Below are positions 1-49,726 of a stretch of 49,726 nucleotides of DNA, one piece after another. A program made the translations under genes and the position numbers. Each line of letters begins with the position of its first letter. Positions within the stretch are counted from its first letter, which is position 1. This stretch comes from Deltaproteobacteria bacterium (GTDB lineage Bacteria > Myxococcota > Myxococcia > SLRQ01): the NCBI GenBank assembly GCA_029210625.1, contig JARGFU010000030.1, positions 1-49,726 on the forward strand, written 5' to 3'. The notes under the pieces were generated by a model. That model did not search any database. It was not told the origin of the DNA and worked only from the letters and a program-made list of their open reading frames with translations.

Positions 1-765
<765 letters not shown>

Positions 766-954
766 TTGAAAAACGGTTGAGTCTAACCTTGGTCGATTTT
801 CTACAAGCCACCTGCGCTGGCTAAAGAACAGGTGACCCATTGGATTTTCGCTCAAAGGTTTTGCGAAAAAGCCGCAAACCTCATCACAAGCTCACTATCC
901 AGTTTTCAAGGAGCGAGACCCGCCCCGGTTACTCGGGGGCGTGCAAGACGGCGG
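766..954 (-). ncRNA. rRNA operon leader with two boxA-like antitermination elements
   Basis: This is the transcribed leader between the rRNA promoter and 16S. Reading the minus strand, GCTCCTTGAAAACTGGATAG (895-914) and TGTTCTTTAG (821-830) both resemble boxA, the NusB/NusE (S10) binding element of rRNA antitermination. The second lies in the loop of a perfect 6-bp stem (809-814 with 829-834). A further imperfect stem pairs 857-865 with 872-880. The elements are seen in the sequence; their antitermination role is inferred from known rRNA leaders. Confidence 0.7.
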
Positions 955-982
955 ATAATACCTCTAGAAACCGCGCTGTCAA
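955..982 (-). promoter_or_regulatory. rRNA promoter, proximal (TTGACA-16-TATTAT)
   Basis: On the minus strand a perfect -35 TTGACA (977-982) is followed after 16 nt by TATTAT (955-960), a near-consensus -10. The expected start is near 948. The bases just upstream of the -35 include short A runs that could act as an UP element. It is the best sigma-70 promoter in the window and sits 190 nt upstream of 16S, which fits a ribosomal RNA promoter. Confidence 0.85.
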
Positions 983-1075
983 GTGCCTTTTTCGGCGGGT
1001 ACCACTTTTTCTTGCTGCTCTATCGACTGCTTCTGAAGGCCGGTGAACCTTACTGTTCTCCGGCGAGGAAGCGGG

Positions 1076-1104
1076 TTTTTATGGGACCCCCCCCTACCTG
1101 TCAA
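1076..1104 (-). promoter_or_regulatory. Possible second, distal rRNA promoter
   Basis: A second perfect TTGACA on the minus strand (1099-1104) has TAAAAA (1076-1081) 17 nt downstream. This would give tandem rRNA promoters, a common arrangement. The -10 matches consensus at only four of six positions. A 10-bp inverted repeat with one mismatch (1039-1048 with 1055-1064) lies just downstream, and a 6-bp hairpin (1108-1113 with 1120-1125) lies just upstream. Confidence 0.5.
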
Positions 1105-1213
1105 GCAAGAAAGATCGAGCTTTCTGCGTTTTTCTCGAATTGCCCTGGAGATGCAGAATTCTGCCCCTCCTGGCCGCATCGAGAAGGTCCCCGCCGACGC
1201 CCGATCCCGGGGC
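1105..1213 (-). other. Gap between gmk and the rRNA promoters
   Basis: No gene is visible. The stretch contains a 12-bp perfect palindrome (1153-1164, GCAGAATTCTGC) and a small hairpin (1108-1125). The hairpin is followed by T residues only on the plus strand, where no upstream gene exists to need a terminator. No clear intrinsic terminator for gmk is seen, so read-through from gmk into the rRNA operon cannot be excluded. Confidence 0.5.
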
Positions 1214-1813
1214 CTAGCGGGGCAATCGGCAGGATTCCGCCCGCAGGAGGGCCTTCAGGTCCCCCAGGGCCTCCTCGAGGCGATCGTTCACCACCAGGAA
1301 GCGGTAGCAGCGCAGGCCCCGGGCGTTCTCCTCGGCGGCCACCGCCAGGCGTCGCTCGACCTGCTCGGCGGCGTCCGTACCCCTTCCCCGCAGCCTCCGC
1401 TCGAGCTCCTCGGCGCCGGGCGCCATCACCCAGACGGTGAGCGCCTCCGGATAGGCCGCGGCGATCTGCTCGCCGCCCTGCACGTCGATGTCGAAGATCA
1501 CGATCTTCCCGGCGGCCAGGCCCTCGCGGATCGTCGCGTGCGAGGTGCCGTAGCGGTGCCCGTGCACCTGGGCCCACTCCACCAGCGCCCCCTCGGCGAT
1601 CAACGCATCGAAGCCCGCGTCGTCCACGAAGTGGTAGTCGACGCCGTCGACCTCTTTCCCGCGCCGCGCGCGGGTCGTGTAGGAGACGCTGAAGGCGGCG
1701 CGAGGATCGTCGCCGAGGAGGCGGCGGGCGAGCGTGGTCTTGCCCGCGCCAGAGGCGGCCGAGATCACCAGCAGCACGCCCTCGCTGCGCGGAGGAGGAG
1801 GCTCATTCGACAT
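1214..1813 (-). CDS. gmk: Guanylate kinase
   Basis: Guanylate kinase, 199 aa, transfers phosphate from ATP to GMP to give GDP in cytosolic purine nucleotide supply. A P-loop SGAGKTT sits at residues 21-27. The guanylate-kinase stretch with SVSYTTRARRGKEVDGVDYH, the substrate-binding region WAQVHGHRYGTS, and FDIDVQGGEQI follow in the usual order. Length matches the family (about 205 aa). The start is an ATG that overlaps the end of the yicC-type gene by 11 nt, so the two are almost certainly co-transcribed, as they are in many bacteria. The P-loop is preceded by AA instead of the common GP, a mild variation. Confidence 0.96.
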   Translation of the reverse strand: MSNEPPPPRSEGVLLVISAASGAGKTTLARRLLGDDPRAAFSVSYTTRARRGKEVDGVDYHFVDDAGFDALIAEGALVEWAQVHGHRYGTSHATIREGLAAGKIVIFDIDVQGGEQIAAAYPEALTVWVMAPGAEELERRLRGRGTDAAEQVERRLAVAAEENARGLRCYRFLVVNDRLEEALGDLKALLRAESCRLPR

Positions 1814-2681
1814 TCTGCACCTGCTCTCGGATGCGCTCGATCTCGGCCTTCAGATCCATCACCTTCGCGGCGAGCTCCGCGTCCTGGGCCTTCGAGCCGA
1901 TCGTGTTCACCTCGCGGTTGAGCTCCTGCACGAGGAAGTCGATCCGCCGCCCCACCGGCTCCTCGGCCGCGAGCAGCTCCGCGAGGGAGGCGAGGTGCGT
2001 GTCCAGGCGGGTGATCTCCTCGCTGACGTCGGCCTTCTCGGCCAGCAGGGCCACCTCCATCGCGAGGCGATCGGGATCCAGCTTGCGCTCGCCGAGCAGC
2101 TCCAGGAGCCGCGCCTCGAGCCGCTCGCGCCGCGCCTCGAGGCGGCCGTCGGCGAGCCCCTGCAGCTCGGCGCACTGCGCCTCGAGGAGCTGCAGGCGGC
2201 TCGAGAGATCGCTGCGCAGGGCCTCACCCTCCCGCTCGCGCATGGCGAGGAGGAGCTCCAGCGCGGCGTCCACGGCGGCCTCCGCGGCCGGGCGAAGGGC
2301 GTCGGGCTCGTAGCTGCGTTCCTGCCGCTCGAGGATCCCCTCCACCTGCGAGAGCGCGACGGGATCGAAGCGGGGCTCGACGCCGAGGTGCGCGGCGATC
2401 TCCTCGAGGCGCTCGCGGTAGGTCGTGAGGAGCCCGGTGTCGAGGCCCAGCTGCACCTTCCCCGAGGGCCGCTTCTCCCAGCGCAGCGAGACCTCGATCG
2501 AGCCGCGCCCCAGGCGTGCCCGGATGCGCGAGAGGAGGCCCGCCTCCAGCGGCAGGAGGTCCCGGGAGGCCCGGAGCTTCACGTCGCAGAAGCGGTGGTT
2601 CACGCTGCGGATCTCGCAGCCCAGGGTTCCGTCCTCGAAGTCCGCGGTGCCTCGGCCGAAGCCGGTCATGGATCGAAGCAT
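1803..2681 (-). CDS. yicC: YicC/YloC family endoribonuclease
   Basis: A 292-aa member of the YicC family, cytosolic and implicated in RNA turnover; E. coli YicC is reported to be an endoribonuclease. The N-terminal signature MLRSMTGFGRG and the following VNHRFCDVKLR are typical. The C-terminal half has the glutamate-rich ElsrLdTHLasL-type region and the end EIERIREQVQNVE. The ATG at 2681 is chosen because the family begins M-x-R-S-M-T-G-F-G; an in-frame start at 2702 would add seven residues. It sits upstream of and overlaps gmk, a widely conserved pairing. Confidence 0.93.
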   Translation of the reverse strand: MLRSMTGFGRGTADFEDGTLGCEIRSVNHRFCDVKLRASRDLLPLEAGLLSRIRARLGRGSIEVSLRWEKRPSGKVQLGLDTGLLTTYRERLEEIAAHLGVEPRFDPVALSQVEGILERQERSYEPDALRPAAEAAVDAALELLLAMREREGEALRSDLSSRLQLLEAQCAELQGLADGRLEARRERLEARLLELLGERKLDPDRLAMEVALLAEKADVSEEITRLDTHLASLAELLAAEEPVGRRIDFLVQELNREVNTIGSKAQDAELAAKVMDLKAEIERIREQVQNVE

Positions 2682-2741
2682 GACCTCATTCACTCCCACC
2701 AAACGCGGCCTTGGCGCAAGGTGCTCCCCGATCCAGGTGGA

Positions 2742-3851
2742 TCAGGCGCGCCCGCGCTCCTCGAGCTCCGCGGTGGCCTGGGCGAGGAACTCGCGCAGCT
2801 CGCGATCGAGGCGCAGCCGCTGGGCCTCCTCCTGCCCCTCGACGGCGAAGGGCGTGAGGTCCACCACCCGGTGGGGCGGCTCGGTATGACCCCAGCGCAC
2901 GGGATCCATGTGGAGGAAGAGCTGGAAGGTGGGCACGCCCACCGCGACCGAGAGGTGCATCGGGCCGGTGTTGTTGCAGACGGTCACGCCCGCGGCGACC
3001 ATCAACGCCGCCAGATCGTCGAGGCTGGTCGGCGGCGCGAGGCGCGCGCCGGGCACGGCGTCGGCGACGTAGCGCGCCAGGCCCTCCTCCCGCGGCCCCC
3101 AGGTGATCAGGGGCGTGCGGCCCGCGTCCACCAGGGTCTCGCAGATGCCGGCGAAGACCTCGGGGGGGAGGCGGCGCCAGTCCAGCCGGCCCCCGGGGTT
3201 CACGACGGCGAAGCTTCCTTCGCGCACCTCGGCCAGGAGGGTCTCCAGCTCGGGTAAGGTGGCGACCGGGTGGTAGACGAGGTGCTCGACCGGCGACTCG
3301 ATGCCGAGGGGCTCGAGTAAAGCGATGCGCTGCGAGACCTCTCGGCGGGTCTCGGCCAGCGCCGGCACCGGGTGGGTGCGCAGGCCGCCCACCGGCCAGA
3401 TCGCCGCACCGATCACCGCCGAGTGCGGGCCGCAGAGGCGGGCGAGGAGCGCGTGGGTCACGGAGGGCTCGGACCAGTTCCCCTGATCGACGATCACGTC
3501 GTAGCGCCGCTGGCGAAGGGCGCGCAGCTGAGCTCCGCGGCCCAGCCACCAGAAGCGCTCGCGCTCGAAGGGGATCAGGCGATCGACCGCCGGGTGATCC
3601 TCGAGCACCCGCACGCAGCGGGGGTGCACCAGCACGTCCACCTCGGGCTCGTCGGGCAGCCCCTTGAGGGTGGCGAGGACCGGCGTGAGCAGCACGGCCT
3701 CCCCCACCCGGTTGTCGACCCGCACCACCAGGAAGCGCTTGCGCCGGGCGAGGGCCGCCTGCGCCCGCTTCCAGCGCCAGGGGCGCCAGAGGAGAGGGAT
3801 GGCGAGGAGGGCGGCGATCCGCTTCGCGATGCGTTCGAGGGTCTTGAGCAC
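2742..3851 (-). CDS. Glycosyltransferase family 9 (heptosyltransferase-like)
   Basis: A GT9 (heptosyltransferase) family protein of 369 aa if started at the GTG at 3851. It shows the family layout: FLVVRVDNRVGEAVLLTPVL near the N-terminus, an acceptor-side domain, then the ADP-heptose binding half with VCNNTGPMHLSVAVGVP and FQLF. An ATG at 3924 would give 394 aa, but the extra 25 residues are encoded by the 7-bp repeat array (they read as SSKLEAR-like repeats) and are followed by a natural family-like start, so they are probably untranslated. It probably adds a heptose or similar sugar to the LPS core; the exact sugar and acceptor cannot be told. It lies 60 nt upstream of the yicC-type gene. 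Confidence 0.82.
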   Translation of the reverse strand: MLKTLERIAKRIAALLAIPLLWRPWRWKRAQAALARRKRFLVVRVDNRVGEAVLLTPVLATLKGLPDEPEVDVLVHPRCVRVLEDHPAVDRLIPFERERFWWLGRGAQLRALRQRRYDVIVDQGNWSEPSVTHALLARLCGPHSAVIGAAIWPVGGLRTHPVPALAETRREVSQRIALLEPLGIESPVEHLVYHPVATLPELETLLAEVREGSFAVVNPGGRLDWRRLPPEVFAGICETLVDAGRTPLITWGPREEGLARYVADAVPGARLAPPTSLDDLAALMVAAGVTVCNNTGPMHLSVAVGVPTFQLFLHMDPVRWGHTEPPHRVVDLTPFAVEGQEEAQRLRLDRELREFLAQATAELEERGRA

Positions 3852-3854
3852 TTT

Positions 3855-4019
3855 TGGGCTTCGAGCTTCGAGCTTCGAGCTTCGAGCTTTGGGCTGTGAG
3901 CTTTGAGCTTCGAGCTGCGAGCTCATGGCTTCGAGCTATCAGCTTCCCGGATCCGGGGCCATGGGTCTCGCTTCGTGGCCGCCAGGCGCCCTCACAGCTC
4001 GCAGCTCACAGCTCGCAGC
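3855..4019. repeat. Heptad-repeat element 1 (two 7-bp arrays in opposite orientation)
   Basis: Thirteen consecutive 7-bp units (3855-3945) follow the consensus CGAGCTT, with the GGCT or AGCT core kept in every unit. After a 46-bp unique spacer (3946-3991) come four units alternating TCACAGC and TCGCAGC (3992-4019), which are the reverse orientation of CGAGCTG-type units. The element occupies nearly the whole gap between the divergent GT9 and GT4 genes and starts 3 bp from the proposed GT9 start codon. A related element lies at 33961-34093. Confidence 0.85.
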
Positions 4020-4061
4020 CGAAGACTGACAACCCCTCTCGCCCATGCGACTAATCGAGCC

Positions 4062-5222
4062 ATGGAGTCGCTCTCGATCCTCGTCGTCACCGACGCCTGG
4101 AAGTGGTTCGCCGAGGCCGAGCAGCTCGCGCTGGCCTGCGAGGTGCTCGCCGCACGGGGACACCGGATCGAGGTGGCCTGCCAGCCCGAGTCGCCGGTGC
4201 GCGCGCGCCTCTCCGGGGTGGCCCGTCGCTTCCACGATCTGCCGGGGCTGCGCGGCCCTGCCTCGCCCCTCGAGCCCCTGCGCAACGTCGGGCGCCTGCG
4301 GCGCGTCCTGCGGGAGGGCGCGTTCGACCTGGTCCACGCCTACCGCAGCCCCCCTCACGGGCTTGCCCTGACCGCCCTGCGGGGCTGGGGCCGCCGGCGC
4401 CCGGGTCTGGTGCGCACCCGCGGCGGGGCCCAGCCGATCACCGGCGGCGCCGCGAACCGGATGATCTACCAGGGCCTCACCGACGCGGTGCTCGCCACCT
4501 CGACGACGATCCGCGAGGACCTGATCCGCCTGGGGCTCGCGCCCGACGCCGTCACCCTCCTGCCGAACGTGGTCTCGACCGATCGCCTGGCGGGGGCGGA
4601 CGGCGCGGCCTTCCGCCGGGAGGTGCGGCTGCCCGCCGAGGGCCCGGTGGTCGGCGTGCTCGGCCGCTTCGCGAAGGTGAAGGGGCACCGCTACCTCGTC
4701 GAGGCCCTGCCCCGCCTGCTGGAGGTGCACCGCGACCTGCGGGTCTGCCTGGTGGGCCCGGAGGCCGACGGGGCGGAGGTCGAGGCCCTCGCGAGGGCCG
4801 AGGCGCTGGGCGTGCGCGATCACGTGGTGCTGGTGGGCGAGCGCGACGATCCCGGCTCGGTGCTGGCGGCCCTCGACGTGGTCGCCGTGCCCTCCGTCGG
4901 CTCGGAGGTGATCGCCCGGGTGCCCCTGGAGGCCATGGCCCTCGGCCGCCCGGTAGTGGCCAGCCGGGTGGGCGTGCTCCCCGAGATCATCCGCGAGCCG
5001 GAGAGCGGCTGGCTGGTGCCGCCGGCCGATCCGAAGGCCCTCGCCCACGCCGTGCTCGAGGCCCTCGATCCGCAGGAGGGGCGACGCCGCGGCGCCGCCG
5101 CGCGGCGCCAGGTGGAGAGCCAGCACCTGCCGGAGCACCTCGGCGAGGCCCTCGAGGCCGCCTACTCCCGGGTGCTCGCGTCGAGGGATCCGAGGCGCTC
5201 GAGCAGCTCGCTGGTGGAGTGA
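4062..5222 (+). CDS. Glycosyltransferase family 4 (group 1)
   Basis: A GT-B fold glycosyltransferase of 386 aa. The N-terminal domain begins ILVVTDAWKWFAEAEQLAL. The C-terminal nucleotide-sugar binding domain carries VVGVLGRFAKVKGHRYLVEA, CLVGPEADG, and the signature VPLEAMALGRPVVASRVGVLPEII (a GPGTF-type E-x7-E region). It probably acts on the cytoplasmic face of the inner membrane, adding a sugar to LPS core or a polysaccharide. The ATG at 4062 is preferred; upstream in-frame codons lie in the heptad repeat. Its last 61 nt overlap, convergently, the 3' end of the heptose nucleotidyltransferase gene. The neighbourhood suggests LPS core assembly; the sugar is unknown. Confidence 0.85.
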   Translation: MESLSILVVTDAWKWFAEAEQLALACEVLAARGHRIEVACQPESPVRARLSGVARRFHDLPGLRGPASPLEPLRNVGRLRRVLREGAFDLVHAYRSPPHGLALTALRGWGRRRPGLVRTRGGAQPITGGAANRMIYQGLTDAVLATSTTIREDLIRLGLAPDAVTLLPNVVSTDRLAGADGAAFRREVRLPAEGPVVGVLGRFAKVKGHRYLVEALPRLLEVHRDLRVCLVGPEADGAEVEALARAEALGVRDHVVLVGERDDPGSVLAALDVVAVPSVGSEVIARVPLEAMALGRPVVASRVGVLPEIIREPESGWLVPPADPKALAHAVLEALDPQEGRRRGAAARRQVESQHLPEHLGEALEAAYSRVLASRDPRRSSSSLVE

Positions 5223-5668
5223 TCCTTGGGGTCGCCGGCGATGGCGACCCTCCCGCCGCAGCGCTCGACGGCCTCGCGCTCCGGCACGGTCTCGGGCGTG
5301 TAGTCGGTGCCCTTCACGTGGAGATCGGGGCGCAGCGCCTCGATGAGCGGCACCACGTCGAGGGACTCGAAGACGTGGACGAGATCGACGCCCCGGACGC
5401 TGGCGATCAACTCGGCGCGCTCGGCCTCGGGGATCATCGGCCGCCCCTCGCCCTTGAGCGCCCGCACGGAGGCGTCGGCGTTCACGCCGACGATGAGGCG
5501 ATCGGCGAGCTCGGCGGCGCCGCGCAGGTATCGCAGGTGACCGACGTGGAAGAGATCGAAGGCGCCGTTGACCAGGGCGACGGTGAGCCCCTGGTCGCGC
5601 CAGCGCGCGCGCCAGCTCGCCGCCTCCTCCAGCGAGACGATCGCCGCGGGCAGGGCGGGCTGGCTCAC
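5162..5668 (-). CDS. hldE2 / rfaE2: D-glycero-beta-D-manno-heptose 1-phosphate adenylyltransferase
   Basis: A 168-aa cytidylyltransferase-like enzyme that makes ADP-heptose from heptose 1-phosphate and ATP, the last activation step before LPS core heptosylation (an epimerase follows). NGAFDLFHVGHLRYL contains the HxGH nucleotidyltransferase signature, followed by VGVNADASVRALKG and the lysine-containing VKGTDYTPE. Length fits the stand-alone RfaE domain II (about 160 aa). It starts at a GTG overlapping the stop of the kinase gene (GTGA), so translation is probably coupled. In E. coli both activities are one protein; here they are two. Confidence 0.93.
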   Translation of the reverse strand: MSQPALPAAIVSLEEAASWRARWRDQGLTVALVNGAFDLFHVGHLRYLRGAAELADRLIVGVNADASVRALKGEGRPMIPEAERAELIASVRGVDLVHVFESLDVVPLIEALRPDLHVKGTDYTPETVPEREAVERCGGRVAIAGDPKDHSTSELLERLGSLDASTRE

Positions 5669-6672
5669 CGGCCCCCTCCGGTGCGGACGGCGGCCTCTAG
5701 CTCCGCGAGGGACGCGACCTCGGTGCCGGGCTTCTGGACCACGATGCCGCCGGCGATGTTGGCCAGGCGGGCGGCGTCCTCGAAGGAGGCGCCCGAGGCC
5801 AGCGCGGCGCAGAAGCAGGCCAGCACGGTGTCACCGGCGCCGGTGACGTCCACCGCCTCGGGGGGGCCGTGGGGCGGCAGGTGAGTGGCCTTGCCGCGAG
5901 AGCCGGCGAGGCAGAGGCCCTCGTGGCCCCGGGTGAGCAACACCGCCTCGAGCTCGAGCTCCGCGGCGAGGTAGCGCGCGGCCCGCGCGGCGCTGCGCGC
6001 GTCGTCGGCGCGGCGGCCGGTGGCGGCCTCCAGCTCCGGGGCGTTGGGCTTGATCACCGTGACCTTGCCGAAGCGCTTGAGGTCGAAGCGCGAGTCGACC
6101 ACCACCGGCTTGGTGCGCGCGGCCTTTCGCACGGCGCGCACCACGGCGGGGACGAAGGTGCCCAGGCCGTAGTCGGAGACGGCGACCAGATCCACCGAGG
6201 GCAGGGCCTTCTCGAGGGCCGTCACCAGCTTCGCGGCGGTCTTCTCGTCGAGGGGCTCGTGGCTGCCCTGATCGAGGCGCACCACCTGCTGCGGGGTGGT
6301 GGAGAGGCCGCCGGCGAGGATGCGGGTCTTGGCCTCGGTGGGCCGGGTCGAGCTGACGACGAGGCCGGTGGTGGCGACCCCGACGTGGGAGAGCAGGTCG
6401 CGCAGGTTGCGGCCCGCGTCGTCCTTGCCCACCACCCCGAGCACCTTGGTGCGCGCGCCGAGGGCGCGCAGGTTGGCGACGACGTTCGCCGCCCCACCCG
6501 GCCGCTGATCGCGGCGGGTCTCCCGGACGATGGGGACCGGCGCCTCGCGCGAGATGCGATCGGTCAGCCCGTAGATGAACTGGTCGAGGACGAGATCTCC
6601 GATGACCAGCACCCGGGCCTGCGCGAGGCGCGGGATCAGCGGAGCCAGAGAGCCGTTGTCGCTGCTAGCCAT
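5665..6672 (-). CDS. hldE1 / rfaE1: D-glycero-beta-D-manno-heptose-7-phosphate kinase
   Basis: A 335-aa PfkB (ribokinase) family kinase that phosphorylates heptose 7-phosphate at C1 in the ADP-heptose pathway. Characteristic features are VIGDLVLDQFIYG, the substrate motif RPGGAANVVANLRALGA, and the C-terminal PfkB signature DVTGAGDTVLACFCAALASG with the catalytic Asp of GAGD. The protein matches the kinase half of HldE in length and order. It overlaps the adenylyltransferase by 4 bp. About 100 bp upstream separates it from the beta-helix protein gene; that gap holds two near copies of ATCCGGCCGG but no clear promoter. Confidence 0.94.
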   Translation of the reverse strand: MASSDNGSLAPLIPRLAQARVLVIGDLVLDQFIYGLTDRISREAPVPIVRETRRDQRPGGAANVVANLRALGARTKVLGVVGKDDAGRNLRDLLSHVGVATTGLVVSSTRPTEAKTRILAGGLSTTPQQVVRLDQGSHEPLDEKTAAKLVTALEKALPSVDLVAVSDYGLGTFVPAVVRAVRKAARTKPVVVDSRFDLKRFGKVTVIKPNAPELEAATGRRADDARSAARAARYLAAELELEAVLLTRGHEGLCLAGSRGKATHLPPHGPPEAVDVTGAGDTVLACFCAALASGASFEDAARLANIAGGIVVQKPGTEVASLAELEAAVRTGGGR

Positions 6673-6769
6673 CGACTGCGGTGGTAGCCGAAGGCCTCGC
6701 CGAGAGCAATCCGGCCGGAGCGCCGCGAGGGCGATCCGGCCGGGTGAGCTCCAGCGAGGGTGGGGAGGA
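6673..6769. other. Gap between beta-helix protein gene and heptose kinase gene
   Basis: It holds two copies of a short ATCCGGCCGG sequence about 30 bp apart. I see no promoter, terminator or small gene in it. Confidence 0.4.
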
Positions 6770-7795
6770 TCAGGCGGGCGGCGCCGCGGAGAGATCGTCG
6801 GGGGGCGGCCAGAGCTCGGCGGCGGGATCGACCCGCCGCTCGCCGAAGCGCGAGAGGACGACGGCCCCGGTGCCGGCGAGGGTGGCGAGGAGGAGGACCA
6901 GCCCGGCGGCGAAGCCGATGACCGGGATCTCGGCGAGGAGGCCGAAGCCGAAGAAGACCAGCATCCCGAGGACCAGCTCGCGGGCGGGCGTGCGCTTGCC
7001 CGGCGGGGAGAGGCGCCGCCCCACCCGCAGGGAGACGACGGTCCAGCCCAGCACGGCGGTGGCGAGGTAGGCGAGGAGGAGCACCGGCACCAGGAAGATG
7101 CCGACCACGGTCATCACCAGCAGGAGGGTCACCGGGAGGAACGCGATGAAGAGGAGCAGGCCGGCGAGGATCGACTTCGCGAGGTCGCCCTGCAGCGGCC
7201 GCCGCATCCGATCGATGCGCTTGGGCATGGCGACGATGAGCAGGAAGGCGAGGACCAGCACCGTCAGGTACTGCGCCGTGGTGGAGACGATGTCGCTGAA
7301 GAAGCCGGCCAGCCCGCGGCTCTCCTCGGAGTCGGGGATGATGATCATCTTCGCGGGCGGGCCGCCGTCGCCGTGGTGGTGGTGGCTGCGGCGGGAGGAG
7401 CCCACCCGCGAGCCGAGGACCTCGGCGCTCGGATCGACGTCGACGCTGCCGCCGAGCGCGGCGACGTCTCCGGTCACGGTGACGCCGGCCCCGATGGAGA
7501 CCGAGCCGCCCAGCGCCGTCACGTCGCCCTGCACCGTGGCGCCCTCCTCCACGCGCACGCTGCCGCCCATGGCGACCGCGTCGCCGGTGACGGTGGCGCC
7601 CTCCTCGATGACCACGCTGCCACCGAAGGAGACGGCGTCGTGCACCTCGTCGCCGGCTGCGACGGTGACGCTCTGTCCGTAGGAGATGCGATCGGAGCCC
7701 ACGGCGAGGACGCCGAGCTCGGCGGAGGCCGTGGCCGGCACGAGCAGGGCGGCCCAGGCGAGGGCGGCGAGGGGAAGGAGGCTGCGACGGGTCAT
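6770..7795 (-). CDS. Exported beta-helix (bactofilin-like) multi-pass membrane protein
   Basis: A 341-aa protein with a signal peptide ending about residue 25 (ATASA). Four near-identical short repeats follow, each reading like VEEGATVTGDAVAMGGSV, at about residues 55-125; this is the pattern of polymer-forming (bactofilin-type) beta-helix proteins. A histidine-rich linker (SHHHH, 138-141) leads to three or four membrane segments between about 175 and 305 and a short hydrophilic tail. The beta-helix would face the periplasm. It is the last gene of an ECF sigma/anti-sigma cassette (ATGA overlap with the anti-sigma gene) and is probably a target or accessory of that system. The biochemical role is unknown. 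Confidence 0.75.
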   Translation of the reverse strand: MTRRSLLPLAALAWAALLVPATASAELGVLAVGSDRISYGQSVTVAAGDEVHDAVSFGGSVVIEEGATVTGDAVAMGGSVRVEEGATVQGDVTALGGSVSIGAGVTVTGDVAALGGSVDVDPSAEVLGSRVGSSRRSHHHHGDGGPPAKMIIIPDSEESRGLAGFFSDIVSTTAQYLTVLVLAFLLIVAMPKRIDRMRRPLQGDLAKSILAGLLLFIAFLPVTLLLVMTVVGIFLVPVLLLAYLATAVLGWTVVSLRVGRRLSPPGKRTPARELVLGMLVFFGFGLLAEIPVIGFAAGLVLLLATLAGTGAVVLSRFGERRVDPAAELWPPPDDLSAAPPA

Positions 7796-8325
7796 GGGGT
7801 GTTCTCCTCGAACGAGGGGAGAGGCGCGAAGCGGAGCAGGACGCGCGCGAGGGCGGCGAAGAAGAGGGCCTCGCCGATCAGCAGGCCGGCGCCGGTGCCC
7901 TGGGGGAGCGCGGCGACGAGGCCGTCGAGGACGGCGAGGGCGGCGACGAGGGCCGCGCCCAGGGAGCCGATGCCCCGGCCGACGAGGGCGGGGAGATCGG
8001 CCAGGAGGTCGGTGCCGAAGAAGGCCAGCAGCCCGGCCGCGAGGCCGGCGGCGACGATGCCCAGGGCCCAGGGCTTCAGCGCCGGCGCCGGCGCCGCGAG
8101 CGCGGCGGGCGCCTCGTCGAGGCGCGCCAGCACGGAGGCGGCGAAGTCGGCGCCCGGATCCGGAGCCTCGAGGGCGCCGAGGCCGTCGCAGAGCCGGCGC
8201 CAGCTCTCCACCTGGTCCCGACAGGCCGGGCAGGCCGAGAGGTGGGCGTCGCGCGCGGCGTCGCCGGGCAGGCGCTCTCCGGCGCCGAGGCGCTGGAGGA
8301 GCTCGGAGTCGAGGTGGGTGCTCAT
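7792..8325 (-). CDS. Anti-sigma factor with zinc-finger (ZAS) domain
   Basis: A 177-aa putative anti-sigma factor. The N-terminus has H28-x3-C32-x2-C35 (AHLSACPAC), the zinc-binding core of ZAS-type anti-sigma domains. A hydrophobic segment at about residues 84-106 and further hydrophobic stretches to the C-terminus place it in the inner membrane. It overlaps the sigma gene upstream and the beta-helix gene downstream by 4 bp each, so all three should be made together. It would hold the ECF sigma factor at the membrane until an envelope signal releases it; the signal is not apparent. Confidence 0.85.
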   Translation of the reverse strand: MSTHLDSELLQRLGAGERLPGDAARDAHLSACPACRDQVESWRRLCDGLGALEAPDPGADFAASVLARLDEAPAALAAPAPALKPWALGIVAAGLAAGLLAFFGTDLLADLPALVGRGIGSLGAALVAALAVLDGLVAALPQGTGAGLLIGEALFFAALARVLLRFAPLPSFEENTP

Positions 8326-8981
8326 GGGGTGATGCCCTCCTGCTGGAGGTGATCCTTCAGGGCCGCACGGGCCCGGTAGAGCCAGGTCATGATCGTCCCG
8401 GGGGGGCGGCCGAGGATCGTGGCGATCTCGGCCACCGGCAGGCCCTGGACGTGGTGAAGCTCGATCACGGCGCGGTAGTGCTCGGAGAGCTCCGAGAGCG
8501 CCCGGGAGAGGGCGTCGCCCAGCTGCGCCTGCTCGACGGCGGCGTGGGCCCGGGGACCGTCCACCAGCTGCGGGGGCGGCGCGGAGGGCTCGCCCGGCTC
8601 GGGGAGGCCCTGCTGCTTCCAGCGGCCCTGGTACCGCAGGCGATCCACGCCCAGCCGCCGGGTGATGGTCAGCACCCAGGGGGCGAAGGGGCGCGTGGGA
8701 TCGAGGCGCTCTCTGGCGGCCCAGGCCCTCACGAAGGCCTCCTGGGCGAGGTCCCGGGCGTCGTCGGGGTTGCGGGCGAGGCGCAGCGCCAGTCCGTAGA
8801 CCGAGCGCTGGTGGAGCGCGACCAGCTCCCCGAAGGCCTGGCGATCGCCCGTCCGCACCCGCTCCAGGAGGGCCCGCTCGCCCGGGGGGCGGCGGTCCTC
8901 TCGCTCCTCCCGGGCCGCATCGTCGGCCGGGAGGGCCTCCGCGGCAGAGCCCGGAGGGTCGAAGACCGGTGAGCTGACCAT
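8322..8981 (-). CDS. ECF-family RNA polymerase sigma factor
   Basis: A 219-aa sigma-70 family protein of the extracytoplasmic-function type. Region 2 is seen as LVALHQRSVYGLALRLARNP followed by DARDLAQEAFVRAW. Region 4 is seen as ALSELSEHYRAVIELHHVQG and the helix-turn-helix VAEIATILGRPPGTIMTWLY. A 40-residue N-terminal extension rich in acidic and Pro residues precedes region 2. The ATG at 8981 is chosen because a GGGGTG lies 8-9 nt upstream; a GTG at 8990 is also in frame. It forms a three-gene cassette with the anti-sigma and beta-helix genes, and may control its own promoter. Confidence 0.93.
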   Translation of the reverse strand: MVSSPVFDPPGSAAEALPADDAAREEREDRRPPGERALLERVRTGDRQAFGELVALHQRSVYGLALRLARNPDDARDLAQEAFVRAWAARERLDPTRPFAPWVLTITRRLGVDRLRYQGRWKQQGLPEPGEPSAPPPQLVDGPRAHAAVEQAQLGDALSRALSELSEHYRAVIELHHVQGLPVAEIATILGRPPGTIMTWLYRARAALKDHLQQEGITP

Positions 8982-8999
8982 CGCGTACACACCCCTACC

Positions 9000-9026
9000 C
9001 TACGAACGGGGCCGGTGGCCATTTCA
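9000..9026 (-). promoter_or_regulatory. Candidate ECF-type promoter of the sigma/anti-sigma cassette
   Basis: On the minus strand TGAAA (9022-9026) is followed 17 nt later by CGTAGG (8999-9004). This resembles the AAC/AAA-type -35 and CGT-type -10 spacing of ECF promoters. It overlaps the lpxL stop codon, and the predicted start is near 8993, just ahead of the chosen sigma start codon. It is a pattern match only. Confidence 0.3.
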
Positions 9027-9881
9027 GCCGGGAGACCCCTTTTCCGGCGGCTGCTTCCACCGGCGGTGGAGCCAGAGCCACTGCTCGGGAGCGGCCTCGA
9101 TCCGGGCCTCCAGGGTGGCGTTGAGGCGCTCCAGCACCGCCACCTCGGCCTCGCCCTCCCCCACCTCGAAGGGGCGCACCACCATCCGGTGGCGCCAGGG
9201 GCCCTCCCGCACCAGGTAGACGGTGAAGATCGGCGCGCCGCTGCGGCGGTGGAGCACCACCGGGGCCCGGGTGGTGAAGGCCTCCCGCCCGAGGAAGGGC
9301 ACCGCCACCCCGCCTGGCGGCGGCAGGTGCTGGTCGATGACCAGGCCCAGCACGCCCCCGCCCCGCAGGTGGCGCAGGATGGCCCGGGTGCTCCCCTTCA
9401 CCGGGAGCTCGGCGAGCCCGATCCGGGCCCGCAGGCCCGCCCAGCTGCGGTCCAGCCAGCCCACCCGCAGGCGCTTGCTCACCACGGCCAGGGGCAGGCC
9501 GAGCCGGGCGGCGGCCACGGCGCAGAGCTCCCAGCTGCCGAAGTGGGCGGTCGCCACGATCGCGCCCCGGCCGCTCGCCGCGGCCTCCTCCAGGGCCTCG
9601 AAGCCGTCGAGCACGATCTGCTCGCGCAGCGCCGCGAGGGGCGCCGTGATGCCCCACAGGAGCTCGGCCAGGGCGCGCCCGAGGTGCCGGTGGAAGGCGC
9701 GCTCGATCCGGCGCCGCTCGTCCTCGCCGCGCCCCGGCAGGCTGCGGGCGAGGGCCTCCCGGACGAGGGCGCGGCGCACGCCGAGCACGCCGAAGACCAA
9801 CACCGAGAGGGTCATGCCCGCCGCCGCCAGGAGGGGCCGGGGCAGGAGGCGCGAGGCGGCGAGGAGGAACCGGACGAGCAT
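9024..9881 (-). CDS. lpxL: Lipid A biosynthesis late acyltransferase (LpxL/HtrB family)
   Basis: A 285-aa inner-membrane lysophospholipid-type acyltransferase that adds a secondary acyl chain to Kdo-lipid A. The catalytic HX4E box reads HFGSWE (H113 and E118). Further family features are the VDxH-like VIDQHLPPPGGVAVPFLG and the C-terminal EQWLWLHRRWK. The N-terminus is a hydrophobic anchor. The ATG at 9881 is used; a TTG at 9890 is also in frame. It lies 28 nt after lpxK. It is the only LpxL/LpxM-type enzyme seen here, so a second late acyltransferase, if present, is elsewhere. Confidence 0.9.
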   Translation of the reverse strand: MLVRFLLAASRLLPRPLLAAAGMTLSVLVFGVLGVRRALVREALARSLPGRGEDERRRIERAFHRHLGRALAELLWGITAPLAALREQIVLDGFEALEEAAASGRGAIVATAHFGSWELCAVAAARLGLPLAVVSKRLRVGWLDRSWAGLRARIGLAELPVKGSTRAILRHLRGGGVLGLVIDQHLPPPGGVAVPFLGREAFTTRAPVVLHRRSGAPIFTVYLVREGPWRHRMVVRPFEVGEGEAEVAVLERLNATLEARIEAAPEQWLWLHRRWKQPPEKGSPG

Positions 9882-9909
9882 GACCTGCAACCAGCGCCCG
9901 CGCCCCGCC

Positions 9910-11037
9910 TCAGGCGGTGGGCTCGGGCAGCCCGGCGATCGCCCGGGTGAGGAGCTGCTCGCCCTCGAGGATCTCGGTCTCGACGACCACCACCGCGATC
10001 CCGTGATCGGGGGGCAGCGCGAGGCCGCCGAGGCGCTGCGCGTCCTTCTCGGTGGTCACCACCATGGCCCCCTCCGCCTTCGCCTCGGCCAGGACCGCGC
10101 CGATCTCCTCGGCGCTGAAGGCGTGGTGATCCCCGAAGACGCTGTTCCCGGTGAGGCGGGCGCCGGCGCTGGTGAGGGTCTGGAGGAAGGAGTGGGGGCG
10201 GGCGACGCCCGAGAGCGCGTGCACCGCCCTCCCCTCCAGCCAGCCGGCCTCTCGCCGGTCCTGGCCTTGCAGATCGCTCACCGCCACCGGGCGGTAGCAG
10301 GCGCGCACCACGGGGAGGCCCAGGCGCGAGAGCAGGGTCTGCAGCTCGGCCTCGGTGGTGAGGGGCCGCTGGCCGAGCTCGTCGGTGCGCGAGAGCCAGA
10401 CCAGGTTCGCCCGGGAGAGCGCGGTGACGGGCTCCCGCAGCGGCCCTCCGGGGAGCGCCCGCCCGTTGCCCAGGGGGGAGCTCGCGTCGATGACGACGAT
10501 CTCGAGGTCGCGGTGCAGGCGCCGGTGCTGCATCCCATCGTCGAGGAGCGCGAGGGTGGCGCCGTGCTCCTTCGCCGCGCGCTCGGCCAGCGCCGCGCGG
10601 TCGGGGCCGGCCAGGACGATCACCCCCTCGCAGCGGCGCGCGATGAGGAGGGGCTCGTCGCCGGCCTCCCGCGCCGGGAGGTGGATCCCCTCGGCGTCGG
10701 CGACCAGGCGGGCGTCCTCCCGCTCGGCACCGTAGCCCCGCGTGAGGACCGCCACCCGCTCGCCCGCGTCGCGGAGGCGGCGGGCCAGCTCGATCACCAC
10801 CGGCGTCTTCCCGGCGCCGCCGACGATCAGGTTGCCCACGCTCACCACCGGGATCGGCGCCCGGACGACCTCGAGGAGCCCGTTCTCGTAGGCCAGGGAG
10901 CGGGCGCGCATCGCGGCGGAGTAGACCCACGAGGCCGGCGCGAGGGCCTGGAGCAGCGCCCACTCGCCGAGGCTGGGGTGAGCCTCGAACCAGGCCTCGG
11001 AGAGGCGTCGGGCCAGGGGGTGCCGAGAGAGGGTCAT
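9910..11037 (-). CDS. lpxK: Tetraacyldisaccharide 4'-kinase
   Basis: LpxK, 375 aa, phosphorylates the 4' position of the tetraacyl disaccharide 1-phosphate to give lipid IVA at the inner membrane. The P-loop region is VVSVGNLIVGGAGKTPVVIE, typical of LpxK, and is followed by VAVLTRGYG. Other family blocks are ALLDDGMQHRRLHRDLEIVV, LPGGPLREP and the C-terminal TTEKDAQRL. The start is an ATG at 11037 that overlaps the waaF stop (ATGA); an open frame continues upstream only by chance. Length is a little above E. coli LpxK (328 aa). The gene lies between waaF and lpxL in the lipid A/core operon. Confidence 0.95.
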   Translation of the reverse strand: MTLSRHPLARRLSEAWFEAHPSLGEWALLQALAPASWVYSAAMRARSLAYENGLLEVVRAPIPVVSVGNLIVGGAGKTPVVIELARRLRDAGERVAVLTRGYGAEREDARLVADAEGIHLPAREAGDEPLLIARRCEGVIVLAGPDRAALAERAAKEHGATLALLDDGMQHRRLHRDLEIVVIDASSPLGNGRALPGGPLREPVTALSRANLVWLSRTDELGQRPLTTEAELQTLLSRLGLPVVRACYRPVAVSDLQGQDRREAGWLEGRAVHALSGVARPHSFLQTLTSAGARLTGNSVFGDHHAFSAEEIGAVLAEAKAEGAMVVTTEKDAQRLGGLALPPDHGIAVVVVETEILEGEQLLTRAIAGLPEPTA

Positions 11038-12104
11038 GGCGAGTCGCTCGAGCCCTGGGCCTCGCGCAGATCTCGGATGGCGCGGTGGACCATCTCCACC
11101 TCGATTCCCCGCAGACAGTCGTGGTGGCCCAGCGGACAGCTCATCGTACCGTGGTTGCTGCAGGGCTGGCAGGGCAGACCCAGGTGGAGCAGGTGCACCG
11201 CGGGCCCCTGCGGCCCCGGCGCCCAGCGGCCGGGCGCGGTGGGCCCGAAGAGGGTCACGACCGGGCACCCCACGGCCGAGGCGAGGTGCGCCGGTCCGCT
11301 ATCGGCGCTCACCAGCAGCGTCAGCCGGGCGAGGAGCGCCCCGAGGGCGGCGAGCCCGAGATCGGCGCTGGTGGCGACGCGCCCCGCCGGGAGCTCCTTC
11401 ATCAGGCGCTCGTGGAGGGCCCGCTCGTCCGGGCCCCCGATGAAGACCACCGAGCTGCCCTCGTCGATCAGGAGGCGCGCGAGGGCCTGGTAGCGCTCCA
11501 GGGGCCAGTCCTTGGTGGGCCAGCGGCTCGCCGGCGCGAGCCCCACCCTCGGCGCGGGGGGCAGCTCGAAGACCTCGAGCTCGCTCCGGCCCTCCCCGGG
11601 GATCGTCCAGCGGTAGGGCAGCGGCGCGTCCGGGGCGCCGGGGGGCGGCCGCACGCCGAAGGCGCCGAGGGCCCGGAAGTAGAGGCGGGTCGCGTGCGGG
11701 CCCTCGAGGGGCCGGTCCCGGCCGAGGAGGGCGAGGAGGGCGCCGCCGAGGCTGCGGCGCTGCAGCCGGGCGCTCTCCAGCGCGCGGTCGCGCCGCAGCG
11801 CGGCCACCAGCCGGCGGGTCCGCACCTTGTTCTGCAGATCGATCACCGAGGTGAAGGCCTCGTCCTTCAGGAGGGCGTGCACCTCGGCGACCGGGGCCGC
11901 CCGCCCCCGCCCGTCCCGGGGCCAGACGAAGAGCCGGTCGATCAGCGGCTGATCGCGCAGCAGCGGCGCCTGCGCCGGGTCGGTGAGGAAGGCGAGGCGC
12001 GTGCCCTCCTGCACCTCCCGCAGGGCGTGCAGCGCCGGGAAGGTCAGCAGCACGTCGCCGATGGCCGAGAGGCGGATGACGAGGTGGTAGGGCTCGTTCA
12101 TCAT
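11034..12104 (-). CDS. waaF: Heptosyltransferase (WaaF/GT9 family)
   Basis: A 356-aa GT9 ADP-heptose:LPS heptosyltransferase acting on the cytoplasmic face of the inner membrane. It starts HLVIRLSAIGDVLLTFPALH, the family N-terminal signature. ADSGPAHLASAVGCPVVTLFGPT is the ADP-heptose site, and CQPCSNHGTMSCPLGHHDCL is a cysteine-rich segment found in WaaF-like proteins. It overlaps both neighbours (kdtA and lpxK) by 4 bp. It is assigned as the heptose II-type enzyme, but I or II cannot be decided from sequence alone. A start one codon later (12101) is equally possible. Confidence 0.87.
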   Translation of the reverse strand: MMNEPYHLVIRLSAIGDVLLTFPALHALREVQEGTRLAFLTDPAQAPLLRDQPLIDRLFVWPRDGRGRAAPVAEVHALLKDEAFTSVIDLQNKVRTRRLVAALRRDRALESARLQRRSLGGALLALLGRDRPLEGPHATRLYFRALGAFGVRPPPGAPDAPLPYRWTIPGEGRSELEVFELPPAPRVGLAPASRWPTKDWPLERYQALARLLIDEGSSVVFIGGPDERALHERLMKELPAGRVATSADLGLAALGALLARLTLLVSADSGPAHLASAVGCPVVTLFGPTAPGRWAPGPQGPAVHLLHLGLPCQPCSNHGTMSCPLGHHDCLRGIEVEMVHRAIRDLREAQGSSDSP

Positions 12105-13378
12105 TGCCGGCTCCCCGGCAGGAGCCGGAGCATGTGATCGACGTTGCGCACCGAGGCCCCCCGGATCGCGGCCACCGTCTCTCGGGCCAGCTCACCGACC
12201 TCCCGCAGGGTCTCGGGCTGGGCGAGGAGCTCGGCGATCACCCGCTCCAGGTGCGCGGCGTCCTGCACCTGCAGCCCACCCCGCCCCTGGAGGATCTGCA
12301 CGGCGTCGTGGAAGTTGCGCATGTTCGGCCCGAAGAGGACCGGCCGGCCGCAGGCCGCCGGCTCCAGGATGTTCTGGCCGCCGCGATCGGTGAAGGAGCC
12401 GCCGACGAAGACGACGGTGCCCAGGGCGTAGGCCGCGCCGAGCTCACCGATCGTGTCGAGGAGGATCACCCGCGCCGCGGCGTCCCCCCCGGCGTCGGAG
12501 CGGCGGCGCGGCTCGAAGCCCGCCTCGCGGCAGAGGCTCTCCACCCGGGCGATCCGCTCCAGGTAGCGCGGCGCGACGAGGAGCCGCAGCGCCGGGAAGC
12601 GCTCGCGCAGGCGACCGTAGACCTCGAGGAGGAGCCCCTCCTCACCCTCGTGGGTGCTCCCGGCGATCAGGAGGGGCTCGTCCTCGCGCAGGCCGAGGGT
12701 CGCGGCGAGCCCCTCGGGGGCCGCGCCCCGCCCGACCAGCGCGTCGAACTTGGTGTTGCCGGTCACCCAGACCCGATCGAGGGGCGCGCCCAGATCGAGG
12801 ACCCGCTCGGCCTCGTCGTCCTCGCGCATCAGGAAGAGATCGATCTCCCGCAGGGGGTTGCCGATCAGGCGGAAGAGGAAGCGGTAGCGCTCGAGGTTGC
12901 GGGAGGAGAAGCGGCCGTTGGTCAGCACCACCTTCGCGCCCGCCTGCCGGGCGGCGCGGATCAGCGTCGGCCAGACCTCGGTGTACTCCAGGACCAGGAT
13001 GTCCGGCGCGATGGCCTCCATCGCCCGGCGGGTGGGCCCCGGCAGGTCCCAGGGCAGGTAGGTCACGGCGTCGACCCCCGCGAGCTGCTCCCCCATGAGC
13101 ATCCCCGAGTTGGTGAGGCAGGAGACGATCAGGGTGCAGTCGGGCAGGCGCGAGCGCAGCTCGCCGATCATCGGCGAGATGGCCTGCAGGTCCCCCGCCG
13201 ACGCGCCGTGGAGCCAGATCCGCGGCCGGCCGGGCGCCGAGGGGCGCTCCGGGAGGATGGGCTCGGCGTAGAGGCCCAGGCGCCGCCGCCACCCCGCCCT
13301 CACCTTCACGTGGAGGAGGAGGATGGGCGTGAGCAGTGCGAAGAGCAGGTACGACCCGATGAGATAGATGACGCGCAC
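12101..13378 (-). CDS. waaA / kdtA: 3-deoxy-D-manno-octulosonic acid (Kdo) transferase
   Basis: A 425-aa Kdo transferase with an N-terminal membrane anchor (residues about 3-23), acting on the cytoplasmic face of the inner membrane to add Kdo to lipid IVA. The N-terminal domain has IWLHGASAGD (54-63) and SCLTNSGMLMGE; later blocks include EYTEVWPTLI, TNGRFSSRNLERY, VWVTGNTKFD, and the C-terminal GGSFTDRGGQNILEPAACG and FGPNMRNF. All are classic WaaA features. One oddity: the usual catalytic Glu of the HxxSxGE motif is Asp63 here. The gene is preceded by a 143-nt gap and followed by waaF with a 4-bp overlap. Confidence 0.93.
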   Translation of the reverse strand: MRVIYLIGSYLLFALLTPILLLHVKVRAGWRRRLGLYAEPILPERPSAPGRPRIWLHGASAGDLQAISPMIGELRSRLPDCTLIVSCLTNSGMLMGEQLAGVDAVTYLPWDLPGPTRRAMEAIAPDILVLEYTEVWPTLIRAARQAGAKVVLTNGRFSSRNLERYRFLFRLIGNPLREIDLFLMREDDEAERVLDLGAPLDRVWVTGNTKFDALVGRGAAPEGLAATLGLREDEPLLIAGSTHEGEEGLLLEVYGRLRERFPALRLLVAPRYLERIARVESLCREAGFEPRRRSDAGGDAAARVILLDTIGELGAAYALGTVVFVGGSFTDRGGQNILEPAACGRPVLFGPNMRNFHDAVQILQGRGGLQVQDAAHLERVIAELLAQPETLREVGELARETVAAIRGASVRNVDHMLRLLPGSRQ

Positions 13379-13521
13379 GAGCGCGGCGGATCATTCCCGG
13401 GAAGGTGGTGGGGGGCAAGCCATCGTGTCTCACTCCCCCGGAAACCATCCCGCGCACGCGCACGTTGCACGCGCACGCGCACGGCGTTCTTCACGGGTGG
13501 CCAGCACCTGGCCGACTCGTC
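13379..13521. other. Gap upstream of kdtA with GCGCAC hexamer repeats
   Basis: This 143-bp gap separates the DUF374 gene from kdtA. It contains two pairs of the hexamer GCGCAC around GTTGCAC (about 13452-13481). No clear promoter is seen, but this is the only sizeable gap within the lipid A/core cluster, so a second transcription start for kdtA-waaF-lpxK-lpxL is possible. Confidence 0.4.
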
Positions 13522-14244
13522 TCAGTCCTGCCCTGGCCAACAGCGCGCGCAGCCGCGAGGCCCGGGCTCGCCGGGGTCCGGCTCTGCGCCGCAGGCGGCG
13601 TCGGCGTCGGCGGTGGCCGCGTGGAGGCGCTCGCTCAGGGTGGCGGCCAGGGCCTCGCGCTCGGCGCGGGTGGCCCGGCGGGGCACCTCCAGCGGCTCGC
13701 CGAGGACCACAGCCGCCGGCGAGAAGAGGTGGGGGATCTGGTAGCGGTCCCAGGTCTTCTTCAGCACTCGCCGGCGACGCACGGCGGCGCCCACCGGCAC
13801 GATGGAGCGGCCCGAGTGCTGGGCCAGGAGCAGGACGCCGGGGTGGACGGTGTGGAGGGGTCCGCGGCCGCCGTCCACGGCGAAGGCGGCTCCCCTCTCC
13901 TCCTCCCCCACCCGGCGCAGCACGCCCCGCAGGCCGGCGATGGCGTCCCGGCTCTCCGAGCCCCGCACCACCGCGAAGCCGAGGAGGGCGAGCACCCGCG
14001 CCTGCAGGGCTCCGTCCCGGGAGTGGGAGACCATCACCGCGAGCCCCCGCGGGTAGCGCCAGCAGAGCAGCGGCAGCTGCCTTCCATGGAAGAAGGCGAA
14101 GATCGGAGGGGGCACGTCGGAGCGCAGCTCCGGACGGTCGCCCGATCCCTGGACGATCGTCTCCGGCCGGACCGTGAGGCGGAGCAAGCGGATGACGAGG
14201 ACCGCCACGAGAGACAGGAGCCAATCGCGGACTCCCCTGATCAC
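13522..14244 (-). CDS. DUF374 lysophospholipid acyltransferase-like protein
   Basis: A 240-aa protein of the DUF374 acyltransferase-like family. Seen are a hydrophobic N-terminus (about 8-25), FAFFHGRQLPLLCW, MVSHSRDGALQA, the AFAVDGGRGPLHTVHPGVLLL block and a basic C-terminus. The VSHSRDG and DGGRGP motifs are family hallmarks. Proteins of this family often lie in lipid A operons next to kdtA and may acylate a lipid or an LPS precursor; the reaction is not settled. It starts at a GTG that overlaps the PHP gene stop (GTGA). The C-terminal 20 residues are Asp, Gly and Pro rich. Confidence 0.83.
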   Translation of the reverse strand: MIRGVRDWLLSLVAVLVIRLLRLTVRPETIVQGSGDRPELRSDVPPPIFAFFHGRQLPLLCWRYPRGLAVMVSHSRDGALQARVLALLGFAVVRGSESRDAIAGLRGVLRRVGEEERGAAFAVDGGRGPLHTVHPGVLLLAQHSGRSIVPVGAAVRRRRVLKKTWDRYQIPHLFSPAAVVLGEPLEVPRRATRAEREALAATLSERLHAATADADAACGAEPDPGEPGPRGCARCWPGQD

Positions 14245-15416
14245 CCCGGCTCACCCCCGTCGACGTTCACGTCCACGTCCACGTCCACGGCCTCTCCCGT
14301 GGACCCGTCATCAACCGGCGGCTCGACCGGGACCAGCGAAGTGCCTGACAAGATCCAAAGGAACCTCCGCGCCCCGAGGAGCCACGGCCGCGCCAGCTCC
14401 ACCTCCGCGTGCCACCGCCCCGGCTGCGAGGCCGCTCTCACCTCGGAGCCCTCGACCGCCGCCACCTCCACGCCATCGCGGAAGAGCAGGAGCCGCGCCC
14501 GCGCCCCGGCCGGCACCCCGGCCCCCAGCCGCGCGACGATCTCCTCCCCGGTGGTGTCCAGCACGAAGCCCGACGCGTCGGCCAGCCCATCCACCGCGCA
14601 GAAGAAGCGCCCCTCCCTCAGCGCCTCGATCACCGAGGCCGCCCGGACCTCCGCCTCATCCCCGGCGAGCGCCCCGGGCGCGAGGTGGGTCCCCAGCACC
14701 CGGAAGACGGGCGGGTAGCCCGGCAGCCCGTGGGCGTCGTGCCCGCAGAAGCCCTGCTGCAGCCCGCCCTCGGCCAGCGCCCGGTGGAAGCGCTCCCGCG
14801 CCTCGTCCACTCCGTCGAGGAGGTGGAGCACGGCGACGTCGGGGCTGGCTGGATAGGAGAGGACGGCCGTGAGGAGGGTCAGGGGCGAGCGCAGGGCGAC
14901 CCGGTAGGCCGAGTCGGCGGAGAGCACCTCCATCGCGTCGATGCCCTCGAAGGGCCCCTCCCAGGGCCGCCGCAGGTTCACCGGGTGGGAGAGGCTGACC
15001 AGGCTCCCGCTCGCGCGGGCCGCGCCCACGGGATCGTCCCGGCGCAGCGGCCAGCCCGCCACCTCCCCTCCCCCGTAGGCCAGGATGTGCCCGGCGCTGG
15101 TGGAGAGCTCCACCCCCGGGATCACCAGCACGCCCTCCTGCTCGGCGGCGGGATCCGGGGTGACGTTGTGATCGGCCAGCACGATGAAGTCGAGGCCGGC
15201 CTCGCGGGCGTGGCGGGCGACCTCCTCCACGGGGGCGCGACCGTCGCTGCGCGTGGTGTGCACGTGGAGAGCGCCGCGCGCAGCGGCCGAGCCGTCCGGC
15301 GTCCGGGGGGGAGGCAGCTCGAGGGTCGCGACCCGCAGGAGCCAGAGCGCCCAGAGGGCGAGGAGCCCCCCGAGCAGCCTCAGTGCGCTGCGGAGCAGGC
15401 GACGCCACCGCTTCAT
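14241..15416 (-). CDS. Membrane-anchored PHP-domain metal-dependent hydrolase
   Basis: A 391-aa protein with one N-terminal membrane segment (residues about 10-30) and a polymerase-and-histidinol-phosphatase (PHP, CehA/McbA-like) domain. The metal ligands are all present in order: H51 and H53 with D58 (HVHTTRSDG), D82-H83 (ADHN), E103 (PGVELST), H110 (GHILAYG), H144 (SLSHPVN), D227/H229 (GHDAHG). A beta-rich C-terminal domain of about 120 residues follows. PHP enzymes hydrolyse phosphoesters. The domain should face the periplasm. Its place between msbA and an acyltransferase, with 4-bp overlaps both sides, suggests a role in lipid A or LPS modification; the substrate is unknown. The tail DVDVDVNVDGG comes from a short hexamer repeat. 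Confidence 0.8.
   Translation of the reverse strand: MKRWRRLLRSALRLLGGLLALWALWLLRVATLELPPPRTPDGSAAARGALHVHTTRSDGRAPVEEVARHAREAGLDFIVLADHNVTPDPAAEQEGVLVIPGVELSTSAGHILAYGGGEVAGWPLRRDDPVGAARASGSLVSLSHPVNLRRPWEGPFEGIDAMEVLSADSAYRVALRSPLTLLTAVLSYPASPDVAVLHLLDGVDEARERFHRALAEGGLQQGFCGHDAHGLPGYPPVFRVLGTHLAPGALAGDEAEVRAASVIEALREGRFFCAVDGLADASGFVLDTTGEEIVARLGAGVPAGARARLLLFRDGVEVAAVEGSEVRAASQPGRWHAEVELARPWLLGARRFLWILSGTSLVPVEPPVDDGSTGEAVDVDVDVNVDGGEPG
14260..14290. repeat. Short GTCCAC/ACGTCC hexamer tandem repeat at the PHP gene 3' end
   Basis: About five near-identical 6-bp units encode the DVDVDVNVDG tail of the PHP protein. Unit number changes would stay in frame and alter only the tail length. Confidence 0.7.
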
Positions 15417-17248
15417 GCGCCCGCCGCTGCCTCCGGCGCGCTCGCCTCGGCGAGCTCCTTGAACTGCAGATCGTGGAGGGTGCGATAGAGCCCGCCGCTC
15501 GCCAGCAGCTCCTCGTGCGTGCCGGCCTCGACGATCCTTCCGGCCTCGAGGACCTCGATCCGGTGGGCCTTGCGGATGGTCGAGAGCCGGTGGGCGATGA
15601 CCAGCACCGTCCGGCCGATCATCAGCTCCTCGAGGGCCGCCTGCACCGCGGCCTCGCTCTGGGTGTCGAGGCTGCTGGTGGCCTCGTCGAGGATCAGGAT
15701 CGGCGCGTCCTTGAGCAGGGCCCGGGCGATGGCGATGCGCTGCCGCTGGCCGCCGGAGAGGGCGACGCCCCGCTCGCCGAGGGAGGTCTCCAGGCCCAGC
15801 TCGAGGGACTCGACGAACTCCCGGGCCTGCGCCCGCTCGAGCGCCTTCCAGAGGAGGGCCTCGTCGACCTCGGCGTGACCGTAGGCGACGTTGTTCCGCA
15901 CCGTGTCGTTGAAGATCACCGTGTCCTGGGAGACCACCGCGATCTGCTGGCGCAGGGAGCGCAGGGTGAGCTCTCGCAGATCCCGTCCGTCGATCCGCAC
16001 CGCCCCCTCGCTCACCTCGTAGAAGCGGGGCACGAGGCTCGCCAGGGTGGTCTTCCCGCCGCCGGAGGGGCCGACGAGGGCCGTGATGGAGCCCTTGGGG
16101 AGCTCGAGGTCGATCCCGTCGAGGGCCTGACGCAGGCTGCCGGTCTCGGTGCGGTAGGCGAAGCGGACGCCCTCGAAGGTGATGCCCTCCTCGAAGCGCT
16201 CGAGCGCCACCGCGCCGGGGGCGTCGGCGATCTCGGCCTCGGCGTCGAGGATCTCGAAGACCCGCTCGGCGCTGGCGGCGCCGGTGACGGCGAACTGCCC
16301 CAGCTTCCCGAGGTTCTTCACCGGCATGTAGAGCAGCACCACGGTGGCGAAGAAGGAGAGGAGGTGCGCCGGGGAGAGGGTCCCCGAGGCGATGCCCGAG
16401 GTGGCCCAGTAGAGGGCGATGGCCAGGCCGCCGACCCCGAGGATCTCCATGGTGGGGGTGGAGGCCCCGCGGACGAGGAAGGACTTGCGCATCACCCGCA
16501 CGTAGGCGTCGTTGGCCTCGCCGAAGCGGCGGGACTCGTAGTCCTCCATGGTGAAGGCCTGCACCACCCGGATGCCCCCGAGGGTCTCGAGGATCAGCTC
16601 GCCGATGCCGCCGACGATCACGTTGGCGTCGGTGGTCACCGAGCGCAGGCGCCGGGCGAAGCGCACCACCGGGATGAGGATGAAGGGCAGGATGAAGAAG
16701 GCGATGAGGGAGAGGCGCCAGTCGAGGGTGAAGGCGACCACCAGCAGGACGATGACCTGCAGCCCGTCGCGGATCATCGAGGCCACGGCGTAGGTGACCC
16801 CCATCTCGACCTTGTTGATGTCGTTGGTGAAGCGGGTGGCGATGTCGCCGCTGTGGTGGTGGTCGAACCAGGCGGGAGGCAGGGTCAGCAGGTGGCGGAA
16901 GAGATCCTTGCGCAGGTCGACCACGACCCGCTGCCCGGTCATGCCCATGAAGTAGAACTGCCCCAGGTAGGCGATGCCCTTGAGCACGGCGACCACGAAG
17001 AGGGCCACCGGCAGGGCCACCAAAGCGTCCTCCCGCTCGAGGCTGGCCGCCTCCAGCAGGGGCAGGATCTTCCCCGCCGCCTCGGCGCCCTTCTCGCCGC
17101 CGGTCATCAGGAACTCCAGCACCGGCCCGACCAGGAAGGCGTAGACCCCGGTGGTGCCGGCGAGGATCACCATGAAGATCACGGCCACCGCGAAGCCCGG
17201 GCGGTGGGCCTTCAGGTAGCGCAGCAGGCGCAGGTAGGTCGCGATCAT
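15413..17248 (-). CDS. msbA: Lipid A export ABC transporter (MsbA-type permease/ATPase)
   Basis: A 611-aa half-transporter with six membrane segments in the first 320 residues followed by an ABC ATPase. Seen are Walker A GPSGGGKTTLASL, the signature LSGGQRQRIAIARAL, Walker B ILILDEATSSLD and the switch VIAHRLSTI. The genes around it (lpxB, kdtA, lpxK) identify it as the flippase for lipid A-core. The ATG at 17248 is favoured by an AGGG 8 nt upstream; a GTG at 17257 is also in frame and would leave 1 bp after the PMT gene. It overlaps the PHP gene by 4 bp. Confidence 0.94.
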   Translation of the reverse strand: MIATYLRLLRYLKAHRPGFAVAVIFMVILAGTTGVYAFLVGPVLEFLMTGGEKGAEAAGKILPLLEAASLEREDALVALPVALFVVAVLKGIAYLGQFYFMGMTGQRVVVDLRKDLFRHLLTLPPAWFDHHHSGDIATRFTNDINKVEMGVTYAVASMIRDGLQVIVLLVVAFTLDWRLSLIAFFILPFILIPVVRFARRLRSVTTDANVIVGGIGELILETLGGIRVVQAFTMEDYESRRFGEANDAYVRVMRKSFLVRGASTPTMEILGVGGLAIALYWATSGIASGTLSPAHLLSFFATVVLLYMPVKNLGKLGQFAVTGAASAERVFEILDAEAEIADAPGAVALERFEEGITFEGVRFAYRTETGSLRQALDGIDLELPKGSITALVGPSGGGKTTLASLVPRFYEVSEGAVRIDGRDLRELTLRSLRQQIAVVSQDTVIFNDTVRNNVAYGHAEVDEALLWKALERAQAREFVESLELGLETSLGERGVALSGGQRQRIAIARALLKDAPILILDEATSSLDTQSEAAVQAALEELMIGRTVLVIAHRLSTIRKAHRIEVLEAGRIVEAGTHEELLASGGLYRTLHDLQFKELAEASAPEAAAGA

Positions 17249-17258
17249 CGGCGGCACC

Positions 17259-18665
17259 CTATCGCAGAGGCACCTCGCAGCGCAGCCGCGAGAGGCAGAG
17301 GCGGGGCCGGGGCCAGTCTCCGGGGAGCGCGGGAGGCCCCCAGACGCAGCCCTCGAGCGGTGGCGGCGGGCGCCGGCAGCTGTCGAGGCTGCAGGCGCCG
17401 TCGACCGCGACGAAGGGCGGCTGCTCCAGGCGATCGAAGAGGCTCGGGCGCTCCCTCGTCTCCACCCGCACCCGCTCCGCCCCCAGGTGGAGGTGGAGCT
17501 CGGCGCCCGCCCCGTAGTCCCCCACCCGCACCACGGGTCCGGAGCAGAGCTCGTCGACCCGGGCGGCCAGGCGCTCGCCGCCGGAGAGCCGGGCGAGGGA
17601 GGCCCGGGGCAAGAGCCCCCGACCGGCCTCGCTCGCGGTCGCCAGGGCCAGGCCGTGGAGGAGGAGCACCAGGCCGAGACCGACGCCGACGCTGCCGCGG
17701 AAGCAGCGGCGGGTGACCGGCAGCCCCGCGGCGCCCACCAGGAGGGGCAGCCAGGCGGGCCCGATCCAGTTGGCCTCCACCGGGCGGACGAGCGCGACGG
17801 CGAGGAAGAAGAGCGGCAGGGGCAGCCCCAGCCAGAGCAGGAGGGTGTCCCGCGGCGAGGCGGGGCGCCGCAGGGTCCCGGCGAAGCGCAGGGCGAGCCA
17901 GAGGACGCCCGGGGTGAGGACGCCGAGCTGCCCGCCGAGGTAGGCGCCGAGCTTCGCGGGGAGCGAGCCCCGCGGACTCAGCCGCCCCAGCTGGAAGGCG
18001 AGGCCCGACTCGCCGGGCGCGGCGAGGGTCGCGGCGATCCAGGGCGCCGCGAGGGCCAGCGCCGGGACGACGAGGAGCGCGAGGCCGCCCCACCCCCCCA
18101 GGCGCTCGCGCAGGGGACGGTGGAAGAGGGCCGCGGCGAGGACGCCGCCGAGGAGCGCCCAGCCGGTGAGCTTCGAGAGCAGCGCGACCCCGAGGGCGAG
18201 GCCGACGCCGAGGAGGAGGAGCGGCGCGGGGCGCCCTTCCCCCTCGCGATCGACGAGCAGCAGCAACCCGGCGAGGGCGGCGGCCCAGGCCAGGGAGAGG
18301 GGCGTGTCGGGGGTGACGATCACCCCGAGGACGTGGAGCAGGAGGGTCGCGTGGAGCAGCCAGAGCAGGCGGCGGGCCTCGGCCTCGCCGCGGGTCCGCG
18401 CCAGGGCCCAGCCGAGCAGCGTGGGGACCAGGAGCGCCGTGAGGAGCGCCGGCAGGCGCAGCGCGAGGCGCCCCTCTCCCGCCAGGAGGCGGGCGAGGGC
18501 CAGGAAGAAGGCGACGGCCGGCGGGTGATCGGGGTAGTCCCAGGCCAGGTGCCGGGACCAGAGGAGGTAGTAGGCCTCGTCCGGCACCGGCTCGGTGAGG
18601 AGCGCGACCCCGAGGTGCGCCCCGAGGGAGAGGCCCGCCAGCCCGAGGGCCAGGCGCCAGGGCAT
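17259..18665 (-). CDS. PMT/ArnT-type integral membrane glycosyltransferase
   Basis: A 468-aa GT-C fold glycosyltransferase with a first periplasmic loop containing PDEAYYLLWSRHLAWDYPDHP (D and E of the DE motif are the likely catalytic residues), about ten membrane segments, and a C-terminal periplasmic domain rich in Cys (CSLDSCRRPP). Such enzymes use polyprenyl-phosphate sugars to decorate lipid A or proteins at the periplasmic face; ArnT adds aminoarabinose to lipid A. Its gene lies directly after a polyprenyl-phosphate mannose-type synthase (8-bp gap), the usual source of donor. The sugar is not predictable. The start is set at the ATG at 18665 (AAGGG upstream); a longer start at 18698 is possible. 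Confidence 0.82.
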   Translation of the reverse strand: MPWRLALGLAGLSLGAHLGVALLTEPVPDEAYYLLWSRHLAWDYPDHPPAVAFFLALARLLAGEGRLALRLPALLTALLVPTLLGWALARTRGEAEARRLLWLLHATLLLHVLGVIVTPDTPLSLAWAAALAGLLLLVDREGEGRPAPLLLLGVGLALGVALLSKLTGWALLGGVLAAALFHRPLRERLGGWGGLALLVVPALALAAPWIAATLAAPGESGLAFQLGRLSPRGSLPAKLGAYLGGQLGVLTPGVLWLALRFAGTLRRPASPRDTLLLWLGLPLPLFFLAVALVRPVEANWIGPAWLPLLVGAAGLPVTRRCFRGSVGVGLGLVLLLHGLALATASEAGRGLLPRASLARLSGGERLAARVDELCSGPVVRVGDYGAGAELHLHLGAERVRVETRERPSLFDRLEQPPFVAVDGACSLDSCRRPPPPLEGCVWGPPALPGDWPRPRLCLSRLRCEVPLR

Positions 18666-18673
18666 GCGGCCCT

Positions 18674-19405
18674 TCAGCGGACCCCCCGCAGCTTCCACAC
18701 CATGAAGAGGGCCTCGCTGACGATGTTGCCGCTCATCTTCGACTGCCCGACCCGGCGGTCCTCGAAGACGATGGGCACCTCGATCACCTTCAGGCCCCGC
18801 CGCACCGCGCGCAGGGTGAGCTCGATCTGGAAGGCGTAGCCCTCCGAGTGCACGCTCGTGAGGTCGAGGGTCTCGAGGGCCGAGCGCTGGAAGACCTTGA
18901 AGCCGCCGGTGAGGTCGCGCTGCTTCAGCCCCAGCACCGTGCGGGCGTAGAGGGAGCCCCCCTGGGAGAGGATGCGGCGCCCCACCCCCCAGTTCACGGT
19001 CCCGCCGCCGCCCACGTAGCGCGAGCCCAGGACGATGTCCGCCTCGGCGCTCGCCCGCAGCAGCACCGGCAGGTAGCGCGGGTGGTGGGAGAAGTCGGCG
19101 TCCATCTCCATGATCAGGTCGTAGTCCCGCTCGAGCGCCCAGGCGAAGCCGGCGAGGTAGGCCCGGCCCAGCCCCTCCTTGCCCGCCCGGTGGAGCACCT
19201 GGATCCGGGGGTTCACCTCGGCGAGGAGATCGGCGAGGTCGCCCGTTCCGTCGGGGCTGTTGTCGTCGACCACGAGGATCGAGAGCTCGCAGGGGAGGCT
19301 GTCGGTCTCGCGGAAGATCGACGCCGTCAGCGGCTCGAGGTTCTCGCGCTCGTTGTAGGTCGGCAGGATGATGAGGACGCGCTTGCCCTCCAGGTATCGC
19401 TTCAT
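18674..19405 (-). CDS. Polyprenol/dolichol-phosphate mannosyltransferase-like (GT2)
   Basis: A 243-aa GT2 glycosyltransferase of the dolichol-phosphate mannose synthase type, without C-terminal membrane segments. Features are VLIILPTYNERENL, LVVDDNSPDGTGD, EMDADFSHHP (DxD-like metal site), VLGSRYVGGGGTVNWG, QRDLTGGFKVFQR and GQSKMSGNIV. It makes a polyprenyl-phosphate sugar from a nucleotide sugar at the inner membrane. The ATG overlaps the lpxB stop by 4 bp, so it is translationally coupled to lipid A synthesis. Together with the PMT-type gene that follows, it suggests periplasmic sugar decoration of LPS. Confidence 0.88.
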   Translation of the reverse strand: MKRYLEGKRVLIILPTYNERENLEPLTASIFRETDSLPCELSILVVDDNSPDGTGDLADLLAEVNPRIQVLHRAGKEGLGRAYLAGFAWALERDYDLIMEMDADFSHHPRYLPVLLRASAEADIVLGSRYVGGGGTVNWGVGRRILSQGGSLYARTVLGLKQRDLTGGFKVFQRSALETLDLTSVHSEGYAFQIELTLRAVRRGLKVIEVPIVFEDRRVGQSKMSGNIVSEALFMVWKLRGVR

Positions 19406-20574
19406 GATGGGGACTCTCCGGATGGGGGGATCAGCTCGGCGAGGGCGTCGGCGACGCGCTCGGCGGCCCCGGGCGCTCCGAGGCGGCGGCGCACCTCGGC
19501 GAGGCCCTCCCGGAGCTCGGCGTGGCGCGCGCCTCCCGGGAGGATGGCCTCGAGATCGGCGGCGATGGCCTCGGGGGTGGCGTCGTCCTGGAAGCGCTCC
19601 GGGACCAGGCCCGCCTCGGCGATCAGGTTCACCAGGGACCAGTGGGGGACGTCGACCAGCACGCCGGCCACCTTCCAGGCCAGCCAGCCGAAGCGATAGA
19701 CGACCACCATCGGGGTGTCCTCCAGGGCGGCCTCGAGGGTGGCGGTGCCGCTCACCACGGCCGCGGCGTCGGCCACGGCGAGGACCCGGCGGGCGGGCAC
19801 CTCGACCAGGCGCAGCCGCAGGCCCGGGGCGTGCGCGTCGATGAAGGTCTGGACGAAGGCGCGCTCGAGGGTGGGCGCGAGCGGGACGACGAAGGAGAGC
19901 TCCTCGTCGCGGCCGGCCAGGCGGCGGGCCGCCTCGAGGAGGGTCGGGAAGCAGCGCTGGATCTCTCCCCGGCGGGAGCCGGGCAGGAGCGCGACCACCC
20001 TGCCCCCGGCGGGCAGCCCGAGCGCCTCGCGCTGCTCGGCCTCGCTCGCGCGCAGCCCCTCGTCCTCCGAGCGCGCGTCGAGGAGCGGGTTGCCCACGTA
20101 GGTCGCCGCCACCCCCAGCTTCTCGTAGATCTCCTGCTCGAAGGGGAAGATCACCAGCATCCGATCGACGAAGCGGCGGATCGTCTTCGCCCGTCCCGAG
20201 CGCCAGGCCCAGAGCGTGGGCCCGATGTAGTAGAGCACCTTCACCCCACGCCGGTGCAGCTTGCGGGCGAGGCGCAGGTTGAGGTCGGGGCTGTCGATCA
20301 GCAGCGCGGCGGCCGGCCGCCGCCGCCGGACCTCGCCGAGCAGCCGGCGCACGATGCCCAGGATCCGGGGCAGGGCCACGACCACGTCGCCGATCCCCAT
20401 CACCGAGAGTTCCTCGGTCCGGGCGACGACCTCCACCCCCTCCGCTCGCAGGGCCGGCCCGGCGACGCCGAAGAAGCGCGGCGCCCCGGGGCGCGCGGCC
20501 AGGCGCCGCACCACCTCGGCGGCGTGTTGATCGGCGGAGGCCTCCGCCGCGACGATGAGGACCGAAACCTCCAC
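19402..20574 (-). CDS. lpxB: Lipid-A-disaccharide synthase
   Basis: LpxB, 390 aa, condenses UDP-2,3-diacylglucosamine with lipid X to make the disaccharide of lipid A, peripherally at the inner membrane. The N-terminal motif is VLIVAAEASADQH (an SAD variant of the common SGD), then SVMGIGDVV, LIDSPDLNLRLA, YYIGPTLWAWR, and the C-terminal VVSGTATLEAALEDTPMVVVYR. The start is the GTG at 20574; no ATG is in frame nearby, and open frame upstream of it is not conserved. First gene of the cluster; it overlaps the next gene by 4 bp. Confidence 0.95.
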   Translation of the reverse strand: MEVSVLIVAAEASADQHAAEVVRRLAARPGAPRFFGVAGPALRAEGVEVVARTEELSVMGIGDVVVALPRILGIVRRLLGEVRRRRPAAALLIDSPDLNLRLARKLHRRGVKVLYYIGPTLWAWRSGRAKTIRRFVDRMLVIFPFEQEIYEKLGVAATYVGNPLLDARSEDEGLRASEAEQREALGLPAGGRVVALLPGSRRGEIQRCFPTLLEAARRLAGRDEELSFVVPLAPTLERAFVQTFIDAHAPGLRLRLVEVPARRVLAVADAAAVVSGTATLEAALEDTPMVVVYRFGWLAWKVAGVLVDVPHWSLVNLIAEAGLVPERFQDDATPEAIAADLEAILPGGARHAELREGLAEVRRRLGAPGAAERVADALAELIPPSGESPS

Positions 20575-20704
20575 GCTCCGCCTGATAGCGCAAGGTAGGC
20601 ACCGGAGACCACGTCTCGCGGGCCCAGGGCCGCCTCGTCGAAAAGAAGGTGTCCGGAGGTGGGGTGCCCCGACGTAGAGTAGGGTGAAGCACGCTGGCGC
20701 TCTC
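20575..20704. other. Divergent gap between lpxB and the receiver-like gene
   Basis: This 130-bp region must hold promoters for both directions. TAGAGT (20675-20680) and TACCTT (20592-20597, minus) are the best -10-like hexamers, but neither has a recognisable -35, so I call no promoter. Confidence 0.3.
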
Positions 20705-22624
20705 ATGGCCAAGATCCTCATCGTCGACGACCACGCTCCGACCCGGGAGCACCTGCTGGAACGGCTCCACGCCGAGGGCCACAGCCCCGTGGGCCTCCAG
20801 AGCGCCGCCGAGGGCTTCGAGGCGCTCGCCGAGAGCGACTTCGCCGCCGCGCTGATCTCCCTGGCGCTCCCGCCGCACGAGGGTGAGCACCTCGCCCGCA
20901 AGCTGCGGCGGGCCGAGGCCGGGGTGCCGGTGATCATCCTCGACATCGGCCACCGCGGTGCCCCCCGGGGAGTGCAGGCGATCCTGGAGCTCGGCGCCCA
21001 CGGCTACGTCCCCGACCCCACCGACCACAAGGCGGTGATGGGCCGCCTCGCGCCCCTCCTGGCGAAGGCGGAGCGAGACGCCGAGGAGCGGCGCGCGGCC
21101 ACCCCGCAGGGGCCGGCGGCCGGCGCCGCGGCCGAGGCCACGGTGGAGAGCGGTGAGCTCGAGCCCGGGCGGATGCCCACCCTCCTCCTCGCCTGCCGGG
21201 CGGCCCGCCGCAGCGGCGCGCTGCGCCTCATCGACGAGGGCGCCGAGCGGACGATCTACCTCCTGGAGGGCGCCCCGGTGGGCTTCCGCTCCAGCTTGCG
21301 CCGGGAGAACCTCGGTCCCTGGCTGGTGGAGCGGGGCCGGATCGACGAGGCCACCTACCAGTCCTCGCTGGAGGTGATGGCCGGAGAGGGGCTCTCCCAG
21401 ACCGCGGCCCTGGTCGCGGTGGGCGCCCTCGAGGGCGGCGCCCCGGTCTACGACCTGCTGATCGAGCACGCCTCGGATCAGCTCGTCCGCGCCCTCACCC
21501 TGCGGCAGGGCCGGTACCGGATCGTCGAGAGCCTGGAGCTCGCCCGGGAGGTGCCCGCCCTCGAGCTCGACCTCCTCCCCCTCCTGCGCCAGGCCGCCCG
21601 CGAGAGCTACCCGGTGCGCTTCTTCCACGAGCGCCTCGGCGAGCAGATGGTGCGCTACCCCTACCGGACCGGGACCTTCGGGGCCGAGCTCAAGGCGATG
21701 GGCCTCTCCGCCAAGGAGCTCGCCTACGCCATGAAGATCACCGGCGAGGTCTCCACCCGGGAGCTGGTCGAGCAGGCCCGCGGCGAGCTGAAGGAGGCCC
21801 TCCTCCTGCTCTGGTTCTTCGACGCGGTGGGGGTGCTGCGCTACTCGGACGCGCAGCACCGCAGCGAGGACAGCGGCACCTACCGGGCCGCCCCGCGGGT
21901 CGGGCGCACGCTCAAGCCCCTCCCGGCGGAGCTGCGGGCCGACCTCACCGAGGAGGCCCTCTCGATCGTCACCGCCAGCTACTTCGGCGCGCTGGGCCTC
22001 GACATCACGGCCAACGCCGACTCGGTGGAGATGGCCTACCACGAGCTGGCCACCCGCTTTCACCCGGAGAGCTATCCGGAGAACGACCTCACCGATGTCG
22101 AGGACCTCTTCCAGACGGTGCAGGACAAGGTCGGCGCCGCCTACCGCGTCCTCTCGGTGCCGGAGAAGCGCAAGGCCTACCTGAACTTCCTGCTCTCCCG
22201 GCAGGAGGTGAAGCACCGCCGCGGGCCGGTGAACATCGAGGCCGAGATCCTCCTGCGCCGCGGCATCAACGCCATCGCGGCGATGGACTGGACGGGCGCC
22301 GAGCGCGCCTTCCAGGAGGCCGCGTCGCTGAACCCGCGGGAGCCCGAGTACCACTGCTACCTGGCCTTCGCCTCCTACAAGGCGGGCCGGGGGGCGGCCG
22401 CGGAGCGCGCCCGGGGGCCCCGCAAGGTGCTGCAGAAGGCGCTCTCCCTCGACCCCGGCATGGAGCAGGCCCTGGTCCTCCTGGGCATCATCGAGCAGGA
22501 GTGCGGCGACGACCGCTCGGCCCGGCGGCGCTTCCTCGACGTGCTCAAGGCCAACCCCCGCTCGGTGACCGCCAAGGCCGCCCTGCAGCGCCTCAACCGC
22601 GTCGTCCCGAAGGACCAGCGCTAG
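20705..22624 (+). CDS. Degenerate receiver / DUF4388 (PATAN) / J-like / TPR fusion protein
   Basis: A 639-aa cytosolic protein with four parts: a receiver-like domain (1-125), a DUF4388/PATAN region (about 150-330), a J-like domain (about 423-500) and TPR-like repeats (about 512-620). The acidic pair D8-D9 is kept, but the phosphorylation Asp is Ser52 (SLALP), the Thr/Ser position has Asp80 and the Lys position has Asp104, so ordinary phosphorylation is unlikely. The J domain has HPE (453-455) where HPD is needed to activate DnaK. Such fusions resemble deltaproteobacterial signalling or gliding regulators. The ATG at 20705 is chosen over an in-frame GTG at 20684. It overlaps the lpxI stop codon convergently (CTAG). 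Confidence 0.82.
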   Translation: MAKILIVDDHAPTREHLLERLHAEGHSPVGLQSAAEGFEALAESDFAAALISLALPPHEGEHLARKLRRAEAGVPVIILDIGHRGAPRGVQAILELGAHGYVPDPTDHKAVMGRLAPLLAKAERDAEERRAATPQGPAAGAAAEATVESGELEPGRMPTLLLACRAARRSGALRLIDEGAERTIYLLEGAPVGFRSSLRRENLGPWLVERGRIDEATYQSSLEVMAGEGLSQTAALVAVGALEGGAPVYDLLIEHASDQLVRALTLRQGRYRIVESLELAREVPALELDLLPLLRQAARESYPVRFFHERLGEQMVRYPYRTGTFGAELKAMGLSAKELAYAMKITGEVSTRELVEQARGELKEALLLLWFFDAVGVLRYSDAQHRSEDSGTYRAAPRVGRTLKPLPAELRADLTEEALSIVTASYFGALGLDITANADSVEMAYHELATRFHPESYPENDLTDVEDLFQTVQDKVGAAYRVLSVPEKRKAYLNFLLSRQEVKHRRGPVNIEAEILLRRGINAIAAMDWTGAERAFQEAASLNPREPEYHCYLAFASYKAGRGAAAERARGPRKVLQKALSLDPGMEQALVLLGIIEQECGDDRSARRRFLDVLKANPRSVTAKAALQRLNRVVPKDQR

Positions 22625-23466
22625 CCCGCGCGGGCGAAGGCGACGAGGGCGATCTTGGGTCCCCGGGCCGCCTCGAGGAGCGCCTCGCGCTCGAGGAGCA
22701 GGGTGGTCCCGGCCTCGAAGGCCAGCACACTCCCCTCCCCCGCTCCCTCACCGACGAGGGAGGTGATGGTCTCCGGCCCCACCGCCGGCTGGTCGAAGCG
22801 CAGGTCCTGGCCGGGCTTGGAGGCCTTCACCACGACCACCGCGCCGCCGGCCTGGGCGACGCCCCGGCGGATGCAGGCGTCGGTGCCCTCGGTGGCCTCC
22901 ACCGCCAGGACCACGCCCTCGCGGATCACCACCACCTGACCGATGTCGAGGGCCCCCACCTTCGCCAGCACCTGCCGTCCCAGCTCGATGTCGTCCCGCT
23001 CCCGCGCCGAGGGCTTCCTCGCGCCCAGCACCCCGGGCTCGACGGTGAGGTCCGGGGCCAGGCTGGTGGCCGGCAGCAGCACGATCCCCTTCTCCTCGAA
23101 GGCGCCGGCCACCGCGCGCAGGACCCGATCGTCACCGCGGGAGGTCGCCAGCTTCGCCAGCACCTTGGCGCCGAGGAGATCGGGGACCGCGTCGCGGAAG
23201 AAGCGCACCTTGGTCACCCCCCCGGCGAAGGAGGCGCGCTCCACGCCGGCGGCGACGAAGGTGTCGCGCATCTTGCCCAGCTGGCCGAGGCGGACCCAGG
23301 TGACCTCGTCGGCGACCTCCTCGATGCTCGGGTCGGTCTCTCCCTCGATGGCGACGGCGACGGTGCGGCCGCCCGCGGCGCGCACCGAGCGGGCGACCAG
23401 CCGGGGGAGCACCCCGTTGCCCGCGACGATGCCCACCGGGCGCGGCGTGCCGCCCGCCTCGCTCAA
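22621..23466 (-). CDS. lpxI: UDP-2,3-diacylglucosamine pyrophosphatase, LpxI type
   Basis: LpxI (formerly DUF1009), 281 aa, cleaves UDP-2,3-diacylglucosamine to lipid X and UMP, the role filled by LpxH in E. coli. The N-terminal VGIVAGNGVLPRLVARSVRA, FAGGVTKVRFF and C-terminal VVKASKPGQDLRFDQPAVGP and TLLLEREALL are characteristic. The start is a TTG (23466) with GAGGG 8 nt upstream and a TTGA overlap with lpxA; an alternative GTG at 23436 would be 10 residues shorter. It is last in its cluster and its stop codon shares CTAG with the convergent plus-strand gene. Confidence 0.93.
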   Translation of the reverse strand: MSEAGGTPRPVGIVAGNGVLPRLVARSVRAAGGRTVAVAIEGETDPSIEEVADEVTWVRLGQLGKMRDTFVAAGVERASFAGGVTKVRFFRDAVPDLLGAKVLAKLATSRGDDRVLRAVAGAFEEKGIVLLPATSLAPDLTVEPGVLGARKPSARERDDIELGRQVLAKVGALDIGQVVVIREGVVLAVEATEGTDACIRRGVAQAGGAVVVVKASKPGQDLRFDQPAVGPETITSLVGEGAGEGSVLAFEAGTTLLLEREALLEAARGPKIALVAFARAG

Positions 23467-24242
23467 CGCGCGATCCCTCGCTCGCTCTGCTCGACGAAGT
23501 CGATGAGGTGCGCCACCTCCGGATCGTCCCCGAACTCGGCCCGCGCCTGCGCGATCGCCTCCCGCAGCCCGGCCCCCGAGCGGAAGAGCTCCTTGTAGGC
23601 CGCCTTGATCCCCTTGATCGAGGCCTCGGAGTAGCCGTGGCGCTTGAGGCCCACGGTGTTGAGGCCGACCAGGGAGGCGCGGTCGCCCTGCACCGTGCAG
23701 TAGGGGGGCACGTCCATGGCGACCATCGAGCCGCCGGAGACGAAGGCATTCTTGCCCACCCTCACGAACTGGTGCACCGCCGAGAGGCCGCCGAGGATGA
23801 TGTGATCCTCCAGGGTGACGTGCCCCGCGAGGGTGGCGCCGTTGGCGAGGATGTTTCCGTCGCCGAGGATGCAGTCGTGGGCGATGTGGGCGTAGGCCAT
23901 CACCAGGTTGCCGTCCCCCAGGCGGGTGACGCCGCCGCCGCCCTCGGTGCCGATGTGGAGGGTGGCGAACTCGCGGATGACGTTCCTCGCCCCCACCTCC
24001 AGGCGGGTGGGCTCGCCGGCGTACTTGAGGTCCTGGGGCACGAAGCCCACCGCGGCGTGGGGGAAGATCTTGCAGCCGGGCCCGAGGGTGGTGTGGCCGT
24101 CGACGACGGCGTGGGCGCCGACCTCGCAGCCCTCGCCGAGCACGACGTGCTCCCCGATGATGGCGTAGGGACCGACGCTCACGCCCTCGCCCAGGGTCGC
24201 CCCCCCGGCGACGATCGCGGTGGGGTGCACGGCGGTGCTCAT
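23463..24242 (-). CDS. lpxA: UDP-N-acetylglucosamine acyltransferase
   Basis: LpxA, 259 aa, catalyses the first step of lipid A synthesis, acyl-ACP to the 3-OH of UDP-GlcNAc. It is a left-handed beta-helix of hexapeptide repeats (residues about 3-180) followed by a helical C-terminus with the GLREAIAQARAEFG segment. The catalytic His region YAHIAHDCILGDGNILANGATLAGHV is present. The ATG at 24242 overlaps the fabZ stop codon by 4 bp, an almost universal arrangement. Length fits the family (262 aa). Confidence 0.96.
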   Translation of the reverse strand: MSTAVHPTAIVAGGATLGEGVSVGPYAIIGEHVVLGEGCEVGAHAVVDGHTTLGPGCKIFPHAAVGFVPQDLKYAGEPTRLEVGARNVIREFATLHIGTEGGGGVTRLGDGNLVMAYAHIAHDCILGDGNILANGATLAGHVTLEDHIILGGLSAVHQFVRVGKNAFVSGGSMVAMDVPPYCTVQGDRASLVGLNTVGLKRHGYSEASIKGIKAAYKELFRSGAGLREAIAQARAEFGDDPEVAHLIDFVEQSERGIAR

Positions 24243-24685
24243 GGCGCGCCCTCGTCCTTGGGCTTGATCATGGCCAGCAGGGTGCACTCGGCCGCCCGCT
24301 CACCGTCCACGGTGGCCACGGCCTTCTGCCGCCAGATGCGCCCCTTCTGCCGGACCATCTCCACCTCCAGCTCGAGGCGATCCCCGGGGATCACCGGGCG
24401 GCGGAAGCGCACGTCGTCCATGCCCATCAGGTAGATGTGGTTCTCGGCGGCCTCGTAGTGCGAGGTCTCGTAGGCCAGCAGGGCCGCCGCCTGGGCCATG
24501 GCCTCGCAGATCAGCACGCCGGGCATCACCGGCCGCTCGGGGAAGTGCCCGTTGAAGAAGGGCTCGTTCGCCGTGACGTTCTTGTAGGCCTTCAGCCGCT
24601 TGCCCGGCTCCACCTCGCTCACCCGATCCACCAGCAGGAAGGGGTAGCGGTGAGGAAGGATCTCGCGGATTCGATCGATGTCCAT
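24239..24685 (-). CDS. fabZ: 3-hydroxyacyl-[ACP] dehydratase
   Basis: FabZ, 148 aa, dehydrates 3-hydroxyacyl-ACP in fatty acid elongation. It shares 3-hydroxyacyl-ACP with LpxA, which explains the linkage. The hot-dog fold core GHFPERPVMPGVLICEAMAQ carries the catalytic His and Glu. The N-terminal ILPHRYPFLLVDRV is typical. It lies between lpxD (30-nt gap) and lpxA (4-bp overlap), the common Gram-negative order. Confidence 0.96.
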   Translation of the reverse strand: MDIDRIREILPHRYPFLLVDRVSEVEPGKRLKAYKNVTANEPFFNGHFPERPVMPGVLICEAMAQAAALLAYETSHYEAAENHIYLMGMDDVRFRRPVIPGDRLELEVEMVRQKGRIWRQKAVATVDGERAAECTLLAMIKPKDEGAP

Positions 24686-24715
24686 GGGTCCTCGCTTGGG
24701 AGCGCGGGGAAGGGT

Positions 24716-25777
24716 TCAGTCCTCGTCCTTCCGGGTGGCGCGCCCCTCCAGGGCGCGGACCCGGCGAAAGAGCTCCGGCAGGCGGTTCAGGGCGGCGCTG
24801 GCGCGCAGCCAGGTCGCGTGGGGCCGGGCCGGATAGCCGGAGTAGGTCTCGCCCGCGGGCACGTCGCCGATCACCCCCGCGCCCGCCCCGACCCGGGCTC
24901 CATCCCCGACCTCGAGGTGACCGGCCAGCCCGACCCCGCCGGCGAGGACGACGCCCGCGCCGAGGGTGGTGCTGCCGGCCATCCCCACCTGGCCGCAGAG
25001 GATCGAGAGGGGGCCGACCTGGCAGTTGTGGCCGACCTGGACCTGGTTGTCGATCTTGGTCCCGCGGCCGATGAGGGTCTCGCCGGTGGTGGCGCGATCG
25101 ACGCAGCTGCCGGCGCCGATCTCGACCTCGTCCTCCACCCGGACGATGCCGACCTGGGGCACCTTGTGGTGGCGCGGCCCCTCCTCGCCCTGCTCCAGCA
25201 CGTAGCCGAAGCCGTCGGCCCCCAGCACCGCGCCGGCGTGGAGGATCACCCGGTCGCCGACGATGCAGCGCTCCCCCACCACGCTGTGGGGGTGCAGGAG
25301 ACAGTCGGCGCCCACGCTCGCGCCGGCGCCGACGTGGGCCTGCGGCATCAGGACGGTCCCCGCGCCGACCCGCGCGCCGGGGCCGACGTAGGCCAGCGGC
25401 CCCACGGTGGCCGCGGCGTCGACCTGCGCCTCGGGATCGACGAAGGCCCGCGGATCGATGCCCGCGGCCGGCCGGGAGCGGGGGTGGAAGTGCTCCAGGG
25501 CCAGGGCGTAGGCGAGATCCGGCTGGGCGCAGACGAGGAAGGTGCGCCCCGCAGCCCGCTCCCCCAGCGCCGCCACGGTCTCGGCGGTGCAGAGCACGGC
25601 CCCGGCCTCGCTCGCCTCCAGCGCCGCCCAGTAGCGGGGGTTCTGGTAGAAGGCGAGCTCCGAGGGCCCGGCGGACTGCAGGCCCGCAGCGCCCGAGAGG
25701 AGGCGCTCGCCCTCCCCCTGCACCTGCGCACCGAGGCGCCCGGCCAGCTCGGCCGCGGTGAGCGTACGCTCCCCCAC
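24716..25777 (-). CDS. lpxD: UDP-3-O-acylglucosamine N-acyltransferase
   Basis: LpxD, 353 aa, adds the second hydroxyacyl chain to UDP-3-O-acylglucosamine. An N-terminal uridine-binding domain (about 1-105) is followed by hexapeptide repeats of a left-handed beta-helix (about 107-300) with the catalytic-His region DNQVQVGHNCQVGP, and a C-terminal helix. The block VLGADGFGYV is a clear family marker. It starts at a GTG, and begins 10 nt after the skp stop. Confidence 0.95.
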   Translation of the reverse strand: MGERTLTAAELAGRLGAQVQGEGERLLSGAAGLQSAGPSELAFYQNPRYWAALEASEAGAVLCTAETVAALGERAAGRTFLVCAQPDLAYALALEHFHPRSRPAAGIDPRAFVDPEAQVDAAATVGPLAYVGPGARVGAGTVLMPQAHVGAGASVGADCLLHPHSVVGERCIVGDRVILHAGAVLGADGFGYVLEQGEEGPRHHKVPQVGIVRVEDEVEIGAGSCVDRATTGETLIGRGTKIDNQVQVGHNCQVGPLSILCGQVGMAGSTTLGAGVVLAGGVGLAGHLEVGDGARVGAGAGVIGDVPAGETYSGYPARPHATWLRASAALNRLPELFRRVRALEGRATRKDED

Positions 25778-25787
25778 GCGCGGGCCT

Positions 25788-26348
25788 CTACTTGCCTGCG
25801 GGCTTCTTCTTGTCGCCGCCGGCGGCCGGCTTCGCGAAGCGCGCGTTGAACTTGCGGATCAGCTCGTTGGTCAGATCGAGGGCGGGGGTGGCGAAGACCA
25901 CGCCGGCGTTCTTCTCGACGATCATGTCGAGGTCGTTCGCCTCGGCGATCTCCCGCAGGACGATCTCCATCTTGGCGAAGATCTTCTCGGTGAGCTCCTG
26001 CTCCTGCTTGGAGAGCTCGCCCTGGAGGGTCATGTAGGTCTGCTGCAGCTCCATGAAGCGGCGCTGGAGCTCGGACTCCTTCTCGGCGCGCTTCGCGGGA
26101 TCCATCACCGAGGACTGCTTGTCGAGCTCCTCCTTCAGCTGGCGAAGGGACTCCTGCTCACCGTCGAGGCGCTGCTGCTTCTTGTCGAACTCCTTCTTGA
26201 GCTTCGCCTTGGCGGCGCGGCCCTCGGAGACCTCGAGGAGCGCCCGCTGAAGGTCGACGTAGGCGACGTTGGTGGCCCGGGCCGCCCGCGGCAGCAGGAG
26301 GGCGAGGGCGAGGGCGAGGAGAGCGAACTTCTGCGAGTACCTGGACAT
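25788..26348 (-). CDS. skp: Skp/OmpH family periplasmic chaperone
   Basis: A 186-aa periplasmic chaperone for outer-membrane proteins. A signal peptide covers about residues 1-26 (end AARAT). The mature part begins VAYVDLQRALLEVSEGR, then a long coiled coil rich in Lys, Glu and Gln (about 50-125) and the C-terminal IVEKNAGVVFATPALDLTNE typical of OmpH. The ATG at 26348 has GAAAGG 7 nt upstream. A short Lys-rich tail (GGDKKKPAGK) ends the protein. It sits between bamA and lpxD, the canonical order. Confidence 0.92.
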   Translation of the reverse strand: MSRYSQKFALLALALALLLPRAARATNVAYVDLQRALLEVSEGRAAKAKLKKEFDKKQQRLDGEQESLRQLKEELDKQSSVMDPAKRAEKESELQRRFMELQQTYMTLQGELSKQEQELTEKIFAKMEIVLREIAEANDLDMIVEKNAGVVFATPALDLTNELIRKFNARFAKPAAGGDKKKPAGK

Positions 26349-26429
26349 GAGAGACCTTTCGATGGGTTCGGTGCGAACCGGCGCGGGGCGCAAACCTACT
26401 GCCGCCGACGAAGCATCGTCAACGAAGCG
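26349..26429. other. Gap between bamA and skp with a small hairpin
   Basis: The 81-bp gap holds a perfect 6-bp inverted repeat GGTTCG-GTG-CGAACC (26365-26379). It has no T run, so it is more likely a processing or attenuation structure than an intrinsic terminator. Confidence 0.35.
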
Positions 26430-28769
26430 TTAGAAGGCGTTCCCCACCATGAATTCAAAGCGAATGCGCTGATCCTGCGGGTTCCGGTCGAGGCGCCGGT
26501 AGAGCGGGATGCCCCACTCGAAGCGCAGCGGGCCGATGGGCGAGAACCAGCGGATGCCGAAGCCCACCGAGTGGAACATCCCGAGGGGCAGATCGTACTG
26601 CTCGTCGGTGAACCAGGGCGCCTCCGTGGCGTAGGCGTTGCCCGCGTCGTAGAAGACCACGCCGCGGATCCCGACGGGGGGCAGGAGGGGGAACTCCAGC
26701 TCGAGGTTGAAGACCGCCTGCTTGTTGCCGCCCACCGGGAAGTCGATGGTGGAGGTCAGGGGGTCAGCCCCGCCGGGCATCTTCCGGGTGGGCGAGAGCG
26801 TCCGCAGCGGGTAGCCGCGGATGTTGAAGACGCCGCCGAGGAAGTAGCGCTCGGAGCCCGGGTACTCGTCCTCGTCTCCGAGGATCATCCCCAGCTCGCC
26901 CTTGAAGCGGAAGACCACGCCGAAGGGCAAGGGATGGAAGAAGCGGGAGACCAGGGAGAGGCGCTGGAACTTGTTCTGGGAGAAGAGTGGCGCCTTCCCG
27001 GCGGCCACCTCGGCCGAGAGCGTGTGGTACTGGCCGCGGGTCGGGAAGAGGCGGTTGTCCCGGGTGTCGTAGGAGATCGTCCCCTTGAGGCTGGAGGTGA
27101 TGCCTCCGCCGTAGAAGTCCGAGTCCACGGCCCCGTCCGACGCGGAGACGTTCACGTCCTCGAGGGTGTAGGTGCCGAAGACCCGCAGGTCGTCGACCAG
27201 CTCGTAGCCCCAGGTGAGGTTCCCGCCGCGCGAGCTGCGGATGAAGTTGAAGAAGTCCGAGCGGGTGTTCTGCGCGCCGAAGGCGAAGGTCCACTTCGTG
27301 TCGAGGAAGTAGGGCTCCATGAACTGCAGCTGGAAGATGTTGCGCAGCTTGGAGAACATCCACTGGAAGGAGATCGACTGCCCGCGCCCGAAGAGGTTGT
27401 CGTGGGCGATCTGGGCGGTGACCAGCAGGCCCTCGCCGGTGGAGACGCCGGCGCCGACCTGGAAGGTGCCGGTGGGCCGCTCCTTCACCTGGAGGTCGAG
27501 GATGATCTGGTCGTCGGCGCTGCCCGGCCGGGTGGAGAGCTCGACGTTCTCGAAGTAGCCCAGGGCCTGCACCCGCTGCTGGGAGAGGGTGATCCGGCTG
27601 CCGCTGTAGAGGTCTCCCTCGTCGATGCGGAACTCGCGGCGGATGACCTTGTCCCGGGTGCGGGTGTGGCCGTGGATCTCGATGCGCTCGACCCGGACCT
27701 TCTTGCCCTTGCGGACCTCGAGATCGAGGTCGATGGTCTTCTCCTCCGGGTGGACCTGGGTCAGGGGCGTGACCTGGACGAAGGCGTAGCCCTCGTCCCG
27801 GTAGCGCGCCTGGAGGGCCATGATGTCCTCGCCGAGCTTGGAGCGGACGAAGAGCTCTCCCGGCTCCTGGCTCATCCGCCCGATCAGCACGTCCCGCTCC
27901 TCGAGGAGGTCGCCGCTGACCTCGAGGGTGCCGATGGTGTAGGGCTCGCCCTCCTCCACCGTGACCGTGACGAAGAGGTACTTCTTGTCCGGAGAGAGGG
28001 CCAGGCGCGGCTTGCCCACGTTCACGTTGATGTAGCCGCGGTCGTAGTAGACCGCGCTGATCCGCATCAGATCGCGCTCGAAGGCCTCCTCCTGGTAGGT
28101 GCCGCTGCTGGTGAAGAAGGAGAAGAGCCCGCCCTCGCGGGTCTCCATCACGCTCTCGAGCTCCTTCTCGGAGACCGAGTGGTTGCCGACGAAGCGGATC
28201 TCCTTCACCTCGACCTTCGAGCGCTCGTTGACCTCGAAGACCACGTCCACGCTGGCCTCGCCCTCGATGGGGACGATGCGGTGGTTCACCCGCGCCAGGT
28301 AGAAGCCCTTCTCCCGGTACTTGGCCTCGAAGGCCTTCTCGCTGCTGGCGATCGTCGAGGGATCGAGGATCGCGTAGGTCTTCACCTCGAGGAGCTCGTC
28401 GAGGTCGTCCTTGGAGAGCTCGTCGATGCCCTCGTAGCGCACCTGGCGCACCGCCGGCTTCTCCTTCACCCGGTAGACCAGCACCGATCCGGCGCCGGCC
28501 TCGAGCCCCGCCTCGGAGGCGGAGAGGAGGACGACCTCGATGTCGTCGAAGTAGCCCAGGCTCCAGAGCGCCTGGAGGTCGGTGCGGACGCGCTCGGCGT
28601 CGAGCTCGCTCCCGGCCCGGCTGCGGACCTCGGAGAGCAGGGCGGTGGACTCCACCCGCAGGTTGCCCTCGACCCTCACGTCGGCCAGCGGCCCGGCCTC
28701 GAGGGGGCTCTGGGCCAGGGCCCCGAGGGGGGCGAGGAGCAGGACCGCGGTGAGCAGGCGGTGCCTCAT
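26430..28769 (-). CDS. bamA: Outer membrane protein assembly factor BamA
   Basis: BamA, 779 aa, the outer-membrane insertase for beta-barrel proteins. A signal peptide covers about residues 1-19 (GALAQ). Five POTRA domains follow to about residue 420, then a 16-strand barrel. The barrel loop 6 motif is seen as FNIRGYPL (IRGY at 650-653; VRGF in E. coli). The last residue is Phe (VGNAF), the usual outer-membrane barrel end. Length fits the family (about 800 aa). It starts at an ATG overlapping lolD by 4 bp and lies before skp. Confidence 0.96.
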
Positions 28770-29449
28770 GCAGCCTCCAGGATGCGTCCCTCTTCGATGG
28801 AGAGACGGCGCGGCATGCGGGCCGCGAGCGAGGGGTTGTGGGTGACCACCAGGACCGTCGTGCCGAGCTCGCGGTTCACCTCGGTGATGAGGTCGTGGAT
28901 GCCCTCGGCGGTCCCCTCGTCGAGGTTGCCGGTGGGCTCGTCGGCCAGCAGGAGGCGGGGCGAGAGCACCAGGGCCCGGGCCAGGGCCACCCGCTGCTGC
29001 TCGCCGCCGGAGAGCTCGCCCGGCTTGTGCTCCAGGCGATGGGAGAGCCCCACCCGATCGAGGATCTTGGCGGCCAGCCCGCGGGCCTTCTCCCGGTCCA
29101 TCCGCTGAGCGAGGGCCGGCATCATGGTGTTCTCCAGGGCCGTGAACTCCCGCAGCAGGTAGTGGAACTGGAAGACGAAGCCGATGGTCTGGTTCCGGAA
29201 CGAGGCCAGCTCGGCCTCGTTGCGCTCGAAGACGTTGACGCCGTCGAAGGTGATCTCGCCCCGGGTGGGGGCGTCGAGGGTGCCGAGGACCTGCAGGAGC
29301 GTGCTCTTGCCGACGCCGGACTTGCCGGTGATCGAGGCGAGGTCGCCCCGGCCGATCTCGAGGTCCACGCCCCGCAGCACCGGGATGTGGCGCCCGAGGA
29401 GCTGGTACTCCTTGTGCAGATCGCGGATCCGGACGAAGGGCTCACTCAT
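28766..29449 (-). CDS. lolD: Lipoprotein-releasing system ATPase
   Basis: LolD, 227 aa, the ABC ATPase that powers lipoprotein extraction from the inner membrane. Walker [17 protein letters not shown], the signature [15 protein letters not shown], Walker [13 protein letters not shown] and the switch His in VVTHNP are all present. The LolD-specific [19 protein letters not shown] is seen. It overlaps lolC by 8 nt and bamA by 4 bp. Both halves of the family markers are intact. Confidence 0.95.
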
Positions 29450-31348
29450 CGCGCAGGCCCTCCACCGGGTGCACCCGGCTGGCGGTGACGCTCGGGTAGA
29501 TGGTCGCCAGGTAGGAGAGCACCACCGCGATGATGCAGACCAGGACGATCTGGTTGGGGACGATCCGTACCGGCAGGGTGTCGATGTAGTAGACGTCCGG
29601 ATCCAGGCCGATGATGCCGCTGGCGATGATGGCGCAGGTACCGAGGCCCAGGGCCAGCCCCAGGATGGTGCCGATGACGCCCACCACCAGGCCCTCGAGG
29701 ACGAAGACCTTCATCACCGAGGCGCTCGGAACGCCCATCGACTTGAGGATGGCGATCTCCTTGCCCTTCTCCATCACCATCATGATCAGGGTCGCGAGGA
29801 TCACGAAGGAGGCCACCAGGACGATGAAGGCCAGGATGACCGCCATCACCAGCTTCTCCAGCTTCAGCGCCGAGAAGAGGTTGCGGTTCATCTCGCCCCA
29901 GTCCTTCGTGTAGTAGGGGTAGCCCTCGAGCTCGGTGACGATCCGGTGGGTGATGGCCCGCGTGTCGTCGATGTCGTCCACCTTCAGCTCGAGGCCGGTG
30001 ACCGCGTCCTCCATGTCGAAGAAGCGCTGAGCCTCGGTCAGATCGATGTAGGCGAACTTCGAGTCGTACTCGTACATCCCCGTGTAGAAGATGGTGGCGA
30101 CCCGGAAGGCCTTGGTGCGCGGCACCGGGCCCATCGGCCCCATCTCCTCCGAGAGGGGCGAGATGACGTTGATGGTGTCCCCCAGGAAGACCCGCAGGGA
30201 CTTGGAGAGCTCGCGGCCGATGGCGATGCCGGGCAGCACCGGCCTCTCCCCCGCCTCCTTCGTCCCCTCCTCCGGGAGGCCGCCGACCTCGTCGGGCTCC
30301 TCGTCCAGGTCGAGGGTGGGCAGCGGGTTGCCGGCCTCGGGGTGGGCCTTCAGGTAGGCGTCCAGCTCCCCCGGCCGGGCGAGCAGATCGAAGGTGCCCC
30401 CGTTCGGCTCGACGTTCCTCGGCAGGTCGCTCACGTCGCCGAGGTGCTCGCCGTCGACGCCCTTGAGGAGCACGCCGTCGACCTGCTTGCGGGAGGAGAC
30501 CATCACCTGGCCCAGGATGAAGGGGCTGACCCCCTCCACCTGCCGCACGCCGCGCACCTGCTCGGCGATGGCCTCGTAGTCCTCGAAGGCCGAGGCGTAG
30601 CGCAGCACCACCGCGTGGGTGTTGGTGCCCAGGATCTTCTGCTTCAGATCGTCCTCGAAGCCGCTCATCACCGAGAGGACGACGGTGAGGCACCAGACGC
30701 CGAGGGCCACCGCCAGGATGGAGAGGTAGGTGATGAAGGAGAGGAAGGCCGTCCGCTTCTTCGACATCAGGTGGCGGCGGGCGATGAACCACTCGTAGCC
30801 GAAGGAGAGGTCCAGGGCGCCGGCGCCCCCGAGGAGGTAGGCGACGCTGCTGCCGAGGAAGGCGGCGAAGTAGACCCCGAAGGCCGCCCCGGCGGCGGCG
30901 CCGATGGAGCCCCCGAGGGTCAGGGGCTCCTCGCCGCTGAAGGGCGCCGGGGAGAGGCCCCGGGCGAGGTGGAGCGCGGTGACCAGCAGGGCGAGCCCGA
31001 CGAAGGTGACCAGGAAGATCACCTGGTGCTCGGCGACGCAGAGCTTCCGGCCGAAGCGGCCGAGGCCGAAGCCCCCGAGGGCCGCGAGGAGGCCGCCCAG
31101 CCCGATGGCCGAGATGAGGGCCAGGTCGGCGCTGGTCTCGAAGCGGTGGTAGAGGACGAAGCGCAGGAGCGCGGCCAGCCCGAGGGCGAGGCCCGCGGAC
31201 ACCACCCCCAGGAGCAGCACGAGGACGTCGAAGCGATGGGGGCGGCCGCCCCGCGCCTTGCCCGGCGGCACCACCGGCAGCGAGGGCCGGCTCCCGCCGG
31301 CCGGGCCGGCCTCGGCCGCGGGCGCGCCGCTCTGGGGGGCGGGGAGGC

Positions 31349-31352
<4 letters not shown>
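29442..31352 (-). CDS. lolC: Lipoprotein-releasing permease, LolC/LolE (LolF-like), N-terminally extended
   Basis: A 636-aa FtsX-like permease. The conserved permease begins at about residue 186 ([10 protein letters not shown]-like [15 protein letters not shown]), with four membrane segments and the periplasmic domain. The first 185 residues are extra: a Pro-rich stretch then about four additional membrane segments (42-68, 74-98, 109-131, 147-175). Standard LolC and LolE are about 400-415 aa. No second Lol permease gene is next to it, as in single-permease (LolF-type) systems. It starts at a GTG overlapping the lysS stop (GTGA). The long open frame continues upstream only as a shadow of lysS. 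Confidence 0.85.
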
Positions 31353-32914
<1,562 letters not shown>

Positions 32915-32964
32915 GTCGTTTCCTTGGAAAATCAGAGGCTTACGCGCCAAGTTGCGCGGCGCGC

Positions 32965-32993
32965 ACCCTAGCCCGCAGCGCGACGGTGGTCAA
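32965..32993 (-). promoter_or_regulatory. lysS operon promoter (TTGACC-17-TAGGGT)
   Basis: On the minus strand TTGACC (32988-32993) is followed after exactly 17 nt by TAGGGT (32965-32970), a TAnnnT -10. The predicted start is about 32958, 44 nt before the lysS ATG. The -35 overlaps an ATG (32993) that would otherwise be a start for rnz, which favours the rnz start at 33035. Confidence 0.6.
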
Positions 32994-33034
32994 TGGCGTA
33001 CACTGCCCGCCTCGATCAACCCGCAAAACCCCCC

Positions 33035-33961
33035 ATGTCCGTCTTTCGACTCACCTTTCTCGGCACCTCGGCAGCCCAACCAACGGCCCGCCGAAATCTT
33101 TCCGCCACGGCCCTCCGGGTCCACGGAGACCACATCCTCCTGGACTGCGGGGAGGGCACCCAGCGCCAGATGCTGCGCTACGGGACCGGCTTCGCCACCG
33201 GCCTGGTGCTCTTCACCCACTTCCACGCCGACCACTACCTGGGGATCATCGGGCACCTGCGGACCCTGGCCATGAACGGCCGGGAGGCGCCCCTGACCCT
33301 CCACGGGCCCGGCCCCACCCTCCAGTCCCTCCTGGCCCGGCTCATCCACCTGGGCTTCCGGAACATGCCCTTCCCCCTGGAGCTCGAGACCCTGGAGGAC
33401 GGCCAGGTGCTCGACCGCGGGGCCTACACCATCCAGGCCGTCCGGATGCTGCACCGCACCCCCACCCTGGGCTACGTCTTCCGCGAGCCCCCGCGCCCCG
33501 GCCGCTTCGATCCGACGGCCGCCCGGGAGCTCGGGGTCCCCGAGGGCCCCCTCTTCGGGCGCCTGCAGAAGGGCGAGACCATCACCCTCCCCGACGGCAG
33601 GCAGATCGAGCCCGGGCAGGTCCTGGGTCCCTCCCGTCCCGGCCGCAAGGTGGCCTTCTCCGGGGACACCGGCCCCTGCGACGCCTTCGCCGAGGCCGCC
33701 GCCGGCGCCGACCTCATCGTCCACGAGTCGACCTTCGGGGACAGCGAGCTGATGCGCGCGAAGGAGACCACCCACAGCACGGCCCGCCAGGCCGGTGAGA
33801 TCGCCGCGCGGGCCGGGGCCCGGCAGCTGGTGCTGACCCACTTCTCCAGCCGCTACGACCACACCCCGGAGCTCCTCCGGGATCAGGCCGCCGAGGTCTT
33901 CGGCGGGGAGATCGTCTGCGCTCACGACGGGCTGACGATCGAGGTGCCCTATCGGGCTTGA
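33035..33961 (+). CDS. rnz: Ribonuclease Z
   Basis: RNase Z, 308 aa, a metallo-beta-lactamase fold endonuclease that trims the 3' end of precursor tRNA. The zinc motif HFHADHYLG (HxHxDH) follows VLFTH, the N-terminal FLGTSAAQPTARRNLSATAL is typical, and SGDTGPC, HESTF and TTHSTARQAGEIA with LTHFSSRY complete the site. The start is ambiguous: ATG at 32993 (322 aa) or 33035 (308 aa, family length); the latter is preferred. The stop codon lies on the first base of the heptad-repeat element, which separates it from the convergent prfB. Confidence 0.94.
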   Translation: MSVFRLTFLGTSAAQPTARRNLSATALRVHGDHILLDCGEGTQRQMLRYGTGFATGLVLFTHFHADHYLGIIGHLRTLAMNGREAPLTLHGPGPTLQSLLARLIHLGFRNMPFPLELETLEDGQVLDRGAYTIQAVRMLHRTPTLGYVFREPPRPGRFDPTAARELGVPEGPLFGRLQKGETITLPDGRQIEPGQVLGPSRPGRKVAFSGDTGPCDAFAEAAAGADLIVHESTFGDSELMRAKETTHSTARQAGEIAARAGARQLVLTHFSSRYDHTPELLRDQAAEVFGGEIVCAHDGLTIEVPYRA

Positions 33962-34093
33962 GCTGTCAGCTGTCAGCTATCAGCTCTGCCGTGCTGAACC
34001 GATCCACTGCGACCGATCCTCGGCCGAGACAACCACCGGCAGGCGCTCTTGGCTTCGGCCAGGCTGACAGCTGACAGCTGATAGCTGACAGCT
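33961..34093. repeat. Heptad-repeat element 2 with near-perfect terminal inverted repeats
   Basis: The left arm (33961-33985) has 3.6 heptads of AGCTGTC or AGCTATC type. The right arm (34062-34093) has 4.6 heptads of AGCTGAC or AGCTGAT type. The outermost 25 bp of the two ends are inverted copies with 23 of 25 matches. The 76 bp between the arms (33986-34061) are mostly unique, with a CTCGGCCGAG palindrome. The element fills the whole gap between the convergent rnz and prfB, beginning on the last base of the rnz stop and ending one base before the prfB stop. It could fold into a long cruciform or act as a two-way terminator. Confidence 0.88.
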
Positions 34094-35219
34094 CTAGTCG
34101 GACGGGGCGCCCTGCCCCATCAGGAAGGCCTGGATGAAGCCATCGAGGTCGCCGTCGAGCACCCGCTGGGGGCTGCCGTTCTCGAAGCTGGTCCGGTGGT
34201 CCTTCACCATCTGGTAGGGGGCCAGGACGTAGGAGCGGATCTGGGAGCCGAAGGAGATCTCGGCCTTGGAGGCCTCGACCTTCGCCCGCTCCGCCTCCCG
34301 CTTCTGGATCTCCAGCTCGTAGAGGCGGCTCTTGAGGATCTTCAGGGCCATGTCCCGGTTCTTGTGCTGGCTGCGCTCGTTCTGGCAGCTCACCACGATG
34401 CCGGTCGGCATGTGGGTCATCCGCACGGCCGAGGAGGTCTTGTTCACCTTCTGGCCGCCGGCGCCCGAGGCCCGGAAGACGTCCACCCGGACGTCCTCCT
34501 CCCGAACCTCGATGGCGATGTCGTCGTCGATCTCGGGGCTGACGTAGACCGAGGCGAAGGCGGTGTGGCGCCGGCCGGCGGCGTCGAAGGGAGACATCCG
34601 CACCAGGCGGTGCACCCCGGCCTCGGCCTTGAGGTAGCCGTAGGCGTAGTCGCCCTGGACGATGAGGGCGGCGGACTTGATGCCGGCCTCCTCGCCGTCC
34701 TGGCGGTCCGCCAGCTCCACCTTCCAGTCGTTGCGCTCGGCGAAGCGCCCGTACATCCGCAGGAGCATCTCGGCCCAGTCCTGGGCGTCGACCCCACCCG
34801 CGCCGGAGTTGATCGTGACGATGGCGTTGCGGCCGTCGTCCTCACCGGAGAGCATCCGCTGGAACTCCAGGGCCACGACCTGCTGCTCGCCGATCCGCAC
34901 CTGCTCGGCGACCTCGGCGTACTGGCTCTCGTCGCCCTCCTCGCGGGCGAGCTCGAAGAGCACCTCGGCGTCCTCGACGACCCCGCGGGCCTTCTCGTAG
35001 CCCGCGACGGTGGACTCCACCCGCGACTTCTCCTTGAGCAGGGTCTGCGCCGCGTTCTGGTCGTTCCAGAAGTCGGGGGCCGCGGCGAGCTTCTCTATCT
35101 CCTCCAGGCGAGCCTTGCGCGTGGGGAGGTCAAAGGTACCTCCCGAGCTCGTCGAGCCGGCGGGAGAGATCCTCGAGGCCGTCCTTGATCTCGGATGCGA
35201 TCAGCATGGGGAGCCTCAT
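34094..35219 (-). CDS. prfB: Peptide chain release factor 2, expressed by +1 programmed frameshift
   Basis: RF2, about 374 aa, recognises UGA and UAA stop codons. The C-terminal reading frame has the RF2 SPF motif (MSPFDAAGRRHTAF) and the universal GGQ (SGAGGQKVNKTSSAVR). The first 29 codons are in another frame and end GRYL at an in-frame UGA (35132-35130). The site GGGAGG-TAC-CTT-TGA-C matches the E. coli slippage signal; a +1 shift at CTT continues as D-L-P-T-R. The start ATG (35219) overlaps the lnt stop (ATGA); a second ATG lies at 35207. It is the last gene of the phoH-lnt operon. Confidence 0.95.
35129..35147 (-). promoter_or_regulatory. prfB programmed +1 frameshift site
   Basis: On the minus strand GGGAGG precedes TAC CTT TGA C. 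The internal Shine-Dalgarno-like purine stretch, the slippery CTT and the UGA stop followed by C match the RF2 autoregulatory element. When RF2 is scarce, the ribosome shifts forward at CTT and makes full-length RF2. Coordinates mark the slippery site and the SD-like stretch. Confidence 0.93.
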
Positions 35220-36883
35220 AACACGCCACGGCCGGTGCGTCCCCTCCTCGCCTGCGCGGCCGCCCGCCCAAGCCCCACGAGGGTCCCCAGGACGCAGAGC
35301 CAGGCGAAGAGGTCCCCGGTCACGAGGTAGGGGGTGCGGATCGAGAGCAGGGGGACCTCGGCCACGAGGTGGTCGGGGGGCAGCTTCCCGGCGGCCTCGA
35401 TCCGGTCCCCCTCGTCGGCGGCGAGGCCGAGGCGGGTCTGCTGGAGGATCACCCCCGCGGGATCGACCACCGCGCTCACCCCGGTGTTGGCCGCCCGCAC
35501 GAGGAAGCGGCCGTTCTCGACGGCGCGCAGGGTGACGATGCGCAGGAACTGGTGGGGCGCGGAGGAGGCGCCGTACCAGGCGTCGTTGCTGGTGTTCACC
35601 AGCAGGTCGGCGCCGTCGCGCACCAGGCCCCGGGAGACCTCGGGGAAGATCGCCTCGTAGCAGATCAGCTGCCCGAGGCCGGCCTCTCCCCCACCCTCCA
35701 GCGGCAGCCGCAGGGGCTGGATGGGCGCGCCGGGGACGAAGCTGCCCAGGCCCGGCACGACCTGCCGCAGGGGCAGCAGCCCCTCGAGGGGGACGTACTC
35801 GCCGAAGGGCAGGAGGCGCGACTTCTCGTGGGTCCCCAGGAGCGAGAGGTCGGGCCCCACCAGCCAGGCCACGTTCCGCCGCCGGGGGCCCCGCTCCGTC
35901 GCGTGCCGGGTCGTGCCGGAGAGCAGGTAGTGGGCGGAGCCCGCCCGGAGCAGGCGCCGCAGCTCGGGCCGGGCCTGGAAGTCGACCTCCTCGAAGGGCC
36001 CGGGCCAGGCGGCCTCGGGCCAGATCACCAGCTGCGCCCCCTCGCGGGCGAGGGACTCGGTGAGGGGCAGGTAGGCCTTCAGGACGAAGGCGCGGCGCTC
36101 CTCCTCCCGGTTGCGGATGCGCTGATCGATGTTCCCCTGCACCAGGGCGACCTTCAGGCGAGGGGCGCCCTGCGCCGCCTCCTCCAGGTGGGCCCGCCAG
36201 GCGGCCGAGTAGATCGCGGCGCCGGTGATCCCGCCGAGGGCGAGGCCCAGGCCCAGGAGCACCCTCCCGCGGGAGAGCGCCCCCGGGCGGCGGCGCCAGG
36301 CGATCAGGGCCTCGGCCACCGCGCCGTTCACCAGGGCCAGGAGCGCGGCCACGAGGTAGACCCCGCCCAGGGAGGCGATCTGCACCAGCGAGGGGGTGCG
36401 GGAGAGGGTGTGGCCCAGGCTGCACCAGGGGTTGCCGGTGAGGAGGTGATTGCGCGCCAGCTCGCTGGCGGTCCAGGCCAGGGGCAGCGCCAGGTAGAGC
36501 GGCCAGCGCAGGCGCTGGCGCAGGGTCCGGACGGCCCCCAGGGCGGCGGCCCAGTAGAGGGCGCAGTAGACGACCACCCCCAGGAGCAGCGGCAGGGCCT
36601 TCGCCAGCCCGAAGCCCCCGAAGCGCATGACGGCCAGGTCGATCCAGTAGACCGACGCCCCGAACATCACGCAGCCGGCGACGAGCCCCAGCGCGAGCGC
36701 CCGCCGCAGGTTGCTCCAGGCGACCTCGACCAGGAGGGGCACCAGGGCCACGAAGGCCAGGAGCTCCAGCCACCCCCCGGGGTCGGCGGGCTCGCCCTCC
36801 CCCGTGAGGACGAAGGGCAGCGCCGCGGCGAAGAGCAGGCCGCTGACGACCGCCGAGACCAGACCGGAGAGGGTCGAGGGCAA
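35216..36883 (-). CDS. lnt: Apolipoprotein N-acyltransferase
   Basis: Lnt, 555 aa, adds the third acyl chain to lipoproteins in the inner membrane. About seven membrane segments in the N-terminal 220 residues precede a periplasmic nitrilase-like domain, with the catalytic triad visible: Glu in VIWPEAAWP, Lys in EKSRLLPFGEYVPL and Cys in ICYEAIFPE. A final membrane segment closes the protein. The start is a TTG at 36883, 4 nt after the upstream stop; no better start is seen nearby, so it is uncertain. Its stop overlaps prfB. Confidence 0.93.
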   Translation of the reverse strand: MPSTLSGLVSAVVSGLLFAAALPFVLTGEGEPADPGGWLELLAFVALVPLLVEVAWSNLRRALALGLVAGCVMFGASVYWIDLAVMRFGGFGLAKALPLLLGVVVYCALYWAAALGAVRTLRQRLRWPLYLALPLAWTASELARNHLLTGNPWCSLGHTLSRTPSLVQIASLGGVYLVAALLALVNGAVAEALIAWRRRPGALSRGRVLLGLGLALGGITGAAIYSAAWRAHLEEAAQGAPRLKVALVQGNIDQRIRNREEERRAFVLKAYLPLTESLAREGAQLVIWPEAAWPGPFEEVDFQARPELRRLLRAGSAHYLLSGTTRHATERGPRRRNVAWLVGPDLSLLGTHEKSRLLPFGEYVPLEGLLPLRQVVPGLGSFVPGAPIQPLRLPLEGGGEAGLGQLICYEAIFPEVSRGLVRDGADLLVNTSNDAWYGASSAPHQFLRIVTLRAVENGRFLVRAANTGVSAVVDPAGVILQQTRLGLAADEGDRIEAAGKLPPDHLVAEVPLLSIRTPYLVTGDLFAWLCVLGTLVGLGRAAAQARRGRTGRGVL

Positions 36884-36887
36884 AGCC

Positions 36888-37385
36888 CTACTTCTTCTCG
36901 AACCAGCCGCTCTCGTCGAGGGCGCCGGCGTTCCCGGAGTCGGGCTTCTTCGCCGTGAGCGTCACCGCCCCGGCCGCGTCGGCCTCGCTCACCGAGAGGG
37001 ACTCGACGGTGACCCCCGCCGCCGGCGCGGGCGCGACCTCGGCAGGCGCCGGCTCGAGGGCGGCGGGCGCGGGCACGGCGGCCGGGGCGCCCCCACCGTC
37101 GAGGTAGGCCTGCAGCGCGTCGCGCAGGATCGCGGAGGTGGTCCTCCCCTCCCTGCCCGCGGTGCTCTCGAGGGCCTCGAGCATCGTGCCGGGGAGCCGG
37201 AAGCCGATGTCCCGCACATCGGCGAGCGCGGCCTGCAGCGCCTCGAGGGCCGAGGCGGCGGTGCCGATCTTGAAGTCCTTGGCCCCGAGCATCTCGGTGA
37301 CCTTCTTGGCCAGCTCGTCGGCGGTGTACCAGGAACCGTCCATGTGGACGGCCTCGCGATCGACGTCCAGGGTGAAGTCGCTCAT
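36888..37385 (-). CDS. Small hypothetical protein with an RHH-like segment
   Basis: A 165-aa protein I cannot name. Residues about 60-98 (FRLPGTMLEALESTAGREG then TTSAILRDALQAYL) resemble a ribbon-helix-helix DNA-binding fold, with an Ala and Pro rich linker (about 100-125) and an acidic to basic tail. The N-terminal 55 residues have no recognised domain. No signal peptide is evident. It lies between ybeY (31-nt gap) and lnt (4-nt gap) in a well-conserved translation and envelope operon, and is probably co-transcribed. It could be a small regulator; that is inference. Confidence 0.6.
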   Translation of the reverse strand: MSDFTLDVDREAVHMDGSWYTADELAKKVTEMLGAKDFKIGTAASALEALQAALADVRDIGFRLPGTMLEALESTAGREGRTTSAILRDALQAYLDGGGAPAAVPAPAALEPAPAEVAPAPAAGVTVESLSVSEADAAGAVTLTAKKPDSGNAGALDESGWFEKK

Positions 37386-37416
37386 GGCGGATTTCTAGCG
37401 AGTTCGCCGGCGGGTG

Positions 37417-37878
37417 TCACCCGCGCCGGGGCCGGGGATGCACCCGCTCGAGGAGGGCCCGCAGCTTGCGCTCCTCGGCGGCCATCACCCGGGCCTCGTC
37501 GTCCTCCTCGTGGTCGTGCCCGAGCAGGTGGAGGAAGCCATGGACCAGGAGGCGGCGCAGCTCCTCTCCGAGCCCCCGGTGCCGCTCCCGGGCCTGGCGC
37601 CGGGCCGTGGGCAGGGAGATGACCACGTCGCCCAGGATGCGGGGCTCACCGGCGGGCAGCTCGCCGAGGCCGTCCTGGGGGAAGGAGAGCACGTCGGTGG
37701 GCCGGTCCTTCTGCCGGTAGTCCCGGTTGAGCACCCGGATGGCGGGATCGTCCACGAAGAGGATCGAGAGCTCGGCGCGGCCGAGGTGCCAGGCCTTCAG
37801 CAGCTGCTGCCCGTCCCGCTTCACCGCGGGGAGGTCGAGGGCCGGATCCTTGAGCTCGGAGCTGACCAGGCAGGGCAC
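37417..37878 (-). CDS. ybeY: Endoribonuclease YbeY
   Basis: YbeY, 153 aa, a zinc-dependent endoribonuclease needed for 16S rRNA 3' end maturation. The HxxxHxxxxxH zinc motif reads HGFLHLLGHDH. The N-terminal part has LSILFVDDPAIRVLNRDYR and DVLSFPQD, typical of the family. The GTG at 37878 is chosen to give the family length (E. coli 155 aa). It overlaps the 3' end of pgpH only if a longer start is used. In many bacteria ybeY follows phoH, as here (with pgpH between). Confidence 0.92.
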   Translation of the reverse strand: MPCLVSSELKDPALDLPAVKRDGQQLLKAWHLGRAELSILFVDDPAIRVLNRDYRQKDRPTDVLSFPQDGLGELPAGEPRILGDVVISLPTARRQARERHRGLGEELRRLLVHGFLHLLGHDHEEDDEARVMAAEERKLRALLERVHPRPRRG

Positions 37879-37900
37879 CCTCGAACCTCGCGTCCCTACC

Positions 37901-40711
37901 TCAAGAGCCGAGGCGCTTGAGGGCCTCGGCGGCCTCGCCATCCGGCTTCTCGGGGACGGCCTCGGCGGCGCCCGCCTCGGGGGCGGCGGCCCGCTCGTCG
38001 TCGGCGATGGCCGGAGCGTCGTCCTTCGGCTCCTGCTCGGCGCCCGGGGCCTTCTCGGGGCCGGGTGCGTCCTTCGCGCTCTTCTTCCGGGATCCCTCCT
38101 TCGCGCCCTTCTTCTGGGGCGCGGCCTTCGCCTCCGCTCCCTCGCTCTCCCCGGTGACCGCCGGGGCGCCGGGGGGCGGCGTCTTGCTCCGCTTCACCTC
38201 GCCGTTCTTCGCCTCGGCCTTCTCCACCTTCTTCTCGCCGGCGCGGGGCGTGCTGCCGTTCTTCTCCTTCTCGGGCTTGGGGCGCTCACCCTTCTCGGCG
38301 GGCTGCTGGTACTCGGGGCGGGAGTGGTAGATGGCCTCGAGGCTGCCGGCGAAGCTGCGGGCGACTTCGTGCAGGTCCTTGAGGGTGATGTCGCACTCGT
38401 CGAACTGCCCGTCGGCGAAGCAGGCGTTGATCACCTTCTGGATCATCCCGAGGAAGCGGTCGCGGTTCGGCTCGGTGACGGTGCGGGCGGCGGCCTCGAC
38501 CGAGTCCGCGATCATCAGGATGGCCGCCTCGCGGAAGCGCGGCTTGGGGCCGATGTGGCGGAAGGCCACCTCGGCCGGCGGCGCCTCGTCCTTCTTCTCG
38601 GCCTCCTCCTTCGCCCGGGTCCAGAAGTAGGACATCAGGCGAGTGCCGTGGTGCATGGGGATCATGTCCACGATCTGGCTGGGCAGCCCGGCCTCGCGCC
38701 CCATCTTGATCCCGTCGGAGACGTGCCGCCGGATGATGAGGGCGCTCATGCTCGCCGTGAGCTCGTCGTGCGGGTTCTCGCCCTTCTGGTTCTCGGCGAA
38801 GTAGCGCGGATTCCGGCCCTTTCCGATGTCGTGGTAGTAGGCGCCGACCCGGGCCAGGAGGGGGTTCGCCCCGATGGCCTCGGCCGCCGGCTCGACGATC
38901 GAGCCGATGACCATCGAGTGCTGGTAGGTGCCCGGCGCCGCAACCACCAGCTCCTTGAGCAGGCGGTTGTTCACGTTGGCCAGCTCGAGGAGCTTGAAGT
39001 CGGTGGTGTAGCCGAAGAAGCGCTCCACGAACCAGGTGAGCCCGAGGACCACGAAGGGCACCGTGGCGAAGGTGCTGGCCGCCGCGGCCGCGGCCACCGC
39101 CACCGACTGGAGGTGGGGGTTGGCGGTCATCAGGGAGAGGCCGATGGCCACGACCGAGCCGATGAGCCCGAGGACCAGGCCCGCCCTCCAGATGCTGCTG
39201 CGGTCCTTCGCCCGGCGCACCATGTCGGCGCCGACCGCGCTCACCGCGAAGACGTAGATGGTCATCGCCAGGGAGGCGTCGGCGAGCAGCCCCACGAAGA
39301 CCGCGAGCACCGCGGTGAAGACCAGGGTGACCTCACCGGAGAGGACCAGCCTCACCAGGATCGGCGTCGCCGCCACCGGGATCGCGAAGAAGAAGGCCGC
39401 CGGCCCGACCTGGGGGAAGCGATCGGCGAGGGCGCTCATCAGGAAGATGCCGCCCTTGGCCGCCAGGAGGGTCCCGAGGAGGGAGACCACCAGGAAGATG
39501 AGGTCCTTCCGCGTGGGCTGGAAGCGCCAGACGCTGCCGTGGGCGAAGGAGAAGAGCGCGAAGGCGAAGAGGAGGGAGAGGAGCGCAGCGCCGGCGAAGT
39601 ACTGGGGGCCCAGATCGCTGACCGCCTCCTCGCGCATGCCCTCGAAGATGAGGACGTGCCGCGCCTCGATGCGCTCGCCGTCACCGATGATCCGCTCGCC
39701 CCGGGCGACCTGGATCACCACCGGCTTCACGTCGGCGGCGGCCCGGTTGCGGCGGGCCTGGGTCTCGTCGGCGTTGTAGACGAGGTTCGCCCCGACCAGC
39801 CGCCGCGCCAGCCGCCGGACGACCTTCTGGGCCTCGTGGTCGGCGTCGGGGAGGAGCTCCTCGACCCGCCCGTTGAGCTTCTCCCGCACCGCGGCGACGT
39901 CGAGGATGCCGGTGCCGTCCACCTGGATCTTCCGCTCGAAGCGGGGGTCCCGCTCCGGGAGGCGCTGCACCACGATGGACTGGCCGGTGACCGCGGCGAT
40001 CAGCTCCCGGTCGGCGACCACCAGGCGGTCCATGGCCTCCCGCACCAGCGAAGCGATCGCCTCCTCCACGGCCTTGGAGAAGCGCTGCTCGGCCAGGGTG
40101 GCGAACTCGTCCTCGTCGACCACCACCTGGAGGACCTGGAGGAACTCGGCCTTGTGCTCCTGGTAGGCGGCCTGCACCGCGGCGGGGTCGAGCACCTCGG
40201 CCTCTTCCTCCTCGCTACCCTCGCCCTCCTCCCGGGCGGCGCGCTGCGGGTCGTCCGCCTCACCTCTGCTCGCCGGGGCCGGCGCCTCCGGCGCCTCCAG
40301 GTCCTGGTGCGCGGCGCGCATCCGGCCGAAGGCCTCCTCGACCCGGCGCGCGGCGCGCCCCCCCATGGTGTGATCGTGATCGTAGACCGGCAGGACCGCG
40401 GCCCGGGCGGCCTCGGCCTTGACCTTGGTCGTCTCGTCGTCGGGGATGGTGTAGTCCCGGTCCGCCTTCACCACGCCGACCGAGAAGGTGCCGATGTCGG
40501 CCTCGTCATAGGAGACGTTGGGGCCGCTGCGGTCGGGCAGCAGCAGCCAGGCGCTGCCGGCGGTGAAGGCCGCGACGAGGAAGACGACGAGGAGCTTCCC
40601 CCCGGTCCCGGGCCCCTCGAGGACGTGACGCCACCCCTCGCGCAGGCGCTCGCGCCAGCTCGGCTTCTCGTCCGGCGTCTCGGCGGACTCGTTCTTGATC
40701 TGGGGGTTCAT
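37901..40711 (-). CDS. pgpH: 7TM-HD family phosphohydrolase (PgpH-like)
   Basis: A 936-aa inner-membrane protein: one N-terminal membrane segment (about 40-58), a large extracytoplasmic 7TMR-HDED domain (about 60-370), seven membrane segments (about 375-590) and a cytoplasmic HD domain with YYHDIGKGRNP and MHHGTRLMSYF. In Gram-positive bacteria PgpH degrades cyclic di-AMP; the activity here is inferred from homology. Unusual points are an acidic insert in the extracytoplasmic part and a 140-residue charged, Lys-Ala-Glu-Pro-rich C-terminal tail after the HD domain. It follows phoH and precedes ybeY, the conserved order in many bacteria. Confidence 0.88.
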   Translation of the reverse strand: MNPQIKNESAETPDEKPSWRERLREGWRHVLEGPGTGGKLLVVFLVAAFTAGSAWLLLPDRSGPNVSYDEADIGTFSVGVVKADRDYTIPDDETTKVKAEAARAAVLPVYDHDHTMGGRAARRVEEAFGRMRAAHQDLEAPEAPAPASRGEADDPQRAAREEGEGSEEEEAEVLDPAAVQAAYQEHKAEFLQVLQVVVDEDEFATLAEQRFSKAVEEAIASLVREAMDRLVVADRELIAAVTGQSIVVQRLPERDPRFERKIQVDGTGILDVAAVREKLNGRVEELLPDADHEAQKVVRRLARRLVGANLVYNADETQARRNRAAADVKPVVIQVARGERIIGDGERIEARHVLIFEGMREEAVSDLGPQYFAGAALLSLLFAFALFSFAHGSVWRFQPTRKDLIFLVVSLLGTLLAAKGGIFLMSALADRFPQVGPAAFFFAIPVAATPILVRLVLSGEVTLVFTAVLAVFVGLLADASLAMTIYVFAVSAVGADMVRRAKDRSSIWRAGLVLGLIGSVVAIGLSLMTANPHLQSVAVAAAAAASTFATVPFVVLGLTWFVERFFGYTTDFKLLELANVNNRLLKELVVAAPGTYQHSMVIGSIVEPAAEAIGANPLLARVGAYYHDIGKGRNPRYFAENQKGENPHDELTASMSALIIRRHVSDGIKMGREAGLPSQIVDMIPMHHGTRLMSYFWTRAKEEAEKKDEAPPAEVAFRHIGPKPRFREAAILMIADSVEAAARTVTEPNRDRFLGMIQKVINACFADGQFDECDITLKDLHEVARSFAGSLEAIYHSRPEYQQPAEKGERPKPEKEKNGSTPRAGEKKVEKAEAKNGEVKRSKTPPPGAPAVTGESEGAEAKAAPQKKGAKEGSRKKSAKDAPGPEKAPGAEQEPKDDAPAIADDERAAAPEAGAAEAVPEKPDGEAAEALKRLGS

Positions 40712-40814
40712 CGCTCTTCGGGGCCTCGCTCACGACCGTCCGAGGATCGGAATGGGCGCCCTCGCGCCTTCGAGGGGGCCTGAAGTGTGATCGTCCCCCC
40801 CTCTGGCAGGAAGT
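40712..40814. other. Gap between phoH and pgpH
   Basis: This 103-bp gap has a CGCCCTCGCGCCTTCGAGG-type partial hairpin but no T run and no recognisable promoter. I see no small gene in it. Confidence 0.35.
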
Positions 40815-41837
40815 TCAAGCCCCACTCCGGGGGTTGGTCCCCTTGCCCGACTTGACAACGCTCCGCCGGCCCTTCTTTCCGTTGGAGCGGGCCTCGTAGG
40901 CTCGCACGATGCGCTGCACCAGGGGGTGGCGCACCACGTCATCGGGGCCGAAGTCGATGAAGGTGATCCCCTCGACGCCGTCGAGGATCTTCCTGGCCTC
41001 GCGCAGCCCCGAGGTGACGCTGCGCGGAAGATCGATCTGGGTGACGTCGCCGGTGATGACCGCCCGCGCCCCGAAGCCGAGGCGGGTGAGGAACATCTTC
41101 ATCTGCTCGCTGCGGGTGTTCTGAGCCTCGTCCAGGATCACGTAGGCGTCGTTGAGGGTGCGCCCTCGCATGAAGGCCAGCGGGGCGACCTCGATCATGT
41201 CGCGCTCCATCATCTCGGCCGTCCGCTCGGGCCCGAGGAAGTCGTGGAGGGCGTCGTGCAGCGGGCGGAGGTAGGGGTTCACCTTCTCCTTCAGATCCCC
41301 CGGCAGGAAGCCCAGCCGCTCCCCCGCCTCGACGGCCGGCCGGCACAGCACGATCCGGGCGACCTCCGCGCGCTCCAGGCAGGCGACGGCGTGCGCCATC
41401 GCGAGGTAGGTCTTGCCGGTCCCCGCCGGGCCGATGCCGAAGACCACATCGGCCTGCCGCAGCGCCTCGACGTAGCGCCCCTGGTTCGGGGTCTTGGGCG
41501 TGATCCGCCGGCCCCGCGCGGTGGTGGCCACGACGTCGCAGAGCAGCTTCGAGACCTTCGCCTTCGGATCGTGGGCCAGGAGCGTGGCGAGGCGCTCGAT
41601 GTCGTCGAGGTAGACGGTCTGCCCGGCGCGCACCACCGCCTCGAGCTCGACCAGCACCCGCTCGGCGCGATCCATCGCCCCGCGCTCACCGCCGAGGGTG
41701 ATCGTCCTTCCTCTCACCCCGACCCGCGCGCCCGTGCAGCGCTCGACGCAGCGCAGGTGCTCCTGGTTCGGGCCGAAGAGCGCGGTGGCCAGCGAGGGGT
41801 CCGCCAGCTCGAGGGTCCGTTGGGTCGCGGTGCTCAC
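40815..41837 (-). CDS. phoH: PhoH-like ATPase (YbeZ type)
   Basis: A 340-aa PhoH family protein. A KH-like N-terminal part (about 20-70) is followed by an ATPase core: Walker A FGIGPAGTGKTYLAMAHAV, LCRPAVEAGERLGFLPGD, and Walker B with VILDEAQNTRSEQMKMFLTR. PhoH-like proteins are RNA-linked ATPases working with YbeY. The C-terminal tail is basic. It starts at a GTG that overlaps the stop of the upstream DUF4388 gene (GTGA). It is the third gene of the operon. Confidence 0.92.
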   Translation of the reverse strand: MSTATQRTLELADPSLATALFGPNQEHLRCVERCTGARVGVRGRTITLGGERGAMDRAERVLVELEAVVRAGQTVYLDDIERLATLLAHDPKAKVSKLLCDVVATTARGRRITPKTPNQGRYVEALRQADVVFGIGPAGTGKTYLAMAHAVACLERAEVARIVLCRPAVEAGERLGFLPGDLKEKVNPYLRPLHDALHDFLGPERTAEMMERDMIEVAPLAFMRGRTLNDAYVILDEAQNTRSEQMKMFLTRLGFGARAVITGDVTQIDLPRSVTSGLREARKILDGVEGITFIDFGPDDVVRHPLVQRIVRAYEARSNGKKGRRSVVKSGKGTNPRSGA

Positions 41838-43042
41838 GGAATGGGGGGGAGCAGCGTGTAGCGCTCGGCGCCGTCCTGCGGGGGCTGGTAGTACCAGGGG
41901 CGGGAATAGGGGTAGCGCAGGTCCCGCTCCGAGAGGAGGCGGGCCTTGACGAGCACCTCGAGGGCTTCGGGGTAGCGGCCTTCCTCCAGGCGGTAGACGG
42001 CGAGGGCCCGCTCCAGGTGCGCGGCCTGCTCGTCCGCGAGGGCCACCTGCCCCTCCCGCGAGGCCAGCGGGGTCCCGCGCTCGGCGAAGACGCTCATGCT
42101 CAGGTAGGCGCCCCCGGCGATGAGCCCCAGGACCACCACGCCCATCGCGACCTGGATCACCCCGCTGCGCAGCGCGCTCAGGGTGCCGCCGGCGGCGCCG
42201 GCCAGGGGCTTGCCCTTCTTGGCGGGCTCGATGCCCTGCAGGTAGCCGGCCTCGACGAGGTTGAGGAGCGACTTGCAGGTCTCGAACTCGCCGGCCCGCG
42301 AGCGGTCGATGATGTCCTGCACCGTCCGGCCGGGCTCGGCCAGGGTGAAGATCTTCCGCTCGTAGGCCCCGAGATCACCGAAGTCGCTCGACTCCTTCTT
42401 CGTGGAGCCGCCGCTCTCCATCTCGCCGAAGGCGGCGTCGAGATCGTCGTCGAAGCTCTCCTCGCCCTGACCCCCGCCGGCGACCTCCTCGGCCGCGCCC
42501 GGCAGCATCTTCAGCCGGTTGAAGGTCATGTCGTAGGAGGTGATCTTCTTCCGGACCATCGGCCACTCGTCGACCATCCGGAAGCCCTCCATGAGGACGT
42601 TCTCGCTGCGGATGGGGGAGATGGCCTCCTTGTCGTAGTCGACCTCGCCCTGCTCGAACTCGTAGGTGCCGTCCTTCCAGTGGAAGAGCCGGTAGAGGGT
42701 CTCGGTCGTCTGCAGCTGGTACATCTCCCGGAAGAGCTCCCGGGTGACCATGCCCTCGTCGACGAGGATGTCGCCGAGGCGGCGCAGGGTCTGGCGCTGC
42801 AGCTCCAGGGCGCGATCGAGCTGCTCCTGATCGAGGATCTCGGCCCGCACCATGATGCTGCCGAGCAGGTCCTTCTTGGAGCGGGTCGCCGACTCGGCCT
42901 TCACGACGTTGCCGTCGACGAAGTGGACGTTGACCGCGTTCTCCTTGTGGCGAAGGTGGAGCACGCCGGTCTTACCCTGCTGGCCGATCAGCTGCAGGAT
43001 GTCGGCGATTCCGAAGTCCTTGAGGGTGCCGGTGAGTGCCAT
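41834..43042 (-). CDS. DUF4388 (PATAN) protein with membrane segment and pseudopilin-like C-terminus
   Basis: A 402-aa protein. Residues 3-110 form a DUF4388 region (GTLKDFGIADILQLIGQQGK then GVLHLRHK). A second alpha-helical region precedes an acidic linker (about 195-225). One membrane segment covers about 294-317. The last 80 residues (HLERALAVYRLEEGRYPEAL and YPYSRPWYYQPP) resemble the C-terminal part of type II secretion pseudopilins (GspG-like). The N-terminus should be cytosolic and the C-terminus periplasmic. It lies between a TPR membrane protein and phoH (GTGA overlap). DUF4388 proteins are typical of deltaproteobacteria. Function is unknown. Confidence 0.72.
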   Translation of the reverse strand: MALTGTLKDFGIADILQLIGQQGKTGVLHLRHKENAVNVHFVDGNVVKAESATRSKKDLLGSIMVRAEILDQEQLDRALELQRQTLRRLGDILVDEGMVTRELFREMYQLQTTETLYRLFHWKDGTYEFEQGEVDYDKEAISPIRSENVLMEGFRMVDEWPMVRKKITSYDMTFNRLKMLPGAAEEVAGGGQGEESFDDDLDAAFGEMESGGSTKKESSDFGDLGAYERKIFTLAEPGRTVQDIIDRSRAGEFETCKSLLNLVEAGYLQGIEPAKKGKPLAGAAGGTLSALRSGVIQVAMGVVVLGLIAGGAYLSMSVFAERGTPLASREGQVALADEQAAHLERALAVYRLEEGRYPEALEVLVKARLLSERDLRYPYSRPWYYQPPQDGAERYTLLPPIP

Positions 43043-43064
43043 CGCTACTCGCTCTCGCCGCGGC

Positions 43065-45365
43065 CTATCGCCGCAGGACGCTCCAGAGGGAGACGATCCA
43101 GGAGACGCCCAGGAGGACGGCGCAGCCCGCCAGCCGCCAGGAGGGCAGCCCCCCGTCGGCCCAGAGCGCCGAGGGCACCGGACCGTTCCAGAAGAGCAGG
43201 CCCGTGAGCCCGAAGAAGAAGAGGAAGAGGAGGATCAGCCCGAGGACGAGCCGCTCGCCGAAGACCTGACCGAGGCCGGGCACCAGGATGCCCAGGAGCC
43301 GCTCCATCCGATCGAGGAAGACCTGGCGGCGGCGGATGGACTTCTCCTTGGCCATCCTGACCTCGGGCGCGACCAGGTCCTTCTTCTCGAAGACGTTGAT
43401 GCACTGGCCGCAGAGCTCGCCCTGCGACTGTCGATCGCACTTCCGGCAGACCGGCCGCCCGCAGCGCTGGCAGGGGTCGGCCACCCCCAGGCGCTCCCGG
43501 AGGAAGCCGCCGAGGAAGAGGATGGCCATGGCGGCGAGGGAGAGCACCCAGGTGCCGATCTCCGGCAGGAGGCCGGCCAGGCGGGTGCGGACCTGCCAGG
43601 AGGGATCCTGCTCGCTGCCCTCCTCGAAGAGGATGGAGAAGTAGCTGCCGTCGAGGGGGAGGTCCGCGAGCGCCACGTTCACCCGGGGCTCGGTGTCGGG
43701 GTGGGCCTCGACCAGACTGCGATCGAGATCGAGGGCGCGCTTGCGCGCCTCCTGACCCTTGGCCAGCTCGGAGCGCTCGAAGAAGACCTTCGCCAGGTTG
43801 TGGTAGGCGGCGGCCGAGCCCCCGTCGAGGGAGACGGCCTTCTGCAGGGCGTCCTTCGCCTCGGCGTGCTCCCCCAGGACGAAGAGCACCACGCCGAGGT
43901 TGTTGTGGACGGCCACGTCGGAGCCGCCGCCGGAGGTCAGGGCCTGCTCGTAGAGGGCCCGGGCGCGCTCGAGGCGCCCCAGCCGCTTCTCGGCGCGGGC
44001 CAGGGCGAAGATCTCGGGGAAGGTCGCGCCGCCCGCCTCGACCCGGGCGCGCAGCCGGGGGAGGGCCAGCTCCCACTCCCCCGTGTTCTCGATCGTCCAG
44101 ACGTCCGCGGCGCGGGTCTCCCAGAAGCGGCCCAGGGAGAAGAGCATCGAGGTCGCCGGCACGGTCAGGCCCACCACCGCCACGGTGGCCAGCAGGGCGA
44201 TCCTCCTGGGCCACTGCAGGTAGGCCCAGACGGCGATCGCCGGCAGCAGCAGCGCGGGGAGGAGGCCGAGGCCCAGGAAGAAGGGCACGGCGAAGAGGAG
44301 CAGCGCGACGACCGTCGTCTGCAGGTAGCTCGTTCCGCGGGGGAAGCGGTGGTGGAAGTCGTGGAGGAAGAGGCGCAGGCGGGAGAGCACCGTCACCGCG
44401 AAGAAGGCCAGCAGGGCGAAGAGGAGCGCGACCAGGACCAGCGCCAGGGCGTTCGCCTGCAGGGCGCGCCGCTCGGGCAGGGAGGTGAAGCGCTTGCCCA
44501 CGGCCGAGAAGGTGGCGGAGAGGATCTGTCCGACCGAGCCCGGGGACTCGAGGAGGGTGGCCCGGGCCAGGAACTGCTCGGCCTCGGGGAGGGCCGGCGA
44601 GAGCTGCACCGCGAGCTCGGCCTTGCGCAGGGCCTCGGCCCCCCGGCCGTTCTCGAGATCGATCCGCCCCTCGCGGATCAGGGCCGCGGAGACGGTCGGG
44701 AGGTTCTCGAGCGCCAGGGTCTCGCGCAGCTTCGCGATGGCCTCCTCGCGCGCCTTCGCCTGGGAGGGATCCATCTCGGCCAGGTCGGCCCGCCGCGCGC
44801 TCCACAGCGCGAGGACGTCGGAGGGCCTCTGTTCGGGGAGGATCAGCTCCACCGGCCCCTGGGGCTGCTCCTCCTCCCCGGCGGCCTCCCCCTCGGCCAC
44901 GGCCTCCGCCGGGTCGCCCTCGGCGGCCGCCTCGCCGGGCTCGGCCTCGGCGGCGGGCTCGGGGGCGGGGGCCGGCGCCTCCTTCACGGCGGGCGGCTCG
45001 GGGGTGGGCTCCGGGGCCGGGGCCTCCGGCACCACCCCCCACTGCACTCCCGCGGCCGGCGCGGTGGTCGTCGTCGGCTTGCGCTCGGCGGGGGCGTCGC
45101 CCGCCTCCCGGGCCGCGCGCTCGTAGACCGAGCGGTAGCTGCGCTCGTCGGGGAGGGCGTCCACCGGCGCGACGTCCGGCTCGGACTCGGGGACGTCGGC
45201 CGCGCTCCCCGGACCCTCGTCCTCCTCCTCCTCCTCCTCCTCTTCGGGCTCGTCGGGCGGGAGCTCGAGCTCCCAGCTCCCCTGAGCCAGCGCCAACCGT
45301 GCCGGCAGCGCCGTCAGGGCGAGCCCGGCGACGAGCGCCGGCAGGAGAATGGATTGCGACCTCAT
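43065..45365 (-). CDS. TPR and zinc-ribbon multi-pass membrane protein
   Basis: A 766-aa protein with a signal peptide (about 1-28), an acidic and Pro-Ala rich stretch (30-170) including an eight-Glu run, TPR-like helices (about 205-270), four or five membrane segments (about 303-410), TPR repeats again (YEQALTSG, NNLGVVLFVLGEHAEAKDAL, about 475-545), then a membrane segment, six Cys in a CxxC pattern (CQRCGRPVCRKCDRQ and CGQC, zinc-binding) and two C-terminal membrane segments. The domain mix suggests an envelope scaffold or sensor. The ATG at 45365 is used; open frame upstream is antisense to mazG. It is the first gene of the phoH-lnt operon. I do not recognise a named family. Confidence 0.72.
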   Translation of the reverse strand: MRSQSILLPALVAGLALTALPARLALAQGSWELELPPDEPEEEEEEEEDEGPGSAADVPESEPDVAPVDALPDERSYRSVYERAAREAGDAPAERKPTTTTAPAAGVQWGVVPEAPAPEPTPEPPAVKEAPAPAPEPAAEAEPGEAAAEGDPAEAVAEGEAAGEEEQPQGPVELILPEQRPSDVLALWSARRADLAEMDPSQAKAREEAIAKLRETLALENLPTVSAALIREGRIDLENGRGAEALRKAELAVQLSPALPEAEQFLARATLLESPGSVGQILSATFSAVGKRFTSLPERRALQANALALVLVALLFALLAFFAVTVLSRLRLFLHDFHHRFPRGTSYLQTTVVALLLFAVPFFLGLGLLPALLLPAIAVWAYLQWPRRIALLATVAVVGLTVPATSMLFSLGRFWETRAADVWTIENTGEWELALPRLRARVEAGGATFPEIFALARAEKRLGRLERARALYEQALTSGGGSDVAVHNNLGVVLFVLGEHAEAKDALQKAVSLDGGSAAAYHNLAKVFFERSELAKGQEARKRALDLDRSLVEAHPDTEPRVNVALADLPLDGSYFSILFEEGSEQDPSWQVRTRLAGLLPEIGTWVLSLAAMAILFLGGFLRERLGVADPCQRCGRPVCRKCDRQSQGELCGQCINVFEKKDLVAPEVRMAKEKSIRRRQVFLDRMERLLGILVPGLGQVFGERLVLGLILLFLFFFGLTGLLFWNGPVPSALWADGGLPSWRLAGCAVLLGVSWIVSLWSVLRR
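45215..45248. repeat. CTC triplet microsatellite coding for poly-Glu
   Basis: About ten CTC/CTT triplets in the TPR-membrane gene encode EEEEEEEED in the acidic stretch (residues 41-50). Slippage here would change Glu number without breaking the frame. Confidence 0.8.
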
Positions 45366-45461
45366 CCGCGGCACGATAGCACACCGAAAACCTCGAAAGG
45401 AGCAGCCTTGCACGCCGGAAGCGCCGGCCTCCTGCTCCCTTCCCCCATCCGCGAGGCCGCC
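45366..45461. other. Divergent gap between the TPR membrane gene and mazG
   Basis: A 96-bp region that must hold promoters both ways. Reading minus, TATCGT (45373-45378) preceded by TGTGC is a possible extended -10. I see no convincing -35 for either gene. Confidence 0.3.
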
Positions 45462-46292
45462 ATGTCCTACCAGCCCACCGAAGAAGAGCTCGCCCCGCAC
45501 CGGGAGGCCGAGGCGGCCCTCGGCCGCTTCCTGGCCCTGATGCACCGGCTGCGCGCGCCCGGGGGCTGCCCCTGGGATCGGGAGCAGACCCTGGAGAGCC
45601 TGCGCCCCTACCTCCTCGAGGAGACCTACGAGGTGCTCGAGGCGATCGACACCGGCGACGATCACCACCACCTCGAGGAGCTCGGCGACCTGCTCCTGCA
45701 GATCGTCTTCCACGCGGAGATCGCCTCCGAGGAGGGCCGCTGGGGGATGGCGGAGATCGTCGACGGCATCACCGAGAAGCTCTACCTGCGTCACCCCCAC
45801 GTCTTCGGGGGGGAGCAGGCGGGCGATGCGTCCGAGGCCTTCGAGCGCTGGGAGCAGGTCAAGGCGAAGGAGAAGGAGGCCCGGGGGCGCAAGCGGGAGA
45901 GCGTCATCGACGGCGTGCCCCGGGCGGCGCCCGCCCTGATGCGGGCCGAGCGGATCGGGGACAAGGCCTCCTCGGTGGGCTTCGACTGGCCGGACCTCTC
46001 GGGGGTCCGCGCCAAGCTCGACGAGGAGCTGGCCGAGCTCGACGAGGCCCTCGAGGCCGGCGAGCCGGCGGCGGTGCAGGCCGAGGTGGGGGACCTCCTC
46101 CTGACGGTGGCCAACCTCGCCCGCAAGGCCGGCGTCCACCCCGAGGACGCCCTGCGGGAGGCCAACGCCCGCTTCGAGACCCGCTTCCGGGAGGTCGAGG
46201 AGCGGCTGCGCCACGCCGGGGTCACCGCCGGGGAGCTGCCCCTCGAGGAGCTGGAGGCCCACTGGCAGGAGGCCAAGAAGGTCGTGGGTTAG
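45462..46292 (+). CDS. mazG: Nucleoside triphosphate pyrophosphohydrolase MazG
   Basis: MazG, 276 aa, hydrolyses nucleoside triphosphates to monophosphates and pyrophosphate. The N-terminal domain carries GGCPWDREQTLESLRPYLLE (EExxE-type metal region) and LEELGDLLLQIVFHAEIA; the second domain repeats this as LDEELAELDEALEAGEPAAV with EVGDLLLTVANLARKAG. Length matches E. coli (263 aa) with a short N-terminal addition. The ATG at 45462 has GAGG about 8 nt upstream. The open frame extends far upstream only as antisense to the TPR membrane gene. Confidence 0.93.
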   Translation: MSYQPTEEELAPHREAEAALGRFLALMHRLRAPGGCPWDREQTLESLRPYLLEETYEVLEAIDTGDDHHHLEELGDLLLQIVFHAEIASEEGRWGMAEIVDGITEKLYLRHPHVFGGEQAGDASEAFERWEQVKAKEKEARGRKRESVIDGVPRAAPALMRAERIGDKASSVGFDWPDLSGVRAKLDEELAELDEALEAGEPAAVQAEVGDLLLTVANLARKAGVHPEDALREANARFETRFREVEERLRHAGVTAGELPLEELEAHWQEAKKVVG

Positions 46293-46293
46293 G

Positions 46294-46431
46294 AGGGGGT
46301 TGCCCACCCCCTGGGGGCACTTGCCCACACCCGCTGTGGGCAAGGTGTGCGGTCACCTGTGGGTTGGACGCGGTGCGTCCAGAGACCGGGCTCGTCGAGC
46401 GGGACCGATCGAAATGCCCAGAACCTGGGCA
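46294..46431. terminator. Cluster of four hairpins in the convergent mazG/P1-peptidase gap
   Basis: Four perfect inverted repeats are packed in 138 bp: AGGGGGT/ACCCCCT (46294-46312), TTGCCCACA/TGTGGGCAA (46321-46343), GGACGC/GCGTCC (46366-46380) and TGCCCA/TGGGCA (46415-46431). None is followed by a clear T run, so they are not classical intrinsic terminators, but the position between two convergent genes suggests transcription end signals or mRNA 3' protection. Confidence 0.55.
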
Positions 46432-46439
46432 ACGCCCCG

Positions 46440-47435
46440 CTAGCGATCCGCGAGGCCGGGGAGCCCCGGCAGCCCCCGGGCCTTGCGCACGCCCCGGAGG
46501 ATCGCCCTCGAGACCGCCTCTGCGGCCGCGATCCCCAGGGAGAGCTCCTCCGGCTCGGGGCCGTCTCCGGCCTTGCCCGCGGTGGTCAGCACGACGCAGA
46601 GGTCGCCGTCGACCGCGGTCTCGGCGGGGCGGATGGTGCGGGAGAGCCCGTGGCTGGCGAGGCGGGCCACCCGGGCGGCGCCGATCCGGGAGAGGGGCTG
46701 GTCGGTGACGACCAGACAGAGCGTCGTATTGCCGCCTCCGTAGCGCCGGGTGGCCAGGCCACCCAGGAGGAGCTTCTCGGTGGAGGCGAAGCGGCGGCTG
46801 CGCTCCGAGCGCCGGACCCCGGCCACGATCTCGCTGCCGCGGGCGGGATCGACCACGTCCCCGAAGGCGTTGACCACGGCCAGCGCCCCGACCCGGCCGC
46901 CGGTGGGGAGCTGGAGCAGGACCGAGCCCACCCCACCCTTCATGGCCAGCGCGTGCCCCGCGCACTTGCCGACGCTGGCGCCGGCGCCCGCTCCCACGCT
47001 GCCCTCCTTCACCGGCGCGGCGCTGGCCGCGGCCGCCGCCGCCCGGCCGAGGGCCGCGTCGGGGCGCACCCCGGCGCCGGCCACCGGCAGATCGAAGAGG
47101 ATCGCGGTGGGGACCACCGGCACCCGCTGCCCGGGGCTCACCGGCAGCCCCACCCCCGCCTCCTCGAGGTGCTCCTGGACGCCGCGCCCGGCCGCGAGGC
47201 CGTAGGCCGAGCCCCCGGCGAAGCAGATCGCGTGGATCAGGCCGTTGACGTGGGCCGGCTCGAGGGCCCCGAACTGCCGGGTGCTCGCCGCGTCGCCGCC
47301 GAGGTGCGCGGCGCCGCTGACCGGCGCGTCGAAGAGCACCGCGGTGACGCCGCTGGCGCCCCCTGCGTGCCGGGCGTGCCCCACCCTGACCCCCGGGATT
47401 CCCGTCAGGCCACCCCGTAGCTGCTTCAGGCTCAT
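46440..47435 (-). CDS. P1/S58 family peptidase (DmpA/NylC-like)
   Basis: A 331-aa N-terminal nucleophile (Ntn-like) hydrolase of the P1/S58 family. The self-cleavage site is visible as GGGNTT (N236-T237); in NylC the matching Thr becomes the nucleophile after cleavage. The start TGIPGVRVGHARH and the CFAGGSAYGL and GSVGAGAGASVGK motifs are family markers. Length agrees with the family (about 350 aa). The ATG at 47435 has GGAGG about 8 nt upstream. It probably acts on beta-peptides or other amides; the substrate is unknown. It lies 42 nt downstream of murJ on the same strand. Confidence 0.88.
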   Translation of the reverse strand: MSLKQLRGGLTGIPGVRVGHARHAGGASGVTAVLFDAPVSGAAHLGGDAASTRQFGALEPAHVNGLIHAICFAGGSAYGLAAGRGVQEHLEEAGVGLPVSPGQRVPVVPTAILFDLPVAGAGVRPDAALGRAAAAAASAAPVKEGSVGAGAGASVGKCAGHALAMKGGVGSVLLQLPTGGRVGALAVVNAFGDVVDPARGSEIVAGVRRSERSRRFASTEKLLLGGLATRRYGGGNTTLCLVVTDQPLSRIGAARVARLASHGLSRTIRPAETAVDGDLCVVLTTAGKAGDGPEPEELSLGIAAAEAVSRAILRGVRKARGLPGLPGLADR

Positions 47436-47476
47436 CGCCCCTCCTCTCTCTGGGGACTGGTCTCGGGAGCGCACGA

Positions 47477-49099
47477 TCAGGCCCTGCCCAGGCGCCGACG
47501 CAGGGAGCCGAGCAGGGCCCGGGCCTCGGGGCTCTTCAGCGCCAGGGTCACGCCGGCGTAGGTCCCCGCCCCGGCGACCACGGCCAGCAGCAGGACACCG
47601 ACGTTCCGCAGCAGCAGGAGGTCGAGGGCGCCGGCCCCGGCCTCCCAGCGCCCGAGGGAGGCCACCCCCCAGGCCGCCGCGCCGGTCAGGAGGGCGCCGA
47701 GCGCCGCCCGGAGGCCGGAGCCCAGCACCCGGGAGAGGCCGAGGCGCCCGAACTTGCGCCGCAGCAGGAGCAGGTTCGCGGCCAGGTTCACCCAGGCCGT
47801 CACCGACACCGCCAGGGCGATGCCCACGTGCCCCTGGCCCGGCATCCAGAAGAGGGCGAGGGCCACGAAGGAGAGCACCGAGATCACCCCCACCAGCACC
47901 GGGGTGCGGGTGTCCTCCAGGGCGTAGAAGCCCTGGACCACGATCCGGCTGCAGCCGATGGCCGGCAGGCCACCCGCGTAGGCCAGGAGGGCGGCCGCGG
48001 TGGCCGCGCTGTCGCTGACCCCGAAGGCGCCCCGCTGGAAGACCACCGCCACCGTCGGCAGGGCCAGGGCCGCCAGCCCGGCGGTCGCGGGCAGGGTCAC
48101 GTAGAGGACCTGCCGCAGGGAGGAGGCCAGGGTCGCCCGGTAGGCCTCCCGGTCGCCGGCCTTGGCGTGGCGGGCGAGGGCCGGGAGCGAGGCGACGGCG
48201 ATGGAGACGGCGAAGATGCCGAGCGGCAGCTCGATCAGGACGTTGGCGCTGTAGAGCCAGGTGATCGCGCCCGGCCCGACCGAGGCCGCGAAGGCCCGGG
48301 AGACCAGGAGGTTCACCTGGTGGATGGACGCGGCCAGGGTGGCCGGGGCCATGAGGAGGGCGAGGCGCCGCACGTGGGGATCCGCGAGCGCGAGGGAGGG
48401 TCGGGGCGTCATCCCCGCTCGCTTCAGGGCCAGGAAGTTCGCCCCGAGCTGCAGCGCCCCGCCGATCAGCGCGGCCCAGGCCAGGGCCATCAGCCCCGAC
48501 TCCACGCCGCCGCTGCCCCAGAGCATCACCCAGAGGCAGGCCACGATCAGGGAGAGGTTGAGGAAGACCTGGCAGACCGCCGGGACGAAGAAGCGCCCCA
48601 GGGTGTTCAGCGCCCCCATGAAGAGGGCGGTCAGCCCGATGAACCAGAGGTAGGGGAAGGCCACCCGGCCCACCTCCACGGCGCGGGCCTTGCGGGCCTC
48701 CTCCCAGCTCCCCGCCAGCACCTCGATGATCCAGGGCATGAAGACGATGCCCAGGACGCAGAGGAGCAGCAGGAGCAGGGCCGCGGCGCCGAGGGCCCGG
48801 CCGGTGAAGCGCCGGGCCTCCTCGCGCCCCTCCTGCAGGCGGCCGGTGAAGATGGGGACGAAGGAGACGGTGAGGGAGCCCTCGCCCACCAGGCGGCGCA
48901 GGGCGTTGGGCAGGGTCCAGGCCAGCAGCCAGATGTCGGAGAGGGCGGTGCCGAAGACCGCCACCACCGCCGCGTCCCGCACGAAGCCCGTGATCCGGCT
49001 GGTGAGGGTGCCGGCGGCGAAGATGCCCGCGTTGTGGGCGATGCGCCCTCCCCCGCTGGCGGCCGCTCCCGCCTCCTCTTGCCTCTTCTCTTGCGTCAT
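47477..49099 (-). CDS. murJ: Lipid II flippase MurJ
   Basis: MurJ (MviN), 540 aa, flips lipid II to the periplasm for peptidoglycan synthesis. It has about fourteen membrane segments. The N-terminal AAGTLTSRITGFVRDAAVVAVFGT and the RRLVGEGSLTVSFVPIF motif with conserved Arg and Glu are MurJ hallmarks; later conserved blocks include the VQGFYALEDTRTPV segment. The ATG at 49099 follows an upstream region with no other good start. It begins 195 bp from rpsT, divergently; the longer open frame upstream is not used. Confidence 0.95.
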   Translation of the reverse strand: MTQEKRQEEAGAAASGGGRIAHNAGIFAAGTLTSRITGFVRDAAVVAVFGTALSDIWLLAWTLPNALRRLVGEGSLTVSFVPIFTGRLQEGREEARRFTGRALGAAALLLLLLCVLGIVFMPWIIEVLAGSWEEARKARAVEVGRVAFPYLWFIGLTALFMGALNTLGRFFVPAVCQVFLNLSLIVACLWVMLWGSGGVESGLMALAWAALIGGALQLGANFLALKRAGMTPRPSLALADPHVRRLALLMAPATLAASIHQVNLLVSRAFAASVGPGAITWLYSANVLIELPLGIFAVSIAVASLPALARHAKAGDREAYRATLASSLRQVLYVTLPATAGLAALALPTVAVVFQRGAFGVSDSAATAAALLAYAGGLPAIGCSRIVVQGFYALEDTRTPVLVGVISVLSFVALALFWMPGQGHVGIALAVSVTAWVNLAANLLLLRRKFGRLGLSRVLGSGLRAALGALLTGAAAWGVASLGRWEAGAGALDLLLLRNVGVLLLAVVAGAGTYAGVTLALKSPEARALLGSLRRRLGRA

Positions 49100-49116
49100 G
49101 CGATCGCCGAGCCGGA

Positions 49117-49146
49117 ACCCTGGAGCAGGGCCCTCCTCCCGGTCAA
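49117..49146 (-). promoter_or_regulatory. Candidate murJ promoter (TTGACC-18-CAGGGT)
   Basis: TTGACC (49141-49146, minus) is followed 18 nt later by CAGGGT (49117-49122), close to the TTGACC-17-TAGGGT seen ahead of lysS. Predicted start near 49110. Confidence 0.35.
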
Positions 49147-49200
49147 CAACCCCTGGGGGGGACCGCTTCCCGGCCGGCCGCCCGGGGCCTCGGTGTTCCC

Positions 49201-49230
49201 TTGACAGGCGGGGGCCGCGACTGCTACTTG
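49201..49230 (+). promoter_or_regulatory. Candidate rpsT promoter
   Basis: A perfect TTGACA (49201-49206) is followed by TGCTACTTG; TACTTG (49225-49230) is 18 nt away with a TG at 49222-49223, a weak extended -10. The -35 is strong; the -10 is not, so the assignment is tentative. It lies about 65 nt before the rpsT start codon. Confidence 0.45.
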
Positions 49231-49294
49231 GCCCGGCTCCATGGTCGGATTCTCCGGCCGTAAGCCTACGAATTCGTTTCACGAGAGGTAGTCC

Positions 49295-49561
49295 GTGGCC
49301 AATCACAAGAGCGCAGCCAAGGCCTCGCGCCGGGCCGATGCCCGCCGTGCCCAGAACATGCACTACAAGAGCACCATGCGCACCAAGGTGAAGCAGGTGC
49401 GTGCGGCCCTCGCCGAGTCCTCCCTGGACGTGGCGAAGACCGCCCTCAAGGATGCCGTCCGCTACATCGACCACGTCGCCAGCAAGGGCGTGATCCACAA
49501 GCGGGCCGCCTCCCGGAAGATCTCGCGCCTCGCGCGCGCGGTCGCCGGCCTCGAGAAGTAG
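49295..49561 (+). CDS. rpsT: Small ribosomal subunit protein S20
   Basis: S20, 88 aa, a helical, basic protein that binds 16S rRNA early in 30S assembly. The N-terminus MANHKSAAKASRRADARR and the C-terminal ASKGVIHKRAASRKISRLA are typical. It starts with GTG, with GAGAGG about 8 nt upstream. Length matches the family (about 87 aa). It is a single-gene unit on the plus strand, divergent from murJ and convergent with the gene at the right edge. Confidence 0.97.
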   Translation: MANHKSAAKASRRADARRAQNMHYKSTMRTKVKQVRAALAESSLDVAKTALKDAVRYIDHVASKGVIHKRAASRKISRLARAVAGLEK

Positions 49562-49572
49562 TCGTAACTCCG

Positions 49573-49610
49573 CGCGGGCTTCGAGGGCCTCGAGCCTTCA
49601 GGAGCCCGCG
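49573..49610. terminator. Inverted repeat after rpsT (possible two-way terminator)
   Basis: A perfect 8-bp stem CGCGGGCT/AGCCCGCG (49573-49580 with 49603-49610) encloses an inner TCGAGG/CCTCGA stem (49581-49593). There is no T run on either side, so termination is only inferred. The right gene's stop codon lies inside the loop. Confidence 0.4.
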
Positions 49611-49726
49611 GCGACGAGAGCCGACCAGGCCTCGTCCACCAGGCGCTCGGCCAGCCGCTCGAGCGCCCTGCGACGGTTGGACTCCGTCCGCTCGGGGCCG
49701 CCGCCGGCCTCGAAGGGCTCGCTGGC
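49598..49726 (-). CDS. C-terminal fragment, possibly LptE (gene cut by window end)
   Basis: The minus strand has an open frame of 42 residues ending at a TGA at 49598. It reads SEPFEAGGGPERTESNRRRA then LERLAERLVDEAWSALVAAG. It is amphipathic, like the end of LptE-type LPS assembly lipoproteins, and lptE lies near rpsT in some proteobacteria. With so little sequence the identity is a guess; that it is coding is more likely given its codon use and position. Confidence 0.4.
   Translation of the reverse strand, partial: ASEPFEAGGGPERTESNRRRALERLAERLVDEAWSALVAAGS

Follow-up and report, generated by a model that had tools for sequence, protein, structure and literature searches.

Heptad-repeat elements of a myxococcotal genome as probable gene-less relatives of elements that carry S23/IVP genes

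Main finding

The repeat between two glycosyltransferase genes near the start of the window (the whole 49,726-nucleotide stretch of DNA analysed here) is best read as a non-autonomous representative of a small element dispersed in the genome. This element ends in inverted arrays of 7-bp units and would have a gene of the 23S_rRNA_IVP/S23 family (PF05635, IVP below) as its partner. We put the probability of this reading at about three in four. It draws on the fixed anatomy of the elements in the genome of the window, on the inverted arrays that flank IVP genes in this and many other genomes, and on a locus where array and IVP gene are present in some congeners and missing from others.

Two elements in the window

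The features considered are collected in Table 1. The earlier note had described facing arrays at the first site. The inverted arrangement is real, while the limits of both arms had to be shifted slightly and the spacer comes to 45 nt, not 46. The distance from the array to the likely GTG start of the GT9 gene is 5 nt instead of the 3 bp previously given. TRF scored the two arms at 92 (3858-3946) and 58 (3991-4019). No close copy of the core of element 1 was found among the cores compared.

The related element that the earlier note mentions elsewhere in the window lies at 33961-34093 (element 2). It consists of three left and four right units and occupies the whole stop-to-stop gap between the metallo-beta-lactamase-fold gene and prfB. 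Both elements lie between protein genes, not in 23S rRNA, and their complementary ends form a predicted stem. That the two halves of the first element could pair as one hairpin is borne out by predicted RNA folding and by the inverted arms. The folds of both elements beat 200/200 shuffles (z -4.4 for element 1, -5.3 for element 2), as those of any inverted repeat would.

Table 1. Coordinates of the heptad elements and neighbouring genes (window positions unless a contig is given)
Feature	Position	Strand	Remarks and basis
Element 1, whole	3857..4020		arm-core-inverted arm; divergent intergenic region, GT9 vs GT4-type genes
Element 1, left heptad arm	3857..3947	+	GGCTTCG, then AGCT-DYS units; break at 3923-3926 (one slip)
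Element 1, core	3948..3992		45 nt
Element 1, right heptad arm	3993..4020	-	inverted, AGCC at end
GT9 (heptosyltransferase-type) gene	2742..3851	-	likely GTG start 3849-3851; Pfam PF01075 and gene call
Group-1/GT4-type glycosyltransferase gene	4062..5222	+	Pfam and gene call
Element 2, whole	33961..34093		core family B, between convergent stop codons
Element 2, left arm	33961..33984	+	AGCT-DTC type; overlaps TGA stop of upstream gene
Element 2, core	33985..34062		family B (six copies in sampled 1.64 Mb), 78 nt
Element 2, right arm	34063..34093	-	adjoins prfB stop codon
Metallo-beta-lactamase-fold gene	33035..33961	+	ends in element 2; Pfam PF12706 and gene call
prfB-like release factor gene	34094..35020	-	ends at element 2; Pfam PF00472/PF03462 and gene call
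AGCT-DYS-bracketed PF05635 gene	C15:154364-154675		inside element C15:154290-154714; arms at C15:154290 and 154701

The family in the genome of the window

The four-unit pattern (AGCTNNN)3AGCT has 71 matches in the 6.1-Mb genome compared with one for the reversed control, so further copies do exist and the dispersed family proposed in the earlier note is supported. Element anatomy was studied in 1.64 Mb of the genome, taken as tiles; some of these were placed around known matches, so element densities are not genome averages. The sample holds 57 arm clusters. Both arms are present in 25 of them, always in the order + then - and never the reverse, and single arms make up 31 of the 57, a count that includes 2-unit chance matches.

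The composition of the arms is equally regular. GGCT is the outermost unit in 50 of 79 arms outside genes but in only 1 of 214 inner units. The variable triplets, found through AGCT spacing alone, fit DYS or its complement SRH in 173 of 180 cases. The grammar of an element can be summarised as outer GGCT...AGCC, AGCT-DYS units between them and a + then - polarity of the arms. The arm type (DTC or DYG) is concordant in 27/27 pairs (p = 6e-5). These are not perfect simple-sequence repeats, given that the units vary at three positions and both arms occur in 25/57 clusters. At the level of single units, an element's own arms pair no better (-1008) than arms exchanged among elements (-1022 ± 13 in permutations), so we make no claim for a finely selected stem.

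The core, or loop, reaches up to 276 nt. Two core families were recognised in the 1.64-Mb sample, A with 5 copies and B with 6, and neither was found there without arms. No target-site duplication was seen by eye in the flanks of 42 elements of this genome or at the accB-accC site described below.

Two heptad elements (C5:110135-110476 and C4:22513-22803) each enclose the same 167-bp sequence, 97% identical between them. This insert has imperfect inverted ends of its own and is probably a further small mobile element nested in the heptad element. Genes bracketed by arms at C23:57837-58520 and C25:13031-13655 were also considered as candidates and set aside as a probable coincidence of single arms.

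Placement relative to genes

A purpose-written gene finder called 1286 genes in the 1.64 Mb (91% coverage) and recovered the five Pfam-supported genes of the window. Counting elements of at least 3 units and intergenic regions of at least 40 bp, and leaving aside seven 2-unit matches inside genes, the share of intergenic regions with an element is 24/65 for convergent, 15/380 for co-oriented and 2/174 for divergent gene pairs. The convergent class differs from the rest (24/65 vs 17/554) with an odds ratio of 18 (p = 2e-15). The distance of element edges to stop codons is mostly -1 to 5 nt. This is a family of gene 3' ends, and the position at the GT9 start is an exception.

As element 1 is one of only two elements of the sample in divergent intergenic regions, its position is atypical of the family. 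The roles once suggested for it, setting promoter distance or extending a protein, find no support in these counts, and we dropped them as a family trait.

Convergent gene pairs that lack an element mostly have gaps near zero, and 27 such pairs in the sample overlap by CTAG. Insertion at the CTAG of overlapping convergent stops was considered and set aside, as stop codon use near elements of this genome (TGA 30, TAG 15) resembles the background (TGA 722, TAG 445, TAA 43). No T run was noticed by eye after the hairpins of this genome.

Inverted arrays around IVP genes

The genome has three PF05635 genes, which code for a four-helix bundle, and each is flanked by inverted arrays, built of AGCT-DYS units in one case (Table 1), of GGCTSAC in another and of the hexad ACGTNN in the third. 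The GGCTSAC and ACGTNN units have further occurrences in the genome, and ACGT at period 6 was already prominent in an earlier unbiased scan. An AAAA signal in that scan proved to be an artefact of runs of N read as A. The window itself contains an ACGT run of period 6 at 14263-14284, within a predicted gene; it is probably coding sequence rather than a hexad-family arm.

The association extends across phyla. It was assessed at 60 IVP loci, half of them taken from array-bearing genomes and the other 30 from Myxococcota, with the three discovery loci among the latter. Arrays of period 6-8 within 330 bp were present on the left of 42 and on the right of 37 of the 60 genes, compared with 6 and 6 in control windows placed farther away. 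Left and right arrays were mutually inverted at 24/60 loci vs 112/3540 mismatched pairs (3.2%), and at 22/57 when the three discovery loci were removed. The other 36 of the 60 have no mutually inverted pair at the threshold used, with truncated loci kept in the count. An IVP gene flanked by heptads (TCGA-GNG) is also found in G113, a genome of the same class and another genus.

Co-occurrence at the genome level points the same way. PF05635 is present in 43 of 48 array-bearing genomes, namely in 38 of 40 from the AGCT scan, which were picked from the 114 stretches listed, and in 5 of 8 chosen Myxococcota. Array-bearing genomes with no PF05635 match are G054 (75% complete), G096, G141, G200 and G228. 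Among 195 Myxococcota 56 have PF05635, and so do all seven genomes with at least 4 TCGA four-unit matches. In Gammaproteobacteria, PF05635 was detected in 9/11 genomes with GGGANTN arrays vs 6/40 picked negatives (p = 7e-5), and at three loci (L360, L361 and L369) IVP genes lie inside inverted GGGANTN arrays. The X. campestris IVP XCC0516 (PDB 2GSC) was matched at E 9e-7. A plasmid search with an IVP protein returned 27 records, mostly cyanobacterial.

The unit length follows the IVP lineage. A tree was built from 82 IVP domains and 104 columns (22 of 104 rows having been removed as overlapping, short or duplicate). On it, period 6 vs 7/8 needs 6 changes, compared with a mean of 24.6 in shuffled data and with 0/500 shuffles as low, a result inflated by near-copies and by the shared ancestry of the genomes. 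But both periods coexist in the genome of the window itself, where two IVPs have heptads and one has hexads. A tentative sequence link between an IVP element and a gene-less one of this genome comes from a single 37-column alignment, in which the inner left end of the AGCT-IVP element matches the core at C15:161377 (z 8.3, 0/200 shuffles, best of 80 comparisons); this core is one member of family A and neither of the two window cores.

Some observations on divergent IVP genes should be added. In G190, G047, G058, G018, G076 and other Myxococcota, a divergent IVP clade is multi-copy and often forms close opposite-strand gene pairs. G018 also has an HNH endonuclease-like gene (L309:3828-5231, from a by-eye reading of the frame) in about 25 copies flanked by CGACCN hexads, the same hexads that flank the divergent IVP pairs. 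Arrays are therefore not exclusive to IVP, and the HNH-like gene may be a second gene exploiting them.

Arrays in other genomes

AGCT four-unit heptads were absent from all 37 relatives searched, all of them from other genera, and the only genome of the same family likewise lacks such an array. They occur in 4 of 195 Myxococcota genomes, whereas arrays with a TCGA core are what other Myxococcota have. When GTDB contigs were scanned for AGCT heptads of five units, at least 114 stretches in many phyla were found. Among the matches listed, and with 17 contig-edge clusters and 25 clusters within ORFs left out, array edges are no more than 6 nt from a stop codon in 35/97 cases, and from a start codon in 4/75. 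Convergent intergenic regions are not enriched among the matches listed (23/86 clusters vs 85/407 intergenic regions, counting those of 40 bp or more). The convergent bias is thus a trait of the window's genome while the stop-codon bias is general.

Other unit sequences show similar arrangements. The TCGA-GNG heptads of G113 are dispersed in inverted pairs behind stop codons, and the stops beside them lean to TAG (13/20 vs 91/258 in the background). GGGANTN heptads were found in 11 of 369 Gammaproteobacteria.

Presence and absence among congeners

Two gene junctions could be compared among the eight species of the G601 genus. Between accB and accC, G601 and G608 have a block of array, IVP gene and array. 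The stop-to-ATG distance is 470 nt in G601, where the IVP gene is frame-shifted, and 483 nt in G608. There is no array in G605 (13 nt), G606 (11 nt), G604 (13 nt), G603 (13 nt) and G609 (14 nt). The accB-accC flanks of G605 are 94-98% identical, yet the gap there is just 13 nt. In the eighth genome, G607, the site was left unparsed, with 71 nt between BLAST pieces. This pattern could reflect precise loss instead of gain, but five of the eight species are empty.

The guaB-guaA junction (L409-L416) holds a gene-less heptad hairpin in G601 and G605, where it was seen directly, and in G608, where it was a BLAST match. In G604 and G609 a terminator-like hairpin with a T run takes the place of the heptad element. 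The gene-less guaB-guaA element and the IVP element of the same genome have, by eye, a short common stretch next to the right arm.

Comparison with known systems

In REP/RAYT systems a single gene lies between inverted repeats and is accompanied by many gene-less intergenic hairpin copies. REP, BIME and REPIN sequences with their RAYT gene resemble our elements in just this respect. Their partner, however, is a Y1 tyrosine transposase and here it is S23/IVP. The REP tag GTAG/CGTC, as given in the relevant part of PMC3733652, is absent here, where the ends are GGCT...AGCC with AGCT heptads. MITEs are likewise short and gene-less, with inverted ends and a related coding element, but no target-site duplication was seen and no DDE transposase identified in our case.

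The 23S rRNA intervening sequences (IVS) of Coxiella, Leptospira and others share stem-forming ends around a PF05635/S23 ORF and have been deemed selfish or formerly mobile. They are located in rRNA helices and cut by RNase III, whereas the elements described here lie in intergenic regions of protein genes and most have no ORF. For the Coxiella IVS, the sections of PMC4990558 on this sequence describe tandem heptamers that vary between strains and immediately precede the S23p ORF, and discuss IVS mobility.

Dispersed heptads are also known in their own right. Xanthomonas GGGANTN and Nostoc GGGGAYT repeats, as presented in the passages of Rehm 2015 (PMC4692102) devoted to them, have 7-bp units with fixed and variable positions, are intergenic, form convergent inverted pairs and lie near the end of the upstream ORF. 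Those passages treat the repeats as G-quadruplex formers and draw no link to a protein gene, while in our data GGGANTN brackets IVP genes. Beggiatoaceae TAACTGA and Geobacter metallireducens heptads are dispersed and intergenic too, the latter partly as facing pairs; they differ in unit sequence, and the portions of the reports describing them name no partner gene.

Alternative explanations

The repeats might serve the host as 3'-end structures, the hairpins being kept as two-way terminators or protectors of RNA 3' ends, with mobility ancient or incidental. We give this a modest chance, well short of even. Elements in 24/65 convergent intergenic regions, edges mostly within 5 nt of stops, the strong predicted hairpins of both window elements and the terminator-like hairpin with T run in two guaB-guaA species without the element all fit it. 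It sits less well with hairpins that lack a T run in the window's genome (by eye), with arms that lack unit-by-unit complementarity, with loops of up to 276 nt and with the many convergent pairs of the same genome that have a gap near 0 and no element. Such a role is in any case compatible with the mobile-element reading and not exclusive of it. Local slippage is a quite improbable source of the elements as a whole: heptads would arise at each site by polymerase slippage (an explanation cited from Mrazek 2007) and be tolerated at 3' ends. Heptameric repeats are over-represented in bacteria, according to the pertinent parts of PMC4679880 and PMC4692102, array lengths vary widely, and 31/57 clusters are single-armed (2-unit chance matches included), all as slippage would have it. 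The fixed polarity of the arms, the terminal GGCT, the concordant unit type in 27/27 pairs, the common cores and the inverted arrays around IVP genes are not predicted by it. Slippage may still be behind changes in copy number within an arm.

The arrays could also be pre-existing landing sites for IVP and HNH genes and not the ends of an IVP element. One hexad unit of G018 does flank both IVP pairs and many HNH-like genes, and in G070 an orthologous flank consists of 147 bp of hexads with no IVP seen adjoining. But the empty accB-accC sites of 11-14 nt are free of arrays, the arrays on the two sides are inverted and not direct copies, and the period tracks the IVP lineage (6 changes vs 24.6 expected), which makes landing sites unlikely. 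A G-quadruplex or another regulatory function tied to the unit sequence, which has been suggested for Xanthomonas GGGAATC, seems scarcely credible for the family. The Xanthomonas repeats are alike in being heterogeneous 7-mers, often of four units, that form convergent inverted pairs close to where the upstream ORF ends, as far as the account in PMC4692102 covers them. AGCT-DYS and TCGA-GNG units, however, have no G tracts, in contrast to G-quadruplex heptads, and still share the architecture, and GGGANTN arrays bracket IVP genes as well (L360, L361, L369).

Proposed mechanism

Under the preferred reading, that of a mobile element with an IVP partner, the IVP gene would be the autonomous partner and the window elements derivatives that keep its ends. 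IVP would act on the arrays, and the copies without a gene would make use of the protein encoded elsewhere. The kinship is modelled on that of MITEs with transposons and of REPs with RAYTs. IVP is not known to have a nuclease or polymerase domain, so the catalytic step would be supplied by something else, which we suggest more tentatively. A typical DDE transposase is disfavoured, as no target-site duplication was seen. IVP is presumably related to the Avd protein of diversity-generating retroelements. The TRAP ring binds RNA triplets, and an IVP ring reading 7-nt units would resemble it. IVP is cited as a homopentameric toroid in the part of PMC4990558 that deals with it. With less assurance we speculate that the IVP oligomer may bind the arrayed units as RNA or as a single-stranded DNA hairpin. 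The persistence of copies behind stop codons, clearest between convergent genes, may reflect either tolerance of insertion at such sites or a role of the hairpin as a 3'-end structure working in both directions.

A broader proposal, which in our judgement could equally well prove right or wrong, is that S23/IVP proteins define a class of mobile elements found throughout bacteria and distinct from the known transposases, that the small four-helix-bundle toroid reads the 6-, 7- or 8-bp period of the end arrays according to lineage, and that gene-less derivatives make up much of the bacterial excess of intergenic heptamers, Xanthomonas GGGAATC included.

Significance

A search of titles and abstracts in open-licence PMC papers, a scope beyond which most subscription papers fall, found no paper linking S23/IVP genes to dispersed heptads. 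The nearest prior report, judging by its sections on the IVS, is that of the Coxiella heptamers upstream of the S23p ORF (PMC4990558). What appears to be new here is the S23-bearing IVS outside rRNA, together with its probable gene-less derivatives.

Heptameric intergenic repeats have turned up again and again in unrelated bacteria and have so far been explained locally each time, by slippage, G-quadruplexes or unknown regulators. S23/IVP proteins, familiar from rRNA intervening sequences, have had no function assigned to them. With the two connected, a candidate agent for the repeats and a candidate substrate for S23/IVP are at hand, and both become testable. The link also accounts for the hairpins that fill convergent gene junctions of a compact genome. 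If the broader proposal is true, 23S rRNA IVSs would be merely the copies that landed in rRNA. Our results suggest that this class of elements is widespread and little recognised among bacterial mobile elements.

Follow-up and report, generated by a model that had tools for sequence, protein, structure and literature searches.

A heptad-array hairpin between rnz and prfB as a probable non-coding member of a mobile family with IVP-coding relatives

The short interval between the convergent rnz and prfB genes on contig JARGFU010000030.1 of a Deltaproteobacteria bacterium (Myxococcota) is filled by a hairpin element. It probably belongs, as a non-coding and MITE-like copy, to a widespread family of mobile hairpins, the coding members of which carry an IVP gene. 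Elements of this family end in inverted arrays of degenerate 6–8-nt repeats, and in coding members one PF05635/TIGR02436 gene lies between the arrays. Coding and non-coding copies have shared ends in two genomes. Because such copies are dispersed, and because Nostoc plasmids have sites empty of coding and non-coding relatives, a MITE-like derivative is the best reading of the element. The window denotes the whole 49,726-nucleotide stretch of DNA analysed.

Anatomy of the element

The preliminary description had reported that the terminal 25 bp are inverted copies built from heptads, and direct reading of the sequence confirmed this. The arms at 33961-33985 and 34069-34093 agree at 23/25 positions, and the right array is one unit longer (GGCTGAC, 34062-34068; Table 1). 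The left array begins with the final base of the rnz TGA stop codon (33959-33961), and the prfB stop codon occupies 34094-34096 on the minus strand. The 133-bp element therefore exactly fills the gap between the two genes, as had been claimed. No target site duplication is visible at this copy.

Table 1. Features of the window discussed in the text
Feature	Position	Strand	Content	Remarks
Left heptad array	33961..33985	+	forward units AGCTGTC AGCTGTC AGCTATC AGCT	sequence read directly
Possible degenerate left outer unit	33955-33958		GGCT	inside rnz 3' end
Spacer / hairpin loop	33986..34061	+	non-coding	
Right inverted heptad array	34062..34093	-	GGCTGAC AGCTGAC AGCTGAT AGCTGAC AGCT	
rnz-like reading frame (ribonuclease Z)	32993..33961	+	upstream neighbour	relatives by tblastn
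prfB-like reading frame (release factor 2)	34094..35020	-	convergent neighbour	
Second window element	about 3854-4023	.	forward array ~3854-3944, spacer, reverse array ~3992-4023	divergent gap

Folded as RNA, the element forms a single long stem (-79.8 kcal/mol, z = -5.8). Arms of 25 nt with at least 23 pairs, 30-150 nt apart, occur in the window only at the rnz-prfB locus. In 278 kb of the source genome one locus has such arms, and it is another array element; one Markov-shuffled 278-kb sequence had none. As to the suggestion that the element may end transcription, a strong hairpin does lie between convergent genes, but a terminator-like T-tract follows it on neither strand. A terminator and promoter scan of the element found none.

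The second window element follows this plan too, with different unit variants, so the shared architecture first noted in the window holds. Both spacers had been called different and unique. They do differ from each other, but the spacer of the rnz-prfB element has homologues among the spacers of further copies in the source genome (see below). The nearest genome, at 59-77% protein identity, has a convergent rnz-prfB pair free of heptad arrays, but is too distant for its gap to count as an empty site.

Heptad arrays in the source genome

The source genome comprises 6.1 Mb in 64 contigs and is 98% complete; its family is represented by one other genome in our collection. The genome-wide search that had been proposed for the same architecture, run as four AGCT cores at 7-nt spacing, returned 71 matches, and the reversed pattern returned 1. 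Among 144 other genomes of the class there were 5 matches, in two genomes (3 and 2 overlapping matches, each within one array). AGCT heptads are abundant in the source genome and private to it.

Rates were obtained from a 1.1-Mb sample of the genome picked regardless of arrays, plus targeted stretches. Arrays of at least three AGCT cores numbered 30 at a spacing of 7 and 4 at a spacing of 6 in the 1.1-Mb sample, which held none at spacings of 5 or 8-11. The units are oriented, with AGCT followed by [AGT][CT][GC] on one strand. Over three unit families, array pairs are convergent (forward, then reverse) in 22 cases and in the opposite order in 1. A hexamer family, CGTGTA/CGTGGA, follows the same convergent plan (C1:22514, C15:95165, C16:119888 and locus L018 of the source genome), and one of its copies has an IVP gene.

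By gene calls from a basic script that relies on codon usage, 23/25 clusters of AGCT arrays are intergenic. Thirteen of the 25 lie in convergent gaps, which make up 46/494 of all gaps (p about 7e-8); the other 12 lie elsewhere, four of them in divergent gaps. Targeting may account for this preference, as may employment of the element as a terminator or selection that removes harmful insertions.

We compared 23 spacers by local alignment (Smith-Waterman) against shuffles, and related pairs score well above the shuffles. The spacer of the window element aligns with that of the copy at C11:119690 when one of the two is inverted (score 32, 67% over 76 nt) and with that at C4:122830 (score 21), the maximum of 600 shuffles being 15. 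The element at C10:15858 has the 5' end of its spacer in common with the window copy, with shared blocks visible in the alignment. Units in both arms are of the G class in the C11 copy and of the C class in the window copy, which suggests a faster turnover of arrays than of spacers, with the two arms changing together. The G/C class of the two arms agrees in 27/34 pairs (p = 0.007). Exact co-matching of the variable positions was rejected (0.736 vs 0.711 +- 0.024 in shuffles); the G/C class alone agrees.

IVP genes between inverted arrays

PF05635 is the four-helix-bundle family of the 23S rRNA IVP, and the source genome has three copies. The IVP gene at L018 is flanked by inverted GTACGT hexamers and that at L017 by inverted CGGCTSA heptads. 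The copy at L016 starts with GGCTACGAGCTACGAGCTGCGAGCT and finishes with AGCTCGCAGCC, which are ends of the AGCT family. In the CGGCTSA family, three non-coding elements and the L017 copy have common outer flanks, with differences (CTTTCGAGG...CCGACACGGCT / AGCCGTGTCGG...CCTCGAAAG). Two of these three non-coding elements also match part of the L017 IVP leader (scores 21 and 20; shuffle maximum 15).

IVP loci were scored for an upstream tandem array matching the reverse complement of a downstream one, with flanks taken from different loci as the control. Among Myxococcota, 8/21 loci lie between inverted arrays against 7/420 cross-locus controls. A second set, mostly from Gemmatimonadota, gave 9/33 against 4/1056; for these two sets combined, p is about 2e-19. 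A third set, mostly from cyanobacterial plasmids, gave 7/12 against 4/132. The total is 24/66 IVP loci between inverted 6-8-nt arrays, so that about two thirds do not pass, and among ordinary genes of the source genome the count is 0/403. The coding relatives encode PF05635 only and no transposase; the preliminary description had not noted them. With the canonical IVP of L016 as query, 27 plasmid records were recovered; the divergent L017 protein found none among phages and plasmids.

The units at IVP loci vary (GTTCCTG, CCGGCTA, GTGCGTG, AGTAGGG, GTCACCT, AGCTAAA and others). Arrays that are part of the element predict that the unit flanking an IVP gene is also scattered through the genome of that gene. 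For GTTCCTG, the unit at the IVP gene of genome G058, there are 28 matches in G058 and 0 in 144 other genomes. Of the copies inspected, three are short and non-coding, and run AGTTCCTGGTTCCTG...CCAGGAACCAGGAACT, the ends of the G058 IVP copy. A chance second case came from TCGANNN arrays, which served as a control: they peak in genome G091 (55), where the IVP gene is flanked by GAGTCGA arrays.

IVP genes also occur as pairs, tail-to-tail or head-to-head and 70-260 bp apart, in arrays of period 6-7 (L225 and L226 in G018, L237 and L238 in G154, L239-L242 in G190). Three cyanobacterial IVP genes (L370, L372, L368) lie within CRISPR-Cas blocks, in cas10/cmr3 and cas6/cas4 intervals.

Empty sites in Nostoc plasmids

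Nine Nostoc plasmid records have one gene block in common. At its first junction, pC052_D, pNPM1 and pNsp_a carry an IVP element with GGAGTCA arrays, five other plasmids including pNsp_c have the genes about 3 nt apart, and p057_A has an unrelated gene. One gene further on, pNsp_c carries an IVP element with the unit GGGAAAA, and pC052_D is empty there. A non-coding element of the GGAGTCA family occupies a third junction in five plasmids, and at least two (pNsp_b, pC052_D) lack it. Where it is present, the reading frame upstream takes its 3' end from the element, an arrangement that resembles the end of rnz in the window. The target repeat at three Nostoc junctions is 0-3 bp.

In pNPM1 (L379, about 1240-1425) a 182-bp non-coding heptad element interrupts an IVP gene that is intact in pC052_D and pNsp_a. 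An IVP element also lies between nrdB and nrdA in Nostoc edaphicum and not in Calothrix NIES-4105. These plasmids demonstrate insertion of the element class as a unit for the Nostoc relatives, and not for the window copy. The window element had been described as non-coding and perhaps mobile. Its dispersed copies, the homology of spacers in either orientation and these empty sites for the class all favor that description.

Comparison with known systems

The closest known system is the 23S rRNA intervening sequence (IVS) with an S23/IVP frame, as in Leptospira and Coxiella, the protein of which belongs to the same family as that of the coding relatives here. IVS elements encode the IVP protein and form a stem-loop with inverted ends, and mobility has been proposed for them (PMC4990558). 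The present elements share with the IVS (PMC4990558) complementary ends that form a stem-loop and a sporadic distribution. Unlike the IVS, which sit in helices 9, 25 or 45, they are free-standing between protein genes, as the window copy is between rnz and prfB; their ends are arrays of 6-8-nt units and most of them are non-coding. The IVP/S23 frame that characterizes the IVS is present in the relatives, and the window copy itself is non-coding. Excision by RNase III is a further hallmark of the IVS.

Heptamer arrays that are confined to a lineage and lie between genes include the cyanobacterial STRR. The TAACTGA arrays of Beggiatoaceae and cyanobacteria were described as direct repeats that precede start codons, a single indirect repeat aside (PMC4679880). 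They resemble the present arrays as lineage-specific intergenic 7-nt units, and TCAGTTA resembles TCAGCTR, but a link to IVP genes or insertion is absent from their description (PMC4679880).

The window element is MITE-like in being short and non-coding with terminal inverted repeats (133 bp, arms 23/25), and in having many dispersed copies with the ends of a longer coding copy (L016 has AGCT-family ends). It is unlike a MITE in that the coding relative has no transposase and the ends consist of tandem units whose sequence changes from one lineage to another. No clear target duplication was seen. REP/BIME elements with RAYT transposases are likewise short palindromes between genes, frequently located where genes end. 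The present elements differ from these in their heptad-array ends, and the Y1 transposase loci of the source genome have no AGCT heptad arrays. PF05635 further resembles Avd of diversity-generating retroelements (PMC10053308), and the IVP protein of G058 has a weak NCBIfam match to Avd. Unlike a genome with such retroelements, the source genome (98% complete) has no match to the reverse transcriptase RVT_1.

The preliminary placement of the element outside the common named repeat classes agrees with an Rfam search, in which the window element gave no match, rRNA included. In the open-licence literature we found no paper that links such ends with an encoded protein or joins IVP genes with tandem arrays; an earlier description is possible. 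The 23S rRNA IVS (PMC4990558) and heptamer arrays as direct repeats upstream of genes (PMC4679880) have already been described separately.

Proposed mechanism and alternatives

From the comparisons above, we propose that copies insert as a hairpin-bounded unit with a target repeat of at most 1-3 bp, and that they would be retained at permissive sites, gene ends among them. In trans, the array hairpin may be recognized by the IVP protein, which is pentameric and related to Avd of retroelements; in the structure of the IVP protein Xcc0516 (PDB 2GSC), five four-helix bundles form a ring (PMC4990558). Such a trans-acting binder would fit the excess of non-coding copies. Cutting and joining would be carried out by a putative enzyme from outside the element. 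A reverse transcriptase was rejected as this cellular engine since RVT_1 is absent from the source genome; movement by a retro route would call for some other enzyme. The arrays appear to be renewed rapidly by slippage, with both arms of a copy kept alike, which would give each lineage a unit of its own.

The element might instead be a bidirectional terminator or mRNA-end stabilizer kept for its function, its spread reflecting selection at gene ends and not movement. The excess of clusters in convergent gaps (13/25, where such gaps are 46/494) and a stem that is stable in either direction speak for this. We nevertheless consider it unlikely: the window element has no T-tract, 12/25 clusters lie elsewhere with 4 in divergent gaps, the AGCT unit is private to 1/145 genomes, and array pairs flank a protein gene as well. 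The element may still be used as a terminator after its insertion. A known hairpin-acting transposase of the IS200/IS605 or RAYT type could also move the element, with the IVP gene as a passenger. Hairpin ends and the lack of a clear target duplication are reminiscent of IS200/IS605 biology, and Y1 transposase matches are present in the source genome. None of its four Y1 loci is flanked by AGCT heptad arrays, which led us to reject RAYT/Y1 transposases as partners, and it is an IVP gene without a transposase that recurs between such arrays in three phyla. We regard a passenger role as still less probable than a purely functional hairpin.

Least probable of all is an origin without movement of the arrays, which would be products of slippage that template switching at small palindromes had turned into inverted pairs. 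IVP genes would insert or survive in such hairpins, and the window element would be a grown hairpin. The units are indeed tandem and variable in copy number, the AGCT core is itself palindromic, and 23S rRNA IVS copies replace the loops of pre-existing helices (PMC4990558). Against this stand one degenerate unit at dozens of loci in a single genome, coding and non-coding copies with precise shared ends (and, in one family, outer flanks), homologous spacers at different sites, and the joint arrival of arrays and interior at empty sites.

Beyond the mobile, MITE-like reading of the window copy, we advance a broader account tentatively, giving it a little less than an even chance. The elements would form a separate mobile class in at least three phyla (Myxococcota, Gemmatimonadota, Cyanobacteriota), having no transposase of its own, with array hairpins renewed by lineage, IVP acting in trans and mostly non-coding copies; the 23S rRNA IVS would be its rRNA-dwelling members. 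Two old puzzles, the IVP proteins and the heptad arrays specific to lineages of myxobacteria and of cyanobacteria, are offered one explanation by the findings. IVP four-helix-bundle proteins are widespread and structurally solved, and have no known function. The long-standing guess that 23S rRNA IVS are mobile becomes testable, because genome sequences reveal empty sites, ends held in common and non-coding derivatives. If movement needs a hairpin of renewable repeats and not a fixed end sequence, this would be an unusual form of recognition for a mobile element.

Other repeats

Four 57-bp tandem repeats occupy 7412-7667 of the window, probably in the coding stretch of a repeat-built protein. 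Also present in the source genome is another small element, ~166 bp long, whose inverted ends of 23 bp read TAAACCAGAAATCACGATTCCCGA...TCGGGAATCATGATCTCTGGTTT. Seven copies, 90-98% alike, were found in 1.1 Mb (among them C4:22552-22717 and C5:110244-110409, with others on C1 and C3), and two copies sit within the loops of heptad elements.
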